From assembly GCF_000375345.1 (NCBI RefSeq), contig NZ_AQXD01000002.1, positions 229,505 through 293,504 of the forward strand: DNA of 64,000 nt, read 5' to 3'. Source of the stretch: Wohlfahrtiimonas chitiniclastica DSM 18708 (GTDB taxonomy: Bacteria; Pseudomonadota; Gammaproteobacteria; Cardiobacteriales; Wohlfahrtiimonadaceae). This document shows, in pieces, positions 1 through 64,000 of this stretch. A program made the translations under genes and the position numbers. Within the stretch, counting starts at the first letter, position 1; every line of letters starts with the position of its first letter. Under the pieces are notes generated by a model. It saw only the letters and a program-made list of their open reading frames with translations. It was not told the origin of the DNA and did not search any database.

Positions 1-2201
1 GGACGAAGGCGCATGTCCACTTCATATAAGCGCCCGGATGCCGTTTGCGCGGTTAAATAATGGATGATCTTTTGTGCCAATTTCACGAAAAAGTCACTGT
101 TAAAAATGGGATGCGCGCCATCGGTCATTTGATCTTCCACCGCGTCGTGCAAAAAGATGATGTCCAAATCCGATTGATAACCGAGCTCTAAGCCGCCTAA
201 TTTTCCATATGCCACAATGATGAAATCAGGGCGACCATTTTTATGGCGAAGGGAAGTGGGTTGCCCATGTTTTTGGCTGAGCTCGCTCCATGCTAAACGC
301 AAAATCTTATTGAGAAGCGTATCGGCAAGCTCAGAGAGATAATCACTGACGATCATGAGCGGCATCTTGCCAGAAAAGTCCGCCATGGCGATTTTAAGCA
401 CGGTTTTATGCAAGAAATCACGCAGAAGGTTGAGGCGTTGCTCTTCAGTGGCTTTTGGCTGTTCTAGGGCAGTATTGAGGGCTTTACTGAGTTTACGATG
501 ATTGAAGGGTTTAGCATCCTCCATGCTTGCCATCAATTCATCAAAGAGCTTTGGAAAACGGGCAAGATAACGGCTTAAAAAAGTGCTGTGGCAACATAGA
601 TCAAGCACATGAATCAAGGCTGAATTGTACTCATGCAACCACTCAATGAAGCGGGATTCTTGCGCAATGCTTGCTAAAATGTCTAAAAATAGATTGAGCG
701 TATGGGCGCTGTGTTGCTGCTTAGTTTCTAGATAATGAAAGGCATGGAGCAAAATGAAGGTGATGGATTTTTGCGTCTCTAAATCTGCCTTTAAAAAGGT
801 CTCTTTTTGAAACGCCCACAACAGATAAGATTTTTGCTCGCTCTCGCGGGAATTTTGTAGATCAAACCACTTTTTAAAATCAATCGCTTCTTGTGGTTCA
901 CGCAGCAGTTTTAACAGGGAAGTGAAGTGATTGTCACTCTCTTGCACCGTCACGGCGCCAAAAATGTTCTCAAACTCTTCATGTACGATGCTTTGGTGAT
1001 ACATCAAAGTTTTAGTGAAGTTCTCCCATGAGGTGATGTTGAGCCCATGAATGAGGCGCGCTTGCTCAGCGGGTGTACTTGGCAATGTGTGGGTTTGTTC
1101 ATCGTGCACCATTTGTAAGCGATTTTCGATCAAGCGATAGAAAATATAGGCATTTTTTAGGGCGCTCACAGTTTCAGGGGAAAGATAACGCGTGCTGATT
1201 ACATCTAATGCTTGCATGATCTCTGTGGTTTGCAGCTGCGTTTGTTTACCGCCATGAATGAGCTGAAAAACTTGGGCGATGAACTCGATTTCGCGGATGC
1301 CGCCATCGCCAAGTTTAATGTTGTGGTGATTGTCTTTTAAAATCACCTCTTTTTGGATCATGTCTTTGATGTTTTTAAGGGCATCCACCAATTCATAATC
1401 AATGGTTTTTCGGTAAATGAAGGGATGAATCTCTTTTAAAAAGTGTTCACCTTCTGTCGTGTTACCCGCGACCACGCGCGCTTTAATGAGTGCATAACGC
1501 TCCCAATCGCGACCATATTGAAAATAATAACTCACCATCGCTACAGTGGATAAGGCAATGGGGCCGCTGCTGCCAAATGGGCGAAGGCGCAAATCCACGC
1601 GATAGACAAAGCCATCTTCTGTGGTTGTATGCAGGAGATGAATGAAGCGGCGTGCCACTTTATGGAAGAAATGCGCATCATCCCCAGAATAGCCAAAGAT
1701 GAGATCAATGTCCGAGGAGAAATTGAGCTCAAAGCCGCCCATTTTTCCCATGCCAATGACGTATGGGACGATGGGTTGCCCATGCTGATCCTTTGGTGCT
1801 TCAGTATTTTTTGTGGTGAATTGATAGGCTAAATTGAGGGCTTGCTGACAAAAGAAATCGGCAATGCGCGTAATGTCGCGATTGATGGTGAGCACATCAT
1901 CGATTTGATTGATGTCACGGTATGCCATTTTTAATAGCAATTGATTGCGAAGGGTGCGAAGCTTTGGCAGGGCTTCAGCTTCTGAATTTGCCGTAATGAT
2001 GAGCGATGAGAGATCAAGCGGCGCATCCCATTGTTGGGTTAAAAAATCAGTCAAATAGCGCTCAGGGCGATTGAGAATTAGGCGACCTGCCCACGGCGAA
2101 GACTCAAGCAAACGATTGAGGGCTAAAAAATCAGGATGCGTTTCCACGGTGTGATAGAGCTGTGGGTGACGTTCTTCAAACTGTAACCAATAATTTAACA
2201 T
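1..2201 (-). CDS. glnE: Glutamate-ammonia-ligase adenylyltransferase GlnE (partial, C-terminus off the left edge)
   Basis: Bifunctional enzyme that adenylylates and de-adenylylates glutamine synthetase in response to the PII protein. The reading frame is open from an ATG at 2199-2201 to the window edge, giving about 733 residues; the family is usually about 930-950, so roughly 200 C-terminal residues are missing only because of the window border. Two nucleotidyltransferase motifs are visible: GKMGGFELNFSSDIDLIF near residue 150 (adenylyl-removing half) and GKLGGLELGYQSDLDIIF near residue 655 (adenylyl-transferring half). Both keep the catalytic DxD aspartates, so the gene looks intact. It lies downstream of ispB on the same strand, separated by a hairpin at 2225-2245. 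Confidence 0.96.
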   Translation of the reverse strand, partial: MLNYWLQFEERHPQLYHTVETHPDFLALNRLLESSPWAGRLILNRPERYLTDFLTQQWDAPLDLSSLIITANSEAEALPKLRTLRNQLLLKMAYRDINQIDDVLTINRDITRIADFFCQQALNLAYQFTTKNTEAPKDQHGQPIVPYVIGMGKMGGFELNFSSDIDLIFGYSGDDAHFFHKVARRFIHLLHTTTEDGFVYRVDLRLRPFGSSGPIALSTVAMVSYYFQYGRDWERYALIKARVVAGNTTEGEHFLKEIHPFIYRKTIDYELVDALKNIKDMIQKEVILKDNHHNIKLGDGGIREIEFIAQVFQLIHGGKQTQLQTTEIMQALDVISTRYLSPETVSALKNAYIFYRLIENRLQMVHDEQTHTLPSTPAEQARLIHGLNITSWENFTKTLMYHQSIVHEEFENIFGAVTVQESDNHFTSLLKLLREPQEAIDFKKWFDLQNSRESEQKSYLLWAFQKETFLKADLETQKSITFILLHAFHYLETKQQHSAHTLNLFLDILASIAQESRFIEWLHEYNSALIHVLDLCCHSTFLSRYLARFPKLFDELMASMEDAKPFNHRKLSKALNTALEQPKATEEQRLNLLRDFLHKTVLKIAMADFSGKMPLMIVSDYLSELADTLLNKILRLAWSELSQKHGQPTSLRHKNGRPDFIIVAYGKLGGLELGYQSDLDIIFLHDAVEDQMTDGAHPIFNSDFFVKLAQKIIHYLTAQTASGRLYEVDMRLR

Positions 2202-2224
2202 GGGCAACTCTCATGAATAAAGCA

Positions 2225-2245
2225 AAGCCCTTCATGGAAGGGCTT
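2225..2245 (-). terminator. Hairpin between ispB and glnE, possible terminator or attenuator
   Basis: Perfect 9-bp inverted repeat AAGCCCTTC / GAAGGGCTT with a 3-base loop, located just after the ispB stop codon. On the minus strand it is followed by a moderately T-rich stretch (TTTGCTTTATT) rather than a clean T run, so termination may be partial and glnE may be reached by read-through. Confidence 0.6.
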
Positions 2246-2253
2246 CATTGCAT

Positions 2254-3234
2254 TTAGAATTTACGTTCAATGGCGTATTTTGCAAGGCCAATCAATGCCT
2301 CTTTATAGGGCGAATCAGCAATCGGGGCAATGGCAGTAATTGCTTGGTCCACTTGCTCGCACGCTTTTTGATAAGTGTAGGTGAGGGATTCTGTGCGTTC
2401 AATGATCTGTAAAATGGTGGACAATTGGCTCACATCAGCATTGAGTAGGGCATTGCGGACCAGTTCGGCCTCTTCTGGTGTACCAACTTCAATGGCACGA
2501 ATGAGTGGCAATGTGGGTTTGCCTTCTGCTAAGTCATCGCCTGTATTTTTACCCATCTCTTCGGCGGTGGCCGTGTAATCTAAAATGTCATCGATGAGCT
2601 GGAATGCTGTACCAACATATTTACCATATTCACGGAACGCTTCCACTTGTGATTCAGGTTGTCCTGAGGTTTCATAGGCCATTACACCTGCGATTTCCGC
2701 CGCCGCTTCAAACAATTTAGCTGTTTTTGAATAGATGACATTAAAGTAATTTGCTTCTGTGATGTTTGGCTCTTTGATGTTTAACAGCTGCAACACTTCG
2801 CCTTCTGCAATGCGGTTGGTGGCTTCGGCTAAAATGCGCATCACACGCATGGAATCTAAATTCACCATCATTTGGAAAGCGCGCGTGTATAAGAAGTCGC
2901 CCACTAAAACGCTCGCTTCATTGCCCCAAATGGCATTGGCGGTCTCTTTGCCGCGGCGCATGTCGGAGTGATCCACCACATCATCATGCAATAAGGTTGC
3001 CGTATGGATAAACTCAATCAACGCCGCCGCTGAAATGTGTTTATCACCGGTGTATTGTGCCGCTTTGGCACACAATACAGTAATCATCGGGCGTAAGCGC
3101 TTACCGCCAGATAAAATGATGTATGCACCAAGTTCGTTGATCAATGCCACATCAGAGGATAACGCCGTCATGATGGCTTCATTGACTTGGTTAAAATCGT
3201 CGGCAATCAACGCTTGAATATTTTTGATAGACAT
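2254..3234 (-). CDS. ispB: Octaprenyl (polyprenyl) diphosphate synthase
   Basis: Long-chain trans-prenyltransferase that condenses isopentenyl diphosphate units to make the side chain of ubiquinone and/or menaquinone. At 326 residues it has the usual length. The first aspartate-rich motif DDVVDHSD is at about residues 84-91, followed by the MRRG basic stretch; the second motif QLIDDILDY lies near residue 210. GGKRLRP near residue 43 is the substrate-binding region. Chain length cannot be read safely from the sequence, so octaprenyl is assumed from gammaproteobacterial relatives. It is divergent from recG; the intergenic gap holds a TATAAT (minus strand) at 3272-3277 that could serve it. Confidence 0.93.
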   Translation of the reverse strand: MSIKNIQALIADDFNQVNEAIMTALSSDVALINELGAYIILSGGKRLRPMITVLCAKAAQYTGDKHISAAALIEFIHTATLLHDDVVDHSDMRRGKETANAIWGNEASVLVGDFLYTRAFQMMVNLDSMRVMRILAEATNRIAEGEVLQLLNIKEPNITEANYFNVIYSKTAKLFEAAAEIAGVMAYETSGQPESQVEAFREYGKYVGTAFQLIDDILDYTATAEEMGKNTGDDLAEGKPTLPLIRAIEVGTPEEAELVRNALLNADVSQLSTILQIIERTESLTYTYQKACEQVDQAITAIAPIADSPYKEALIGLAKYAIERKF

Positions 3235-3271
3235 TCTCGCCCCTGTTTCTCTTTTGACTATGAATTAAGGT

Positions 3272-3277
3272 ATTATA
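3272..3277 (-). promoter_or_regulatory. Candidate -10 box for ispB
   Basis: On the minus strand this reads TATAAT, about 38 bases before the ispB start. The base positions 17 bp further upstream read AATACT, a poor -35. On the plus strand the same place gives TATTAT, so ispB and recG promoters may overlap. Only the -10 match is strong. Confidence 0.35.
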
Positions 3278-3317
3278 AGGCCTGTTCAATAAAAAGTATT
3301 CATATAAGAGATAATTT

Positions 3318-5354
3318 GTGATTCTTCAGCAATCTGTGACAAAGCTTCCCGGTGTTGGGCCGAAGATGGCAAAGACCTTAGAGAAGCTCCACATCCATAC
3401 GATTCAGGACATGATTTTTCATCTGCCCCATCGTTATCAAGACCGCACGCGCCTATTGCCGATTGCGGCATTGCACGTTGGTGATACAGCAGTTGTGGAA
3501 GTGAGCGTGGTGAAAAAAGAAGTCTCACAAGGGCGCAAAAAGTATCTGACAGTTTGGGTGAAAGATGACACAGGCATCATGCAATTTAAGTTCTTTAATT
3601 TTAATCATGGCTTATTGAAAGTATTGGATGAAAACTTACTGATTCGTGCCTTTGGCGAGGTGAAAAAGGGTTATCCTTATTTAGAAATGGTGCACCCTGA
3701 GTTTCGGGCATTGCATGAATCAATTGCTGTCGAAGAGCGATTGACACCGATTTATCCCTTAACGGCGGGCATCAATCAAAAGCAGATGCGTACCATGATC
3801 ACAGCAGCGCTCACATTAACCACGCCAGAATCTTTCCCAAGCTTTATTTCGAGCAAATATTCCTTGTCAGATGCACTTCATTATCTACACAATCCACCGC
3901 CAGATGCGAACTTGCAGCAACTCTCTGAAGGTTCGCATCCGTGGCAAAAGGCATTGGCATTAGAAGAGGTGCTCGCGTATCAATTGGCGCTTGGGCGCGC
4001 GCGTGTTTCGGATACCCATAAAACCGCCATTGCCATTGCGCTCGCTTTACCGGCTGAGAAAGCACTCCTACAAAGTTTGCCGTATCAATTGACGAATGCA
4101 CAGCACCGCGTGATTGCAGAGATCAAAGAAGACATGATGCAACACAGCCCGATGATGCGCTTGGTGCAGGGCGATGTGGGGGCAGGGAAAACCATCGTGG
4201 CGACCGTGGCGCTTTTACATGTGGCGATGATGAAGCAGCAAGCCATCATGATTGCACCCACAGAATTATTGGCAGAGCAGCACTATTTAACCATTGATAA
4301 ATTGTTATCGCCGCTGGGCATTCGTGTCACGTTTTTATCGGGCGGTTTGACGGCGAAAGAGAAACGCATCCGCTCTGAAGCGATTGCTAACGGCGAGATT
4401 GAGATCATTGTAGGCACGCATGCGACGTTTCAAGAGAGCGTTGAATATGCATCCCTTGCCCTTGTGATTGTCGATGAACAGCATCGCTTTGGCGTGGCGC
4501 AGCGCCTTGCCTTGCAAGAGAAAAATCCACATCATCAACCGCACTTTTTGATGATGACAGCAACGCCCATTCCGCGCACATTGGCCATGATCGCTTATGC
4601 GGATTTAAAGCATTCCATCATTGATGAAAAGCCCGCCAATCGCGTGCCGATCACCACAACGCTTGTGAACCATCAAAAGCGTGATCAGTTGATTGCACGC
4701 TTAGCCTTACAATGTGCAAAGGGCGTGCAAGCTTATTGGGTATGCACGTTGATTGAGGCCAATGAAACCTTATCCGCTCAAGCCGCTGAAGAGACGCATC
4801 AAACATTATCCATGATGATGCCGAATGTGCGCATTGGTTTACTGCATGGCAAGATGAAACCGAAGGAAAAAGAGGCGATCATGCTGGCGTTCAAACAGCA
4901 TGAATTAGATGTATTGGTGGCCACCACGGTGATTGAAGTGGGCGTTGATGTGCCAAATGCCACCATTATGGTGATTGAAAATGCAGAGCGGTTAGGGCTC
5001 TTTCAGCTCCATCAATTGCGTGGGCGCGTTGGGCGCGGCAGTCAAGCATCGTTTTGTTTATTGATGTATGAGCCGCCTTTATCGGCTGTGGCACAAGAGC
5101 GTTTGCAAATTTTACAACAAACCGAAGATGGCTTTGTGATCGCAGAAAAGGATTTAGAGATTCGCGGAACAGGCGAGATCATCGGCACCAAGCAAACAGG
5201 AGAAGTGACCTTTAAAGTGGCCAATATGTTGGTGCATCGTGACATCATTGATCGCGCGCAGCAAATGGTGCCTAAGCTCATTGACAATGATGTGATCGTC
5301 AATGGTTTGATTCAGCGTTGGCTCAGCCATCGCACGCAATTTATCAGTGTATAG
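3318..5354 (+). CDS. recG: ATP-dependent DNA helicase RecG
   Basis: Double-strand DNA translocase that reverses stalled replication forks and processes branched recombination intermediates. The 678-residue product has the family layout: an N-terminal wedge/OB domain (LPGVGPKMAKTLEKL, LPHRYQDRTRL), then helicase domains with Walker A GDVGAGKT near residue 285, DEQH box near residue 386, motif III TATPIPRTLA, and the C-terminal QLRGRVGRG motif. The start is GTG at 3318, preceded by AAGAG at a suitable distance; the start aligns with where RecG proteins normally begin. It is followed after 7 bases by a lipoprotein gene, so the two are probably cotranscribed. Confidence 0.97.
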   Translation: MILQQSVTKLPGVGPKMAKTLEKLHIHTIQDMIFHLPHRYQDRTRLLPIAALHVGDTAVVEVSVVKKEVSQGRKKYLTVWVKDDTGIMQFKFFNFNHGLLKVLDENLLIRAFGEVKKGYPYLEMVHPEFRALHESIAVEERLTPIYPLTAGINQKQMRTMITAALTLTTPESFPSFISSKYSLSDALHYLHNPPPDANLQQLSEGSHPWQKALALEEVLAYQLALGRARVSDTHKTAIAIALALPAEKALLQSLPYQLTNAQHRVIAEIKEDMMQHSPMMRLVQGDVGAGKTIVATVALLHVAMMKQQAIMIAPTELLAEQHYLTIDKLLSPLGIRVTFLSGGLTAKEKRIRSEAIANGEIEIIVGTHATFQESVEYASLALVIVDEQHRFGVAQRLALQEKNPHHQPHFLMMTATPIPRTLAMIAYADLKHSIIDEKPANRVPITTTLVNHQKRDQLIARLALQCAKGVQAYWVCTLIEANETLSAQAAEETHQTLSMMMPNVRIGLLHGKMKPKEKEAIMLAFKQHELDVLVATTVIEVGVDVPNATIMVIENAERLGLFQLHQLRGRVGRGSQASFCLLMYEPPLSAVAQERLQILQQTEDGFVIAEKDLEIRGTGEIIGTKQTGEVTFKVANMLVHRDIIDRAQQMVPKLIDNDVIVNGLIQRWLSHRTQFISV

Positions 5355-5361
5355 AGGTGAT

Positions 5362-5760
5362 ATGAAAGGCTTGGCAATTGTAGGATTGATGGTGATGTTA
5401 ACGGGTTGTGCCACAAATCATGGCGCGCCGATTGATGATGATTTAGGCAAAATCACCTTGCCAAATGGTGCAACTTATGTGGGTGATCTAGTCAATGGTG
5501 TGCCAGAAGGTTATGGCACATTAAAGAGTGCAGAAGGTATTTATACAGGGGCGATTAAGCAAGGCAAAGCCCATGGCTTTGGCAAAACAGTGAGCGCAGA
5601 TGGCGCAGTCTATGAGGGCGAGCATGTGATGGGCGAGTTTCATGGACGCGGAAAACTCACGTTGAGTGATGGCTCATTTTTCATCGGCCAGATGCGCCAC
5701 AATAAAGTGGGCAAAGGCACGATGTTTTTAAATGATGGTCGAGCGGTGGATCTACGTTGA
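5362..5760 (+). CDS. MORN-repeat lipoprotein
   Basis: Small outer-envelope protein of unknown function, 132 residues. The start chosen is ATG 5362, because AGAGGTG precedes it and the product then begins with a classic lipoprotein signal: a Met-Lys start, hydrophobic core and the lipobox LTGC at about residues 13-16. A GTG at 5347 in frame would add five residues and spoil the spacing. After a short linker come three to four MORN-type repeats (YVGDLVNGVPEGYGTL, YTGAIKQGKAHGFGK, YEGEHVMGEFHGRGKL and a last divergent copy). MORN repeats form extended beta-hairpin strips, often at membranes. It lies 7 bases after recG, and its stop abuts the stop of the convergent PhzF-like gene. No function is claimed. 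Confidence 0.85.
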   Translation: MKGLAIVGLMVMLTGCATNHGAPIDDDLGKITLPNGATYVGDLVNGVPEGYGTLKSAEGIYTGAIKQGKAHGFGKTVSADGAVYEGEHVMGEFHGRGKLTLSDGSFFIGQMRHNKVGKGTMFLNDGRAVDLR

Positions 5761-6609
5761 TCACTCAGCCCAAAGCAATTCACCTTGTCCCATAAAGGTG
5801 TTTTGCCCGCCGATCCAAATCTCACCTTCAACAACTTTTAAATATAAGACGTTTTCACGCCCCATTTTGCAACCCTGACGAATGCGATATTCCAGAGACG
5901 TTGTGCCGTTTAAACAGTGTAAACCACCTAAATTGGCAGCGGCTGATCCTGTGCCGCTGTCTTCGCCGATTGCGCCATTTTTAAGGTAAAAATAGCGCGC
6001 ATACACATCATTGTTTGTGCGGCTCCATGCATAGATCATGGTGCGCCCTTCATAGAGCGTGGCATGCTCTTTAAACAATGTGGAATTAATGGCAATGGCA
6101 TCCACCGCTTCAGCACTGTCTAACTCCACAAGTAATTGTTCGCTGCCCGTATTGACCCAAGTGGGGCAGGAGAGAATATTGGCTTCCGTTAAGCCAAGCA
6201 TTTGCGCTGTGCCAGCAATGGTTAATGTGCTTGCCCGCATTGTTGGGGCAAGGGGCGCTTTGATCCAATAAATGTGTTTATGACGATCAATCTCAACCGG
6301 CACATTGCCCGATTCAGTTTTAACATGGGTGAAAGTGGGATTCGGCTGCAATTTCTCTAAAATTTTCAGCGCACCAATGATGGGATGTCCTGCAAAAGGT
6401 AGGGCTTGCATTGGCGTAAAAATGGAGAGCTTAGGTTCAGTTGAGTCCACGTGTTCAATGAAGACAGTTTCTGATTGATTTAGCATTGCGGCGATTTTTT
6501 GCATCGCGGCTTTGCTTAAAGGATCATCAAGCACAAATACGGGCAATGGATTGCCTTTGTCTTGTTCTGTGGTAAAGACGTTGATCCAAAAATAGGTGAG
6601 TGTCTTCAT
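5761..6609 (-). CDS. PhzF-family isomerase/epimerase-like protein
   Basis: Member of the PhzF phenazine biosynthesis-like family, which share a diaminopimelate-epimerase fold; the substrate of most members is unknown. Visible family hallmarks are the N-terminal FxxGNPLPVFV stretch, the FAGHPIIGA motif near residue 75 and EDSGTGSAAANLGG near residue 215, which form the active-site anion holes. I place the start at ATG 6609 (282 residues), because AAGGAG sits 5 bases before it; a GTG at 6615 would overlap that site. No phenazine genes are nearby, so a role in phenazine synthesis is not implied. Confidence 0.88.
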   Translation of the reverse strand: MKTLTYFWINVFTTEQDKGNPLPVFVLDDPLSKAAMQKIAAMLNQSETVFIEHVDSTEPKLSIFTPMQALPFAGHPIIGALKILEKLQPNPTFTHVKTESGNVPVEIDRHKHIYWIKAPLAPTMRASTLTIAGTAQMLGLTEANILSCPTWVNTGSEQLLVELDSAEAVDAIAINSTLFKEHATLYEGRTMIYAWSRTNNDVYARYFYLKNGAIGEDSGTGSAAANLGGLHCLNGTTSLEYRIRQGCKMGRENVLYLKVVEGEIWIGGQNTFMGQGELLWAE

Positions 6610-6675
6610 GTGCACTCCTTATGGCAAAAATGAAGGGTTCTAGTAGATTTACCATATTTTTTCATGGCGCACAAA

Positions 6676-6698
6676 AAAAGGCAGCAAAGCTGCCTTTT
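6676..6698 (-). terminator. Rho-independent terminator of the sdhCDAB operon
   Basis: A 10-bp inverted repeat AAAAGGCAGC / GCTGCCTTTT with a 3-base loop. On the minus strand it is followed by a run of T, as expected for intrinsic termination, and it lies about 20 bases after the sdhB stop codon. Confidence 0.88.
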
Positions 6699-6717
6699 GA
6701 TTCATGCAATCATTCGA

Positions 6718-7500
6718 TTAATTATGGCGCGCCACGATTAATTTTTTGATTTCCGCAATCGCTTTTGCAGGGTTTAAGCCCTTAGGACACGTTTTTGTAC
6801 AGTTCATAATAGTGTGACAACGGTACAATTTGAACGGATCTTCTAATTCCGCTAAACGTTCACCTTTGTATTCATCACGAGAATCCATAATGAAGCGATA
6901 CGCTTGCAACAATACCGCAGGACCTAAGTATTTATCAGAGTTCCACCAATAGCTTGGGCAAGAAGTCGAGCAGCTTGCGCACAAGATGCATTCGTATGAA
7001 CCATCGAGTTTGCGGCGCTCTTCAATGGATTGCAAACGCTCGCGTGGAGGATTTGGCGTATCCGCTTGTAACCAAGGTTGAATGGATGCGTGCTGTGCAT
7101 AGAAGTGCGTTAAATCTGGCACTAAGTCTTTCACCACAGGCATGTGCGGTAAAGGCGCGATGCGCACTTCATCTGTGCCAATGGATTCAATGGCTTTTGT
7201 ACACGCAAGTGTATTGGTGCCATCAATGTTCATCGCACATGAACCACAAACGCCTTCACGGCATGAACGGCGCAATGTCAATGTTGGATCGATTTCGTTT
7301 TTGATTTTCAATAACGCATCGAGCACCATTGGCCCACATTCATCCATATTGACTTCATATTTATCAAAACGTGGATTTTCACCTGTATCAGGGTTCCAAC
7401 GATAGATTTTAAAGACGCGCTTATTTTTCGCGCCTTCTGCTTTAAAATATTGTCCGTTTTCTTTGACAATAGAATTTGCAGGTAATTTAAACTCAGCCAT
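6718..7500 (-). CDS. sdhB: Succinate dehydrogenase iron-sulfur subunit
   Basis: Electron-transfer subunit of complex II, carrying electrons from the SdhA flavin to quinone at the inner membrane. The 260-residue protein shows all three cluster ligands: the 2Fe-2S motif CREGVCGSC with a later Cys (LACTK) near residues 60-80, the 4Fe-4S motif [12 protein letters not shown] near residue 150-165, and the 3Fe-4S motif [14 protein letters not shown] near residue 215. It is the last gene of sdhC-sdhD-sdhA-sdhB, 11 bases after sdhA. Confidence 0.98.
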
Positions 7501-7511
7501 AACCGATTCCT

Positions 7512-9314
7512 TTAGTATGTTCTTTCTTTAGGTGGGATATACTCGATATCATCAGTAAGAGTGTAAGTGTGCACAGGACGATAATCGATTTTGATCTCGC
7601 CGGTTGCATCATCTAACCACGCTAAAGTATGCTTCATCCACTCTTCATCGTTACGATTCGGGAAGTCTTCACGAGCATGTGCACCGCGAGATTCTTTACG
7701 ATTGTAAGCAGAAGCGACAGTGGTCATGGCATTCGCTAAAAGGTTAGACAACTCTAAAGTTTCCACTAAGTCAGAGTTCCAAATTAAGCTGCGGTCATGC
7801 ACTTTGATCTCTTTGAAGTCATTGAAGGCTTCAGTGATGGCAGTCACACCGTCTTTTAATGTCTCTTCCATACGGAATACAGACACGTCTGCTTGCATTG
7901 CGCGCTGCATTTTGTCACGCAATTGTGCCGTCGGAATTGAGCCATTTGCATGACGGATGCTGTCAAAGCGATCTAAAATGGCAATGATTTTATCTTCAGG
8001 CAAATCTTTTTGTGTTGCATTTGGCTTTAAGATTTCAGCCGCACGGTTTGCAGCTGCACGGCCAAAGACCACTAAGTCAAGCAATGAGTTAGAACCTAAA
8101 CGGTTCGCACCATGTACAGACACACACGCAGCCTCACCGATCGCCATCAAACCTGGTACCACGTGATCTGGGTTGCCATCTTTCAATGTCACAACTTCAG
8201 CATGATAGTTCGTTGGAATACCACCCATGTTGTAGTGAACGGTTGGGATGATTGGGATGGGCTCTTTGGTGACATCTACGTTTGCGAAGATTTTTGCACT
8301 TTCTGCAATGCTTGGTAAACGTTCATTGATCACTTCAGGACCTAAGTGCATTAAGTTCAAATACACGTGATCTTTTTTAGGACCAACACCGCGACCTTCA
8401 CGGATTTCTAACAAGATGGAGCGGGACACAACGTCACGAGAGGCAAGATCTTTTGCATTCGGTGCATAGCGTTCCATGAAGCGTTCGCCGTTTGAGTTGG
8501 TTAAGTAACCACCTTCACCGCGTACACCTTCTGTGATTAAGCAGCCTGCGCCATAGATGCCTGTTGGGTGGAATTGAACAAATTCCATATCCTGTAAAGG
8601 TACACCTGCACGCGCTGCCATACCGCCGCCATCACCTGTACAAGTATGAGCAGACGTTGCAGAGAAGTAAGCACGACCATAACCACCTGTTGCCAATACC
8701 ACCATTTGGGCACGGAATACGTGGATGGTACCATCGGCTAAGTTCCAAGCGATCACACCGCGACATTCATCATTTTCCATGATTAAGTCGAGGGCAAAAT
8801 ATTCGATGTAGAATTCAGCGTGATGTTTCAAAGATTGTTGATACAACGTATGCAACATAGCGTGGCCAGTACGGTCAGCGGCGGCACATGTACGTTGTGC
8901 TTGTGCTTCACCGTAATGGGTGGTCATGCCGCCGAAAGGACGCTGATAGATTTTACCTTCTTTCGTACGAGAGAAAGGCAAACCATAATGTTCTAATTCT
9001 AAAATCGATGGGATGGCTTCGCGACACATATATTCGATGGCATCTTGGTCACCTAACCAGTCAGAACCTTTAACGGTGTCATACATGTGCCAGCGCCAAT
9101 CATCTTCACCCATGTTGCCTAAAGCTGCAGATACGCCGCCTTGTGCTGCCACTGTGTGAGAACGCGTTGGGAATACTTTAGTCACACATGCTGTTTTAAA
9201 GCCTTTTTCCGCCATACCCAATGTCGCACGCAAACCTGCACCGCCTGCGCCCACTACTACAACATCATATACATGTTCGGTGATGTTATAGTCTTTATAT
9301 TTTTTCAAATTCAT
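7512..9314 (-). CDS. sdhA: Succinate dehydrogenase flavoprotein subunit
   Basis: Catalytic subunit oxidising succinate to fumarate with covalently bound FAD. The 600-residue sequence has the GAGGAGLRA dinucleotide-binding motif near residue 22, the SHTVAAQGG segment containing the FAD-attaching histidine near residue 52, and the active-site region [21 protein letters not shown] near residues 250-270 with the proton-shuttle arginines further on. The C-terminus ends in PPKERTY, typical of SdhA. Codon use is rich in GGT/CGT-type codons when read on its own strand, as in other highly expressed genes here. It sits between sdhD and sdhB in one operon. Confidence 0.98.
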
Positions 9315-9362
9315 GTGATTCCTCTAACTATTAACGATATTTGTTATCTTCTTGAACGCGAT

Positions 9363-9749
9363 TTAGATGAAAATGTTCAATGCCACTTTCAATACAGCGA
9401 TCACCAACACTAACCAAACGAGGGTTAAGAGGGTTTTGACAAGATAAATATAAAAGACGCGTTTTGTCGTTTGATGGACATAGTCTTCAATGATGGTCTG
9501 AATACCGTGGGCAGCATGAAAGATGCTCACAGAAATAAACGTTAAGAGCAATGTTGTGTGAAGGGGTTTTGAGATCCAGATGATCACATCACGGATGTCA
9601 GATTTGAGTAGAAATGCCATAGAGAAGGCAAACCACACAAATAACACTGCTAAAATGACAGAGGAAACTTTCTGCAATAACCACTCTTTTGAGCCAGAGT
9701 GAGCTGAGCCTAAACCTTTAACGCGGCCAAGCGGTGTACGATAATTCAT
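9363..9749 (-). CDS. sdhD: Succinate dehydrogenase membrane anchor subunit
   Basis: 128-residue membrane anchor of complex II with three predicted transmembrane helices. The segment HAAHGIQTIIEDYVH corresponds to the SdhD helix that supplies haem and quinone-site residues, and SGSKEWLLQKVSSVILA at the N-terminus matches the start of the family. It follows sdhC after 12 bases and precedes sdhA by 48 bases. Confidence 0.93.
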   Translation of the reverse strand: MNYRTPLGRVKGLGSAHSGSKEWLLQKVSSVILAVLFVWFAFSMAFLLKSDIRDVIIWISKPLHTTLLLTFISVSIFHAAHGIQTIIEDYVHQTTKRVFYIYLVKTLLTLVWLVLVIAVLKVALNIFI

Positions 9750-9761
9750 GATTGTCTCCTA

Positions 9762-10151
9762 TTATGCACAAATGCCTACGCCAAGAATCGCAATTGTTAC
9801 GATAACGCTCGCGATGATGACCCAACGACCTGATTTTTGAGCCTCTTCATTGCTGATGCCGATGCCAGCATCCCAAAAAAGGTGACGAATACCATTACAG
9901 AAATGGTAAACCGTAGAAGCAACACCGATGGCTAAAAGCGGGAAGAATGCATAATGTGTCAATAGGGATTGAATGCCGATCGCTAAGTTTAAGTTAAACG
10001 GGATGGCAATGATCCATGCACAAATCACAAGCACTACAACTAAAGAAGCGATACCTGTTAAGCGATGCAAGAAACTCATGACTGAGGTTTGTTGAAATTT
10101 GTAGCCTGAACCTAGCATGAAAGGTGATAAAGGCCGTTGATGCTTTTCCAT
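9762..10151 (-). CDS. sdhC: Succinate dehydrogenase cytochrome b556 subunit
   Basis: 129-residue membrane subunit of complex II, first gene of the operon. It has RPLSPFML near the N-terminus, SFLHRLTGIASL (quinone-site Ser/Arg region) and the family motif HFCNGIRHLFWD near residue 85, which contains the haem-ligand histidine. Three transmembrane helices are evident. AAGGAG lies seven bases before the ATG on the minus strand. Confidence 0.95.
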   Translation of the reverse strand: MEKHQRPLSPFMLGSGYKFQQTSVMSFLHRLTGIASLVVVLVICAWIIAIPFNLNLAIGIQSLLTHYAFFPLLAIGVASTVYHFCNGIRHLFWDAGIGISNEEAQKSGRWVIIASVIVTIAILGVGICA

Positions 10152-10388
10152 ACGACTCCTTGGTAAGACTTTGGTGGTAAAAATATTATGAAAACAAATT
10201 GCTTATTCTACGCCCGAAAGCGCGGTGTAACAAACAAAAACACAGATCATTTTAATGAACTTCCCACTTTTCCTCAACTGCATTCTGATCTGCTTCGCTG
10301 AATCTTGACCGATTGGGCAAACGGCGGAAAATATGGATTACATTTTGATTACATTTTCAATGATCTGTGAGTGTGATAACCATCGGCA
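10152..10388. other. Intergenic region between sdhC and the TauE/SafE permease gene
   Basis: About 237 bases holding the upstream region of sdhC (minus strand) and the end of the permease operon. It is AT-rich close to sdhC, but I could not find a -35/-10 pair with good spacing, nor a convincing FNR, ArcA or Fur site. No terminator with a T run is visible after the permease gene. Confidence 0.5.
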
Positions 10389-11195
10389 TTAAAACAGAAA
10401 TGTGCTGAGCATTCTCACAAGAATCAAGGCTAAAAATATCGCGAAAATTTGACGAATGCGGGGCACCGGCAATTTATAGCTCAATTTCACACCGATCGAT
10501 GCTGTGAGTAAACTCACAATTGCGATTCCAAAAAAGGCGGGTAAATAGACAAAGCCTAAGGAATATTCTGGTAAATGTGGATGATCCCAGCCGGTATAAA
10601 TGTAGCTCACTGCGCCAAAAAAGGCCAATATTACGCCTAAAGTTGATGACGTTGCGATCGCGCGGCGCATCTCATAACCTAAATAAGTGAGCAGTGGCAC
10701 AGCAATTGCACCGCCTGCAATGCCAATGAAGCTCGCTAAAAAACCGATCAATAAACCTAAGCCTAAAAATAAAATCATGGAATGATTAGGGGCAGGGCGA
10801 TTGTCATCGGCTTTCTTTTTAGGTGCGAGCATCGAATAGATGGTGTAAACCAAGAAAAAGCAAAAAACGATCTGTAAAAATGTGTTGGATAGACGGCTCA
10901 CCACCAAGCTGCCGAGCACAACGCCAATGGCAGCGCCAATGCCTAAATAGGGCACTTTGTCCCATAAAATCGAACCGCGTTTATTGTGCGACCATGCTGA
11001 AGCTGCTGATGACACAATGATGATGGCAAACGATGTGCCAAGGGCGATTTTCATGATGATGGATGAATCCATCTGTTGTTGTTCTGCAAAATAACTCATG
11101 ATGGGCACGATGATTGAACCACCGCCCACGCCTAATAAACCCGCAATGACGCCCACAACTGCGCCAATGCCCATAAAAATTAAAAATATCCCCAT
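10389..11195 (-). CDS. TauE/SafE (TSUP, DUF81) family membrane permease
   Basis: Predicted inner-membrane transporter of 268 residues with about eight hydrophobic helices. It has the two homologous glycine-rich halves of the family: GLLGVGGGSIIVPIM near residue 20 and GFLASFIGIAGGAIAVPLL near residue 155. Members export sulfite, sulfoacetate or related anions, or import them, so the substrate is not predictable. AGGAG lies 8 bases before the ATG. It is divergent from prmC and separated from the sdh operon by about 240 bases, so it is probably transcribed alone. Confidence 0.88.
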   Translation of the reverse strand: MGIFLIFMGIGAVVGVIAGLLGVGGGSIIVPIMSYFAEQQQMDSSIIMKIALGTSFAIIIVSSAASAWSHNKRGSILWDKVPYLGIGAAIGVVLGSLVVSRLSNTFLQIVFCFFLVYTIYSMLAPKKKADDNRPAPNHSMILFLGLGLLIGFLASFIGIAGGAIAVPLLTYLGYEMRRAIATSSTLGVILAFFGAVSYIYTGWDHPHLPEYSLGFVYLPAFFGIAIVSLLTASIGVKLSYKLPVPRIRQIFAIFLALILVRMLSTFLF

Positions 11196-11270
11196 ACTGA
11201 AAACTCCTCCTCGTCATGGATCATAGCATGGAAAAATGCTAAGGTAAGACTTTTGTATGGGTCCACCATT

Positions 11271-12101
11271 GTGAAGAGTTATCAAGACCTAATCACCGCT
11301 GCTGAGGCGGCTTTGGCGCATTTAGATCACCCGAAATTTGAGGCGCAATCTCTGCTGGCTTTTGTCTTAAAGTGTAATCGTAGCCGCATCATTGCGTTTC
11401 CTGAAAAAACTGTGACGTCTGAAGAGGCATCGGCGTTTTTAGATCTGGTCAATGCGCGCGCAGAAGGTGTGCCTTTTGCCTATTTGACGGGTGAAAAAGA
11501 GTTTTATGATTTAACGCTGAAAGTGACGCGTGCTACATTGATTCCCCGTGGGGATACAGAATTATTGGTGGAGACCGCTTTATCTAAAATGCCAGAAGAT
11601 GCACCATGCCGCGTGATTGATATGGGCACAGGGAGCGGGGCGATTGCTTTGACCCTTAAAAAGCATCGTCCACAAGCGATTGTATGGGCAGTGGATCAGT
11701 CTCAAGAAGCTTTAGCAGTCGCGATGGATAATGGCAAGCAGCTGAATTTAGCGGTGACATTTATGCATAGCCATTGGTTTGATCAAGTGCCCGATGAACC
11801 TTTTGATCTGATTGTCTCAAATCCACCTTACATTGATGGCGTTGATGCACATTTAGACGGTGATGGCGTCAAATTTGAACCACGCTCAGCTTTAGTGGCA
11901 GAAAATGAAGGCTATGCGGATTTAGATCATTTGATGATGGCTGCTTTGCCGCGATTAAAACCGCAAGGTTATTTGATGATGGAGCATGGCTTTGAGCAAG
12001 GGGCGCGCCTGCGTGAGAAAATGATGGCGGCTGGTTATCATAATGTGGTGACGTTAAAAGACCTTGGGGGCAATGACCGCATCACCCTTGGGCAAAAATA
12101 A
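11271..12101 (+). CDS. prmC: Peptide chain release factor N5-glutamine methyltransferase
   Basis: Methylates the glutamine of the GGQ motif in release factors RF1/RF2 using S-adenosylmethionine. The AdoMet motif VIDMGTGSGAIALTL lies near residue 110 and the catalytic motif SNPPYID near residue 182. I prefer GTG 11271 as start (276 residues), because its first residues, MKSYQDLITAAEAAL, align with the usual PrmC N-terminus; a TTG at 11253 with AAGG upstream would add six residues and cannot be excluded. PrmC is often next to prfA, which is not found here. It converges on the HAD phosphatase gene with a one-base gap. Confidence 0.93.
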   Translation: MKSYQDLITAAEAALAHLDHPKFEAQSLLAFVLKCNRSRIIAFPEKTVTSEEASAFLDLVNARAEGVPFAYLTGEKEFYDLTLKVTRATLIPRGDTELLVETALSKMPEDAPCRVIDMGTGSGAIALTLKKHRPQAIVWAVDQSQEALAVAMDNGKQLNLAVTFMHSHWFDQVPDEPFDLIVSNPPYIDGVDAHLDGDGVKFEPRSALVAENEGYADLDHLMMAALPRLKPQGYLMMEHGFEQGARLREKMMAAGYHNVVTLKDLGGNDRITLGQK

Positions 12102-12102
12102 T

Positions 12103-12816
12103 TTAGCAATACTCTAAAATGGTGCGTGCTACGTGGGCGCTGTCAATGGTGCGCGTGGCACAGGCGGAAGCTTTTGGGTGTGTACCCACACAAATGCTTT
12201 CACAGCTATGTTCAAAGAGGCTGATGTCATTGGCATCATTGCCAAAGGCGATGAATTCATCAATGCCAAGCGCTTGCACGCCACGATATTTCGTAATGCC
12301 AGCCGGGCTGATGTCAATTAAGGCTTCATTATGATAAATGTGTGCTTCCACGGGCAAATTGGCAATGGCATCTAAAATCTTAGGGTGATTGGTCATCATC
12401 ACCAATTTAATGATGCTTGGTAATGTGTGATATGACGCATGATTGCGAGCAAGTTTGAGCTCATCGACTTTGCCAAAAATGTGATGATCTTTCGCGCCTG
12501 TGTAGGCATAATCCCAGTCACTGTCCGCTAAATAATCGATGGGATAATCTTCTAGAAGTTGAGCTAAAGGCGAGAAATCATCAAAGTAAGTGGCGGTTGT
12601 GACATCACCTGTTTTGACAAGTGCACCATTGCCGCCAATTAAATTGAGTTGTTGTATCCATGTCGGAATGACAGGATAAATGTCCCGAATCGGGCGCGCA
12701 GAAGCGATGGTTAATGTATGGTTTTCATTGAGGGCTTTGAGGGCAATCTCAATGTCAGAAGACAATGGCATGCCCTGAAAGCAGAGCGTGCCATCTAGAT
12801 CAAAAACAAACTGCAT
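12103..12816 (-). CDS. HAD-superfamily (Cof/SPP-like) phosphatase
   Basis: Predicted cytosolic phosphatase of 237 residues. Motif I is FDLDGT (nucleophile Asp6, acid Asp8), motif II lies in TIASAR near residue 57, and the C-terminal motif AFGNDANDISLFE near residue 190 gives the Mg-binding acidic residues. The cap region between motifs is of the Cof type, which acts mainly on sugar phosphates, but the substrate is unknown. Its ATG overlaps the stop of the upstream 68-residue ORF by one base (TAATG), indicating translational coupling. Confidence 0.85.
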   Translation of the reverse strand: MQFVFDLDGTLCFQGMPLSSDIEIALKALNENHTLTIASARPIRDIYPVIPTWIQQLNLIGGNGALVKTGDVTTATYFDDFSPLAQLLEDYPIDYLADSDWDYAYTGAKDHHIFGKVDELKLARNHASYHTLPSIIKLVMMTNHPKILDAIANLPVEAHIYHNEALIDISPAGITKYRGVQALGIDEFIAFGNDANDISLFEHSCESICVGTHPKASACATRTIDSAHVARTILEYC

Positions 12817-13022
12817 TATTTTTCAAGTAATTCATAATGAAGGGTTGCGGTATCGCTTTTACGATAAAAGATGAAAGGGGTTTGATACGATTCTAAAAAG
12901 GCGGTGCGCTCAGCTTCTGTGTCAAACCAACGCTCTGCGTTAAAATCGGCACCTAATAAGTGCTCGGCGTTTAATGGATTGTTTTCTGGCAGCGTCATGC
13001 GAACGCCATATTTTTGACTCAT
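12816..13022 (-). CDS. Small protein of unknown function, coupled to the HAD phosphatase
   Basis: 68-residue soluble, acidic-to-neutral protein with no signal peptide or membrane segment; I do not recognise the family. Its sequence has an aromatic-rich C-terminal half (FIFYRKSDTATLHYELLEK). AGGAG precedes the start on the minus strand, and the stop overlaps the ATG of the HAD gene by one base, so it is translated as part of a two-gene unit that follows moaA after 24 bases. The arrangement supports it being real. Confidence 0.72.
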   Translation of the reverse strand: MSQKYGVRMTLPENNPLNAEHLLGADFNAERWFDTEAERTAFLESYQTPFIFYRKSDTATLHYELLEK

Positions 13023-13046
13023 ACAAAACTCCTCTTTAATGATTAA

Positions 13047-14024
13047 TTAACCGCCCGTCATGGACATAAAACGCGCGATTTTGCCTTTATCTTCGACAAA
13101 TTCATGTTTTTCAGGTTTTAGATCAATGGCTTGACGAATCGCTTGTTTGATCGATTCATCTGTGCAATCAGGTGAGCGCACCAAGTCACGCAGTGCATAT
13201 TGCTCATTTTGCCCAAGGCACATATATAAAGTGCCATCAACGGATAAACGCACGCGGTTACACGTTTCACAAAAATGCTGCGAAATCGGCGTGATTAAGC
13301 CTAAGGTGAATTTGCCATCTTTAGATTGCCAATAACGCGCAGGACCGCCGCCACGCACTTGCATGGATTCGACGAGATCATATTTATGATAAATCTCTTT
13401 AAGAAAATCAGAGAGATTCTTGCCTTGTGTGTTGCGTCCTGTGTCGCCCATCGGCATCACTTCAATCATGCGTAAAATGAAACCATGCTCGATACAAAAG
13501 GCGATCATTGGCTCAATCTGATTATCATTGAGATTGAGCATGGGCACCATATTGATTTTGATCTGTTTAAAGCCTGCATTTTTTGCAGCCATAATGCCGT
13601 TGTAGACTTTGTTAAAGCAGTTGAGCCCTGTGATCTCTTTGATCACCGATGTGGTCAATCCATCTAAACTGATGTTCAAACGGTCAAGCCCTGCTTCTTT
13701 TAAAGCCACAGCATGTTTTTCTAATTGGGTGGCGTTGGTGGTCATGGAGAGATCTTCAACGCCGTCAATGGCTTTGATGGAGGCCACAAGCTCAGGGAGA
13801 TCTTTACGCAATAATGGCTCGCCGCCTGTTAAGCGAAAGCGTTTAACCCCAAGCTCTGTAAAGTTACGAATGATGCGCGTGAGCTCATCGAAGGTCAACC
13901 AGTTTTGCGGCACCTCAAAATCGCGAAATCCCTCAGGAATACAGTAAGTGCAACGTAAATCGCACTTATCGGTGACGGAAATTCGCACATAATCGATTGT
14001 ACGGCCAAACTGATCAACTAACAT
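13047..14024 (-). CDS. moaA: GTP 3',8-cyclase (molybdenum cofactor biosynthesis protein A)
   Basis: Radical-SAM enzyme that converts GTP to 3',8-cyclo-7,8-dihydro-GTP, the first step of molybdopterin synthesis. The N-terminal cluster ligands CDLRCTYC are residues 21, 25 and 28; the C-terminal cluster appears as CETCNRVRL followed by a Cys in YMCLG; and the protein ends in the conserved Gly-Gly tail (MTGG) needed for activity. 325 residues is the usual length. moaC and the other moa genes are not in this window, so the pathway is split. It lies 18 bases after oxyR on the same strand. Confidence 0.97.
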   Translation of the reverse strand: MLVDQFGRTIDYVRISVTDKCDLRCTYCIPEGFRDFEVPQNWLTFDELTRIIRNFTELGVKRFRLTGGEPLLRKDLPELVASIKAIDGVEDLSMTTNATQLEKHAVALKEAGLDRLNISLDGLTTSVIKEITGLNCFNKVYNGIMAAKNAGFKQIKINMVPMLNLNDNQIEPMIAFCIEHGFILRMIEVMPMGDTGRNTQGKNLSDFLKEIYHKYDLVESMQVRGGGPARYWQSKDGKFTLGLITPISQHFCETCNRVRLSVDGTLYMCLGQNEQYALRDLVRSPDCTDESIKQAIRQAIDLKPEKHEFVEDKGKIARFMSMTGG

Positions 14025-14041
14025 AACTTACCTCACACAAC

Positions 14042-14914
14042 TTATAAGTGGAGTGACTTAATGCATTCAGAAAGTAACTCTAACTTCTTGAGCTGAGTAT
14101 ACTCTTTTCTATACACCAAACCAATTTTTCTTTTTGGCACAGGCGCTTTGAAAGGGATACAAGCAATGAGCTCTTGAACATGGTCATTGATCAATGCATA
14201 CTTCGGTAAAACCGAGATGCCTTGGCCAGATGCCACGATGTTGCGAATGGTTTCTAATGAATAATGATGGGCATTATTTGAGCTGATTTCTGGGCATTGC
14301 TCCACCACTTGATCACGGAAACAGTGACCAATGTTTAGCAATAATGGATCATATTCATGAATCACCGCAGCATCAATGGAAGACTCGCCAGAGAGCGGAT
14401 GATGTTTTGGCGTGATCACATAGAACTCTTCATCATACAATTCATCGACGGCTAAAGAGGGCTCATAAATTGGTAGAGCCACAATCGCTGCATCAATCTC
14501 GCCACTTTTGAGCATAGGAATGATGTTGTCGGTTGTGTTTTCAAAGATGTTGAGCGTCAATTCTGGCGCGGCTTCTTTTAACACAGGAATCACGCGCGGC
14601 AGTAAATATGGGGCGATCGTAAAGATGATGCCAAGCTTCAACTCGCCTTGTGCAGAGTTAATAGAAACACGTAACTCTTTGAGTTGTTGCACAATGGCAA
14701 AAATCTGTTTAACCTTAGGTAAGGCCTCTAATCCTTCGGGCGTTAAGAATACTTCACTGGCAGAACGCTCAAACAGCGTCACACCTAAAGAGTATTCTAA
14801 GTTTTTGATGCCGATCGAGAGGGCAGGTTGTGAGATAAAACATTTCTGAGCCGCGCGACCAAAGTGTTTCTCTTCGGCCACTGCTAGGAAATACCTAAGT
14901 TCGTTCAATTTCAT
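14042..14914 (-). CDS. oxyR: Hydrogen-peroxide-sensing LysR regulator OxyR
   Basis: Transcription factor activated by formation of an intramolecular disulfide. The 290-residue protein has the LysR winged helix at the N-terminus (MKLNELRYFLAVAEEKHFGR, with AAQKCFISQPALS as recognition helix). In the effector domain, GHCFRDQ gives Cys198 and the second cysteine follows nine residues later at Cys207, the same spacing as the redox pair Cys199/Cys208 of E. coli OxyR; this separates it from ordinary LysR proteins. AGGAG precedes the ATG. No katG, ahpC or dps is nearby; moaA follows it. Confidence 0.93.
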   Translation of the reverse strand: MKLNELRYFLAVAEEKHFGRAAQKCFISQPALSIGIKNLEYSLGVTLFERSASEVFLTPEGLEALPKVKQIFAIVQQLKELRVSINSAQGELKLGIIFTIAPYLLPRVIPVLKEAAPELTLNIFENTTDNIIPMLKSGEIDAAIVALPIYEPSLAVDELYDEEFYVITPKHHPLSGESSIDAAVIHEYDPLLLNIGHCFRDQVVEQCPEISSNNAHHYSLETIRNIVASGQGISVLPKYALINDHVQELIACIPFKAPVPKRKIGLVYRKEYTQLKKLELLSECIKSLHL

Positions 14915-15277
14915 CAGTCAGACTCCTATAAAGTAAACCACTCAAAGTTGCATTGTTATAATCATTTCATTATTTTATCAATGATAACACCATTGCGCAT
15001 AAAAAAGTTAGGGTACAGGCTTCAGACCCTAAGATCAATCTTTCCAATTTTGATCAGAATCACTCAATTTTTCACTTCGTTGGCACATTTAAATTATTCA
15101 TGAATATCCGATAAAAAATCAGGGGGTGATGAAAATTTACGTTTTTTATGATTTAAAAAATTTATAATGACTCAAAAAACGAGAGGGGGGTGCATTTTTT
15201 AAGAAAAAGATTGGACTATTACTCAAAAGACGATAAAATTTAGGCAGCCTTCAAGCTCTAAACCAAAGAGGATAAAG
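14915..15277. other. Divergent promoter region between oxyR and sucA
   Basis: 363 bases, very AT-rich. Towards oxyR a minus-strand pair TTGATA (14976-14981) and TATAAC (14955-14960) with 15-base spacing is visible. Towards sucA there is a TATAAT at 15163-15168 without a good -35, and the better spaced pair annotated separately. An imperfectly explained hairpin TTAGGGT/ACCCTAA lies at 15008-15032. No ORF of note. Confidence 0.5.
15211..15239 (+). promoter_or_regulatory. Candidate sigma-70 promoter for sucA-sucB-lpdA
   Basis: TTGGAC at 15211-15216 and TAAAAT at 15234-15239 are separated by exactly 17 bases, which would start transcription near 15246 and leave a leader of about 31 bases with AGAGGATAAAG before the sucA ATG. 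A second possible -10 (TATAAT, 15163-15168) lies upstream. Prediction only. Confidence 0.45.
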
Positions 15278-18112
15278 ATGAAACAAATTGATAGATTTAA
15301 ACAGTGGTCAGCATTGTATGGCTCGAATGCGATCTATGTAGAAGAAATGTATGAATCCTATTTATCCGACCCACATTCTGTCTCAGAAGAGTGGGCCGCA
15401 TTTTTTAAGGACTTCAAAAACGACGAAACCATCAATGTATCACATGCAGCGGTGAAAGAATCCTTTAAAGAATTGGCAAGAATCAAAAACCAATCGGCTG
15501 CTCAATACACCATTGACCCTGTGGCGTCTGAAAAACAAGCGGCAGTATTACGTTTAATCGAAGCGTATCGCATGCGTGGTCATCAAGCGGCTGAATTGTG
15601 TCCTGTGCACATTCGTGATCGCCAAATCATTCCTGAGTTGTCGCCTGAATATCATGGTTTAAGCAGCCAAGATTTCGAATCTGAATTCAACACTGGCACA
15701 TTGACCAATGTTGCACAGATGAAATTAAAAGACATCATCAAAATTTTAAGCAGAACCTATACGCAATCGATCGGTGCAGAATACATGCACATCACAAAAA
15801 CCGAAGAGCGCACATGGATTCAAAATCAGCTAGAAAGCGTTAATAATAATATCAAGTTCTCTAAAGAACAAAAGATCGACACTTTAAAAGAGTTGATCTC
15901 CGCTGAAGGTTTAGAGCGTTATTTGCACACGCGTTATGTGGGTCAAAAACGCTTCTCACTTGAAGGCAGTGATGCTTTAATTCCACTCATGCATGAGTTG
16001 ATCGATGAATCAAGCGAAGAAGGTGCAGAAGAAGTCATCATCGGTATGGCGCACCGTGGTCGTTTGAATATGTTGGTGAACATCTTAGGTAAAGCACCAA
16101 AAGATTTGTTTGATGAGTTTGAAGGCAAACGCACCGTTGAACGCGGCGCAGGTGACGTAAAATATCACATGGGCTTCTCATCAAGCATCCAAACCAAACA
16201 TGGCGATTTACACTTAGCGTTGATGTTTAACCCATCGCATTTAGAAATCGTAGATCCTGTGACTGAAGGTTCTGTGCGTGCCCGTTTAGAGCGCCGTGCA
16301 GAAAACTTATCACCATTACCCTTTAACAAAGTATTGCCTGTGTTGATTCACGGGGATGCGGCGTTTGCGGGCCAAGGCGTTGTGATGGAAACATTACAAT
16401 TGTCAGAAGTGCGTGGTTATCGTTGTGGCGGTACGGTTCACATCATCGTTAATAACCAAATCGGTTTTACGACGTCTAACCCGTTAGACGTGCGTTCATC
16501 TGCTTACAGCTCTGACGTTGCTAAGTTGATTCAAGCGCCAATTTTCCACGTCAATGGTGATGATCCTGAAGCTGTGAAATTCATTGCAGAATTGGCCATC
16601 AATTATCGTCAAAAATTCAACAAAGACGTTGTGATTGATTTGGTTTCTTATCGTCGTTTAGGTCACAATGAAGCCGATGAGCCAAGCGCAACGCAGCCAA
16701 TGATGTACAAAAAAATCAAAGCACATCAAACACCTGCCGCCGTTTATGCAGAGCGCTTGATCGCTGAAGGTACCATCACACAAGCTGAATACAAAGCGAT
16801 GACTAAAGCGTATCGTGATCGTTTAGAAGAAGGTAAATCTGTGGGCTATCCAACGATTCCTGCCATCAACGATACATACACGAAAAAATGGGCGAAATTC
16901 TTAAAAGATTCCCCTAAATTTGGTACACCTGAACAAGTGGTGCCAAAAACAGCTGTGCCAGCCTCTGAAATCAAAACATTGGCAGAAGAGATGAGTGTAT
17001 TGCCACAAGGCTTTACATTGCATCCACGTGTTCAAAAAATCTATGAAGATCGCATCAAAATGGCAGCCGGCGCTGCACCGATCGATTGGGGCTTTGCAGA
17101 AAACATGGCATATGCGACTTTATTAAAAGAAGGTCATGGCGTGCGCATTTCTGGTCAAGACTCAGGTCGTGGTACGTTCTTCCATCGTCACGCTGTGTTC
17201 CACAACCAAGTGGATGGCTCAAGTTATGTGCCATTACAACACATCAACAGTGGCGCGCGTTTTACTGTGATTGACTCCATTTTATCTGAAGCCGCTGTCA
17301 TGGGCTTTGAATATGGTTATGCAGCGACTGAACCTGATTCACTTGTGATTTGGGAAGGTCAATTTGGTGACTTTGCCAACGGTGCACAAGTGGTGATCGA
17401 TCAGTTCGTATCAGCCGGTGAAACCAAATGGATGCGTTTATGCGGCTTAACATTGTTATTGCCACACGGCTATGAAGGTCAAGGTCCTGAGCACTCCTCA
17501 GCACGTCCTGAACGTTTCTTACAAATGTGTGCGGAAAACAACATGTCTGTCGTGGTACCAACAACGCCTGCGCAAACATTCCATTTATTCCGTCGTCAAG
17601 TGTTGCAAGAGTATCGCAAGCCTTTGATCTGCTTCTCTCCGAAGAGCTTGTTGCGTCATAAATTGGCTGTGAACACCTTAGAAGATTTAACCGATGGTGC
17701 ATTCCAACCAATGATTCCTGAAAGCAAAGAGCTTGAGAATAAAAAAGTGGATACACTCGTGATTTCTGTGGGTAAAATCTACTATGATTTATTCGAAATG
17801 CGCGAAGAGAAAGCATTGAACAGCTTTGCATTGGTGCGTTTAGAAGAGATCTATCCATTCCCAGCAGCACAATTGGCAGAGATCGTGGCCACTTATCCAA
17901 ACTTGAAAGAAATCGTATTCGTTCAAGATGAGCCAAGAAACCAAGGTTATGCCTTCTTTGTTCGTGACTATTTAGATGTTCATGCGTCGAAGAAAATTTC
18001 CATTCGTTACGTAACAAGAGAAGCGAGTGCATCACCTGCTGTGGGTTACAACAGCGTGCACGTAGAACAGCAGCAACAATTGTTACAACAAACTTTTAAT
18101 ATGAGTTTATAA
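15278..18112 (+). CDS. sucA: 2-oxoglutarate dehydrogenase E1 component
   Basis: Thiamine-diphosphate-dependent decarboxylase that starts the conversion of 2-oxoglutarate to succinyl-CoA. The 944-residue length is typical. The N-terminal segment [20 protein letters not shown] is the E2-binding region; [17 protein letters not shown] near residue 258, [15 protein letters not shown] near residue 358 and the Asn pair in [13 protein letters not shown] near residue 390 mark the cofactor site; [12 protein letters not shown] near residue 465 is also conserved. Codon use favours GGT, CGT, TTC and AAC, as in highly expressed genes. First gene of sucA-sucB-lpdA. Confidence 0.98.
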
Positions 18113-18143
18113 AATACCACCAAAGATTTTTAAGGAGAATCTC

Positions 18144-19349
18144 ATGAGTATCGAAATTAAAGTTCCTGTGTTACCTGAGTCGGTTGCTGATGCGCTCTTG
18201 GCCGTTTGGCACGTAAAAGAAGGCGACTTTGTAGAAGAAGGCGACAACTTAGTTGATTTAGAAACAGATAAAGTGATGCTTGAAGTGCCAGCGACCGTTA
18301 GCGGCACCATTCAATCCATCAAAATCGCTGAAGGCACAAACGTAACAGCAGGCGAAGTCTTAGCCGTATTGGTAGAAGGCGCAGCGGCACCAAAAGCTGA
18401 AGCTGCACCTGCAGAAGCCCCTAAAGCTGAGGCTGAATCTGCTCACAAATTATCCCCAGCTGTTAAAGTATTGGTGGAAGAGAATAAATTGGACATCTCT
18501 GTGATTCCTGCCACAGGTAAAGATGGTCGCCACACGAAAGAAGACATTTTGAACTTCTTAGAAAAAGGCGCAGCTGCACCAAAAGCAGCCGCACCTGCCG
18601 CACCAAAAGCAGCCGCGCCTGCAGCGCCTTTAAACGTTGTGAGCGGTAACCGCACAGAACAACGCGTACCGATGACACGTTTACGTGCCACCATCGCAGA
18701 ACGTTTATTAGAAGCGAAAAACAGCACAGCCATGCTCACGACATTCAATGAAGTGAACATGAAAAACGTGATCGACTTACGTAAAAAATACAAAGACGAA
18801 TTCGAAAAACGTCATGGCATTAAATTAGGCTTCATGTCTTTCTTCGTGAAAGCAGCCGTTGAAGCATTGAAAAAATATCCTGCGGTGAATGCATCCATTG
18901 ATGGCAATGACATGATCTATCATGGTTACTTTGACATCGGTGTTGCGGTTTCTTCACCACGTGGTTTAGTGGTGCCTGTGATCCGTGATGCTGACCAAAA
19001 ATCTTTGGCAGAAATTGAAAAAACCATCATGGATTTTGCAATTCGCGCCAAAGAAGGCAAATTAGGTTTAGAAGACATGACGGGCGGTACATTCACTGTC
19101 ACCAACGGTGGTGTATTCGGTTCAATGTTATCAACGCCAATCATCAACCCACCACAAAGTGGTATTTTGGGCATGCACAAAACTTACGATCGCCCAATTG
19201 CGGAAAATGGTCAAGTTGTGATCGCGCCAATGATGTACTTAGCGCACTCTTATGATCACCGCATCATCGATGGTAAAGAAGCTGTGGGCTTCTTAGTGGC
19301 CATCAAAGATGCGATCGAAGATCCAACTCGTTTATTGTTAGACATCTAA
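18144..19349 (+). CDS. sucB: Dihydrolipoyllysine-residue succinyltransferase (2-oxoglutarate dehydrogenase E2)
   Basis: Core of the complex, transferring the succinyl group to CoA. The 401-residue protein shows one lipoyl domain (lipoylated Lys in ETDKVMLEV near residue 43), an Ala/Pro-rich linker, the peripheral subunit-binding domain near residues 105-140 ([16 protein letters not shown]), a second linker with a tandem PKAAAPAA repeat, and the catalytic domain ending in [16 protein letters not shown], which holds the active-site His and Asp. AAGGAG lies 7 bases before the ATG, 31 bases after sucA. Confidence 0.98.
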
Positions 19350-19421
19350 TCAATCATTGACGCAAATAGAATCGGATTAGGGCAGCGCTTTAATCCGCTT
19401 CTTCTTGATAAGGAAATCATC

Positions 19422-20849
19422 ATGGCAAAGAAATATGACGTCATCGTCATTGGCGGCGGCCCTGCAGGCTATGTCGCAGCGATTCGTGCAGCACAATTGG
19501 GTTTGAAAACAGCATGTGTGGAAAAATGGTTGTCACCAGAAGGTGATCCTGTCTTAGGCGGTACATGCTTGAACGTGGGTTGTATTCCTTCTAAAGCATT
19601 GTTGGAATCTTCGCATCATTTTGCATATGCCAAGGATGGCTTTAGCGCACACGGCATCAAAATGGGCGGCGTTGGCATTGACGTTGAACAAATGATCGCA
19701 CGTAAAGATGGCATTGTGAAACAATTGACAAGCGGCATCGCACAATTATTCAAAGCGAACAAAATTGACTGGTTGCAAGGCGAAGGTACATTATTCCCTG
19801 AGCGCACTGTTAAAGTGAAAGATCACATGGGTGAAGTGTCTGAATATCAAGCAGACAACATCATTTTAGCGGCCGGTTCAACACCGATTGATATTGGTGC
19901 AGCACCGATTGATGGTAAACGCGTGATCGATTCAGCAGGTGCTTTAGCCTTGACTGAAGTGCCAAAACGTTTAGGCGTGATTGGCGGCGGTGTGATCGGT
20001 TTAGAGATGGCGAGCGTTTGGTCTCGTTTAGGCTCTGAAGTTGTGATTTTTGAAGCGATGGACAGTTTCTTAGCCGGCGCAGATGCAGGCATTGCCCGTG
20101 ATGCCCTTCGTTCATTCACAAAACAAGGCTTAGATGTGCGTTTAGGTGCGCGTGTATTGTCCACAGTGACATCTAAAAAAGATGTGAAAGTGACATACTC
20201 AAACACTGAAGGCGAACACGCTGAAACCTTTGATTACTTATTGGTAGCCGTTGGCCGTACGCCATACACCACAAACTTGGTGGATCCAAGTGTTGATTTG
20301 GTGATGGATGGTCCGCGCGTACATGTGGATGGCAACTGTGCCACAAACATTCCGGGCGTTTGGGCAATCGGTGACTTAGTGCGTGGCCCAATGCTTGCGC
20401 ATAAAGGTTCTGAAGAAGGTGTGGCAGTGGCTGAGCGCATTGCTGGTAAATATTCATTTGTGGACTATGATTTAGTGCCATTTGTGATCTACACAGCGCC
20501 AGAAATTGCTTGGGTGGGTAAAACTGAACAAGCTTGTAAACAAGAAGGTTTAGACATTAAAGTGGGCAGCTTCCCATTTGCAGCATCAGGCCGCGCCCGC
20601 GCGATGGATGCCGCTGAAGGTCAAGTGAAAATCATTGCCGATGCTAAATCAGACAAAATCTTGGGCGTACACATCTTTGGGCCAAATGCTTCTGAATTGA
20701 TTCATGAAGCAGTGGTGGGCATGAGCTTTGATGCATCTGCAGAAGACATTGCACGCATCATGCATGCACACCCAACATTGGCAGAATCTGTGAAAGAAGC
20801 AGCGTTAGCGGTGCATAAAGAAGCGATTCACGCTGTTAATAAAAAATAA
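19422..20849 (+). CDS. lpdA: Dihydrolipoyl dehydrogenase (E3)
   Basis: FAD enzyme that reoxidises dihydrolipoamide with NAD+. The 475-residue sequence has the FAD-binding GGGPAGYVAA near residue 12, the redox-active disulfide in GGTCLNVGCIPSKAL near residue 50, an NAD-binding GGGVIGLEMASVW near residue 190, and the C-terminal catalytic HAHPTLAE with the acid/base histidine. It lacks an N-terminal lipoyl domain. Its place directly after sucB, rather than with pyruvate dehydrogenase genes, suggests it serves the 2-oxoglutarate complex, though it may be shared. The operon ends at a strong terminator. Confidence 0.98.
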   Translation: MAKKYDVIVIGGGPAGYVAAIRAAQLGLKTACVEKWLSPEGDPVLGGTCLNVGCIPSKALLESSHHFAYAKDGFSAHGIKMGGVGIDVEQMIARKDGIVKQLTSGIAQLFKANKIDWLQGEGTLFPERTVKVKDHMGEVSEYQADNIILAAGSTPIDIGAAPIDGKRVIDSAGALALTEVPKRLGVIGGGVIGLEMASVWSRLGSEVVIFEAMDSFLAGADAGIARDALRSFTKQGLDVRLGARVLSTVTSKKDVKVTYSNTEGEHAETFDYLLVAVGRTPYTTNLVDPSVDLVMDGPRVHVDGNCATNIPGVWAIGDLVRGPMLAHKGSEEGVAVAERIAGKYSFVDYDLVPFVIYTAPEIAWVGKTEQACKQEGLDIKVGSFPFAASGRARAMDAAEGQVKIIADAKSDKILGVHIFGPNASELIHEAVVGMSFDASAEDIARIMHAHPTLAESVKEAALAVHKEAIHAVNKK

Positions 20850-20867
20850 TCATTGTTTCTCGCAATG

Positions 20868-20899
20868 AAAAAAAGCTTGTGGCGACACAAGCTTTTTTT
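20868..20899 (+). terminator. Rho-independent terminator after lpdA, usable in both directions
   Basis: Inverted repeat AAAAAAAGCTTGTG / CACAAGCTTTTTTT with a GCGA loop and T runs on both strands. It lies between lpdA and the convergent MATE exporter gene, so it can end both transcripts. Confidence 0.92.
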
Positions 20900-20908
20900 A
20901 TGGGTGAT

Positions 20909-22240
20909 TTATACGATGTGGCGGTAACGAATGTATGCCCAATATACGACAGGAATGGCCAGTAAAAATGAGCTCAGCGGCATGCTGATCCAAACGCCAT
21001 CGAGCCCAAAGTATTTGGGCACAATGAGTAAGAAAGGCACTTGAATGAGTAGATTACCAATGGAAATCACCAATGCTTTTGAGCCTTCGCCAATGGCTTG
21101 GAAAAAAACGGTGACCATCACAAATACGCCCTCTAAAAAGAGTAAAGATAAATGGATGTTGATGGCATGAATGGTGACTTTAGAGAGCTCTTGATCACTT
21201 GTAAATAATCGCGTAAAAAATCCCGGAAATATTTGCAGTAAAATCGTTAAACCGATGCCATAAGTCATGCCCACAATCACCATCATACGGATGATGGCAC
21301 GCGTGGATAAGAAATTCTCCCGCCCATATAAGCGGCTGATGATGGGTTGCACGCCATTGGCGATCCCTTCCATGCCCAAATAATAGATCGTCACGATGTA
21401 GCCTGTAATGGTGTAGGCAGAAACCGCGATGGTGCCGCCATATTTCACCAGCATCATGTGATGAAGCATCATGATAAAGCCCACATAAATGTACATGAAA
21501 AAGGTGGAAGCACCATTGATGATGATCTCTTTGAGTAATTTCGGGCGCGGTTTAAAATGGCGCCATTGAAGGTTTTCACCGCTTTGATACAAAATGTAAT
21601 AGAGCCCTAAAAACATGGCGCAGGATTCGCCAATGATGCTTGCTAGCGCTGCCCCGAAGATCGACCATTCCCACACCACAATCATAAAATATGAACAAAT
21701 GATGTTAATGGTGACGCCAATGGCCATATATAGCGTGGCGCGGTAAGGATTGCCCATATTGCGCACCAAAAATGGCAAGGCAAGGCTACCAATCACCAAG
21801 GGCGAGCTCACCGCAAAGACACGGATGAAATCCACCGCCATGAGGGCAGCGGTTTGGAAGGTTTTGCTCACTTGATATTGCGGATCACCCAGCATATAGA
21901 CCAAGCTTGGCGCAGCAACGTATAAAATGATGCCAAAAATGAGGCCGGGAATGAGGATTAATGGGATGGATTGGCCAATGATGGCTCTAGCGGTTTCATC
22001 ATCTTCAGCGCCTTTAGCAATTGAATAAAGGCTGCCGGTACCGACGCCCACTAAGAGCCCAAAACCCAGTAAAACAGTGATGTAGGACCAGCCAATATTG
22101 ACGCCAGCTAAGCCCTCAGGACCGATGAAATGGCCAATGAAAAAGCCATCGATTAATTGATAAGTGCCGCTGATGAGCATGGCACCTAACGTTGGAATCA
22201 CGTAGCTTATGAATAATAAGCGCAGTGTTTTTTGACTCAC
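20909..22240 (-). CDS. MATE-family efflux transporter
   Basis: Inner-membrane, cation-coupled multidrug or metabolite exporter, 443 residues with about 12 hydrophobic helices arranged as two similar halves. Family features are the N-terminal YVIPTLGAMLISGTYQLIDGFFIG segment and the corresponding second-half segment GYIVTIYYLGMEGIANGVQPIIS. It resembles the DinF/NorM-like branch, but substrate cannot be predicted. It stands alone, between the lpdA terminator and the doxX-like gene. Confidence 0.9.
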   Translation of the reverse strand: MSQKTLRLLFISYVIPTLGAMLISGTYQLIDGFFIGHFIGPEGLAGVNIGWSYITVLLGFGLLVGVGTGSLYSIAKGAEDDETARAIIGQSIPLILIPGLIFGIILYVAAPSLVYMLGDPQYQVSKTFQTAALMAVDFIRVFAVSSPLVIGSLALPFLVRNMGNPYRATLYMAIGVTINIICSYFMIVVWEWSIFGAALASIIGESCAMFLGLYYILYQSGENLQWRHFKPRPKLLKEIIINGASTFFMYIYVGFIMMLHHMMLVKYGGTIAVSAYTITGYIVTIYYLGMEGIANGVQPIISRLYGRENFLSTRAIIRMMVIVGMTYGIGLTILLQIFPGFFTRLFTSDQELSKVTIHAINIHLSLLFLEGVFVMVTVFFQAIGEGSKALVISIGNLLIQVPFLLIVPKYFGLDGVWISMPLSSFLLAIPVVYWAYIRYRHIV

Positions 22241-22310
22241 AAAGACCTCGGAGTTAGGGAGATTGTGAGATTATAGTCCACTTTTTAGGGCTCGGGCAGT
22301 GGGCGGGCAA

Positions 22311-22724
22311 TTATTTTTCAAGCCAGTGATCAAGGCTCCATAAACCCGCACCTTGTGGGATGAGGGCTAAAAATCCGCCAGCAATGGATAGATTTTTCAT
22401 AAAGTTTGTGGCATCTTCTGGCGTACCATGGAAAATGATGGCAGACATGACACAAAAAATGGCAATGATCAGCGCAATGATGCGGGTTTGAAAGCCGATT
22501 AAAATCGCCAATCCGCCGCCAAGCTCTAAAGCAATCACAAGGCTTAACATGAACTCAGGGATGCCTTTTGATGCCATGAATGCTGCCGTGCCTGCATAGC
22601 CGCCAATTTTTGCCCAGCCGGCAACAATGAAGAGATACGCCAATAGTGCGCGTGCGATGAGCAAAATGGCCGCTTGTAATGCAGGTTTTGTAGTGAATTG
22701 TTCAAGTAAACGGTTGGGGTTCAT
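22311..22724 (-). CDS. DoxX-family membrane protein
   Basis: Four-helix inner-membrane protein of 137 residues with the family's conserved patterns: LLIARALLAYLFIVAGWAKIGGY in the first helix, LELGGGLAILIGFQTRI in the second, then FHGTPEDATNFMKNLSIAGGF. I chose ATG 22724, with AGGA seven bases before it; an upstream in-frame ATG at 22817 would add 31 unconserved residues that run into the divergent promoter region. DoxX proteins are linked to redox or thiosulfate-quinone metabolism in some bacteria, but the role here is unknown. It is divergent from a LysR gene, a typical regulator-target layout. Confidence 0.85.
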   Translation of the reverse strand: MNPNRLLEQFTTKPALQAAILLIARALLAYLFIVAGWAKIGGYAGTAAFMASKGIPEFMLSLVIALELGGGLAILIGFQTRIIALIIAIFCVMSAIIFHGTPEDATNFMKNLSIAGGFLALIPQGAGLWSLDHWLEK

Positions 22725-22837
22725 GAGTGTTCCTGATGAAGAGTAGTGATAAAGGCGGCATATTAATGGGATTATTTTTTTGTTACCATTGCACTTTAGA
22801 AAATCATTTGTGCCCATGAGGCATTAATGGAGAACAT

Positions 22838-23740
22838 ATGAAGCCCCTTTCACCCATTGCCATTGATGACATTCAGATTTTTTGTCGCGCCGTTGAGAGT
22901 GACCATTTCACAGCAGCTTCCATCAGCCTTGGCGTAACGCCATCGGCAGTCAGTAAAGCGATTAAACGTTTAGAGCAGCGATTGAAAGTTAAACTCTTTC
23001 ATCGTTCAACGCGTGTGATGCGCCTGACTGAAGCAGGGCAACGTTATTATGATGTGTGCCGAGATTCTCTAGGGCGCATTGAAGCGATCGAGCAGCAGCT
23101 CATTCATCATGCACAGCCACAAGGCACGCTGCGCATCAGCTTGCCAGACAGCTTGGCGATTTTTCACCTCATTCCTGTGATCAATGATTTTATTGAGGCG
23201 CACTTAGGGCAATTGAAGGTGGAGATTGTGCTCAGCACTTCGTATGTGGATTTTATGCGCGAAGACATTGATTTAGCCCTACGCATCGGCGATGTGGGCA
23301 ATGATCAATTGATCGCGCGCCCGTTTGATCAGCTTGAACAAAAGATCGTGACATCACCTCGTTATTTGGCGAAATATGGCACGCCAAAGACGCTCGCAGA
23401 TTTATCACATCATCATTGTGTGGGATTAAAATTTCCGGGCATGCCAACGGTATTACCGTGGCGAGTGGATGAAGGGCGCGCTTTACCCTTAACGCACACC
23501 GTGCAATACAGCGATCCTTTAGGGGCTTTAACCTCAGTCATTGAGGGTTTTGGCATCATTCAATTGCTGGATTTTTCTGTCAAAGAGGGGCTGAATAATG
23601 GCACACTCGTTGAGCTTTTCAGTGACCATCGCCCACCGCCTTTATCGGTGAATATCGTCTATCTCAGTGGTTATTTACCGGCGAAGGTGCGGGTGTTTAT
23701 TGATCATCTCTTTGCTCATGCGCCGCGCCGGTGCAATTGA
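22838..23740 (+). CDS. LysR-family transcriptional regulator
   Basis: 300-residue regulator with an N-terminal winged helix (DIQIFCRAVESDHFTAASISLGVTPS, then AVSKAIKRLEQRLKVKLFHRSTRVMRLTEAG) and a PBP-like effector domain beginning near residue 90. It resembles the CrgA/YafC-type subgroup that often controls an adjacent divergent gene. The neighbour is the doxX-like gene, which is the likely target. The effector is unknown. Confidence 0.9.
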   Translation: MKPLSPIAIDDIQIFCRAVESDHFTAASISLGVTPSAVSKAIKRLEQRLKVKLFHRSTRVMRLTEAGQRYYDVCRDSLGRIEAIEQQLIHHAQPQGTLRISLPDSLAIFHLIPVINDFIEAHLGQLKVEIVLSTSYVDFMREDIDLALRIGDVGNDQLIARPFDQLEQKIVTSPRYLAKYGTPKTLADLSHHHCVGLKFPGMPTVLPWRVDEGRALPLTHTVQYSDPLGALTSVIEGFGIIQLLDFSVKEGLNNGTLVELFSDHRPPPLSVNIVYLSGYLPAKVRVFIDHLFAHAPRRCN

Positions 23741-23743
23741 GAT

Positions 23744-23772
23744 TTGATATCATCTGGCAAATGTGATAGAGT
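23744..23772 (+). promoter_or_regulatory. Candidate promoter of the rib operon
   Basis: TTGATA at 23744-23749, 17-base spacer, and TAGAGT at 23767-23772 preceded by TG (extended -10 arrangement). Transcription would start near 23779, about 10 bases before the FMN aptamer. Confidence 0.5.
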
Positions 23773-23789
23773 TTTTCTCGTTGAACATT

Positions 23790-23910
23790 GATCTTTGGGG
23801 CAAGGTGAGAAGGTAACTTCAATTCCTGACCGGCGGTGACAGTCCGCGAGCGCAAGCTGACTTGGTGTAATTCCAAGACCGACAGTAAAGTCTGGATGGT
23901 AAAAGATGAA
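23790..23910 (+). promoter_or_regulatory. FMN riboswitch (RFN element)
   Basis: Conserved RFN core segments appear in order: GGGGCAAGGTGA, AATTCCTGACCGGCGGT, AGTCCGCGAGCG, TGGTGTAATTCCAAGACCGACAGT and AGTCTGGATGG. These form the six-stem FMN aptamer, and it sits directly before ribD. Binding of FMN lowers expression of riboflavin genes. Downstream, TATGCCC (23955-23961) can pair with GGGCATA (23982-23988), hiding the ribosome-binding site and start codon of ribD, while GGCAT (23933-23937) can compete for ATGCC; this suggests control of translation initiation. Confidence 0.96.
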
Positions 23911-23987
23911 TGGGATAGAAGCGGCATGCCATCAGGCGGGTCGTGGCTGTCTGTTATGCCCCGAAAATAAATGAATAAAGAGGGCAT

Positions 23988-25094
23988 ATGAACAAGCTAA
24001 CGGAATCAGATTTAAGGTTTTTAGAGCGCGCCATTGCATTGGCAACCGTGCCAATCGGTGCTGTGTCGCCAAATCCTTATGTGGGCGCAGTCATTGTCAA
24101 ATCCGGCAAAATCATCGGTGAAGGCTTTCATGCCAAAGCTGGCACTGCACATGCAGAAGTCGTTGCCATTGCAAACGCGACAGAATCCACAGAAGGCGCC
24201 ACCATTTATGTCTCATTAGAGCCGTGTTGTCATCATGGTAAAACAGGGCCATGCACCGAAGCCATTTTAAATGCAGGCATTGCACGCGTTGTGTATGCCA
24301 CAGAAGATCCGAATCCAAATGTCGCAGGGCGCGGCAAAGCATTTTTACAAGCTCATGGCATTGAAGTTATCTGTGCAGATGATCCCACCGCCCGCGCCAT
24401 CAACCGCATCTTTTTTCATAATCAATTGACGCAATCGACCTTTGTGACATTAAAAGCAGGCTTAAGTTTAGATGGCAAAATTGCCTCTAAAACGGGTGAT
24501 TCACAATGGATCACGTGCCAAGCTGCGCGCAGAAAAGCCCATGAACTCAGAGCCATGCATGATGCCATTTTGATTGGCAAACGCACGTTACTGAACGATG
24601 ATCCTGCCTTAACCGTACGTTTAGAAGGCGATTATCGCAATCCTGTGCGCATTGTGCTATTGAGAAATTTTGACGGCATCACACATGCTAATTACCAAAT
24701 TTTTGAGACAACTGCAGCAAAAACGCTAATCATTCACCCAAATACAGCTGTGATGGATGATGCTCTTAAAGCTGATTTAACAGCAAAAGGCGTGATGATT
24801 CATGCATTGCCTGCAATTGATCCGGTAACTTTATTATCTTACCTATATGAACAAGGCATCATGAGTGTGCTCTTAGAAGGTGGCAGCAGCATTTATAACG
24901 CCTTTTTATCCGCCGGCAAAGTGGATGAATTGGCGCTTTTTTATGGCCCGCGTTTGATCGGTGATGATGCACCAAGTTTATGGGATCATAGTGGCATTAC
25001 ACAACTCAGCGATGCGCCGATTCTCAACATTGCGCACACAGAACGCTTAGGGCAATCGATTTATGTACAAGCAACCTTTAAGGAGGTTGAATAA
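23988..25094 (+). CDS. ribD: Bifunctional diaminohydroxyphosphoribosylaminopyrimidine deaminase / reductase
   Basis: Catalyses the second and third steps of riboflavin synthesis. In the 368-residue protein the N-terminal deaminase has the zinc site HAEV near residue 50 and EPCCHHGKTGPC near residue 75-86; the C-terminal reductase begins near residue 145 with TLKAGLSLDGKIA and contains LLEGGSSIYNAFL near the end. Start codon lies within the predicted sequestering hairpin of the FMN riboswitch, with AGAGGG in front. The stop overlaps the ribE start by one base (TAATG). Confidence 0.97.
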   Translation: MNKLTESDLRFLERAIALATVPIGAVSPNPYVGAVIVKSGKIIGEGFHAKAGTAHAEVVAIANATESTEGATIYVSLEPCCHHGKTGPCTEAILNAGIARVVYATEDPNPNVAGRGKAFLQAHGIEVICADDPTARAINRIFFHNQLTQSTFVTLKAGLSLDGKIASKTGDSQWITCQAARRKAHELRAMHDAILIGKRTLLNDDPALTVRLEGDYRNPVRIVLLRNFDGITHANYQIFETTAAKTLIIHPNTAVMDDALKADLTAKGVMIHALPAIDPVTLLSYLYEQGIMSVLLEGGSSIYNAFLSAGKVDELALFYGPRLIGDDAPSLWDHSGITQLSDAPILNIAHTERLGQSIYVQATFKEVE

Positions 25095-25717
25095 TGTTTA
25101 CTGGCATTATTGAGGAAGTGGGAACACTTCAAGGCAAACAGCAGCGCGGCGATGTGATCACCATTAAAGTGGGTTGCCGTGCCATTTTAACGGATGTCAA
25201 AATTGGCGACAGCATTGCCAGCAATGGCGTGTGTTTGACGGTGACAAAGTTCGATGCACAAAGCTTTGAAGCGGATTTAACGCCGGAAAGTTTAAAGCGC
25301 AGCACGTTTGCATCTTTACCAATGGGCAGCCCGATTAATTTAGAGCGTGCATTACTGGCAAACAGCCGTTTAGATGGGCATTTGGTTTCTGGTCATGTGG
25401 ACACCATCACGCAATTGACGCGTTTACAAAAGTTGCAAAACAGTTATGTATTGAGCTTTCGATTGGACAAAGCCCATCAAAAACTGGTGGTGGAAAAGGG
25501 CTCAATTGCCATCAATGGCATCAGTTTGACGGTGACGAATGTTACGATGAATGGTTTTAGTGTGAGCGTCATTCCGCACACGTTTGAGATTACGAATTTA
25601 CATAATCTCAAAGAGGGCAGCCGTGTCAATATCGAATTTGATCAGCTCGGCAAATACATTTTGAAAGAGCAGGCTTCGACCTTAACTTACGACAAATTAG
25701 CACAATGGGGATATTAA
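25094..25717 (+). CDS. ribE: Riboflavin synthase, alpha subunit
   Basis: Dismutates two molecules of 6,7-dimethyl-8-ribityllumazine to riboflavin. The 207-residue sequence has the diagnostic start MFTGIIEEVGTL and two homologous lumazine-binding barrels; the repeated signatures are SIASNGVCLTV near residue 45 and SIAINGISLTV near residue 135. GHLVSGHVD near residue 95 joins the halves. Start is coupled to the ribD stop. Confidence 0.97.
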   Translation: MFTGIIEEVGTLQGKQQRGDVITIKVGCRAILTDVKIGDSIASNGVCLTVTKFDAQSFEADLTPESLKRSTFASLPMGSPINLERALLANSRLDGHLVSGHVDTITQLTRLQKLQNSYVLSFRLDKAHQKLVVEKGSIAINGISLTVTNVTMNGFSVSVIPHTFEITNLHNLKEGSRVNIEFDQLGKYILKEQASTLTYDKLAQWGY

Positions 25718-25718
25718 G

Positions 25719-26924
25719 ATGAATGCAATGGTTCAACGCATGGAGGCAGCATTGGCCGCCCTTAAACGTGGTGAAATCATCATCGTAATGGACGATGAAT
25801 CCCGTGAAAATGAAGGCGATATGATCATGGCGGCTGAGTTTTGTGATGATCAGGACATGAACACCATGATTCGTAAAGCCGGCGGTTTAGTGTGCGCACC
25901 GATCTCAACTGAGATTGCCAAGCGCTTAGATTTAACGCCGATGGTGGTGAAAAATGAAGATGAATATCAAACGGCATTTACGGTCACTGTGGATTTTATC
26001 GCAACGCATACCGGCATTTCCGCCGCCGAACGCGCTTTAACCTGCCGTAAATTGGCGGCAAAAGAGACGGTGGCTGCGGACTTTAAACGCCCAGGGCACA
26101 TTTTTCCATTGATTGCCAAAGATGGTGGCGTTTTAGTGCGCCGTGGGCACACAGAAGCCTCTGTGGATTTGATGAAGCTTGCAGGCTTAACGGAAGCTGC
26201 CGTGATTTGTGAGATTTTAAAAGAAGATGGCACAATGGCGCGCCATGATGATCTATTAAAGGTGAGCCAGGCTGAAAATATGCCTTTTATCACGATCGAG
26301 GACATCGTCAATTATCGCCACCATTTAGCAAATCAAGCTGCGAGCATTGAGCCATTAAGCCATGCGCATTTGCCCACAGCTTATGGCAATTTTGAGATTT
26401 ATACGTTTCCAAACAGTGAAGGCGAGGAGCCGCATGTGGTGCTTCGCAATGCTCAATATGATGACAAGTCGCCATTAACCATGCGCATTCACTCTGAATG
26501 TTTAACGGGGGATATTTTCCACTCGGTCAAATGTGATTGCCAAGCGCAGCTCGACTTTGGGCTCAAAACCATCGCTGATGATGCCAATGGCATGATGATC
26601 TATTTGCGCCAAGAAGGGCGCGGCATTGGGCTTGCAGAGAAGATTCGTGCGTATGCATTGCAAGATCAGGGGCAAAATACCATTGTGGCGAATGTGTCAT
26701 TAGGTCATCCGGTGGATGCTAGAGATTTTACAGTGGCAGCGCAGATTTTGAAATATTTTGATCAAAAGCGCGTGCGCATCATCACCAATAATCCGGAGAA
26801 AGTCGCCGCCCTTGAAGCCAATGGCATTGAAGTGGTTGAGCGCGTGCCCACCCCAAGATTTGTGACAAAAGAGAACCAAGATTATTTAACCACCAAAGCG
26901 ACCGAAATGGGTCACTATCTATAA
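25719..26924 (+). CDS. ribBA: Bifunctional 3,4-dihydroxy-2-butanone-4-phosphate synthase / GTP cyclohydrolase II
   Basis: Supplies both precursors of riboflavin. The 401-residue fusion has RibB motifs DDESRENEGDMIMAA near residue 24 and RRGHTEASVDLMKLAG near residue 140. The RibA half starts near residue 207 and keeps the zinc ligands in ECLTGDIFHSVKCDCQ, the catalytic stretch YLRQEGRGIGLAEKIRAYALQ and ITNNPEKV near the end. In some proteobacteria the RibA half of this fusion is degenerate; here the zinc cysteines and the arginine/tyrosine motifs are present, so both activities are likely. It begins one base after ribE. Confidence 0.96.
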   Translation: MNAMVQRMEAALAALKRGEIIIVMDDESRENEGDMIMAAEFCDDQDMNTMIRKAGGLVCAPISTEIAKRLDLTPMVVKNEDEYQTAFTVTVDFIATHTGISAAERALTCRKLAAKETVAADFKRPGHIFPLIAKDGGVLVRRGHTEASVDLMKLAGLTEAAVICEILKEDGTMARHDDLLKVSQAENMPFITIEDIVNYRHHLANQAASIEPLSHAHLPTAYGNFEIYTFPNSEGEEPHVVLRNAQYDDKSPLTMRIHSECLTGDIFHSVKCDCQAQLDFGLKTIADDANGMMIYLRQEGRGIGLAEKIRAYALQDQGQNTIVANVSLGHPVDARDFTVAAQILKYFDQKRVRIITNNPEKVAALEANGIEVVERVPTPRFVTKENQDYLTTKATEMGHYL

Positions 26925-26942
26925 GTTTTTAGGAGACATATC

Positions 26943-27410
26943 ATGCAAGTTATCGAAGGCAATTTATCCATTTCCAACAAAAAAATCGCCATTGTGGCAG
27001 GTCGTTTCAACAGCTTAATCACTAAGCAATTGATTGATGGTGCAGTTGATGCACTTAAACGCCACGGTTTGAATGAAGAGAACATTCAATTGGCATGGGT
27101 GCCAGGCGCATTTGAAATTCCATTGATCGCGCAGCAATTTGCCAAAAAAGCGGATGTGGATGCGGTGATCTGTTTAGGTGCTGTGATTCGTGGCTCAACG
27201 CCACACTTTGATTTTGTGGCCAATGAAGTGTCAAAAGGCATCGCAAGTGTGAGTTTAGAGAATGCGAAACCCATTGCTTTTGGCGTCTTAACGACAGACA
27301 GCATCGAGCAAGCACTCGAACGCGCTGGCACAAAAGCAGGGAATAAAGGTGCAGATGCTGCCATTACGGTGATTGAAATGTTAAACTTAATGGCTGCCAT
27401 TGATGGCTAA
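26943..27410 (+). CDS. ribH: 6,7-dimethyl-8-ribityllumazine synthase
   Basis: Condenses the two riboflavin precursors; forms large icosahedral or decameric assemblies. The 155-residue protein has [12 protein letters not shown] near residue 16, [10 protein letters not shown] near residue 55, [22 protein letters not shown] near residue 80 with the catalytic histidine, and [24 protein letters not shown], all typical. Fourth gene of the riboswitch-controlled operon. nusB, which often follows ribH, is absent here. Confidence 0.97.
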
Positions 27411-27440
27411 TTAATTTTAACAGAGGTAAAGGAAGGGCAA

Positions 27441-28070
27441 ATGACAGGTAAACAAGATCCATTACAAGCATTTGTCCTTTTTTGTGCGCGTAATTTACGG
27501 GGTTGGTTGGTGAGCTCGTTGATCATCTGTTTGATGGTGGTTGTGGTGGGCAATGTATGGATTCAATCCGAAATTAAACACCTGCACGCTGAAGACAATG
27601 CGGACACATTATTGGTGCTAGGCTATAAAGTGGAAGGTGAGCCCCTTGCCCCCACAAATGCTTTGGCCAATCGTTTAGAGATGGCGCGCCAATATTGGTT
27701 AGAATCCCCCGATACACGGATTGTGGTCTCCGGTGGTAAAACTCAGGGGTTGGCCAAAAGTGAAGCAGAAGTGATGCGTGATTATTTGATTCAGCACGGC
27801 GTCCCAAGCGATGTGATTGTGATGGAGGAGATCTCAACACGCACCGCACATCAATTTGTCAATGCCATGCAGTTAATGGATTTAGGCAATGTTGTGGTGG
27901 TGACCAATGATTTTCATCTGCCGCGCTCGTTGATGTTAGCAGAGCGCTCAGGATTGAAGCATGTCTCAGGTTTAGCAGCACCCACGCCCACAGATTCACG
28001 TGCCATTTTTACCGCCTATATTCGCGAGCCGTTTGCGCTGTTGAATTCATGGCTGTTTGATCATCCATAA
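27441..28070 (+). CDS. DUF218 (SanA/YdcF/ElyC-like) membrane-anchored protein
   Basis: 209-residue protein with one N-terminal transmembrane helix (about residues 22-42) and a periplasmic-type DUF218 domain: DTLLVLGYKVEGEP near residue 55, RLEMARQYW, IVVSGGKTQGLAKSEAEVMRDYL near residue 95, and VVVTNDFHLPRSLMLAER near residue 155. The family includes SanA and ElyC, which affect envelope barrier function by unclear means. It lies 30 bases after ribH and may be read from the riboflavin operon. Confidence 0.85.
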   Translation: MTGKQDPLQAFVLFCARNLRGWLVSSLIICLMVVVVGNVWIQSEIKHLHAEDNADTLLVLGYKVEGEPLAPTNALANRLEMARQYWLESPDTRIVVSGGKTQGLAKSEAEVMRDYLIQHGVPSDVIVMEEISTRTAHQFVNAMQLMDLGNVVVVTNDFHLPRSLMLAERSGLKHVSGLAAPTPTDSRAIFTAYIREPFALLNSWLFDHP

Positions 28071-28072
28071 TC

Positions 28073-28261
28073 ATGCCGATTTTTCTGATTTTAATGGTAC
28101 TTGTGGCAGCTGTCATGGCATCGCCATATGTTGCCTTATTTTATTGGCTCGCCCCAAGCACCACGGCTGGCATTGTGGGGACATTTGCCTTAGCCAGCGG
28201 GCTTTTGCTGCTCATCATGGTGTTGATTGGCATCATCATGCATCATCGAAATAACCGCTGA
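28073..28261 (+). CDS. Small two-helix membrane protein of unknown function
   Basis: 62 residues consisting almost wholly of two hydrophobic segments (about 1-27 and 33-56) with a basic HHRNNR tail. It begins two bases after the DUF218 stop codon and has no clear Shine-Dalgarno sequence, so it would depend on translational coupling. I do not recognise the family. The hydrophobicity pattern and tight packing support it, but conservation would have to confirm it. Confidence 0.5.
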   Translation: MPIFLILMVLVAAVMASPYVALFYWLAPSTTAGIVGTFALASGLLLLIMVLIGIIMHHRNNR

Positions 28262-28262
28262 T

Positions 28263-28826
28263 TCATTGTTTGACGGCTTCTGCTTGAATCTGAAGGTTTA
28301 CAGTTTTGCTCATCCCTTTGTCCACAAAAAAGTCCATGCCCCATTGTGTGCGATCAATCTCTGCACTGAAATCACCGCCACACACTTCCGTTTGCCAAAT
28401 CGGGCTGTGATAACAATTAAAACGTTCTACCGTTAAAGTGACAGGATGCGTCTGCCCAAGCAGCGTTAAATCCCCTGTAATGCGTGTGGGTTGATGGTTT
28501 GCCCATTGCCATTGCGTGGATGTAAAGCGCATGTCAGGATATTTTGCTTCATTAAACAGATCGCTATTTTTCAGGTGCTGATCAAAGGCATCAGAGCCAC
28601 TTTTTAAGTTTTGAATGGGGATGATGAGGGAAACACTGCCGATCTCATTTTGTGGATCATATGTGACATCGCCCGTTAAACCATAAAAGCCGCCATGATT
28701 GGTGGAGGTTTGAAAGTGATCTATGTAAAAGCGCGCATTGGTGTGTTCTGGTTCTAATTGATAATGTGCGGCTAAGCTTGGCGTGAGGGATAAGAGTGCG
28801 CCGAGTGTGAGCAATGTTTTGGTCAT
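28263..28826 (-). CDS. YceI-family periplasmic protein
   Basis: Lipocalin-like beta-barrel family that can bind polyisoprenoids such as ubiquinone or amphiphiles. The 187-residue precursor has a cleavable signal peptide ending near LTPSLAAH; the mature part starts YQLEPEHTNARFYIDHF and contains the family motifs FSAEIDRTQWGMDFFVDKGMSKTVNLQIQAEA at its end. A Cys pair (CYHSPIWQTEVCGG) could form a periplasmic disulfide. ATG 28826 is preferred to 28832 because AAGGA lies 6 bases before it. It is divergent from a pirin gene. Confidence 0.88.
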   Translation of the reverse strand: MTKTLLTLGALLSLTPSLAAHYQLEPEHTNARFYIDHFQTSTNHGGFYGLTGDVTYDPQNEIGSVSLIIPIQNLKSGSDAFDQHLKNSDLFNEAKYPDMRFTSTQWQWANHQPTRITGDLTLLGQTHPVTLTVERFNCYHSPIWQTEVCGGDFSAEIDRTQWGMDFFVDKGMSKTVNLQIQAEAVKQ

Positions 28827-28854
28827 GTTCATTCCTTATGGTTTAGAAAAGCTT

Positions 28855-28900
28855 ATTCTGATAATAGAATAATGTATATGATATTGTTCTAAAAATGAAC
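28855..28900. promoter_or_regulatory. Two palindromes between yceI-like and pirin genes, possible operators
   Basis: ATTCT-N6-AGAAT at 28855-28870 and GTTC-N7-GAAC at 28886-28900 lie in the 107-base divergent gap, with centres about 30 bases (three helical turns) apart. Such paired dyads often bind a dimeric regulator, but no regulator gene is adjacent and I do not recognise the sites. Confidence 0.4.
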
Positions 28901-28933
28901 AAAACAAACCGTTTTCATTTTTAGGAGCACACT

Positions 28934-29797
28934 ATGAAATCATTATGTCAGATCCATCATGCGCCAGCGCCCCATTGGGTGGGCGATGGCTTTTATGTCC
29001 GTTCGCTCTTCACTTATCACAATCATGGACGCCATTTAAATCCATTTTTACTGCTTGATCGCGGCGAACCCACTCATTTTGAGCCGGCCATTGTACCGCG
29101 TGGCGTGGGTGAGCATCCGCATCGCGGCTTTGAAACAGTGACAATTGTGTATGAAGGGGAAGTGGCACACCATGATTCTACTGGCAATGGCGGTGTCATC
29201 GGTCAAGGTGATGTGCAGTGGATGACGGCGGCATCAGGCATTTTGCATCAAGAGTATCATTCAGATGCGTTCACACAGTCAGGTGGCGTGTTTGATGTGG
29301 TGCAGCTGTGGGTGAATTTGCCTGCGCAATATAAAATGAGTGCACCGGGCTATCAATTGTTGACTGAAGAGCATCTTCCGGTGATTCAGCTTGATCAATA
29401 TGGCAGTTATGCGCGCATCATCGCGGGTGACTATCTTGGCACAAAGGGCGCTGCCCGCACTTTTACGCCTGTGGATGTTTGGGACATCTATTTGAAGGGC
29501 AATCATGAGGTGACCATTGCAGCTCATCATGATCGCTATGTGGGGTTGGTGGTGATTAAAGGGCATGTGCGTCTTAATCATGATGCAGTGCTGAATCCAT
29601 CTGACTTAGCATTATTAGACAAAGCAGGTGATTCGTTTATTTTATCAAGCGATGACGATGCCATTGTGTTGTATTTAAGTGGTGAGCCAATTGATGAACC
29701 TATTGTAGGACACGGTCCTTTTGTCATGAACACGCGTGAAGAAATTATGCAGGCATCACTTGATTACGCACAAGGACGATTTGGTAAGATCGGATAA
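28934..29797 (+). CDS. Pirin-family protein
   Basis: Cupin-superfamily protein of 287 residues; bacterial pirins include quercetin 2,3-dioxygenases and redox-linked regulators. The metal-binding motif GEHPHRGFETVTIVYEGEVAHHD near residue 57 gives the two N-terminal histidines, with further ligands in SGILHQEYH near residue 100. A second cupin barrel without obvious ligands forms the C-terminal half. TAGGAG precedes the ATG. Function is not predictable; the divergent YceI gene hints at shared control. Confidence 0.9.
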   Translation: MKSLCQIHHAPAPHWVGDGFYVRSLFTYHNHGRHLNPFLLLDRGEPTHFEPAIVPRGVGEHPHRGFETVTIVYEGEVAHHDSTGNGGVIGQGDVQWMTAASGILHQEYHSDAFTQSGGVFDVVQLWVNLPAQYKMSAPGYQLLTEEHLPVIQLDQYGSYARIIAGDYLGTKGAARTFTPVDVWDIYLKGNHEVTIAAHHDRYVGLVVIKGHVRLNHDAVLNPSDLALLDKAGDSFILSSDDDAIVLYLSGEPIDEPIVGHGPFVMNTREEIMQASLDYAQGRFGKIG

Positions 29798-29823
29798 ATT
29801 AAAAGAATTTATCGACATTTAGG

Positions 29824-29851
29824 TTGCTAAAAGATTTATTCTGCTTATAAT
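29824..29851 (+). promoter_or_regulatory. Candidate promoter of the M-box / corA operon
   Basis: TTGCTA at 29824-29829 and a perfect TATAAT at 29846-29851 with a 16-base spacer. Transcription would begin near 29858, just before the M-box aptamer. This placement supports a transcript that starts with the riboswitch. Confidence 0.65.
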
Positions 29852-29863
29852 GCACACAAATTG

Positions 29864-30039
29864 CAAATCTAACCTCGTTAGGTGAGGCTCCTGTACGGAG
29901 ACATGCTACTGCCCAGAAACGTCCAAAGACGCCAACGGGTTTGAACAGAAACCATCGAATTAAGGTGGTTTATAACGTAGCTAGCAGTGAAGCATGCTTC
30001 ACGTCTTATGCCGTACAGTGCTAAAACTCAACGATTTGG
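29864..30039 (+). promoter_or_regulatory. M-box (ykoK) magnesium riboswitch
   Basis: The conserved elements of the M-box aptamer occur in order: CGTTAGGTGAGGCTCCTGTA, CTACTGCCCA, CGTCCAAAGACGCCAACGGG, GAACAGAAACCATCG, TAAGGTGGTTTATAACGTAG, ATGCCGTACAGTGCTAAA and ACTCAACGATTT, with P1 closed by CGTT/AACG and flanking AAATC/GATTT. The family senses Mg2+ and in Bacillus subtilis stops transcription of mgtE when Mg2+ is plentiful. Here it precedes terminator-like hairpins and three CorA-family genes, which fits. M-box RNAs are known chiefly from Firmicutes, so its presence in a gammaproteobacterial context is notable. Confidence 0.95.
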
Positions 30040-30050
30040 GGGGAGAGAGC

Positions 30051-30097
30051 ACCGTATGCGCCTTTGCGTGTATGGTTGCCCGCGTTACGGTTTTTTT
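30051..30097 (+). terminator. First terminator-like hairpin after the M-box
   Basis: ACCGTA (30051-30056) can pair with TACGGT (30086-30091), and GCG (30058-30060) with CGC (30081-30083), followed by seven T from 30091. The stem is interrupted, so it may be a weak terminator, an antiterminator element or part of the expression platform. Confidence 0.5.
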
Positions 30098-30107
30098 AAG
30101 ATCGCAT

Positions 30108-30137
30108 GCGCCTCTATTCGTTAGAGGCGCTTTTTTT
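30108..30137 (+). terminator. Strong intrinsic terminator between the M-box and corA1
   Basis: Perfect 9-bp stem GCGCCTCTA / TAGAGGCGC around a TTCG-containing loop, followed at once by seven T (30131-30137). It lies 71-98 bases after the aptamer and 37 bases before the corA1 start, the position expected for an Mg2+-controlled terminator. GCGCCT of the 5' arm is duplicated at 30058-30063, so the 3' arm has an alternative partner. Confidence 0.92.
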
Positions 30138-30173
30138 ATGCGAAATTTTTTGACTGTTTTTCGGGAGGCACCC

Positions 30174-31073
30174 ATGATTAAAACATTGAATCGTGCTCAA
30201 CATGTCTGGATTCAACTCACAGCGCCAACGCCACAAGAGCTTGAGCGCATCAGCCATGACTTTTTCATTCCTTTTTCCATGCTCAACTTACATCAAAATG
30301 GCGCAAAAAGCCGCATGATTGAGCGCCATGCAGAGCTGTTTGCCTTTATGTTGCAATTGCCGATGCGCAGTCGCTTTGATGAGGTGATGCCATTTACCGT
30401 GATGAATGTTTCCGTCATTGTGATGGGCAATGTCGTGATCACCATCAGTGAATGTGAGCATCCGATTTTAACGCAGCTTGAGCAATCCTTGACAGCCCTC
30501 AGCACTGAGGGCAATGCCACGCATCTGTTGCTGCATTTATTTGAACACACCATTGGCCGCTATTTATTGGCCATCGATGAGATCAATCGCACCGTATTGA
30601 CGGTGGAGCAGCAGATCGAAAAAGCCATCAGCAATCAGCACATTTTTGATCTACTCAATCACAATAAAAGCTATGGTGCATTCATTCGCGCATTGAAACA
30701 CAATGGTCGCGTGTTTAAGGATTTAGCTGCCAAGCGTTTATTGCTCAGTGATCATAAAACCGATGCGATGCTGCAAGATGTGATACTTGCAACACTGCAA
30801 ACCCAGAAAAAAGTGGAGATTTACAACGCGAATCTTCGAAATTTAATGGATGCCTATTCTGCGGCGATTGAGAATAATTTAAGCCTAGCGGTGCAGTATT
30901 TAACCATTTTTGTGACGATTGCTGCGATTCCGATGGCAATTGCCGGCATTTATGGCATGAATACGCCTTTACCCTTTCAAGATGAGCCTTATGCATTTGT
31001 GGCATTAGCTGGCATTGCTGCGGTGGTTGCTGCCGTTGTCATGGGCTTTTTTAAAGCCCGCCGTTATTTATAG
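30174..31073 (+). CDS. CorA-family divalent cation transporter, first of three paralogues
   Basis: Pentameric Mg2+ (or Co2+/Ni2+) channel subunit; 299 residues. The N-terminal cytoplasmic domain is followed by a long helix region (about residues 130-235) ending in LRNLMDAYSAAIENNLS, then two transmembrane helices with the signature YGMN near residue 261 between them and a basic KARRYL tail. The start is ATG 30174, with GGGAGG in front; an in-frame ATG at 30138 follows the terminator directly and has no such site, and the frame open further upstream runs through the riboswitch. First gene after the M-box, which marks it as Mg2+-responsive. Confidence 0.92.
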   Translation: MIKTLNRAQHVWIQLTAPTPQELERISHDFFIPFSMLNLHQNGAKSRMIERHAELFAFMLQLPMRSRFDEVMPFTVMNVSVIVMGNVVITISECEHPILTQLEQSLTALSTEGNATHLLLHLFEHTIGRYLLAIDEINRTVLTVEQQIEKAISNQHIFDLLNHNKSYGAFIRALKHNGRVFKDLAAKRLLLSDHKTDAMLQDVILATLQTQKKVEIYNANLRNLMDAYSAAIENNLSLAVQYLTIFVTIAAIPMAIAGIYGMNTPLPFQDEPYAFVALAGIAAVVAAVVMGFFKARRYL

Positions 31074-31081
31074 GAGAGATG

Positions 31082-32032
31082 ATGTTATCCATTTATCAAA
31101 CCCATGCGAATGGGCAGTTATTGCCAAGTGAAACCTTAGCGCACAATAGCCTCATTCACTTGGTGAATCCCACAGAAGAAGAGATCAATGTGTTGGTCAA
31201 TGAACTTCATTTGCCATTGGATTTTTTTCATAGCGTGCTTGACCGTCATGAGCGCCCACGCATTGAGCGGGACGACAATGGCACTTTGATCATTTTAAAT
31301 GTACCTGTAACGGCTGCGAACGCTGAAAATTTAACGGCACCGCCTTATCATACGGTGCCCCTTGGCATCATTCATGGGCGGGATCATCTCATCATTGTGA
31401 GCCGCGAGCCATTAACCGTGGTGGATGAAGTGTTAACGGGGCAATATGGCGATTTTTATAGCCACATGAAAACGCGCATTTCATTGTTATTGTTTAAAGC
31501 GGTGTCTGAATCGTATGAAGATCATTTGGCATTGATCAATACACAAGTGAGTCAGTTGCAAAAGAAACTCAGAGCCTCGTATAAAAATACCGAGTTGTTT
31601 GCCCTGATTAATCTCAATAAAAGTTTGGTGTTTTTCTCAACGGCGTTGAGTGCAATGACCATTTTGTATCAGCGCCTGACCCTCGGCGATACATTTAAAA
31701 TCCATGAGGATGAAAAGCAGCGCTTAGAGTCAATTTTGGTGGATTTAGAGCAATCAGCTGAAGTGATAGAAATGCGCCGCGAGAGTTTAAGTAACTTGAT
31801 GGATGCATATGCCACCATCATTCACAATAACTTAAACGCTGTTTTAAAAATGCTGACGACGCTTGCGATCGTGATGATCATTCCCACCATGATTGGCAGC
31901 ATTTTCTCCATGAACGTCGCATTGCCAGGGGAAGAAGATCCTGTATCTACCGTCATCATTGCCTCTAGCATGGTATTGATCAGTGTGATGCTGCTCATTG
32001 TCTTTTATCGAAAAAAATATTTACGCATGTAA
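31082..32032 (+). CDS. CorA-family protein with SMN instead of GMN, second paralogue
   Basis: 316-residue paralogue in the same operon, beginning 8 bases after corA1. It has the same plan: N-terminal domain, helix ending in LSNLMDAYATIIHNNLN, then two membrane helices and a basic tail (YRKKYLRM). The loop signature reads FSMN (31904-31915) where CorA proteins have YGMN; the following PFQ is replaced by PGEE. The GMN motif is the ion-selecting entrance of CorA channels and substitutions usually harm transport, so this copy may differ in selectivity, act as an exporter or regulate its paralogues. AGGAG favours ATG 31082 over ATG 31079. Confidence 0.9.
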   Translation: MLSIYQTHANGQLLPSETLAHNSLIHLVNPTEEEINVLVNELHLPLDFFHSVLDRHERPRIERDDNGTLIILNVPVTAANAENLTAPPYHTVPLGIIHGRDHLIIVSREPLTVVDEVLTGQYGDFYSHMKTRISLLLFKAVSESYEDHLALINTQVSQLQKKLRASYKNTELFALINLNKSLVFFSTALSAMTILYQRLTLGDTFKIHEDEKQRLESILVDLEQSAEVIEMRRESLSNLMDAYATIIHNNLNAVLKMLTTLAIVMIIPTMIGSIFSMNVALPGEEDPVSTVIIASSMVLISVMLLIVFYRKKYLRM

Positions 32033-32041
32033 GGGGACATC

Positions 32042-32902
32042 ATGACATTTATGAACCATTTTTCCTTGGTGGCGCCAACCATCGCAGAGCAACACGAGAT
32101 GACAGAACGTTTTAATTTACCAGCATATTTTATGCATGAAGCCACAGACATCAATGCACGCCCTAAACTTGAGCAAGAGGGCGGACATCAATTGTTGGTG
32201 ATTCATCTGCCTTATGTGGATCAACAGGTGACAGACAGCTCAATGGATGTGAAATATCGCACTCTGCCTTTTAGCATGATTCTTACGGGCGATACGTTAA
32301 TCACTGTGTGCAGTGAAAAGACGGCTTTGAGCTTTGATCATCGCACCCATATCGCCAATATTTTGGGCATTTTGCATCAAACAGCAGTGGATTACATTCA
32401 ATTGACGCAGCAGATTGAGGCGGAGATCACAGCGGCGGAAGATGAATTGTCGCGCTCTTATCGCAATCCTGAGTTGTATCGCTTGTTGTATCTCAATGAG
32501 AGTTTGCTCTACATGGCAACGGCACTCAAACAGATGCGTTGTATGATGCGTAAATTGGAAAAGGGATTGTGGTTGTTGCACAAAGAGGATCATGCCATTT
32601 TTATGGATGCTTCGGTTGAATTAGATCAAGCCTATGCCATTACGGAAATCAATCAGCTCAATGCCAATAACGTGATGGATGCATATGGCAACATCATCCA
32701 AAATCACGTGAGTCATGTGGTGAAGCTTTTAACAGCCGTGACGATTGTTTTGTCCATTCCGACCCTGATTGCAAGCATCTATGGCATGAATGTGCCACTG
32801 CCTTTTCAAGAGGCGGACAATGCATTTTATGTATTGATTGCCGTGATGGTGCTCATCAGTCTTGGCGTTGCCGGATTATTCTGGCGTAAACATTACTTCT
32901 AA
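32042..32902 (+). CDS. CorA-family divalent cation transporter, third paralogue
   Basis: 286-residue third member of the operon, 9 bases after the second. The long helix region ends in ANNVMDAYGNIIQNHVS; the signature is canonical YGMN, followed by VPLPFQEADN like the first paralogue (TPLPFQDEP). Two membrane helices and an FWRKHYF tail complete it. Its N-terminal domain is shorter than in classical E. coli CorA. The three genes clearly arose by duplication and then diverged strongly, since conservation is limited to the helix end and membrane part. Confidence 0.92.
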   Translation: MTFMNHFSLVAPTIAEQHEMTERFNLPAYFMHEATDINARPKLEQEGGHQLLVIHLPYVDQQVTDSSMDVKYRTLPFSMILTGDTLITVCSEKTALSFDHRTHIANILGILHQTAVDYIQLTQQIEAEITAAEDELSRSYRNPELYRLLYLNESLLYMATALKQMRCMMRKLEKGLWLLHKEDHAIFMDASVELDQAYAITEINQLNANNVMDAYGNIIQNHVSHVVKLLTAVTIVLSIPTLIASIYGMNVPLPFQEADNAFYVLIAVMVLISLGVAGLFWRKHYF

Positions 32903-32921
32903 GGCAGTGATCCGTTATAAT
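32893..32921 (+). promoter_or_regulatory. Candidate promoter of the secreted-protein gene
   Basis: TTACTT at 32893-32898 and a perfect TATAAT at 32916-32921, spacing 17 bases. It overlaps the end of corA3 and would start transcription near 32928, so the next gene probably has its own promoter. Confidence 0.5.
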
Positions 32922-32959
32922 GAAAGCATCCGCATTGATGTGATTGTTAGGAGAAACGT

Positions 32960-33562
32960 ATGAAAAAATTATTATGCCTAAGCAGTTTAATGTTCGCATT
33001 GTCAGTTGCCCACGCACAAGAGAGCTCTTTTACAGAGGACTTTTCTAAACTCACGGATGATGTGTCAAAGTCTGTGAAAAAAGGGTGGGACAAATCAAAA
33101 GATGCCCTCAGTGACTTCTCAGATGATGCCAAAGTGCAGTTAGATAAAGCCGGCGAATCCATCAAAAGCAGTTTTGATGATTTTAAGAATAGTTATGCTG
33201 TGACAGATGCCGCGACATTACAAAAATATTTAGTGGTGGACATTCCTGCGGTTTCCCTTGAAGATGAACACTTGACGGTGACAGTGCTCTTAAAAAATAA
33301 TCAAGATAAACCGGTGAAGTTTAAAGATCTGAAAAACAAAGTCGATGTGATTGTGTTAGACCAAGACAGCATTGCCTACTTTGCCACCGATGCTTCTTTA
33401 CAGCACAACAATAAAATCATTGTGCCCGCAAAAGCTGCCGTGAAGGTGACCTGGCAGTTTGACAATGTCGCCACAACACCGGTGACGCTGCGTTTGATGA
33501 ATGCTGATTATCCTTTACCAAAAATCAGCAGCGGTTTTTCTTTAAAAAGTTTAGGCTTATGA
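32960..33562 (+). CDS. Secreted protein of unknown function
   Basis: 200-residue precursor with a typical signal peptide (MKKLL start, cleavage after SVAHA near residue 19). The mature N-terminal part (about residues 25-75) is rich in Lys, Asp and Ser with heptad-like spacing of hydrophobic residues, suggesting an amphipathic helix or coiled coil. The C-terminal part (about 90-190) has alternating hydrophobic residues and looks like a beta-sandwich domain (LTVTVLLKNNQDKPVKF, VKVTWQFDNVATTPVTLRL). I do not recognise a family. AGGAG precedes the ATG; a strong terminator follows, so it is likely a single-gene unit. Confidence 0.82.
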   Translation: MKKLLCLSSLMFALSVAHAQESSFTEDFSKLTDDVSKSVKKGWDKSKDALSDFSDDAKVQLDKAGESIKSSFDDFKNSYAVTDAATLQKYLVVDIPAVSLEDEHLTVTVLLKNNQDKPVKFKDLKNKVDVIVLDQDSIAYFATDASLQHNNKIIVPAKAAVKVTWQFDNVATTPVTLRLMNADYPLPKISSGFSLKSLGL

Positions 33563-33566
33563 ATCA

Positions 33567-33595
33567 AATCCCCAAGCATGCTTGGGGATTTTTTT
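33567..33595 (+). terminator. Rho-independent terminator after the secreted-protein gene
   Basis: 10-bp stem AATCCCCAAG / CTTGGGGATT with loop CATG, running into a T tract to 33595. It ends five bases after the stop codon region and just before the FNT channel gene. Confidence 0.92.
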
Positions 33596-33608
33596 GATGG
33601 GGGCACGC

Positions 33609-34448
33609 ATGAAAACACAGTTACCAAAAGAGGTTGAAGAACAGTTAGAAGCCATCGAAAAAGATGGTGAATTATTGCCATCAGAAGCGGCCGTGCTGCA
33701 TGAAACAGTGCGCTATGAGGGCATTCGTGTCTTAGAGCGCGATGGTTATGCATTGCTGCTCTCAGCATTGGCAGCAGGCTTTGCGATGGGGGCAGGGTTC
33801 ATTGCCAAATCCGTCATTGCCATGCACATTGAGGATCCGAATTTAAGCTTTTTACTCAGTGGTTTTGGGTACACATTAGGCTATGTGATCATCATTTTAT
33901 CGAATCAAATGCTTTTTACAGAAAACACGCTGACGGCAGTGTTGCCCTTTATGAGCCATCCTTCAAAGCGCACGTTGTATCGGATCATGCGCTTATGGGT
34001 GATTGTCTTATGTGGCAACTTATTGGGCGTTGTGGCGTTTACGCTGTCATTGATTTATCTGCCGGATTTCTCTGTGGATGTGCGTGCTCATTTGCCGGCG
34101 CTTGGGCACCACATTATGGAGAACAGTCCATATCAAATGCTGGTCAAAGGTGTGTTTGCCGGTTGGTTGATGGCGGCATTGGTATGGATGTTGCCAAACC
34201 TTGGGGACAATAAGATTTGGGGGATCATTTTCATCACCTACATCATTGCCCTTGGGGAGTTCACTCACATCATTGCCGGTTCAAGCGAGGTGTTATATTT
34301 AGTGTTTACAGGGCATGAGCACTGGAGTCACTATTTTTATCCCTTTGCCATTCCAACTTTGATTGGCAATATCTTTGGGGGCACAATTTTGTTTGGCTTG
34401 ATCTGTCATGGTGAGATCAGAAGTGACATGCCAAACAATCGCTTCTAA
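33609..34448 (+). CDS. YfdC-type formate/nitrite transporter (FNT) family channel
   Basis: Six-helix aquaporin-like anion channel family member, 279 residues. The sequence closely follows the YfdC pattern: LPSEAAVLHETVRYEG, ALLLSALAAGFAMGAGFIAK, LFTENTLTAVLPFM, LWVIVLCGNLLG, and the C-terminal LGEFTHIIAGSSEVLYLVFTG and FAIPTLIGNIFGGT. The start is ATG 33609, preceded by GGGGG; in-frame upstream starts at 33582 and 33597 fall in or beside the preceding terminator. YfdC-type proteins lack a well-established substrate; small monovalent anions are likely. Confidence 0.9.
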   Translation: MKTQLPKEVEEQLEAIEKDGELLPSEAAVLHETVRYEGIRVLERDGYALLLSALAAGFAMGAGFIAKSVIAMHIEDPNLSFLLSGFGYTLGYVIIILSNQMLFTENTLTAVLPFMSHPSKRTLYRIMRLWVIVLCGNLLGVVAFTLSLIYLPDFSVDVRAHLPALGHHIMENSPYQMLVKGVFAGWLMAALVWMLPNLGDNKIWGIIFITYIIALGEFTHIIAGSSEVLYLVFTGHEHWSHYFYPFAIPTLIGNIFGGTILFGLICHGEIRSDMPNNRF

Positions 34449-34450
34449 TA

Positions 34451-34478
34451 AAAAAACCTCGGGTGACCGAGGTTTTTT
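34451..34478. terminator. Bidirectional terminator between the FNT gene and the siderophore operon
   Basis: AACCTCGG / CCGAGGTT stem with GTGA loop, flanked by six A on the left and six T on the right, so it can end both convergent transcripts. Confidence 0.92.
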
Positions 34479-34491
34479 CATTCAATGATGA

Positions 34492-35496
34492 TTACTGCAT
34501 CAGTGCTTTGCTGGCATCTTCAATCATTACTTTAGTGGATTTCAATCCGCCACCTGATAAATACCAAACGTTTGGATCTAAATAGATGATTTTGCCATTT
34601 TTAAAGGCTTTGGTGTTTTTCACTAAATCGTTTTCCACCGTTTGTTTTGCTGTGGTGCCACCTTCGTTGATGACGGCAGTGCGATCCACCACAAAGATGT
34701 AATCAGGATCTAAGTTCATCACATATTCAAAGGAAACGCTTTGACCATGACGAGAGACTTCAATGGTTTCATCGGCAGGTTTAAAGCCTAAGACATCATG
34801 AATGAAGCCAAAGCGAGAGCCTGGGCCATAAGCGCTGATTTTGCCATCATTCGCTAAAATGATGAGGGCTTTTTCTGGCATGTTTTCAGTTTTAGCCTTC
34901 ACTTTTTCGATCTCTTGATTGAGTTCAGCCAATTGTGCTTTCGCCACATCTTCTTTACCAAAGAGTTTGCCCAATGTGGTGGCATTTTCGGTTAAAGATG
35001 TCATGTAGTTTTGATCATCAATGTTGTAATTGATGGTCGGCGCGATCTCTGCAAATTGCTCATAAAGCGGCGCTTGACGAATGGCGATGATCATAAAGTC
35101 AGGTTTTGCTGCGTGAATGGCTTCAAAATCTGGCTCTTTTAACGCACCAAAGTCTAAATATTTTGGATCTTTATATTCGCTTAAGTAAGCAGGGATGTTG
35201 GCTTTTGGAATGCCTAAAACATTAACGCCAAGGGCTTCTAATGTGTCTAATGAACCAAAGTCAAACACCACAGTGCGCTGAGGATTCATGGGCACCACAG
35301 TTTCACCAGATAGATGTTTGATGGTCATGGTTTTAGCAGCTTCTGGTGCTTTCTCAGCAGATGCAGCCGGTGCATTCGTTGTGGTTTCTGTTTGAGTTTC
35401 GATGACAACGGTTTCTGTTTTAGGCTGTTCGTTACCACAAGCGGCAAGCATTAAGGCAAACGCGGAAGCTAACGCAGCTTTTTTATATGACTTCAT
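34492..35496 (-). CDS. Siderophore ABC transporter substrate-binding lipoprotein (CeuE/YclQ-like)
   Basis: Periplasmic binding protein, 334 residues, with signal peptide and lipobox LAAC at about residues 17-20, then a Thr/Ala-rich linker. The binding domain has the class III layout with ISAYGPGSRFGFIHDVLG and RHGQSVSFEYV followed by DPDYIFVVDRTAVI. The His of RHGQ and the Tyr of VWYLSGGG correspond in position to the residues that CeuE uses to ligand ferric catecholates, so a tetradentate catecholate or petrobactin-like ligand is plausible. Last gene of a four-gene import operon; a terminator follows. Confidence 0.9.
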   Translation of the reverse strand: MKSYKKAALASAFALMLAACGNEQPKTETVVIETQTETTTNAPAASAEKAPEAAKTMTIKHLSGETVVPMNPQRTVVFDFGSLDTLEALGVNVLGIPKANIPAYLSEYKDPKYLDFGALKEPDFEAIHAAKPDFMIIAIRQAPLYEQFAEIAPTINYNIDDQNYMTSLTENATTLGKLFGKEDVAKAQLAELNQEIEKVKAKTENMPEKALIILANDGKISAYGPGSRFGFIHDVLGFKPADETIEVSRHGQSVSFEYVMNLDPDYIFVVDRTAVINEGGTTAKQTVENDLVKNTKAFKNGKIIYLDPNVWYLSGGGLKSTKVMIEDASKALMQ

Positions 35497-35520
35497 TCAT
35501 AACTCCTTACAAAGCTAGTT

Positions 35521-36279
35521 TTAAGTAAAATAGACGCAAATGCGTTGATCGTTGATTAACTGTATCGGAATTTCCATGTCGTAGATGTCTTTAAGGACAT
35601 GGGAATCGATGATTCTCCCTGTTTCTCCCTCATGCACGAGTGCGCCGTTTTTGAGGGCTATAATGTGATCGGAATAACACGATGCGAAGTTGATGTCATG
35701 AATCACCACCACAATCGTTTTATTCTTCTCGCGCACTAATTTTTGTAGCACCTGCATGATCTCCACAGAGTGCTTCATGTCTAAGTTGTTTAAGGGTTCA
35801 TCTAAAAAGATGATGTCCGTATTTTGTGCCACCACCATCGCGATGAAAGCGCATTGGCGCTGTCCGCCACTGAGTTCCGCGATGTGTTTATCCTGTAAAT
35901 GGGCAAGCCCCATATATTCAATGGCTTGATCAATATAATGCTGATCCTCTGCCGTCAAGCGCCCTTTGCTGTAGGGAAAGCGCCCAAATGCCACCAATTC
36001 ACGCACTGTAATGCGAAGGTTGATGTGGTTGGCTTGCTTTAAAATGGAGATTTTTTGTGCCAATTGATCGGGCTGCCATGTGTGGATTTCGCGGCCATCG
36101 ATATAGATTTCACCTTGATCCGGCTTAAATAAGCGGCTCATCATGCCAAGCAATGTACTTTTACCGGCACCATTTGGGCCAATGAGGGAGGTGACTTTGC
36201 CTTCAGGAATCGTGATGGAGACATTGTCCACCACTTTGCGTTGCCCAAAGGATTTAGAAACATTATTGACCACTACCAT
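35521..36279 (-). CDS. Siderophore ABC transporter ATP-binding protein
   Basis: 252-residue ATPase of the FecE/FepC type. Walker A GPNGAGKST is near residue 34, the signature LSGGQRQ near residue 134, Walker B IIFLDEP near residue 154, and the switch histidine in VVVIHD near residue 190. Its start overlaps the end of the upstream permease gene by 7 bases, showing operon organisation. Confidence 0.95.
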   Translation of the reverse strand: MVVVNNVSKSFGQRKVVDNVSITIPEGKVTSLIGPNGAGKSTLLGMMSRLFKPDQGEIYIDGREIHTWQPDQLAQKISILKQANHINLRITVRELVAFGRFPYSKGRLTAEDQHYIDQAIEYMGLAHLQDKHIAELSGGQRQCAFIAMVVAQNTDIIFLDEPLNNLDMKHSVEIMQVLQKLVREKNKTIVVVIHDINFASCYSDHIIALKNGALVHEGETGRIIDSHVLKDIYDMEIPIQLINDQRICVYFT

Positions 36280-37220
36280 TTTTGATTCTCCCGCAGTAAT
36301 AAATACATGAAGTAAAGGCCGCCGATGAAGTTGATGATCACACTTAAAGTGGTGGAGAAGGTGAAAAAGCGTTCCACCAAAAGCTGGCCAAAGGCTAGGG
36401 CACAGATGCTCACAAGCACTGAACCGATCAAGAGGACTGAGTGTTTATAGGTTTTAAAAATCTCATAGGTGAGGTTTGCCACCAATAATCCCAAAAATGT
36501 GATGGGACCAATGAGCGCGGTGGAAACCGCCGTGAGGATTGCCACTACAATTAAGCTAGTACGCACAACTTTTGCATAATCAATGCCAAGATTCACGGCT
36601 TGATCACGCCCAAGGCTCAATACATCAAGGTATTTGATGATGGGGAAATAACCTGCCATCACCACGCCAATGATGCCCACAGACCACCACAACAGTTTGA
36701 CTTGAACGTTATTAAAGCTTGCAAACATCTTGTCTTGCACGATTAAAAATTCATTGGGATCAATCAGCACCTGCATGAAGGTGGATAAGCTTTGGAACAG
36801 CGCACCTAAAATGATGCCCACCAATAATAAAAAGTAGACGGATTTACCATTTTTCAGCATCACTCTAAAGAGCAAAACAGCAAAGCCCACTAAAATGGCA
36901 ATCGAGATGAAAAAGAGCCATTGATTGCCAAGGAGCGTGTAGTTTTTACTGCCCAGTAAAAAGATGAGCAAGGTTTGCACCAAAAGATAGAGCCAATCGA
37001 GCCCAATGATGCTTGGGGTCAGAATTCGATTGTGGGTCACCGTTTGGAAAATCACAGTGGAGATGGCAATCGCACTGCCAGCAACCACCATTGCCGCGAT
37101 TTTAAAACCGCGTTTAGGCAGTGAATAGCTCCAGTTAGCACCGAGCTTATAAAAGAGGAAGAGCAGAATGCTCAGCAGCGTCAGACCGAGCAGAATGAAT
37201 ATTTTGGTGCGATGACTCAT
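36273..37220 (-). CDS. Siderophore ABC transporter permease (FecCD family), second
   Basis: 315-residue inner-membrane permease with about eight to ten helices. FecCD family features include GLDWLYLLVQTLL, DQAVNLGIDYAKV (coupling region for the ATPase) and FLGLLVANLTYEIFKTYKH, corresponding to the conserved GL(I/V)xP stretch, though here the usual Pro is replaced by Ala. It overlaps both neighbours by a few bases. Gene order permease-permease-ATPase-binding protein equals ceuBCDE of Campylobacter and yclNOPQ of Bacillus. Confidence 0.92.
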   Translation of the reverse strand: MSHRTKIFILLGLTLLSILLFLFYKLGANWSYSLPKRGFKIAAMVVAGSAIAISTVIFQTVTHNRILTPSIIGLDWLYLLVQTLLIFLLGSKNYTLLGNQWLFFISIAILVGFAVLLFRVMLKNGKSVYFLLLVGIILGALFQSLSTFMQVLIDPNEFLIVQDKMFASFNNVQVKLLWWSVGIIGVVMAGYFPIIKYLDVLSLGRDQAVNLGIDYAKVVRTSLIVVAILTAVSTALIGPITFLGLLVANLTYEIFKTYKHSVLLIGSVLVSICALAFGQLLVERFFTFSTTLSVIINFIGGLYFMYLLLRENQKW

Positions 37221-38173
37221 GTGTTTGCAGCCTTTTTAAAGAGTAACCAGACAAATAGGGTGCTGCCCAAAATACCAATGGTGACGCTGATGGGAATTTC
37301 GTATGGATGAATGATGATGCGCCCAACAATGTCACACACAAGCACAATGATGGCGCCCACAAGTGCTGTGTAGGGCAGCGTGATGCGCACATTGTCACCT
37401 TTATAGAGCGACACAATGTTTGGCACAATGAGCCCAATGAAGGGAATCATGCCCACTGTGAGAATGACGCATGCAGTGATCATCGCCACAATCGCCAATC
37501 CAATGTTCACCACTTGATGGTATTTGAGCCCTAAATTTTTGGCAAAATCTTCCCCTAAGCCTGCGATGGCAAATTGATTGGCATAAAGATACGCCACAAT
37601 CATTAAGGGAATGGAAACATACATGAGCTCATAGCGCCCACTCATCACCATGGAAAAATCGCCAAGCAGCCATGAGGAGATGTTTTGAATGAGGTCATAT
37701 TTATAGGCGATGAAAGTTGAGATTGAGCTGATGATCCCGCCAAACATTAAGCCCACTAAGGGGACAAACACCGCATCCTTATAGCGGATGTGGTTTAAAA
37801 TTTTCATGAAAATAAAGGTGCCCGCTAAGGAAAAGGCAAAGGCAAGGAGCATTTTGACAATCGGGCTTGAGCTGGCAAAGAGTAAAAGTGCCACTAAAAT
37901 CCCCAATTTTGCGGATTCTAACGTGCCTGCGGTGGTTGGAGAAACAAAGGCATTTTGACTCAGCTTTTGCATGATCAAACCTGCAATGCTTAGACTTGCC
38001 CCCGCGATTAAAATGGTCACCAAGCGCGGCACACGGCTCACAAAAATGGTTTGCAATTGAATCTCTGTGAGGTTCAGTGTGAGAACATCACGCACAGAGA
38101 TGTTCAAGACGCCCACAAACAGTGAGATCACAGAGAGGATGATTAAAATGAGAAAAAGATGGCGTTTTCTCAT
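37217..38173 (-). CDS. Siderophore ABC transporter permease (FecCD family), first
   Basis: 318-residue inner-membrane permease, first gene of the import operon. It shows RVPRLVTILIAGASLSIAGLIMQ near residue 48, the coupling region DFAKNLGLKYHQV near residue 195 and the conserved FIGLIVPNIV near residue 240. It overlaps the second permease by 4 bases. A Fur-like box lies about 40 bases upstream of its start, consistent with iron control. Confidence 0.94.
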   Translation of the reverse strand: MRKRHLFLILIILSVISLFVGVLNISVRDVLTLNLTEIQLQTIFVSRVPRLVTILIAGASLSIAGLIMQKLSQNAFVSPTTAGTLESAKLGILVALLLFASSSPIVKMLLAFAFSLAGTFIFMKILNHIRYKDAVFVPLVGLMFGGIISSISTFIAYKYDLIQNISSWLLGDFSMVMSGRYELMYVSIPLMIVAYLYANQFAIAGLGEDFAKNLGLKYHQVVNIGLAIVAMITACVILTVGMIPFIGLIVPNIVSLYKGDNVRITLPYTALVGAIIVLVCDIVGRIIIHPYEIPISVTIGILGSTLFVWLLFKKAANT

Positions 38174-38213
38174 GGTTAGTAATAGCCCTTCATAAATGCA
38201 ATTAATGCTCGAA

Positions 38214-38228
38214 TGATAATGATTGTAT
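38214..38228. promoter_or_regulatory. Candidate Fur box of the siderophore import operon
   Basis: TGATAAT-G-ATTGTAT fits the 7-1-7 Fur model with a perfect left half and 4 of 7 matches in the right half. It lies 41-55 bases before the first permease start, in the expected promoter zone of an iron-uptake operon. The inference rests on the match and on gene function together. Confidence 0.6.
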
Positions 38229-38418
38229 TTTACATGATATTTAACCTTTTCATAGTAAGGGCAGGAAAAATGGTGGGATTACATGTATAATGTTTGTTCA
38301 ATTTTTTGTGCAGATTTCATCAATTAATTGAATTGATTGGCATTATAAGGATTTTAAATCTGCGCACTGTTTAGGCAACTGATGTAGAATGTTCGCCACT
38401 TTTATGAAAGATTAATCT

Positions 38419-39273
38419 ATGGAAAATAAAGAGACATTCGCGCCGTGGGCCATTGGCGTGTTTTTATTGGCAGTGCTGACGGTGCAATCTGGCGCTGTAT
38501 TGGCCAAAAAATTATTTGAATTGGTGGGGCCAGAAGGTGCAACCTCCATGCGTTTAGGCTTTGCAGCTTTGATGCTTTTGGTGGTGTTTCGTCCTTGGCG
38601 CATCAATTTTAAAAAAGGCAATTTAAAACACTTTTTAGTCTATGGCGTGGCACTTGGGGCGATGAACTTCTTTTTCTATCGTGCCTTAAAAGAGATTCCG
38701 ATCGGCATTGCCGTTGCCATTGAATTTGTGGGGCCATTGTCTGTGGCGCTGATTTACTCGCGCCGCCCGATAGATTTTATCTGGATTTTATTGGCGGTTG
38801 TGGGGTTATTATTGCTCTTACCGATTGGTCAAGAGGTGCACAATGTGAACTTTAAAGGTGTGATTTATGCATTGATCGCAGGTTTTTGGTGGGCGGTTTA
38901 TATTATTTATGGCCGCAAAGTGGGTAAAGCGTATGGCATTCCGATTGTATCGGCCGGGATGATTGTGGGTGCGTTGATTTTTGCGCCGATTGGCATCATC
39001 ACAGAAGGTGCGAATTTACTCAACCCCACCATTTTAGGTTTAGGATTATTGGTGGCGTTGTTATCCTCTGCCATTCCTTTTGCGTTAGAACTCATTGCGA
39101 TGACGCACATTCCTGCAAAAACTTACGGAACCCTCAGCAGTATGGAGCCTGCCGTTGGCGCAATTTTTGGCATTGTCTTTTTAAGTGAGTATCTGTTGCC
39201 CATTCAATGGATTGCCCTCAGTGCCATCATTTGTGCATCGCTTGGGGCGACTTTAACGGCGCGCGGAAAATAG
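38419..39273 (+). CDS. RhtA-like EamA/DMT-family exporter
   Basis: Predicted inner-membrane exporter of amino acids or related metabolites, 284 residues with ten hydrophobic helices in two EamA repeats. Sequence patterns such as QSGAVLAKKLFELVGPEGATSMRLG, FFFYRALKEIPIGIAVAIEFVGPL and YGTLSSMEPAVGAIFG resemble the threonine/homoserine exporter RhtA. Substrate is inferred from similarity only. It is divergent from the siderophore operon; the 245-base gap contains a TATAAT at 38286-38291 without a good -35. Confidence 0.88.
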   Translation: MENKETFAPWAIGVFLLAVLTVQSGAVLAKKLFELVGPEGATSMRLGFAALMLLVVFRPWRINFKKGNLKHFLVYGVALGAMNFFFYRALKEIPIGIAVAIEFVGPLSVALIYSRRPIDFIWILLAVVGLLLLLPIGQEVHNVNFKGVIYALIAGFWWAVYIIYGRKVGKAYGIPIVSAGMIVGALIFAPIGIITEGANLLNPTILGLGLLVALLSSAIPFALELIAMTHIPAKTYGTLSSMEPAVGAIFGIVFLSEYLLPIQWIALSAIICASLGATLTARGK

Positions 39274-39293
39274 TGGATATCACTTGACCAAAG

Positions 39294-39340
39294 GGTAGTG
39301 CAACGCTAACATATCTATGTGTTCCACTACCAAAATTTTT
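39294..39340 (+). terminator. Possible terminator hairpin after the RhtA-like gene
   Basis: GGTAGTG (39294-39300) pairs with CACTACC (39325-39331), with an inner ACAT/ATGT stem, followed by AAAATTTTT. The T tract is offset by four A, so activity is uncertain; it could instead be a leader structure for the SMR genes. Confidence 0.4.
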
Positions 39341-39473
39341 ATGCCTGTCATATATCATATAGATAACACCTCACATTTCTTAACATCTCATTTTTTACTG
39401 CTACTTTATTAGCGTCTCTATCTACTCAGCGTTGTCAATTTTTTAATTACACATTTTAGATAGAGGAATTCTT

Positions 39474-39821
39474 ATGAACAATAAAGCTTGGTTTTATGTC
39501 GGGCTCACAAGCGTTTTTGAGCTGATTTGGCTTTATGGATTTAATCGCGCGGATGCTCCGTGGGAATGGGCACTGGTTGTGCTGTTCATCTTTATGGACT
39601 TAAACTTTTTAGCCAAAGCGTGTCAATATTTAGCCGCCGGAACCGTGTATGCTGTATTTGCTGCAGTCGGCACCATCGGTACCATTTTAATGGACACCTT
39701 CTTATTAGAACAAACCATCTCCACCGCTATGATGGTGTGCATGGGTCTCATTTTGCTCGGCGTGCTTGGCTTGAATTTATCTGATCCTTCAGTAGATGAA
39801 GAGGAGGAAAATCATGGCTAA
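39474..39821 (+). CDS. Small multidrug resistance (SMR) family protein, first of a pair
   Basis: 115-residue, four-helix membrane protein. The essential membrane-embedded Glu lies in TSVFELIWLYGF near residue 16, and helix 3-4 motifs are AGTVYAVFAAVGTIGTIL and MVCMGLILLGVLGL. Its tail is acidic (DEEEENHG). With the overlapping next gene it resembles paired SMR systems such as YkkCD or EbrAB, which work as heterodimers and export guanidinium or cationic compounds. AGAGGAA precedes the start. Confidence 0.9.
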   Translation: MNNKAWFYVGLTSVFELIWLYGFNRADAPWEWALVVLFIFMDLNFLAKACQYLAAGTVYAVFAAVGTIGTILMDTFLLEQTISTAMMVCMGLILLGVLGLNLSDPSVDEEEENHG

Positions 39822-40149
39822 TTACGGCACTTGGATCGGCTGGGGTTTGGTGACTTTAGCCGTGGCTGCAGAGATGGTGGGTATTTTTGGCTTAAGCTTA
39901 TACACTCGCAAAAAAAATCTCATCAATCGTTTATTGTATTTTGGGGGTTTAGCGGCATCATTTGTGGCGCTCTATTACTCGTTTCATTATTTGCCGGTGA
40001 GCATTGCTTACACGGTATTGACAGGGATCGGGACGGCAGCAGCTGTTGTGATCAACATCATGTTTTTTAATGAATCTAAAGACATTAAACGCATCATCAG
40101 TTTAGCTTTCATCATCGCAGGTGTCTGCGGTTTGAAATTCTTAAGCTGA
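39814..40149 (+). CDS. Small multidrug resistance (SMR) family protein, second of a pair
   Basis: 111-residue partner with the key Glu in LAVAAEMVGIFGLSLYTRK near residue 18 and VSIAYTVLTGIGTAAAVVI in helix 3. The start is ATG 39814, preceded by GAGGAGG inside the end of the first gene; the genes overlap by 8 bases. Charge distribution differs from the first protein, with a basic loop after helix 1, which fits opposite membrane orientation of the two subunits. A terminator follows. Confidence 0.9.
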   Translation: MANYGTWIGWGLVTLAVAAEMVGIFGLSLYTRKKNLINRLLYFGGLAASFVALYYSFHYLPVSIAYTVLTGIGTAAAVVINIMFFNESKDIKRIISLAFIIAGVCGLKFLS

Positions 40150-40154
40150 TGCAT

Positions 40155-40179
40155 AACCTCGGGCAACCGGGGTTTTTTT
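40155..40179 (+). terminator. Rho-independent terminator after the SMR pair
   Basis: AACCTCGG / CCGGGGTT stem (one G-T pair) closed by a GCAA tetraloop and followed by seven T. Confidence 0.88.
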
Positions 40180-40228
40180 ATGGCCTCAGTTTGTGCCATA
40201 ATCAAGGCTCAATCAATAAGGAGAGATC

Positions 40229-40549
40229 ATGGTTAAGCACATTGTGTTGGTTCGTTTTAAAAAAGAGACATCTCAAGCGGCGATTCGTGCCATTTTTGAG
40301 AAAATCCGTGCCTTAGAGTCTGTATTGCCCACCATGCAATCATTTGATTATGGTTTATATAATGGGGCAGAGGCACGTTATAAAGGTTTTGATTATGCGT
40401 TTTATATGACGTTTAACAATGCTCAAGAACGTGATGAATATTTAGTGCACCCTGAGCATGTGAAAGTTGGGACAGAACTTCGCAGCATGTTAGATCCTCA
40501 AGGCAGTGAGTCATTTTTTGCCTTTGATTATGATACGGATCTGTTGTAA
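40229..40549 (+). CDS. Dabb (stress-responsive alpha/beta barrel) domain protein
   Basis: 106-residue protein of the dimeric alpha-beta barrel family: it starts MVKHIVLVRFK and has the conserved histidine and YLVHPEHVKV near residue 72. Members act in diverse roles, often as small enzymes or stress proteins; no reaction can be assigned. AAGGAGAG precedes the ATG. It stands alone between two terminators. Confidence 0.88.
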   Translation: MVKHIVLVRFKKETSQAAIRAIFEKIRALESVLPTMQSFDYGLYNGAEARYKGFDYAFYMTFNNAQERDEYLVHPEHVKVGTELRSMLDPQGSESFFAFDYDTDLL

Positions 40550-40562
40550 CCATTGACGCATT

Positions 40563-40591
40563 AAAAAAGCCATCCTATTGATGGCTTTTTT
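40563..40591. terminator. Bidirectional terminator between the Dabb gene and the AbgT gene
   Basis: 12-bp stem AAAAAAGCCATC / GATGGCTTTTTT with a five-base loop; T runs on both strands serve both convergent genes. Confidence 0.93.
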
Positions 40592-40605
40592 ATTGGTTGA
40601 TTTCG

Positions 40606-42105
40606 TTAGCCTGCCGATGGGGAGAAGTAAATGGCAGAACCAGGGCCCACAGGAATACCAAACACAAACACCCAAATACAGAACACAACGATCCATGCAG
40701 TTAAAAACACCACAGAATATGGCACCATCATGGCTAAGATTGTGCCAATGCCGGCATCTTTCTTATATTTAATCGCGAGCGCAACAATTAAACCAAAGTA
40801 GCTCATCATCGGCGTGATGATGTTCGTGGCAGAATCCCCAATGCGATAGGCCGCTTGAATGGTTTCAGGGGCATAACCTGCCAGCATCAACATTGGCACA
40901 AAGATTGGTGCTGTCACTGCCCATTGTGCGGAGGCAGAGCTCATCATTAAATTGATGAAACCACAGATCAAAATAAAGCAGATGAATAGCACCATACTAT
41001 TGATTTCAATGCTTGTGATGAAGTTTGCACCATGCACCACGATGATTTGCCCAAGATTCGTCCAGTTAAAGAAGGCGATGAATTGTGCGGCAAAAAATAC
41101 GATCACCAAATAGAGCCCAAGAGTGCTCATCGAGCCACTCATGGCATTGACGATGTCACGATCATTCTTAAAGCTTTTCACAATAAAGCCATACACAATG
41201 CCGGGGATGGCAAAGAAGAAGAAAATGAAGATCACAATGGATTGAAAAAACGGTGAGTTTGCGATCGCGCCAGTGGTTTGATTACGTAAAATACCATCTG
41301 CAGGCACCACCATGAATGCTACGATGATGGCTAAAATCATAAAGGTAATCCCTGCCCAAAAGAGCCCTTTTTTCTCAATGGGCGTCACTTCAGCCGATGA
41401 GGCAATCATGTTCTCTTCATCGCTCATGTCTGCGTGATTGTAAGGACCTAATTGTGGTTCAACGATTTTTTCTGTCACAAACCAGCCTAAAAAAGTCACC
41501 ACAAAGGTACTGAATGCCATGAAATACCAGTTCGCTTCAGCGCCCACAATGTAGGTAGGATCAATGATGCGCGCCGCTTCTTGCGTGATGCCTGAGAGCA
41601 AAGGATCGACGGTGCCAAGTAATAAATTGGCAGAATAACCGCCCGATACGCCAGCAAATGCAGCAGCTAAACCTGCCAATGGATTGCGGCCAAGCGAATG
41701 GAAAATAACAGCGGCTAAGGGAATTAAAACAACGTAACCCAATTCACCTGCAGTATTTGACATCACACCTGCAAACACGACGGCAGCGGTTGTGAATTTA
41801 GGTGGCGCTTTTAAGACGATTAAACGCATGGCAGAGGAGAATAAACCGGCGCGATCGGCAATCCCGACACCCAGCATTGCAACCAATACAGTGCCAAGAG
41901 GCGCAAAGCTTGTGAAGTTTGTGACGACATTTGAGAGAATCTTACGGATGCCATCGGCATCGAGTAAGTTCACGGCACGAATGATGCCATCAGGCGCGCG
42001 GCCTTTTGCACCTTCAGGGCGCGGATCCGCAACGCTCAGCCCAAAGTAATCACCAATGGCTGATGCCACTAAAAGCATGGTAATGAGAATGGCAAAGAGC
42101 ACCAC
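40606..42105 (-). CDS. AbgT-family transporter, N-terminus lacking a normal start codon
   Basis: Predicted inner-membrane transporter of the AbgT (p-aminobenzoyl-glutamate or antimetabolite) family; about 12 helices. Family features include TSFAPLGTVLVAMLGVGIADR, GVSGGYSANLLLGTVDPLLSGIT, ANWYFM and GDSATNIITPMM. From GTG 42105 the product is 499 residues. The same frame, however, continues upstream with FSSYEWLGNALPHP, which matches the normal AbgT N-terminus, until TAA at 42148-42150, and contains no ATG, GTG or TTG. No Shine-Dalgarno sequence precedes the GTG. Either the gene has lost its start or it uses an unusual one; the rest of the frame is intact. Confidence 0.82.
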   Translation of the reverse strand: MVLFAILITMLLVASAIGDYFGLSVADPRPEGAKGRAPDGIIRAVNLLDADGIRKILSNVVTNFTSFAPLGTVLVAMLGVGIADRAGLFSSAMRLIVLKAPPKFTTAAVVFAGVMSNTAGELGYVVLIPLAAVIFHSLGRNPLAGLAAAFAGVSGGYSANLLLGTVDPLLSGITQEAARIIDPTYIVGAEANWYFMAFSTFVVTFLGWFVTEKIVEPQLGPYNHADMSDEENMIASSAEVTPIEKKGLFWAGITFMILAIIVAFMVVPADGILRNQTTGAIANSPFFQSIVIFIFFFFAIPGIVYGFIVKSFKNDRDIVNAMSGSMSTLGLYLVIVFFAAQFIAFFNWTNLGQIIVVHGANFITSIEINSMVLFICFILICGFINLMMSSASAQWAVTAPIFVPMLMLAGYAPETIQAAYRIGDSATNIITPMMSYFGLIVALAIKYKKDAGIGTILAMMVPYSVVFLTAWIVVFCIWVFVFGIPVGPGSAIYFSPSAG

Positions 42106-42193
42106 AGGGTGGGGCAGTGCATTGCCGAGCCACTCATAAGATGAGAATTAATTTTAATGAGATTTTGTTCAATGTTTTTATAAAACAGACAAA

Positions 42194-42220
42194 ATAAATC
42201 CCGATCAAGTCGGGATTTAT
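42194..42220 (-). terminator. Terminator after dnaJ
   Basis: 11-bp stem ATAAATCCCGA / TCGGGATTTAT with a five-base loop; on the minus strand it continues into TTTATTTTGTC. It separates dnaJ from the AbgT gene. Confidence 0.85.
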
Positions 42221-42242
42221 CGTCATCTTTTAAAAAGGTTCA

Positions 42243-43409
42243 CTATTTTTTTTTAAGATTGTCTAAAAAATCTTTGACGCGGTCAATGAAGCCTTTTTCT
42301 TGTGGATTGTGTTTTTCCCCAAGGGTTTCGCCAAATTGTTTGAGAATCTCTTTTTGTTCTGTGGTTAATTTCACAGGTGTTTCAATGTTCACAGTGCAGA
42401 GCAAATCGCCTTGATATTCACCGCGGATAGAACGCACACCTTTACCGCGTAAACGGAACACACGGCCGGTTTGTGTTTCTGCCGGAATCTTAAGATTCAC
42501 GCGGCCATCAAGCGTTGGCACTTCAATCTCGCCGCCTAAAGATGCCGTCACAAAGCTGATCGGCACTGTGCAGTGAAGGTTTTGACCTTCGCGCTTAAAG
42601 ATTGGGTGTGGACGCACATTGATTTGTACGTATAAATCCCCATTTGGCCCGCCATTAACGCCTGCTTCGCCTTTACCTTCTAAGCGAATGTTGTTGCCGG
42701 TATCAACGCCCGCTGGAATTTTAACTTCCAAAGTTTGCGTTTTGTATTCACTGCCAGAGCCGTTACATTTTTTACATGGATTTTTAATGATTTTACCGCG
42801 GCCATGACACGTTGGGCAGGGCTGCTGAACGGAGAAAAATCCTTGTGACATGCGCACTTGACCTGCACCATGACAGGTGTCACAAGTTGTGACGCTCGTG
42901 CCAGGTTCTGCGCCTGTGCCATCACAATGATCACAGGTGCTGCGAATGTTGGTTTTGATGCGGGCATTGGTACCAAAGACAGCTTCTTCTAAAGAGATGT
43001 CTAATTGATACGCCACATCCTCGCCACGATACGCGCGCGGACCTGAACTTCTACGGCCGCCACCGCTGCTACCAAAGATGTCGCCAAACATATCACCAAA
43101 GATGTCGCTAAAGTCAGCATTGCCACCTTGACCGCCAAACCCTCCAAAGCCGCCACCAAAACCACCGGCGCCACCTTGGCCATTGACAGCATCATGACCA
43201 TATTGATCATACATGCGGCGTTTTTCTTCATTCGATAAAATTTCATAAGCGGCTTGCACTTCTTTAAATTGCTTTTCCGCTTCTTCTTCCTTCCCGATGT
43301 TTTTGTCAGGATGATACTTGCTCGCCATGCGACGATAGGCTTTTTTGATCTCATCTTGAGAGGCCGTTTTTGCGACGCCTAACACTTCATAATAATCGCG
43401 TTGTGCCAT
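42243..43409 (-). CDS. dnaJ: Chaperone DnaJ (Hsp40)
   Basis: Co-chaperone that stimulates the DnaK ATPase and binds unfolded proteins. The 388-residue protein has the J domain with HPD in [10 protein letters not shown] near residue 32, a Gly/Phe-rich region (about 75-115), four CxxCxGxG zinc repeats ([32 protein letters not shown]) near residues 145-205 and the C-terminal substrate-binding domains. It follows dnaK after 135 bases containing a hairpin. Confidence 0.98.
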
Positions 43410-43499
43410 AATGTTTTAACTTCCTTGTGCTCAGAAACTCATCATTTTTCAATAATCAATCATTACGGAAAAATCAGGGGTTTCAGTGGTTTAAATAGC

Positions 43500-43523
43500 G
43501 CAATATCCCCGAAGGGATATTGC
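43500..43523 (-). terminator. Hairpin in the dnaK-dnaJ gap
   Basis: Perfect 10-bp stem GCAATATCCC / GGGATATTGC around CGAA (TTCG on the minus strand). There is no T run behind it, so it is more likely an mRNA-stability or attenuation element lowering dnaJ relative to dnaK than a full terminator. Confidence 0.6.
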
Positions 43524-43544
43524 TTGAGTTTGATGTTACATCAA

Positions 43545-45476
43545 TTATTTTTTGTCGTCTTTGACTTCTTCGAATTCAGCATCAACCACATCATCTTTTG
43601 GTTGTGCGCCTGCATCTTGAGCCCCAGCTGCGCCAGCTTCACCGGCTGCTTGTTGCTGAGCGTATGCTTTTTCAGCAATTTTGCCCGCAGCTTCTGTCAA
43701 CGCTTCAGTTTTCTTCTCGATGGCTTCAAGGTTGTCACCTTTCACCGCTTCTTGAAGTTCTTTAATCGCTGATTCAACCGCAGCGCGTTCGCTTGATTCC
43801 ACTTGTTCGCCTAAATCTTTCAAAGATTTTTCAGACATGTGGATCATTTGTTCCGCTGTGTTGCGTGCTGCCACCAATTCTTGGAACTTCTTATCTTCTT
43901 CTGCGTGCATTTCTGCATCTTTGATCATTTTATCAATGTCATCTTGAGATAAGCCAGAATCAGATTTAATCACGATGGATTGCTCTTTATTCGTCGCTTT
44001 ATCTTTCGCAGATACGTTGATCACGCCGTTCGCATCGATGTCAAATGTCACTTCGATTTGTGGCACGCCACGTGGTGCAGGTGGAATGTCTGACAACTCA
44101 AATTGACCCAATGTTTTGTTTTGAGACGCTTGAGGGCGTTCACCTTGCAATACATGAATCGTAACAGCAGGTTGATTATCCGTTGCAGTTGAGAACACTT
44201 GGCTTGCTTTTGTTGGGATCGTCGTATTTTTCTCGATGAGTTTAGTCATCACGCCGCCCATGGTTTCAATCCCTAAAGATAATGGTGTCACGTCTAATAA
44301 CAACACATCTTTAACATGACCACCTAATACGCCGCCTTGAACAGCTGCACCCGAAGCCACAGCTTCATCAGGGTTCACATCTTTACGAGGATCTTTGCCA
44401 AAGAATTCTTTCACTTTCTCTTGCACTTTAGGCATGCGCGTTTGACCGCCCACCAAAATCACTTCGTCGATTTGAGAAACTGTTAAGCCTGCATCTTTCA
44501 ATGCAACTTTACAAGGTTCTAAAGTGCGATCAATCAAATCTTCTACTAAAGATTCTAATTTTGCACGCGTCAACTTGATGTTCAAGTGTTTAGGACCTGT
44601 GCTGTCTGCCGTGATGTATGGCAAGTTCACTTCCGTTTGTTGCGCTGAAGACAATTCGATTTTTGCTTTCTCGCCCGCTTCTTTTAAGCGTTGTAACGCT
44701 AAAGGATCGTTGCGTAAATCAATGCCGCTCTCTTTTTCGAATTCTTTGACTAAGTAATCGATCACAGCTGCGTCAAAGTCTTCACCACCTAAGAATGTGT
44801 CACCATTTGTGGCAAGCACTTCAAATTGTTTTTCGCCATCAACATCTGCAATTTCAATGATGGATAAGTCAAATGTACCACCACCTAAATCGTATACAGC
44901 CACTTTAGCATCTTTTTTAGAGCCTTTGTCCATGCCGTAAGCAAGGGCAGCAGCTGTTGGTTCGTTGATGATGCGCTTAACATCTAAACCTGCAATGCGA
45001 CCTGCGTCGATTGTGGCTTGACGTTGTGAGTCATTGAAGTATGCAGGCACTGTGATCACAGCTTCTGTCACTTTTTCGCCTAAGAAATCTTCTGCCGTTT
45101 GTTTCATTTTCATCAATACACGAGCAGACACTTCAGGTGGCGCTAATTTTTTGCCATCTAATACGCTCACCCATGCATCGCCATTGTCAGCTTTGATGAT
45201 GGAGTAAGGCACTAAACCGATGTCTTTTTGAACTTCAGGGTCACTGAATTGACGACCAATTAAACGCTTGATGGCGAATAATGTATTTTTTGGATTCGTC
45301 ACAGATTGGCGTTTTGCAGGCTGACCCACTAAGATTTCACCGCTTTCAGTATAAGCGATGATGGAAGGCGTGGTGCGATCGCCTTCAGCATTCTCAATCA
45401 CGCGCACTTTATCGCCATCCATTACAGCGACACAAGAGTTGGTGGTCCCTAAGTCAATACCAATAATTTTACTCAT
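43545..45476 (-). CDS. dnaK: Chaperone DnaK (Hsp70)
   Basis: ATP-dependent chaperone. The 643-residue sequence starts [21 protein letters not shown], has the phosphate-binding [13 protein letters not shown] near residue 195, [11 protein letters not shown] near residue 340, the hydrophobic linker near [18 protein letters not shown], a substrate-binding domain and the C-terminal [16 protein letters not shown], including the EEVKD-type tail bound by DnaJ. It has a sigma-32 promoter upstream. grpE, which is often upstream of dnaK, is not here. Confidence 0.99.
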
Positions 45477-45534
45477 AATGATTTGCTCCTAAAAAAGATT
45501 GCTTAAATTCAGTTTTAATCTCTAACGGCTATAA

Positions 45535-45562
45535 AGATGGGGCGCACTTTTGGGATTTCAAG
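45535..45562 (-). promoter_or_regulatory. Sigma-32 heat-shock promoter of dnaK
   Basis: On the minus strand the -35 element CTTGAA (45557-45562) and the -10 element CCCCATCT (45535-45542) are separated by 14 bases, a near-perfect match to the RpoH consensus. It lies about 60 bases before the dnaK start, which has AGGAG in front. Confidence 0.92.
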
Positions 45563-45594
45563 AGAAAATATAAAAATTATTTAAATCTGTTCAA

Positions 45595-46305
45595 TTACAG
45601 CGGCGGACGGGCGCCAAACACCGCGCTGCCGACGCGAATCAACGTTGCCCCTTCTAATATGGCCCACTCTAAATCATGGCTCATGCCCATTGATAATTCT
45701 GTTGCAGATGGTGGCAATAAACCTTTCAAAATGGCCTCATCACGTAGAGATCGCAATAAGCGATAACCGTCGCGCACTGCCATTTCATCATCAGCATTGA
45801 GGCCTATGGTCATTAAGCCACGAATTTTCAAAGATGGCAAATTTGTGAAAGTTTCTAAAAATTCAAAAAGATGATGCGGATCAATTCCTTGTTTGCTCTC
45901 TTCGTTTGAGACATTCACTTGAATGAAAATCTCGCGGGTTGTGGCATGTTTGATGCATTCATCATGCAGCTTTTCTGCCAAAGATGGGCGATCCACCGAC
46001 TGAATGCACTGCACATACGGGAAAATGGCTTTGACTTTATTGGTTTGCAAATGGCCAATGAAGTGCTGCTCATACGGCATGATGGCAATCGGCGCCGGGT
46101 GAATCAATGGGAATTTATCTGTCACTTCTTGGGCGCGATTTTCCCCAATTAAGCCATAACCTAAATCAATGGCGGCTTGAATGGTTTCAACGGGCTGCGT
46201 TTTGGTGGCAAGGAGCAGTTTGATCTCTTTAGGATCACGCTGTGCTGCTTGGCAAGCCGCCTCAATGCGCTCCGTAATGGTATTTAAATGATTGGCTAAG
46301 GTCAT
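45595..46305 (-). CDS. YggS-family PLP homeostasis protein
   Basis: Pyridoxal-phosphate-binding protein (PLPHP) that balances vitamin B6 and amino-acid pools; it has no known catalysis. The 236-residue protein has the PLP lysine in LLLATKTQP near residue 36, GENRAQEV near residue 58, HFIGHLQTNKVKAI near residue 88 and the C-terminal ELSMGMSHDLEWAILEGATLIRVGSAVFG. ATG 46305 is chosen because it follows the upstream stop by four bases; a TTG at 46332 would overlap the previous gene by 23 bases. Confidence 0.94.
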   Translation of the reverse strand: MTLANHLNTITERIEAACQAAQRDPKEIKLLLATKTQPVETIQAAIDLGYGLIGENRAQEVTDKFPLIHPAPIAIMPYEQHFIGHLQTNKVKAIFPYVQCIQSVDRPSLAEKLHDECIKHATTREIFIQVNVSNEESKQGIDPHHLFEFLETFTNLPSLKIRGLMTIGLNADDEMAVRDGYRLLRSLRDEAILKGLLPPSATELSMGMSHDLEWAILEGATLIRVGSAVFGARPPL

Positions 46306-46309
46306 GTCA

Positions 46310-47689
46310 CTATCCGATTTTTTTCGGGTCAATGTCTAAGGATTTAAGCTTACGATAGAGGTTTGTGCGCTCCATGCCAACTTTTTCAGCAAGTTTGGCA
46401 ATATTGCCTTCGCATGATTTAAATTGCGCGAGTAAATAAGCTTTTTCAAACTGCTCACGGGCTTCACGCAGTGGTAAATCAAGCGGCAATAAATCTTCAG
46501 GGATCACATGGGTTTGGCTTTTTTTCGTGAGGATTTGATTGACCTCATCTAGGGAAACCTCCTCATTTTTACCAAGCACCAATAATTGCTGCACCACAGA
46601 TTTAAGCTCTTGCACATTGCCGTGCCAAGTGTGATTGCGAAGGCGATTTTGCACCGCGATCGGGAAATGACGATATTGCAAATGCTCTTCATCCACAAAA
46701 TGATGAATGTAAAAGGCAATTAAATCGGGCACATCTTCAGGATGAGCAGAGAGGGCAGGAATCTCTAACGGTAAGACATTGAGCTTATAGTACAGCGCCT
46801 CATTGAACTCTTTTTCATCCACTAAAACGGACAAATCATCACGAGAAATGGCAATGAAACGCACATTCTTAGGCAGCAAGTTTTTACCATTGACACGAAA
46901 GTAATCGGTGTTTGATAAAATGTCCGCAAGTTTCTTTTGTGCCTCTAAACTGAGCTGAGTGACATTGTCTAAAATGACAGAGCCGCCGCTGGCTTGCTCT
47001 AAAATGCCTTGTGTGACATGGCTGCCCATTTCTTTGCCAAGCAAGGTTTCTTCGATATTCTCTTCAGACAATTGCCCTAAATTGACGGTGATTAAAGGCT
47101 GCTGCGCTCTGTCTGACAACGAATGAATGTAATGGGCAAACAGATGCTTGCCTGCGCCAATGTCGCCTTCTAGGAGCACCGTGCGATTGCCAGATTCAGC
47201 AATCTGTTTCGCTTGATTGCGCAGCGCCGTCATGATTGAGCTTTTGCCCACAGGTTCAAACACAGGCTGCGGGTTAAAGTTTTGTGGCTTTGCCGATGGC
47301 TGCGTGGTTTGCTCCTTTAAAGCGCGTTTGACCACCGCCACCAATTTTGCCAATGTTAAGGGCTTTTCAAGAAAATCAAATGCGCCAAGCTTTGTGGCTT
47401 CAATGGCATGCTCAAGGGTGCCATGTCCGCTCATCATTACGACAGAAAATGGCAAGGTTTGATAACTTTGTTTCCACTCATTGAGAAGGGAAATGCCATC
47501 AATGTCAGGCATCCAAATGTCTAGGAGTACCAAATCAGGCTTGCTTTGATCGATGGCATCGCGCGCTTCTTGGCCATTACACGCCGTGCGCACGGAAAAT
47601 CCTTCATCTTCCAAAATATCTTTAATGAGGTCGTTGATGTCTTCTTCATCATCGACCACTAAAATTTGTGTATCTTTAAGATCGCTCAT
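46310..47689 (-). CDS. NtrX-like response regulator with degenerate sigma-54-type AAA+ domain
   Basis: 459-residue regulator with an intact receiver domain (acidic DDEED near residue 13, phospho-acceptor Asp57 in LVLLDIWMPD, MMSGHG, Lys in FLEKP), an AAA+ domain and a Fis-type helix-turn-helix (KVGMERTNLYRKLKSLDI). The AAA+ part is unusual: Walker A reads EGDIGAGKH, the Walker B acid pair is replaced (SVILDNV), and the GAFTGA loop that contacts sigma-54 is missing, the region reading LLGKEMGSHVTQG. It therefore probably does not activate sigma-54 and may regulate sigma-70 promoters. No histidine kinase gene is adjacent; topA is upstream. Confidence 0.88.
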   Translation of the reverse strand: MSDLKDTQILVVDDEEDINDLIKDILEDEGFSVRTACNGQEARDAIDQSKPDLVLLDIWMPDIDGISLLNEWKQSYQTLPFSVVMMSGHGTLEHAIEATKLGAFDFLEKPLTLAKLVAVVKRALKEQTTQPSAKPQNFNPQPVFEPVGKSSIMTALRNQAKQIAESGNRTVLLEGDIGAGKHLFAHYIHSLSDRAQQPLITVNLGQLSEENIEETLLGKEMGSHVTQGILEQASGGSVILDNVTQLSLEAQKKLADILSNTDYFRVNGKNLLPKNVRFIAISRDDLSVLVDEKEFNEALYYKLNVLPLEIPALSAHPEDVPDLIAFYIHHFVDEEHLQYRHFPIAVQNRLRNHTWHGNVQELKSVVQQLLVLGKNEEVSLDEVNQILTKKSQTHVIPEDLLPLDLPLREAREQFEKAYLLAQFKSCEGNIAKLAEKVGMERTNLYRKLKSLDIDPKKIG

Positions 47690-47691
47690 GA

Positions 47692-50175
47692 TTATTCACT
47701 CTCTTTTTTTGTCACTTTTTTCGCTGCCGTTTTTTTAGGCGCGGCTTTTTTGGCCGGTGCCTTTTTTGCGGTCGCTTTTTTAGGTTTCTCTTTGCCGTCT
47801 GCGTCATCTGCTTTTTTCGTAGACTTTTTCGCAGGAGCTTTTTTAGTCGTTGCTTTTTTCGGGGCGGCCTTTTTGACTGCCTTTTTCTTTGTGCGTTTAG
47901 CGGGGGCTTTTGCGAGCAACTCTTGGCACTCTTCTAACGTTAAAGCGGCAGGATTTTCGCAATCTTTTGGAATGCGGGCATTTTTCTCACCATCTGTCAC
48001 ATAAGGTCCCCAGCGGCCATTTAAGATTTGAATGTCATGCGCTTCAAAGGCTTTGATGAATTTTGCCGCTTCTGCTGCTTTATGTGCTGCCACAAGTTCT
48101 AATGCGCGGGGCAATTCAATGGTGTAAGGATCATCTTCTTTTAACGAGACAAACTTTTGACCATATTGAATGTAGGGGCCAAAGCGACCAATGTTAGCAC
48201 GCACCGCTTCGCCTTCTTCTGTCGTGCCAAGGCTTCTTGGCAAGGTGAAAAGGGCAAGGGCTTCCTCTAATGTGATGGTGTTGATGCGCTGCTCTTTACG
48301 AAGCGAGGCAAACTTTGGTTTCTCTTCATCATCTTTATCGCCAATTTGGGCAAAGGGACCAAAGCGCCCGATGCGCACAGAGACAGGTTTACCAGATTTA
48401 GGATCAATGCCAAGTTCGCGGGCTTGAGCCACATCCGCGCGTGATACAGATTCATCTTTGGTGACACATAATTCATGAAACGGCGTCCAGAACTCTTTCA
48501 TCACAGGAATCCATGCCAATTGTCCATTGGCGATCTCATCCAGTTCGCCTTCCATTTTGGCCGTGAAGTCATAATCCACATATTGTGTGAAATGCTCTGT
48601 TAAAAAGCGCGAGACAATGCGCCCAACATCCGTTGGGAAAAAACGGCGCTGATCCACGGTGACATATTCACGATTTTGCAATGTGGAAATGATGGCAGAA
48701 TAGGTGGATGGGCGGCCAATGTCATGCTCTTCTAATGCTTTAACGAGTGAGGCTTCAGAGAAGCGTGGTGGCGGCTCAGTAAAATGTTGGGTGGCGATCA
48801 CTTCATCAATGTGAACGGCATCGCCCACACTTAACGCAGGCAATAATTTCTCATCATCTTCCTCTTTTTTATCATCAAAGCTTTCAGTGTAAACGATGAT
48901 GAAGCCGGGAAATAAGATGGTGGAACCATTGGCGCGAAATGTGTGTAATTTTGCTTGCCCTAGATCCACAGCCACCGTGTCTAAAATGGCAGAGGACATT
49001 TGGGAAGCCACCGTGCGCTTCCAGATCAATTCATATAAACGGAATTGATCTGAGGTTAAGTATTGCTTCATGTCATCAGGATGACGGAATGCAGAGGTTG
49101 GGCGAATGGCTTCATGCGCCTCTTGTGCATTTTTGGATTTGGTTTTATAAACGCGCGGCGTTTCAGGTAGATAATCATCGCCATAGCGTTTTTTAACGAG
49201 GGCTGCGATCTCTTCGACGGCTTCTTTGGCAAGGGAAACGGAGTCTGTACGCATATACGTGATCAAACCGATGGTTTCTGTGCCAATGTTGATCCCTTCA
49301 TACAATGATTGGGCGGTGCGCATCGTGCGTGTTGTGGCAAAGCCAAGCTTACGCGCCGCTTCCTGTTGCATGGTTGATGTGGTAAAAGGCGCGGTGGGAT
49401 TTCTGCGGCGCTGCTTCTTCTCGATGTTATAAACAGGCAACATTTGACCAAAAGTCTGGATCAAGGTGTTTTTTGCTGCCATTGCGGTTGGTTCATCGGT
49501 GAAGGAAAATTGCTCCACTTTTTGTCCATCAAATTCAGTTAAGCGACCTTTAAAAGCCACATCATTGTGCTTTAATTGTGACTCAATGGTCCAATACTCT
49601 TCAGGTTTAAAGGCTTCGATGGCATCTTCGCGCTCACAAATCATGCGAAGGGCAGGCGTTTGTACGCGCCCTGCAGACAATCCCGGGCTGATTTTTTTCC
49701 AAAGGAGCGGCGATAAATTAAAGCCCACTAAATAGTCAAGGGCGCGGCGGGCTTGCTGCGCATTGACCATGTCCATCGAGATGTCTCGCGGATGGGTGAT
49801 GGCTTCTTCAATCGCGGATTTGGTGATTTCATGAAACACCACGCGCGCCACCGATTTATCTTTGAGGAGATTTTTCTCATCTAAATACTCTTTAATGTGC
49901 CAAGAGATGGCTTCACCTTCGCGATCCGGATCCGTCGCTAACAATAACGCATCAGCATCTTTTAAGGCTTTGACAATTTCATTGATGTGCTTTTGATTGC
50001 GCTCGACAATTTCATACTTCATGGCGAAATCATGATCGGGATCAACCGCACCAGTTTTAGGCACCAAATCACGGATGTGCCCAAAAGAGGCAAGCACTTT
50101 ATAGTCTTTGCCTAAGTATTTATTGATCGTTTTGGCCTTTGCGGGGGATTCCACAATAACAAGAGTTTTACTCAT
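47692..50175 (-). CDS. topA: DNA topoisomerase I with lysine/alanine-rich tail
   Basis: Type IA topoisomerase relaxing negative supercoils. The 827-residue protein starts MSKTLVIVESPAKAKTINKYL (Toprim domain), with DPDREGEAISWHI near residue 110 for metal binding and the active-site tyrosine in GLITYMRTDS near residue 315. C-terminal repeats have the RFGPF / RFGPY / RWGPY pattern, and the last 70 residues are Lys- and Ala-rich (KKAAPKK, AKKAPAKK) for DNA binding. The zinc-ribbon cysteine clusters of E. coli TopA are absent. Three bases separate its stop from the downstream regulator start. Confidence 0.97.
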   Translation of the reverse strand: MSKTLVIVESPAKAKTINKYLGKDYKVLASFGHIRDLVPKTGAVDPDHDFAMKYEIVERNQKHINEIVKALKDADALLLATDPDREGEAISWHIKEYLDEKNLLKDKSVARVVFHEITKSAIEEAITHPRDISMDMVNAQQARRALDYLVGFNLSPLLWKKISPGLSAGRVQTPALRMICEREDAIEAFKPEEYWTIESQLKHNDVAFKGRLTEFDGQKVEQFSFTDEPTAMAAKNTLIQTFGQMLPVYNIEKKQRRRNPTAPFTTSTMQQEAARKLGFATTRTMRTAQSLYEGINIGTETIGLITYMRTDSVSLAKEAVEEIAALVKKRYGDDYLPETPRVYKTKSKNAQEAHEAIRPTSAFRHPDDMKQYLTSDQFRLYELIWKRTVASQMSSAILDTVAVDLGQAKLHTFRANGSTILFPGFIIVYTESFDDKKEEDDEKLLPALSVGDAVHIDEVIATQHFTEPPPRFSEASLVKALEEHDIGRPSTYSAIISTLQNREYVTVDQRRFFPTDVGRIVSRFLTEHFTQYVDYDFTAKMEGELDEIANGQLAWIPVMKEFWTPFHELCVTKDESVSRADVAQARELGIDPKSGKPVSVRIGRFGPFAQIGDKDDEEKPKFASLRKEQRINTITLEEALALFTLPRSLGTTEEGEAVRANIGRFGPYIQYGQKFVSLKEDDPYTIELPRALELVAAHKAAEAAKFIKAFEAHDIQILNGRWGPYVTDGEKNARIPKDCENPAALTLEECQELLAKAPAKRTKKKAVKKAAPKKATTKKAPAKKSTKKADDADGKEKPKKATAKKAPAKKAAPKKTAAKKVTKKESE

Positions 50176-50370
50176 GAATGTTAAAATTTCCTACAGTTGT
50201 CTGAATATGTTAAAAGGTTAAAGCTTAGTAGTTATTTAGAATTTTGTCATAAAGCTTTACGAAGTTTTACTAAAAATGTGGAGATAATACACTTTCATGT
50301 ACTTAATGAAAACTAAATAATAAGCTACAATGTTGGCTCTAATCTTTCAAGTCATAGGATAAAAGATCAT
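50176..50370. other. Divergent promoter region between topA and the dgkA operon
   Basis: AT-rich gap. Towards dgkA, TTAATG (50303-50308) and TACAAT (50326-50331) are spaced by 17 bases. Towards topA a minus-strand TATTAT is present near 50285, without a clear -35. No RNA gene is visible. Confidence 0.4.
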
Positions 50371-50514
50371 ATGCGTCGTCGCGAAGAGAAACAAAAGAGA
50401 TCATTTGGATGGTTGTACATCGTCATCATCGTTGTCTTCATTGGTTGGGTGATGATGGATGATTATGGTGCTGGTTTATTTGAAAATGAATCCATTGAGA
50501 TCCCGATGCCATGA
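50371..50514 (+). CDS. 47-residue single-helix membrane protein upstream of dgkA
   Basis: ORF beginning MRRREEKQKRSFGWLY, a basic N-terminus, then one hydrophobic helix (about residues 13-28: GWLYIVIIVVFIGWVM) and a short acidic C-terminus (DDYGAGLFENESIEIPMP). AGGAT lies before the ATG. Its TGA overlaps the dgkA ATG (ATGA), so it would be translationally coupled to diacylglycerol kinase. Positive-inside rule predicts the N-terminus in the cytoplasm. I do not recognise the family. Confidence 0.7.
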   Translation: MRRREEKQKRSFGWLYIVIIVVFIGWVMMDDYGAGLFENESIEIPMP

Positions 50515-50879
50515 TGAATAAACCGGGAGCAACTGGGCTCACGCGCATTCGTCATGCGTGCGGTTACTCCGTTAAGGGTTTACGGGCAGCTTTTTTAAGT
50601 GAAGCGGCCTTTCGACAAGAAGTATATGCATTGCCCATTGTGCTCGGTTTGGCGATTTGGCTTGCAAACACAGGCATTGAGTTTGCGCTCCTCTTTGGGA
50701 GTTTTGGCTTAATTTTAGTGGCAGAGCTTGTCAATTCTGCCCTTGAAGCTGTGGTGGATCGCATTGGTCCTGAGCATCATCCGCTCTCTGGACAGGCGAA
50801 GGATATAGGATCAGCCATTGTGATGGTGGCCATGATCTTGATGGCTGTGACATGGGTTGCAGTATTGGTATTTCGCTAA
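50511..50879 (+). CDS. dgkA: Diacylglycerol kinase
   Basis: Small trimeric inner-membrane kinase that converts diacylglycerol to phosphatidic acid, recycling lipid from envelope glucan synthesis. 122 residues with three helices; GLRAAFLSEAAFRQEVY, then the signature VAELVNSALEAVVDRIGPEHHPLSGQAKDIGSA with the catalytic Glu and Asn/Asp residues. Start is ATG 50511 or 50514; both overlap or abut the small upstream ORF. Confidence 0.96.
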   Translation: MMNKPGATGLTRIRHACGYSVKGLRAAFLSEAAFRQEVYALPIVLGLAIWLANTGIEFALLFGSFGLILVAELVNSALEAVVDRIGPEHHPLSGQAKDIGSAIVMVAMILMAVTWVAVLVFR

Positions 50880-50903
50880 TTGAATCAGAAATAGAAGGTA
50901 AAA

Positions 50904-51932
50904 GTGTTAGTACTTGGAATTGAAAGTTCGTGCGATGAAACGGGCGTTGCGCTGTATGACAGCGAAAACGGTTTGGTGGCACATCAAATTTATTCACAAA
51001 TTGCGTTGCATGCGCTCTATGGTGGCGTGGTGCCAGAATTGGCATCGCGTGATCACATCCGTAAGTTGCCTTTATTGGTGAATGCTGCCCTTGAAGAGGC
51101 TGGCAAAGATTATAAAGACATCGATGGCATTGCCTTTACAGAAGGCCCGGGGCTCATTGGTGCATTGATGGTGGGCGCGTTGTATGCCCAAGGTTTAGGA
51201 TATGCGTTGAATAAGCCGCTCGTGGGTGTCAATCACATGGAAGCTCATTTGCAAGCGGTGCATTTAGAAGAGGATAAGCCGGAGTATCCATTTTTAACGC
51301 TATTGGTATCGGGCGGTCATTCGCAATTGGTTTTAGTGGAGGCATTCGGCGAGTATCAAATTTTGGGTGATACGTTAGATGATGCCGTGGGTGAAGCATT
51401 TGATAAAACAGCAAAACTCATGGATTTACCGTATCCTGGTGGCGCTAAATTGGCTAAATTGGCAGAAGCGGGGGATGAAAAAGCGTACGCATTCCCACGC
51501 CCAATGTTAGACAGCGGCGATTTGCGTTTCAGTTTCAGTGGTTTAAAAACCAAAGTGGCGATGACCATTAAAGATGCCACAGAAGCTGATTACCCAAACA
51601 TTGCCGCAAGCTTTCAGCGTGCGGTCATTGATACATTGACGGCAAAAGCGAAAAAAGCTGTGTTGCAAACCGGCGTTAAATCCATTGTGATTGCCGGCGG
51701 CGTGGCTGCGAATCAATTGTTGCGTCAAGAGTTGGCGCGCGTAATGGATCCGCTGGGCGTGCGTGTTTTTTATCCGCGTCCACTCTTTTGTACGGATAAT
51801 GGTGCCATGGTGGCATACGTTGGCCATGAGCGCTTGGTGCGCAATCAAGGCGCCGTCAATTATGAGGTCAAACTCAAAGCCCGTTGGCCACTCTCTGATT
51901 TATCGCAAAAGGTGGAGCAACACGATGCCTAG
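50904..51932 (+). CDS. tsaD: tRNA N6-adenosine threonylcarbamoyltransferase
   Basis: Catalyses the last step of t6A modification at A37 of ANN-reading tRNAs, with TsaB and TsaE. The 342-residue sequence starts MLVLGIESSCDETGVALYD (GTG start with AAGGT in front), has the metal-binding NHMEAHLQAVH near residue 111-115, VSGGHSQLVLV near residue 137, and AIAGGVAANQLLR near residue 275. It overlaps the next gene by 8 bases. Confidence 0.98.
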   Translation: MLVLGIESSCDETGVALYDSENGLVAHQIYSQIALHALYGGVVPELASRDHIRKLPLLVNAALEEAGKDYKDIDGIAFTEGPGLIGALMVGALYAQGLGYALNKPLVGVNHMEAHLQAVHLEEDKPEYPFLTLLVSGGHSQLVLVEAFGEYQILGDTLDDAVGEAFDKTAKLMDLPYPGGAKLAKLAEAGDEKAYAFPRPMLDSGDLRFSFSGLKTKVAMTIKDATEADYPNIAASFQRAVIDTLTAKAKKAVLQTGVKSIVIAGGVAANQLLRQELARVMDPLGVRVFYPRPLFCTDNGAMVAYVGHERLVRNQGAVNYEVKLKARWPLSDLSQKVEQHDA

Positions 51933-53295
51933 CATGAATTGGCAACATCTACTCACGAAAGATCGTTTAGGCGTTGCCCGTTCACAGGAAGCCGCGCAGT
52001 GGTATCGCTCGGCGTTTCAAAAAGATTATGACCGCTTGATTTTCTCCGCGGCGTTTCGTCGCTTGCAGGATAAGACACAAGTTTTTCCGCTGGCGCAAAC
52101 CGATTATGTGCGCACGCGTTTAACCCACAGTTTAGAGGTGAGCAGCGTTGCGCGCAGTATTGGTACATTAGTGGGGCAGCATTTGGCGGACAATGATCGC
52201 TTAGGTGATCTGTCGGCAAGCGATGTGGGCACCATATTATCTGCGGCAGCACTTGCCCATGACATCGGCAATCCGCCGTTTGGGCATGCGGGAGAAGATG
52301 GGATTGGGCAGTTCTTTGCAGATTCAGAGATTGGCATGCGCGCCTTAGCAGAGATGACGAAAGCCGAGCAAAATGATCTCCTCTATTTTGAGGGCAATGC
52401 GCAAGCCTTTCGCCTACTGACAAAATTACAAAATGTGGACAATGATGGCGGCATGCAGCTCTCATTGGCGACGTTGGCAAGCTTCATTAAGTATCCGTGT
52501 GGCAGCTTAGAGCGCAAAACTATTGATCACATTGCACTCAAAAAATTCAATTACTTTCAAGCGGAAAAGGATCTGTTCAGCAGTATCATGTCCCGTTTAG
52601 AGATGCTGCCACTCTTATATAATAAGAGTGGGGAAGCGATTGCGTGGGCGCGCCATCCGTTGGTCTATTTATTAGAAGCGGCGGATGATCTGTGTTATTC
52701 GCTTGTGGACATTGAAGATGCGTATCGTTTATCCCTCATGAGCAGCGAGGAAGTGATCGGTTTTTATGAATCGATCATTGCGCCATATGGCGGTTTTCCA
52801 AATAAGGTTAAACGCATCACGCGCGATAAAGATAAAATCGAATACCTTCGTGCTTTTGCCATGGGATTGCTGATTGATGAAGTGGTCAAAGCCTTCATTG
52901 AGCATGAAACAGAGATGCTCAATGGACAATTGACGGTGGATTTATTGAGCCTCATTCCATCGGCAAATGTATTGGCAAACATTAAGACCTATGCGTATGA
53001 TCATATTTATGTCTCCCAACCTGTCTTAGAAGTGGGCATCGCCGGCCATGAAATCATAGAAGGTTTATTAAAAGCTTTTGTCGGCGCAGTCAATCAAGAA
53101 TATTATGCGCGTTCCACTTCAAAATCTCGTATGTTGATGAGTTTCTTGCCCGATCAGTTTTTAGGGGCAAATCGCAAGCTCGATGCGGATCCATATTTAC
53201 GGATTTTAAAAATCACCGATTTCATTTCAGGAATGACTGATCGTTATGCAGTCCACGTTTATCAAATGATTACAGGGGTGCATTTAACTACCTAA
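51925..53295 (+). CDS. Deoxyguanosinetriphosphate triphosphohydrolase-like protein
   Basis: HD-domain dNTPase (Dgt family) that hydrolyses dGTP or other dNTPs to nucleoside and triphosphate. 456 residues from ATG 51925, with GTGGAG before it. Family motifs: RSAFQKDYDRLIFSAAFRRLQDKTQVF near residue 27, RTRLTHSLEVSSVARSIG near residue 63 (first His), and AHDIGNPPFGHAGEDGIG near residue 110 (HD pair), plus a metal-site Asp in LLEAADDLCYSLVDIEDAY near residue 250. The frame is open further upstream inside tsaD, but that part has no family similarity. Confidence 0.93.
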   Translation: MPSMNWQHLLTKDRLGVARSQEAAQWYRSAFQKDYDRLIFSAAFRRLQDKTQVFPLAQTDYVRTRLTHSLEVSSVARSIGTLVGQHLADNDRLGDLSASDVGTILSAAALAHDIGNPPFGHAGEDGIGQFFADSEIGMRALAEMTKAEQNDLLYFEGNAQAFRLLTKLQNVDNDGGMQLSLATLASFIKYPCGSLERKTIDHIALKKFNYFQAEKDLFSSIMSRLEMLPLLYNKSGEAIAWARHPLVYLLEAADDLCYSLVDIEDAYRLSLMSSEEVIGFYESIIAPYGGFPNKVKRITRDKDKIEYLRAFAMGLLIDEVVKAFIEHETEMLNGQLTVDLLSLIPSANVLANIKTYAYDHIYVSQPVLEVGIAGHEIIEGLLKAFVGAVNQEYYARSTSKSRMLMSFLPDQFLGANRKLDADPYLRILKITDFISGMTDRYAVHVYQMITGVHLTT

Positions 53296-53341
53296 AAAAA
53301 AATAATTCAGGTAGAATAGGGCGGTCTACAGCAGTAGTCTA

Positions 53342-53355
53342 TTGATTTTTGTCAA
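53342..53355. promoter_or_regulatory. FNR/ANR-binding box of the cco operon
   Basis: TTGAT-TTTT-GTCAA, one mismatch from the consensus TTGAT-N4-ATCAA. Its centre (53348.5) is 41.5 bases before the start site predicted from the -10 box at 53377-53382, the classical class II activator position. Confidence 0.8.
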
Positions 53356-53376
53356 TGTTATTAACGCTGTATGACG

Positions 53377-53382
53377 TAAAAT
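53377..53382 (+). promoter_or_regulatory. -10 box of the cco operon promoter
   Basis: TAAAAT, five of six consensus bases, with a predicted start near 53390. No good -35 is seen, as expected for an FNR-dependent promoter. The leader to ccoN is about 68 bases. Confidence 0.6.
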
Positions 53383-53457
53383 ATGGCGCATTGCTATATC
53401 TTTGCAGTGTGTATAGTTAGTTAATACGTGACTTTTTATTTTATTTTCGGGGGAAGT

Positions 53458-54918
53458 ATGGGAGAAACCGTAGATATTAGGGATACCCAATACAACTATG
53501 GTGTGATTCGTAAATTTGCGATCATGACATTAGTCTGGGGGGCAATCGGCATGCTCGCGGGCGTTTGGGCCGCTTTAGAGTTGGCTTGGCCTGTGTTGAA
53601 CTTTGACCAAGCATGGTTGAGTTTTGGTCGTTTGCGTCCTGTGCATACCAACATGGTGATTTTTGGTATGGGTGGTTCCGCTTTGATTGGTACCTCTTTC
53701 TATGTTGTACAACGTACATGTCAGGTGCGTTTAGCATACGGTAAACTTGCAGAATTCGTATTCTGGGGTTGGACTGTCGGCGTATTTTTAATCATGATCA
53801 GCTACCCATTAGGCTTTACACAAGGTAAAGAGTATGCTGAATTCGAATGGCCAATTGACTGGGCTGTTGCTATTGTTTGGGTGTGTTATTTCTGGGTATT
53901 CTTCAATACTTTATTGCGCCGTAAACAAGAGCACATCTATGTTGCGAACTGGTTCTACTTAGCGTTCATTTTAGCCACTGCTTTATTGCACATCTTCAAT
54001 AACATCGCCATTCCAGTATTTGATGGTTTCACCATTAAATCATATAACGTATTCGCCGGTGTTCAAGATGCTATGGTTCAATGGTGGTATGGTCATAACG
54101 CGGTTGGTTTCTTCTTAACAGTTGCGTTCTTAGGTATGATGTACTACTTCGTACCAAAAGAAGTGAACCGTCCAGTTTACTCTTATCGTTTATCCATCAT
54201 CCACTTCTGGGCATTGTCATTCCTTTATATGTGGGCGGGTGCGCACCATTTACACTGGACGTCATTACCTGACTGGGTGTCTTCATTGGCAGCAACATTC
54301 TCCATCATCTTATTGTTACCTTCTTGGGGCGGTATGATCAACGGTATCATGACATTGTCTGGTGCTTGGGATCAGGTTCGTACAAACCCAATCGTACGTT
54401 TCTTCATCGTTGCATTATCTTTCTACGGTATGAGTACGTTTGAAGGTCCATTGATGAGCTTGAAGTCTGTGAATGCATTGTCTCACTACACTGACTGGAC
54501 TGTGGGTCACGTTCACTCAGGTGCGTTAGGTTGGGTTGCAATGATCACGTTTGGTTCTTTATACCACATGATTCCACGCGTATTTGGTGGCAGATTGTAC
54601 AGCGAAAAATTGGTGTTTGCGCACTTCTGGTTAGCAACCATCGGTATCGTATTGTACGTGGCAGCTTTATGGGTTGCAGGTATCGGCCAAGGTATGATGT
54701 TACGTGGTTTCGATCCTAACTACGGTACATTGACATACAAATTTATCGAAACTGTTCAATTCATGCATGTACCTTACATCTTGCGTGCATTAGGTGGTTC
54801 TATGTTCTTATTAGGTGCTGTCATCATGATCTATAACTTCTATATGACAATCAAACAAGGCACTAGAGCGCAAGCAGATAAACACGCAGCGATTCCTGCG
54901 GCTGTTGCTCATGCTTAA
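53458..54918 (+). CDS. ccoN: cbb3-type cytochrome c oxidase subunit I
   Basis: Catalytic haem b / haem b3-CuB subunit of the high-affinity oxidase. 486 residues from ATG 53458, preceded by GGGGGAAG; the earlier GTG at 53428 adds ten poorly conserved residues. Landmarks: [21 protein letters not shown] near residue 70 (haem b His), [13 protein letters not shown] near residue 210 (CuB His and active-site Tyr), [14 protein letters not shown] near residue 262 (CuB histidines), and [14 protein letters not shown] near residue 350 (haem ligands). Codon use is of the highly expressed type. Confidence 0.98.
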
Positions 54919-54936
54919 TAGAGGGAGAGATAAATT

Positions 54937-55743
54937 ATGATTAGACATGAACAAATTGAAAAGAACTCCGGTTTATTGTTGGTGTTGACACTCGTCATCA
55001 TCAGCATCGGTGGTTTGATTGAAATTGTGCCTTTGTTCTTCATCAATGACACCATTGAAGTTGTGAAAAAAGAAGTGACAGAGCGCACGGTCGATCCAAA
55101 TACAGGTAAGCGCGTACGTGTGAAGCGTGAAGTGGATGCCATTCGTCCATACACGCCGCTTGAAATGTTAGGTCGCAATATCTATGTGAGAGAAGGTTGT
55201 TATACGTGTCACTCACAACAGATCCGTCCAATGCAAGATGAATACTTGCGTTACGGTTACTACTCATTAGCAGCTGAATCTCAGTTTGACCATCCATTCC
55301 AATGGGGTTCTAAACGTACAGGTCCAGACTTAGCGCGTGTCGGTGGTAAATTCAGTAACCGTTGGCATGTAGAACACTTGACAGATCCAAGAAGCGTTGA
55401 GCCAAAATCCATCATGCCAAGCTATCCTTGGTTGAGCAAAAACAAACTTTACTATAAAGATGTTGAAGCTCACATGAAAGCCTTACGCATCACAGGTGTG
55501 CCTTACTCTAAAACAGAGGAAGAGTACAATGCGAACGTAGAGCGTTTTGGTGAAAGCGTTGCGAAACTTCTTGTGATTGAGAATGCAACTGCAAACTTGG
55601 AAGACCAAGCGAAAACAGGCATGTTCGACACATCTAGTGACTATATCTCAGAAATGGATGCCTTGGTCGCATATTTACAAGTATTAGGTACGATGTATCA
55701 GTTTAAAGATGATGATGGTATCGAATACAGTAAATTCCGTTAA
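54937..55743 (+). CDS. ccoO: cbb3-type cytochrome c oxidase subunit II (mono-haem)
   Basis: Membrane-anchored cytochrome c subunit, 268 residues, with one N-terminal helix (about 12-35) and haem motif EGCYTCHSQQIRP near residue 87. It is somewhat longer than the common 200-residue CcoO: there is a charged periplasmic stretch after the helix (KKEVTERTVDPNTGKRVRV) and an extended C-terminal half. SIMPSYPWL near residue 158 holds the axial Met. Follows ccoN after 18 bases. Confidence 0.96.
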   Translation: MIRHEQIEKNSGLLLVLTLVIISIGGLIEIVPLFFINDTIEVVKKEVTERTVDPNTGKRVRVKREVDAIRPYTPLEMLGRNIYVREGCYTCHSQQIRPMQDEYLRYGYYSLAAESQFDHPFQWGSKRTGPDLARVGGKFSNRWHVEHLTDPRSVEPKSIMPSYPWLSKNKLYYKDVEAHMKALRITGVPYSKTEEEYNANVERFGESVAKLLVIENATANLEDQAKTGMFDTSSDYISEMDALVAYLQVLGTMYQFKDDDGIEYSKFR

Positions 55744-55769
55744 TTATTAAGCGTTGGAGACATAAATAA

Positions 55770-56036
55770 ATGATTGAGTTTTTTTCATGGTTCACGGATA
55801 TGAGCAACAGTAAAACCGTTGCGGCGGTGATCTTTTTCACCGTATTTGTTGGAATAATTATTTATGTCTTCACTAATAAAGACCGCAAGGCTCGCTATGA
55901 TGGCTATCGTATGATTCCTCTATTAGATGATGAGGATTTAGGCCAAGTCAATTCAGCCCGTGCTGAGGAGAAAAGGGCGCAAACTGATGCGTCTCATAGC
56001 GGACAAAATCATGTAAGTAATGATCATAAAGCTTGA
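55770..56036 (+). CDS. ccoQ: cbb3-type cytochrome oxidase subunit CcoQ
   Basis: 88-residue single-helix protein (about residues 15-34) with the family's FAT-like NKDRKARYDGYRMIPLLDDEDL stretch, here starting after the helix. CcoQ stabilises the oxidase complex. The tail is hydrophilic and His-rich (SHSGQNHVSNDHKA), longer than average. It lies between ccoO and ccoP. Confidence 0.88.
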   Translation: MIEFFSWFTDMSNSKTVAAVIFFTVFVGIIIYVFTNKDRKARYDGYRMIPLLDDEDLGQVNSARAEEKRAQTDASHSGQNHVSNDHKA

Positions 56037-56063
56037 TGATTACTTTATTTTGAGGATTGATTT

Positions 56064-57005
56064 ATGAGTGAAAATATCAATAAAAAACAAGAAGTAGAAA
56101 CCACGGGGCACGTATGGGATGAGAACCTTCAAGAGTTCAACAACCCATTGCCAAGATGGTGGTTATTAGCCTTTTATGGCACAGTCATTTTTGCCTTGAT
56201 TTACTGGGTGTTATATCCTACTTGGCCGTTACCAAACAGCTGGACAAAAGGGATTAAAACTGTAGAAGTTAAGGTTGATGGTAAAGAAGAGAAGTTACAT
56301 TGGAACACCCGTACATTGTTAGCAGAACAATTACAATCTTCAACTGAAGCTAAAAACCGTGCAGATTACTACGGTAAATTGGCAGCGCTTGGTAAAATTG
56401 ATGACATCGAAGCGACTGAGAATGAAGGTTTAAAAGAGTTCGCATTGCAAACAGGTGCGGTATTGTTCGGTGATAACTGTGCAACCTGTCACGGTGCGGG
56501 CGGTGAAGGTAAATTTGGTATTTATCCAAACTTAACGGACGATGCGTGGTTGTGGGGCGGTCATTACTCTCAAATCGAGCAAACCATCACTTTAGGTCGT
56601 ACAGGTAACATGACGCCAGCTAAATTGACAGGTTTATCTGAAGATGAAATCAATGATGTTGCAAAATACGCATTGACATTGTCAGGTAACTACACTGCAG
56701 ATGAAGCCACTGAGCGCGGTAAAGCAATCTTTGAAGGTAAAGGTACTTGCTTTACGTGTCACGGTGCAGATGGTAAAGGTTTGCCAACCATGGGTTCTGC
56801 AAACTTAACCGATCAAATCTGGGAATTGGTGCCTGTATTTGAAGCAAAAAATGATGAAGAAAAAGTGGCCATGATGGCGCACCGCATCACCATTGGTGTG
56901 ACACCACAAGATGATCGCGTGATGCCAACTTGGAAAGAACGTTTAACGAAAGAACAAATCAGAGCGCTTGCGATCTATGTTCATGAATTAGGCGGCGGTC
57001 AATAA
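56064..57005 (+). CDS. ccoP: cbb3-type cytochrome c oxidase subunit III (di-haem)
   Basis: Di-haem cytochrome c that feeds electrons to CcoN. 313 residues; N-terminal TTGHVWDENLQEFNNPLPRWW is the family entry motif, followed by one membrane helix and two haem motifs, CATCHGAGG near residue 138 and CFTCHGADG near residue 230, with Met ligands in MTPAKL and VMPTW. Operon continues to a terminator after this gene. Confidence 0.97.
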   Translation: MSENINKKQEVETTGHVWDENLQEFNNPLPRWWLLAFYGTVIFALIYWVLYPTWPLPNSWTKGIKTVEVKVDGKEEKLHWNTRTLLAEQLQSSTEAKNRADYYGKLAALGKIDDIEATENEGLKEFALQTGAVLFGDNCATCHGAGGEGKFGIYPNLTDDAWLWGGHYSQIEQTITLGRTGNMTPAKLTGLSEDEINDVAKYALTLSGNYTADEATERGKAIFEGKGTCFTCHGADGKGLPTMGSANLTDQIWELVPVFEAKNDEEKVAMMAHRITIGVTPQDDRVMPTWKERLTKEQIRALAIYVHELGGGQ

Positions 57006-57038
57006 CTTTTTTGGCGTGTCAAAAAAAATTGATTAATG

Positions 57039-57069
57039 TAAAGGACTCTTCGAAATGTTGAGTCCTTTA
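57039..57069 (+). terminator. Terminator after ccoNOQP
   Basis: 10-bp stem TAAAGGACTC / GAGTCCTTTA with an 11-base loop, followed by TTTTTA. It separates ccoNOQP from the assembly genes. Confidence 0.8.
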
Positions 57070-57152
57070 TTTTTATTCACCCCGAAAGAGTAGTACAATG
57101 GCGGGTGGGAGTATAGAGAGTAATTCGTTAGATTTGTAAGAGGGAGGGCGTT

Positions 57153-58562
57153 GTGTCAGATCAACAACCAGATTCGCTTTATCAAAAGCGCATTCCAATA
57201 TTTACACGAGATGTTAAGGGGACTTTTCGCCGTTTTAAATCCGCGGTTTTATACTTCGGTTTAGCGGTGTTTTATTTATTACCATGGTTGCCTTGGCCAC
57301 GTGCTGCGGGCGTACCAAATCAAGCCGTTTTGTTTGACATTGCCCAAAGACGATTTTATGTTTTAGGGTTAGATGTGGACATTCAAAACATCATGTGGCT
57401 TGCCGGCGTACTGATGATTTTTGCATTCTTGCTATTTTTCATCACCAACATTGCAGGGCGCGTGTTCTGTGGTTATTTCTGTTTCCAAACCATTTGGACA
57501 GACTTTTTCATGAAGATCGAAACTTGGATTCAAGGCGGTCGTAACAAGCGCAGCAAGTTGTATGAAATGCCTTGGAACGGTGAAAAACTGATCAAAGTGG
57601 GCGGAACGTGGCTGGTGTGGTTGTTAGTTGCCATTTGGACAGGTTTTACCTTCACCGCTTACTGGGTGCCATCTTCAGAGTTACTGAAGGAAGTGATCAC
57701 AGGGGATGCGCCATTTGCCGCATATGGTGCCATTTTATTCATCACCACCACAACCTTTGTGATGGCTGGCTTTGCCCGTGAACAAGTGTGTTCTTACATG
57801 TGCCCGTATGCCCGTTTCCAAGGCGTAATGTTTGATAAAGACACATTGGTGGTGGCCTATGATGAAAAACGTGGTGAAGGAGCGAAAGGCCGCGCGAAAC
57901 CCACAAAAGAGCTGCGTGATTTAGAAACACGTCATGAAGCCGGTCACGGGGATTGCGTAGATTGTGATCTATGTGTGCAAGTGTGTCCTGTAGGGATTGA
58001 TATTCGTGAAGGTTTAAACTATAAGTGTATCACGTGTGGCTTGTGTATTGATGCATGTAATACCATGATGACCAAAACAGGCTATCCAACGGGATTGATT
58101 CGCTATGACTCACTCAATGGTTTAGAAGGCAAGAAAACGCACTTCTTTAAACCCCGTAACATCGGTTATGGTTTGGTGATTTTAGTGGTCATTGGTGTAT
58201 TGATTTGGAGCATGGTTACGAGTGCACAGATGTCTTTCTTGCTTGAAAAAACAAGAACACCTGCCTACACCGTGATGAGTAACGGCTTGATTCAAAACCG
58301 TTATATGTTAAAACTCAACAACCTCACCATGACACCAAAAATGGTGGAAGTGAAGTTAGTGGACACTAAAGATTTAGATTTAGTGGTCTCTGAGAACAAC
58401 GAAACCATCGCAGCGGGCGACCGTAAAAACTGGCGTGTATTGGTGCATCAAACCGTAAAAGGCGCGCCAAGCCAGCCGATTGATGTGGAAATTTTGGTCA
58501 AAGATGATCAGGGTAAGGTGATTGAAACTCATCATCTGAACTCTAAATTTGTGACCAAGTAA
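57153..58562 (+). CDS. ccoG: Cytochrome c oxidase accessory protein CcoG (FixG/RdxA)
   Basis: Membrane ferredoxin-like protein involved in copper reduction for cbb3 oxidase assembly. 469 residues from GTG 57153 with AGGGAGGG before it. Hallmarks: several membrane helices, GRVFCGYFCFQTIWTDFFMKIE near residue 105, EQVCSYMCPYARFQ near residue 210, two 4Fe-4S motifs CVDCDLCVQVCP near residue 269 and CITCGLCIDACN near residue 290, and a C-terminal Ig-like domain (about 365-469). Confidence 0.97.
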   Translation: MSDQQPDSLYQKRIPIFTRDVKGTFRRFKSAVLYFGLAVFYLLPWLPWPRAAGVPNQAVLFDIAQRRFYVLGLDVDIQNIMWLAGVLMIFAFLLFFITNIAGRVFCGYFCFQTIWTDFFMKIETWIQGGRNKRSKLYEMPWNGEKLIKVGGTWLVWLLVAIWTGFTFTAYWVPSSELLKEVITGDAPFAAYGAILFITTTTFVMAGFAREQVCSYMCPYARFQGVMFDKDTLVVAYDEKRGEGAKGRAKPTKELRDLETRHEAGHGDCVDCDLCVQVCPVGIDIREGLNYKCITCGLCIDACNTMMTKTGYPTGLIRYDSLNGLEGKKTHFFKPRNIGYGLVILVVIGVLIWSMVTSAQMSFLLEKTRTPAYTVMSNGLIQNRYMLKLNNLTMTPKMVEVKLVDTKDLDLVVSENNETIAAGDRKNWRVLVHQTVKGAPSQPIDVEILVKDDQGKVIETHHLNSKFVTK

Positions 58563-58576
58563 ACCGGCAACAACCG

Positions 58577-58606
58577 TGAAAAATAGAGCGCAAGCTCTAT
58601 TTTTCA
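58577..58606 (+). terminator. Terminator-like hairpin after ccoG
   Basis: 13-bp stem TGAAAAATAGAGC / GCTCTATTTTTCA with GCAA tetraloop; the T run is part of the 3' arm. It may reduce expression of downstream genes. Confidence 0.7.
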
Positions 58607-58637
58607 TGTGAGATAACTTTGAAGGAGAATAGTAGAA

Positions 58638-59459
58638 ATGAATGACGTTTTAACCGTAATGATGACCGGGATCGTCAGTGTTTTAGTGGTGACGTTACTG
58701 TTGCATCATGTGTTGCGTTTTACACGGTTACAAGCTTCTGTGATCTCAGGGTTATTGAGCATTGCCGTATTGGTGCCTTACTTAATTATGAATTGGACGG
58801 GTGGCGATGTGGCTGCCCTCTATTTCTCATGTAACATTTTAACGAGTTATGCTTACTATTTAGTGGGCAAAAAAACGAATGCTCTAAAAGGCAAAGATGG
58901 TAAGCGCACCCATTGGGTGCCGATTACTGTGTTTGGCTTTTTTGTGGTGCTCACCATTTTAGATGGTGCATTTGTCTTTATGGCAGAATCAGGTTTACGC
59001 GTGCAATATGTGGATCAAGATGGCGGCGTGAAAAGCGTCAATACGCGCTTCCCCGGTGAAGTCCCGAATGCTTATCATAAAAAAGAGGCATATTTTAATG
59101 CCCATAAAGCTAAAATGCGTGAACAAGCCGAACGTGGCTGGAAAGTGCGCTATCAATTTGAACACAATCCACCGCGCATGAATGAAGAGAACATCATGAG
59201 CTTTTTAGTGGTGGATCGTGAAGGCGTACCGATTGAGCATGCCGAAGTGTCCATCAATTTAAAACGCTTAGCAGAGCAAGAGCTCAACCGCATTGTGCCA
59301 TTTACTGAAGTGGGTCAGGGCATCTATGAAGCGCCAATGATGTTTGAACGCTTAGGGCGTTGGGACTTTGAAGTGCACATTAAAAAAGGCGACGAAGTCT
59401 ATCAAGATGTGAACGATAACCTCATTGAAGTGATTCCACCTGCTAAAAAGACGACTTAA
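58638..59459 (+). CDS. FixH/CcoH-like protein with extra N-terminal membrane domain
   Basis: 273 residues. The N-terminal 115 residues hold about four hydrophobic helices, including the last one (THWVPITVFGFFVVLTILDGAFVF) that corresponds to the single helix of ordinary FixH. After it comes a periplasmic FixH-like domain with YHKKEAYFNAHKAKM and the beta-rich part ending FEVHIKKGDEVYQD. Standard FixH proteins have about 160-180 residues and one helix, so this is an extended form. Position between ccoG and ccoI supports a role in cbb3 assembly. A FixH assignment is reasonable but based on partial similarity and context. Confidence 0.78.
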   Translation: MNDVLTVMMTGIVSVLVVTLLLHHVLRFTRLQASVISGLLSIAVLVPYLIMNWTGGDVAALYFSCNILTSYAYYLVGKKTNALKGKDGKRTHWVPITVFGFFVVLTILDGAFVFMAESGLRVQYVDQDGGVKSVNTRFPGEVPNAYHKKEAYFNAHKAKMREQAERGWKVRYQFEHNPPRMNEENIMSFLVVDREGVPIEHAEVSINLKRLAEQELNRIVPFTEVGQGIYEAPMMFERLGRWDFEVHIKKGDEVYQDVNDNLIEVIPPAKKTT

Positions 59460-59462
59460 TCT

Positions 59463-61895
59463 ATGTCCACACAATGTTTCCACTGTACGCAGCCGATTCA
59501 TGGTGATGCCCCTTTTTATGTCACCATCAAGGATCAACCGCAGCCGATGTGTTGCTCAGGCTGTAAAGCCGTTTGTGAGATGATCCGTGATTCAGGATTA
59601 TTGCATTACTATGAATTTCGTACAGAGGCTGCATTGCGCCCAGATTCCATTGGCGATTTGGTGCCAAAGGAGCTGCGTGATGAGCTCAGTTTTTATGATC
59701 ATCCTGAGATTGCCAAGCAATTTGTCTCCTCGCAAACAGAAGGGGATGAAAATCTTTCGCGCTTGAGCCTCATCATTGACAACATTGTGTGTGCAGCATG
59801 TGTGTGGCTCATTGAGCATCAGATTAAGCAATTGCCAGGCGTGCGTAAGTTTGACATTAACTATTCAACGCACCGCGCATATTTAGAATTCAATCCCGAT
59901 CAAGTGCAGCTCTCAAAGGTTTTGTTGGCCATTTATAATTTAGGCTATGAAGCAACGCCGTATGATGAGCAAACGCAACAGAAAAAACTTAAAGCAGAAC
60001 GCCAAACCCTCTTTTTAGAGTTTGGTGTTGCCGCCATTTTCTCCATGCAAGTGATGATGTTCTCTTTTGGCCTTTACTTTGGTCATTATGATGGCATCAG
60101 TGATGGTTCGCGCCTCATTTTGCGTTGGGCAAGTTTCATTATGGCAATTCCATGCGTGACGTATTCAAGCTGGACATTTTATAAATCTGCCTATTATGAT
60201 TTGAAAAATAAGCGGCTGACCATGAATGTGAACATCTCGCTGGCCATCATTTTAGGGACGCTGGCAAGCATTTGGAACACAATATTTAACGTCGGCGAAA
60301 TCTATTTTGAATCGGTCACCATGTTTGGCTTTTTATTGTTAGGCGCGCGCTTAATTGAGATGAATGCTCGTCACAAAGCCTTAATGATGACGGATCACGT
60401 GTTAAAATTAAAGCCGCACATTGCAGAGCGCATGCTCAGTAATGGACAAAGTGAACTGATTGCCGTCAATCAAATCAACATTGGCGATGTATTGCGTGTT
60501 AAACCCGGCGAATCAATCCCGACCGATGGCATTTTATTGCAAGAAACTGCATGGGTGGATGAGTCATTATTAACGGGTGAAAGCTTGCCTGTCGAAAAGC
60601 AGCGCCATGATGAAGTGATTGGCGGAGCGATCAATCAAGAGCAATCCCTTTTAATGAAGGTGACAAAAGTGGGTGGCGATACCGTTTTCTCACAAATGAC
60701 CTTGATGATCGAACGCGCAATGAGCGAGAAGCCAAAGTTTGTCAAACTCGCTGACCTTGTCTCGACATGGTTTGTGCTCATTTTGATTGCTGCTTGTATT
60801 GGTACATATGTGGCGTGGCTCTTTGTGGATGATGCACGCGCCTTTGAAGTGATGCTCTCTGTTTTGGTGGTTTCTTGCCCGTGTGCTTTAGCGCTTGCCA
60901 CGCCTTCTGCCATCAGCACAGGCAATCAAGTGATGATTGAAAAGGGATTGATTGGCACGCGCTCCGGCACGATTGAAGCTTTGTCCCAAGTGACGGACAT
61001 TGTGTTTGATAAAACAGGCACCCTCACAGAAGGCAATTTGACGTTGGTGAAAACGCAGTTATTGACCGATCGCTTTTCAGAAGATCAACTGATGCTGATT
61101 GCCCGTTCATTAGAGGCCAGTTCGAATCACCCGATCGCTTCTGCCTTTAAAAAAGGGCATCGTGATGATGTGCTTTTGACTGTGACAGATGTGGATAACA
61201 TCGTGGGCAAAGGTTTAGAAGGTTACATTGATGGCGTCAATTATCGCATTGGGCGCGTCGATTGGTTCAATGCCAGCCGTGATTATGATTTAGATGATGG
61301 CATTTGGATTGCACTTGGCAGCAATGAAGAGCTTTTAGCGCTCTATTGTTTAAAAGATGAATTAAAATCTGACAGCATCGCTGTGATTGAATCCTTAAAA
61401 GCAGCCGGTTATACGTTGCACATTTTAAGTGGCGACCGTACAGAAACAGTGCAGCACATGAATCAGCGTTTAGGGATTGATCATGCCCTTGGGGATCAAA
61501 CGCCAGAGGATAAATTGGCGTATGTGACAGCATTGCAGCAATCTGGAAAAATTGTGGCGATGCTTGGCGATGGGATCAATGATGCGCCTGTTTTAGCCCA
61601 AGCGGATGTTTCGATTGCCATTGGTCAAGGGGCACTTTTAACCCAAGCCACGGCAGATATGATCTTGATGCACTCCACAGAATTGACGCCGCTCCTTGAT
61701 GGCATAAAAGTTGCAAAACGCACTCATAAAATAATTATTCAAAATCTCGCGTGGGCTTTACTATATAATATTCTGCTATTACCTGCCGCGATGATGGGCT
61801 TTATTCTGCCTTGGATGGCAGCACTTGGGATGAGCTTAAGTTCACTGCTCGTCATCGGCAACACATTAAGAATCAGAGAAGGAGACAAAGAGTGA
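59463..61895 (+). CDS. ccoI: Copper-translocating P-type ATPase CcoI (FixI)
   Basis: Exports copper for the CuB centre of cbb3 oxidase. 810 residues: N-terminal cysteine-rich domain (CFHCTQPI, MCCSGCKAVCEMI), a heavy-metal domain with NIVCAACVWL near residue 105, then eight helices with the CPC motif SCPCALALATPSA near residue 472, the phosphorylation site DKTGTLTEG near residue 518, and GDGINDAPVLAQADVSIAIG near residue 700. It starts four bases after the FixH-like gene and its TGA overlaps the ccoS start. Confidence 0.97.
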   Translation: MSTQCFHCTQPIHGDAPFYVTIKDQPQPMCCSGCKAVCEMIRDSGLLHYYEFRTEAALRPDSIGDLVPKELRDELSFYDHPEIAKQFVSSQTEGDENLSRLSLIIDNIVCAACVWLIEHQIKQLPGVRKFDINYSTHRAYLEFNPDQVQLSKVLLAIYNLGYEATPYDEQTQQKKLKAERQTLFLEFGVAAIFSMQVMMFSFGLYFGHYDGISDGSRLILRWASFIMAIPCVTYSSWTFYKSAYYDLKNKRLTMNVNISLAIILGTLASIWNTIFNVGEIYFESVTMFGFLLLGARLIEMNARHKALMMTDHVLKLKPHIAERMLSNGQSELIAVNQINIGDVLRVKPGESIPTDGILLQETAWVDESLLTGESLPVEKQRHDEVIGGAINQEQSLLMKVTKVGGDTVFSQMTLMIERAMSEKPKFVKLADLVSTWFVLILIAACIGTYVAWLFVDDARAFEVMLSVLVVSCPCALALATPSAISTGNQVMIEKGLIGTRSGTIEALSQVTDIVFDKTGTLTEGNLTLVKTQLLTDRFSEDQLMLIARSLEASSNHPIASAFKKGHRDDVLLTVTDVDNIVGKGLEGYIDGVNYRIGRVDWFNASRDYDLDDGIWIALGSNEELLALYCLKDELKSDSIAVIESLKAAGYTLHILSGDRTETVQHMNQRLGIDHALGDQTPEDKLAYVTALQQSGKIVAMLGDGINDAPVLAQADVSIAIGQGALLTQATADMILMHSTELTPLLDGIKVAKRTHKIIIQNLAWALLYNILLLPAAMMGFILPWMAALGMSLSSLLVIGNTLRIREGDKE

Positions 61896-62098
61896 AAATT
61901 CTGTACTTTCTTCTGCCGCTATCATTCTTGTTATTGGTGGCCGTAGCGATTGGATTTATTTGGGCGGTGCGCTCTAAACAGTTTGATGATTTAGAAGGCC
62001 CTGCCCATCGCATTTTATTTGATGAAGATGATGATTATTATCGAATAGGTGTGGACAAAGAAGAGAAGACTTTAGAAGAGAAGGATGAAAAGAAATGA
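61892..62098 (+). CDS. ccoS: cbb3-type cytochrome oxidase assembly protein CcoS
   Basis: 68-residue single-helix protein required for cofactor insertion into CcoN. Start GTG 61892, overlapping the ccoI stop (GTGA), with AAGGAG in front. The helix (about 3-25) is followed by the family signature AVRSKQFDDLEGPAHRILFDEDD. The acidic/basic tail ends DEKK. Its TGA overlaps the gatC start. Confidence 0.95.
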   Translation: MKILYFLLPLSFLLLVAVAIGFIWAVRSKQFDDLEGPAHRILFDEDDDYYRIGVDKEEKTLEEKDEKK

Positions 62099-62385
62099 GT
62101 CAATTGAAAGCCTCTGATATCAAGAGAATTGCGACGTTGGCACAGATTGCCGTCAGTGACGATGAATTGCCGATGTTAGAAGAGAAGTTACAAAATACAT
62201 TAGCGATCCTCAATCAGTTGCAAAGTGTGGATACCACGAATATCGAACCGATGAGTGACCCATTTGATCGTACACAACCTTTTAGAGACGATGTGGTGAC
62301 GGAAACGAATCACCGTGATGAGTATCAAGTGGTGGCGCCAGCCGTTGAAAAAGGCTTGTATCTCGTTCCGAAAGTGATCGAATAA
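62095..62385 (+). CDS. gatC: Aspartyl/glutamyl-tRNA amidotransferase subunit C
   Basis: 96-residue subunit that stabilises GatA in the amidotransferase making Gln-tRNA and/or Asn-tRNA. Typical start SDIKRIATLAQIAVSDDELPMLEEKL and C-terminal REDVVT-like FRDDVVTETN followed by AVEKGLYLVPKVIE. The ATG overlaps the ccoS stop (ATGA), so this operon may be read partly from the cco assembly genes. Confidence 0.96.
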   Translation: MSQLKASDIKRIATLAQIAVSDDELPMLEEKLQNTLAILNQLQSVDTTNIEPMSDPFDRTQPFRDDVVTETNHRDEYQVVAPAVEKGLYLVPKVIE

Positions 62386-62416
62386 CCCATTTATCCATCG
62401 AAAGAATTTAGGCATT

Positions 62417-63862
62417 ATGAAAAACTATAGCATTAAAGCATTACGCGAAGCGCTAGATACTAAAGAGGTGTCAAGCGTTGAGGTGTTAGAGCACTTCAAA
62501 ACAGAGATTGAAACCCATGATCAAAAGATCAACAGCTTCATCACTAAAACGTATGATCATGCCTTAGCCCAAGCGCAAAAGGCCGATGAAGCGATCGCTA
62601 AAGGTGAGCAAAAGATGCTGACGGGCATTCCGATTGCCCATAAAGATCTCTTTTGCACCAAAGGCATTAAAACAACGGCAGCCTCTAAAATGTTGGAGAA
62701 CTTTGTGTCCCCATATGATGCCACTGTGGTTGAAAAGTTAGATCAAGCGGGCGTCATGGTGCTTGGTAAAGTGAACATGGATGAATTTGCCATGGGCGGC
62801 AGTAACCGCACCAGTCACTTTGGCACTGTGCATAATCCATGGAATCGTGATCATGTGGCAGGCGGCTCTTCAGGCGGTTCAGCTGCGGCAGTGAGTGCAG
62901 GGTTTGCTTTAGCGGCAACGGCGTCAGATACCGGCGGCTCAACCCGTCAGCCAGCGAGCTTTTGTAACTTAACAGGCATTAAAGCCACCTATGGCCGCAT
63001 TTCGCGCTGGGGCATGATTCCCTTTGCGTGTTCATTTGACCAAGCGGGCGTGATTGCAAAAACAGCAGAAGATTGTGCCTATATGTTTGAAGCGATGGCG
63101 GGGCACGATGCGAAAGATTCCACCTCCCATCATGTGGCTGTGCCAAAATATTCAGATCTACTCAATCAATCCATTGAAGGTTTACGCATCGGGATTCCTA
63201 AAGAGTTTTTATCTAAAGATTTAGACCCTAAAATTGCCGCCGTGATTGAAAATGCATTAAAACAGTATGAAGCGATGGGCGCAACGTTAGTTGAAGTCAC
63301 ATTGCCAAATACCGATGTGGTGGTGCCTGTGTATTATACGATTGCGCCGGCAGAAGCCTCGAGTAACTTAGCGTGTTTTGATGGTGTGCGTTATGGCCAC
63401 CGTTGTGAAAATCCACAAGATCTACAAGATTTATACATGCGTAGTCGCGCCGAAGGTTTTGGCGAAGAGGTGAAAAAACGCATCTTTATGGGAACATATG
63501 CCTTAAGTGCCAGTGCGTATGATGCTTATTATGTCAAAGCACAAAAAGTGCGCCGTCTTGTGGCAAATGATTACAACTCTGTGTTGAGTCAAGTGGATGT
63601 GATCATGGGGCCAACCTCACCTGATCTACCTTTTAGACAAGACAGCAAAGGCGGCACCAATGAGTATTTGAGTGACATCTTTACGGTGGGCGCAAACTTA
63701 GCCGGTTTACCTGCCATGTCGATTCCTGCAGGATTTGTTGAGGGATTGCCTGTGGGTTTACAGATCATTGGCCGTGCATTTGACGAAGGAAAAATCTTAA
63801 ATGTGGCACATGCTTATCAAAAAGAGACGGATTGGCACACTAAATTGCCAACTTTGGATTAA
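62417..63862 (+). CDS. gatA: Aspartyl/glutamyl-tRNA amidotransferase subunit A
   Basis: Amidase subunit that releases ammonia from glutamine. 481 residues with the Ser-cisSer-Lys triad: Lys in [13 protein letters not shown] near residue 77, [14 protein letters not shown] near residue 153, and [11 protein letters not shown] near residue 176 containing the nucleophilic Ser. C-terminal motif [19 protein letters not shown] is typical. It lies 31 bases after gatC. Confidence 0.98.
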
Positions 63863-63891
63863 TTGAGCCACGCAGAATAAAGGAATTGACC

Positions 63892-64000
63892 ATGACTTGG
63901 GAAGTTGTCATTGGATTAGAAGTACATACACAGCTTACAACGCAAACGAAGTTGTTTTCCGGTTCAAGCATTCAATATGGTGCTGAGCCTAATACGCAAG
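63892..64000 (+). CDS. gatB: Aspartyl/glutamyl-tRNA amidotransferase subunit B (partial, cut by the right edge)
   Basis: The first 36 codons are visible: [15 protein letters not shown] begins the characteristic GatB N-terminus, followed by [27 protein letters not shown] precedes the ATG. It completes gatCAB; only the N-terminal part of the protein can be judged. Confidence 0.97.

What the first reader, a model, noticed from the sequence alone, without database searches (positions are those of the whole stretch)
29824..32902. M-box magnesium riboswitch controlling three tandem CorA paralogues in a gammaproteobacterial context
Seen: the ordered conserved segments of the M-box aptamer, a promoter just before it, terminator-like hairpins after it, and three CorA-family genes with gaps of 8-9 bases. 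Known: M-box RNAs sense Mg2+ and control mgtE, mgtA or corA-type genes, mostly in Firmicutes. Gammaproteobacteria more often use PhoPQ and the mgtA leader. Inference: a Mg2+-responsive operon with duplicated, diverged CorA channels, perhaps acquired by transfer. This is my best candidate for an undescribed system in the window.
Basis: partly seen in the sequence, partly recalled or inferred. Interest (0 to 1): 0.72.

Follow-up and report, generated by a model that had tools for sequence, protein, structure and literature searches.

The report
Riboswitch-controlled three-subunit magnesium channel
An RNA element of the magnesium-sensing M-box family sits in front of three neighbouring CorA-type magnesium-channel genes that occur as the same trio in distantly related bacteria, and because the middle protein lacks the channel's signature glycine in every relative examined, the three likely form one mixed channel, predicted to be made when magnesium is scarce.

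Summary
RF00380 matches 29867-30047 at 130 bits, a strong terminator follows at 30108-30137, then three CorA genes with gaps of 8 and 9 bases. M-boxes before mgtE are already in print for Vibrio and Chromobacterium, so the riboswitch alone is not the news. The trio is. All 17 genomes in which I read the middle gene carry it between the same two partners as far as their contigs allow, and the 16 with readable upstream DNA have an M-box: Wohlfahrtiimonas, Ignatzschineria, Alcaligenaceae and one Bacilli genome. The three proteins form three separate groups in the tree. The middle protein has SMN or AMN instead of the GMN filter in 98 of 98 members with that region, while both partners keep GMN; it is also the best conserved of the three. 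In proteobacteria the partners instead lack other, otherwise near-invariant pore-helix residues. I infer an obligate hetero-oligomeric (probably heteropentameric) Mg2+ channel, made when Mg2+ is low. Assembly, transport and Mg2+ response are untested; three independent homopentamers remain the main rival. The trio is rare and probably spread from Bacilli.

The parts
29824..29851 (+). promoter-like site TTGCTA-16-TATAAT
   Evidence: 10 of 12 consensus positions; by eye also upstream of the M-box in L031-L033
29867..30047 (+). M-box riboswitch aptamer RF00380
   Evidence: 130.4 bits, E 5.3e-29
30030..30043 (+). 3' strand of aptamer helix P1, candidate antiterminator partner
   Evidence: pairs with terminator 5' arm and loop in the truncated leader fold; same or overlapping register in 12 of 12 family trio leaders scanned, but 18-141 of 500 shuffles are as good
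30091..30097 (+). T7 behind a weaker hairpin, possible pause or auxiliary terminator
   Evidence: sequence and fold
30108..30137 (+). intrinsic terminator, GCGCCTCTA stem plus T7
   Evidence: an equivalent terminator in 12 of 12 family trio leaders scanned
30174..31073 (+). corA1 (299 aa), GMN at 30954-30962; pore-helix signature E284 S288 Q292 V298 M305 (T. maritima numbering)
   Evidence: PF01544 144 bits; 80 of 80 homologue hits GMN; residue table
31079..32032 (+). corA2 (317 aa, or 316 from the second ATG), SMN instead of GMN at 31907-31915
   Evidence: PF01544 162 bits; 98 of 98 clade members with the region are SMN (87) or AMN (11)
32042..32902 (+). corA3 (286 aa, N-terminus about 28 aa shorter than in most relatives), GMN at 32783-32791
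   Evidence: PF01544 139 bits; 70 of 70 clade members GMN

Best explanation
An M-box riboswitch match and a terminator hairpin precede three tandem corA-family genes whose order is the same in the Bacilli, Beta- and Gammaproteobacteria in which I found them, and the three proteins likely co-assemble into one hetero-oligomeric Mg2+ channel that is predicted to be transcribed only when cell Mg2+ is low. Shown: the aptamer match, the terminator, gene order, co-occurrence, the SMN/AMN motif confined to the middle protein of the trio, and its higher sequence conservation. Inferred: with Mg2+ bound, the 3' strand of helix P1 stays in the aptamer and the terminator forms; without Mg2+, that strand pairs with the terminator's 5' arm and loop and transcription runs on into corA1-corA2-corA3. 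Inferred: the proteins form a mixed pentamer, because in the proteobacterial trios each subunit lacks pore-helix residues that others keep (corA2: Gly312 to Ser/Ala; corA1: Asn288 to Ser, Lys292 to Gln, Thr305 to Met/Leu; corA3: Asn288 to Ser), so that none of the three has the complete conserved set. The trio likely arose by duplication in Bacilli and was passed to proteobacteria with its riboswitch.
For: RF00380 130 bits. Trio with M-box in 13 of 13 CorA2-bearing family genomes (in G004 the contig ends before corA3), in Paenalcaligenes and an Alcaligenes-like genome, and in a Bacilli genome (M-box 149 bits). Database proteins: equal longest-contig lengths for CorA1/CorA2 24, CorA2/CorA3 23, CorA1/CorA3 12, all three 10, against 0.35-0.53 per pair by chance. 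Three groups, each one side of a branch among the trio rows, 100/99. Motif: CorA2 0 GMN of 98; CorA3 70 of 70 GMN; CorA1 80 of 80 GMN. CorA2 is the most conserved subunit in 120 of 136 trio pairs (ties with CorA3 counted for it; mean 57% against 53% and 41%). In 76 other CorA relatives Gly312 is 76/76, Asn288 73/76, Lys292 75/76, so each loss is specific. T305L inhibited transport in T. maritima CorA (PMC3629940, passages), and CorA1 has Met or Leu there. Proteobacterial trio M-boxes are split from the mgtE M-boxes by a branch of support 0.97.
Against: No physical evidence of co-assembly; no multimer model could be run. Subunit differences are only weakly concentrated on the pore face: p 0.04 for the register I chose, 0.31 for a list of named pore residues. 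Position 302 also varies in ordinary relatives. In Bacilli-type trios CorA3 keeps Asn288 and Gly312 and could work alone; 11% of CorA3 have Met305 like CorA1, and 2 of 76 ordinary relatives have Ser288. Gly312 acts through its backbone carbonyl (PMC3629940), so Ser may still conduct. 63 of 100 CorA2 database proteins share no contig length with a partner, and for the AMN members only one CorA3 partner and no CorA1 partner was seen. G057 has the trio at a contig edge but no M-box anywhere in its assembly. Antiterminator pairing in single leaders is often no better than shuffles; the script found no terminator in the two beta leaders or the Bacilli leader.
Confidence: 0.6

Rival explanations
1. 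Three independent homopentameric channels with different affinity or ion preference are co-induced by the M-box; Ser/Ala at the first filter position of CorA2 tunes selectivity or conductance.
For: Met313 and Asn314 of the filter are kept in all three, and the glycine contributes a backbone carbonyl (PMC3629940, passage); CorA2 is well conserved; the predicted CorA2 monomer fold is an ordinary CorA (TM 0.80 to 4ev6); Bacilli-type CorA3 keeps every tabulated residue of ordinary CorA in G710 except position 284.
Against: Co-occurrence and order over two phyla, and none of the 17 genomes read has CorA2 without partners where the contig allows; in proteobacteria each subunit lacks a different set of otherwise conserved residues.
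Confidence: 0.25
2. CorA2 is a non-conducting regulatory or assembly subunit that joins CorA1/CorA3 pores and dampens or gates them, as Lpe10 modulates Mrs2 in yeast mitochondria.
For: It lacks the glycine that is invariant in 76 of 76 ordinary relatives; precedent: title of Sponder 2010, seen only in a reference list.
Against: CorA2 is the best conserved of the three and keeps Asn288, Lys292, Thr305, Met313 and Asn314, which a mere regulator need not keep.
Confidence: 0.1
3. The leader is an M-box by descent but does not respond to Mg2+ in this host, or acts on translation.
For: No expression data; the exact antiterminator is not statistically secure.
Against: Full-length 130-bit match and a terminator in 12 of 12 family trio leaders scanned.
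Confidence: 0.05

Closest known systems
M-box riboswitch RF00380 (ykoK leader, B. subtilis)
   Same: full-length aptamer match, terminator behind it, Mg2+ transporter genes downstream
   Different: stands before a three-gene corA-family cassette in Proteobacteria; the beta/gamma cases I saw in print are before mgtE (PMC9276622, passage)
CorA of T. maritima and M. jannaschii (homopentameric 2-TM-GxN channel)
   Same: fold (TM 0.80 to 4ev6 for the CorA2 model), Met313 and Asn314 of the filter
   Different: three diverged genes (24-42% identity within the three trios compared), the middle one SMN/AMN; all three score below the NCBIfam corA equivalog cut-off
Yeast Mrs2 with Lpe10
   Same: works like: a second CorA-family protein acting on a Mg2+ channel
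   Different: eukaryotic, two proteins; that they form hetero-oligomers is recalled, only a review passage and reference titles were seen
Single M-box-corA unit in Clostridiales (L041)
   Same: M-box 149 bits directly before a corA-family gene
   Different: one gene with GMN, no second CorA found in the locus

Membership tests
M-box riboswitch (RF00380) | covariance-model match above the gathering score | tested here: met
   130.4 bits against 44, model 1-169 of 169
M-box riboswitch (RF00380) | located in the leader of Mg2+ transport genes | tested here: met
   three PF01544 genes directly downstream
M-box riboswitch (RF00380) | expression platform: terminator with mutually exclusive antiterminator | tested here: inconclusive
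   terminator in 12 of 12 family trio leaders scanned; antiterminator drawable in each but 18-141 of 500 shuffles as good; an earlier test with shorter arms found no consistent pairing
M-box riboswitch (RF00380) | Mg2+-dependent change of expression | not testable with these tools
   needs in-line probing or a reporter
CorA/Mrs2 (2-TM-GxN) superfamily | PF01544 above cut-off | tested here: met
   144, 162 and 139 bits, cut-off 27
CorA/Mrs2 (2-TM-GxN) superfamily | CorA fold | tested here: met
   CorA2 model only (pLDDT 82): best PDB match 4ev6_E, TM 0.80; CorA1 and CorA3 were not modelled
CorA/Mrs2 (2-TM-GxN) superfamily | GMN (GxN) signature | tested here: not met
   met by CorA1 and CorA3; not met by CorA2, which has SMN here and SMN/AMN in 98 of 98 relatives with the region
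CorA equivalog (TIGR00383) | score above 200.75 bits | tested here: not met
   97, 112 and 83 bits
Hetero-oligomeric CorA-type channel | distinct subunits in one complex | not testable with these tools
   only indirect: co-occurrence and complementary losses

The most novel reading that the evidence does not exclude
A bacterial CorA channel that is an obligate heteropentamer of three subunits, with a broken-symmetry selectivity filter in which one subunit contributes Ser or Ala instead of the glycine of GMN, carried between phyla as a riboswitch-plus-three-gene cassette.
Probability: 0.5. Interest if true: 0.8.

Novelty: new variant of a known kind. Interest (0 to 1): 0.66.

Why it matters
CorA is the model homopentameric Mg2+ channel, and its GMN filter is treated as its signature. 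A natural trio in which one subunit never has GMN, and each subunit lacks a different set of pore-helix residues, would give a genetically marked asymmetric channel. Asymmetric states are much discussed in CorA gating (PMC8865849, passages); such a channel would let single subunit positions be mutated one at a time. It would also add a case in which gene duplication turned a homomer into a heteromer.

Tried and rejected
Novelty of an M-box in Gammaproteobacteria: rejected, since mgtE M-boxes in V. cholerae and C. violaceum are in print (PMC9276622, passage), and the other M-boxes of Ignatzschineria and relatives stand before mgtE-like genes (PF01769 confirmed for four of them, in G007 and G011).

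CorA2 as a decaying pseudogene: rejected, since it is the most conserved of the three and its motif is fixed.

Position 302 as a subunit-specific gate: dropped, because ordinary relatives vary there. Enrichment of subunit differences on the pore face: mixed (p 0.04 and 0.31; the pore lists there are partly recalled).

Antiterminator: a first duplex test with short arms, eight leaders, gave no consistent pairing; truncated-leader folds then suggested P1 3' strand pairing in two of three leaders; the follow-up is suggestive only. Its terminator finder reported none in two beta, one Bacilli and four mgtE leaders; the mgtE leaders visibly have one, so those misses are not evidence.

Plasmid search: best identity 34.5%, no row in the range of the SMN clade, 20 of 108 records listed. 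Literature: nine searches, of which I saw the listings only; none of the listed titles or abstract starts is on a tandem corA trio, an SMN CorA or a hetero-oligomeric bacterial CorA. One search was spoiled by 'coral', one search returned none, the rows shown are other heteropentamers, and searches showed only 15 of 900, 10 of 80 and 10 of 1,541. Most subscription journals are not held. Papers seen as passages: PMC3629940, PMC6972854, PMC9276622, PMC3766115, PMC8865849.
Full report
What is there. The window carries a full-length M-box (RF00380, 29867-30047, 130.4 bits), 15 bases behind a TATAAT-type promoter-like site (29824-29851). A GC-rich hairpin with seven T follows (30108-30137), and then three CorA-family genes at 30174-31073, 31079-32032 and 32042-32902. 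The window belongs to a 1.99-Mb genome whose close relatives are named Wohlfahrtiimonas, of the Ignatzschineriaceae, Cardiobacteriales. No call names the species; W. chitiniclastica is my guess. The same genome also has a separate CorA (C1:890377-891327) and one MgtE (C1:382607), and this is its only M-box.

Distribution of the M-box. In 57 genomes (own, genus, family, order, class) RF00380 was found in 15, all inside the family: 15 of 18 family genomes and 0 of 39 others. Of the 29 matches over the cut-off, 13 precede the trio and 16 precede mgtE-like genes (by eye, with PF01769 confirmed for four of them). Of two matches below the cut-off, one (L030) also precedes mgtE and one (in G008) was not read. 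On a FastTree of 26 aptamers the 13 proteobacterial trio M-boxes used, beta and gamma together, are split from the rest by a branch of support 0.97; other supports are low in places.

The trio as a unit. A search of 40 relatives with CorA2 found 13 genomes, all in the family. In all 13 an M-box lies upstream on the same strand and CorA1 precedes CorA2; CorA3 follows in 12, and in G004 the contig ends first. Five of 18 family genomes lack CorA2 (G001, G005, G006, G007, G009): two are about 80% complete, but G001, G007 and G009 are 94-99% complete, so the trio is truly patchy. In 397 genomes of the order of Heyndrickxia one carries it (G710), with M-box (149 bits), CorA1, CorA2, CorA3 in the same order; three other genomes of its genus lack it. 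So 17 of 17 CorA2 genomes show the trio as far as their contigs allow, and 16 of 16 with readable upstream DNA have the M-box. The trio is rare: 1 of 369 gammaproteobacterial genomes (own); a DNA pattern for F-S/A-M-N-V found 1 of 398 Bacillota (the centre, G710) and 1 of 398 Pseudomonadota (own). The pattern misses AGY serine codons. Named Acinetobacter, Heyndrickxia and Neisseriaceae proteins appear in all three protein lists and Alcaligenes faecalis in two. 37 of 100 CorA2 proteins share a length with some partner; 63 do not. Among the AMN (Lysinibacillus-type) proteins only P0088 does, with a CorA3; no CorA1 partner was seen for them, and the CorA1 search was weak towards Bacilli (32% for P0315).

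The middle protein lacks GMN. Of the 100 proteins of the CorA2 clade (P0001-P0098, P0100, P0101; 49% identity or more), two fragments lack the region; of the other 98, 87 have SMN and 11 AMN, none GMN. P0099, in the same list at 40%, has GMN but is nearest to CorA1 in the tree. The search listed 120 of 130 hits. All 70 CorA3-clade proteins (P0121-P0190) and all 80 CorA1 hits have GMN (P0320 falls outside the CorA1 group). Outside these clades two further SMN proteins occur (P0191, P0192), CorA3-like.

Trees and conservation. A 75-row tree holds 17 trios: the window, seven loci and nine database contigs (a tenth contig was left out because its CorA2 is a fragment). Each of CorA1, CorA2 and CorA3 is one side of a branch among the trio rows, 100/99. 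CorA1 and CorA2 branch in parallel: the Bacilli-type contig first, then two metagenome contigs, then the beta- and gammaproteobacterial ones; CorA3 shows the same family groups but an unresolved base. CorA1 has long branches, and the rooting is arbitrary. Over the 136 pairs of trios the mean identity is 41% (CorA1), 57% (CorA2) and 53% (CorA3); CorA2 is highest in 120 (ties with CorA3 counted for it) and CorA1 lowest in 136. Within one trio the proteins are 24-36% identical in two proteobacterial examples and 36-42% in the Bacilli-type one, which fits an origin in Bacilli.

Complementary losses. In T. maritima numbering, 78 CorA1, 96 CorA2 and 67 CorA3 proteins read mostly: 284 E/H/Q; 288 S/N/S (CorA3: 86% S, 13% N); 292 Q/K/K; 298 V/A or T/T; 305 M or L/T/T (CorA3: 88% T, 11% M); 312 G/S or A/G; 313 M and 314 N in all. 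In 76 other CorA relatives 288 is N in 73, 292 K in 75, 298 T in 76, 312 G in 76, 305 T in 57. Bacilli-type trios keep N288 in CorA3 and K292 in CorA1 but already have SMN in CorA2, which suggests stepwise loss and also means that CorA3 could be complete there. In T. maritima CorA the Gly312 carbonyl and Asn314 side chain line the ion entrance (PMC3629940, passages); leucine at 288, 295 or 299 is described as blocking the channel, and T305L inhibited transport (PMC3629940, passages). CorA1 has Met or Leu at 305. Differences between subunits are only weakly concentrated on the pore face (p 0.04 for my chosen register, 0.31 for named pore residues).

Mechanism. Shown: aptamer match, terminator, gene order, co-occurrence, motif. 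Inferred: the P1 3' strand 30030-30043 is shared between the aptamer and an antiterminator with about 30111-30122. When the leader is folded without the terminator's 3' arm this pairing appears in the window and in L038; L032 pairs its terminator arm with another part of the aptamer. A same or overlapping register can be drawn in 12 of 12 family trio leaders scanned (of 13; L023 was not), and it changes in step (AACGA with UCGUU here, AAUGA with UCAUU in several Ignatzschineria leaders, a mismatch in L018), but 18-141 of 500 shuffles are as good. Inferred: the three proteins make one mixed pentamer. The predicted CorA2 monomer (pLDDT 82, pTM 0.70) matches solved CorA chains (best 4ev6_E, TM 0.80); no multimer could be modelled.

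Verdict. I rate hetero-oligomerisation as the most likely reading at 0.6; it has no physical evidence yet.

Noticed in passing
window 23787-23911 (+): FMN riboswitch RF00050, 98 bits, the only other Rfam hit of the window at the gathering score; an ORF that looks like ribH by eye lies further on at 26943-27410.
   Followed up: no
window 32042-32902: CorA3 here (and in Wohlfahrtiimonas sp. G9077, L031) is about 28 residues shorter at the N-terminus than in the other complete trios (286-287 against 314-321 aa).
   Followed up: partly
protein P0194: N-terminal part like CorA2 and pore part like CorA3 with GMN: it looks like a natural CorA2/CorA3 chimera, or an assembly error.
   Followed up: partly
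proteins P0191, P0192 and P0099: A further SMN lineage (CorA3-like) whose member P0192 shares a contig length (62657) with the CorA1-like GMN protein P0099; perhaps a deeper two- or three-gene relative.
   Followed up: partly
L001-L005, L007-L009, L016, L017, L024-L030: The other M-boxes of Ignatzschineria and relatives stand before mgtE-like genes, of two types with different M-box groups.
   Followed up: partly
window 30091-30097: An extra T7 behind a weaker hairpin just upstream of the main terminator; not seen in the W. populi or W. larvae leaders.
   Followed up: partly
L057 / L041 (Clostridiales DTU073): A 149-bit M-box directly before a single GMN CorA; other Firmicute relatives scanned (L039, L040, L043) have no M-box.
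   Followed up: no
window 32960-34448: Downstream of the trio: a 200-aa protein with a signal-peptide-like start (by eye) and no confident family match, then a formate/nitrite-transporter family protein (PF01226, 158 bits).
   Followed up: no
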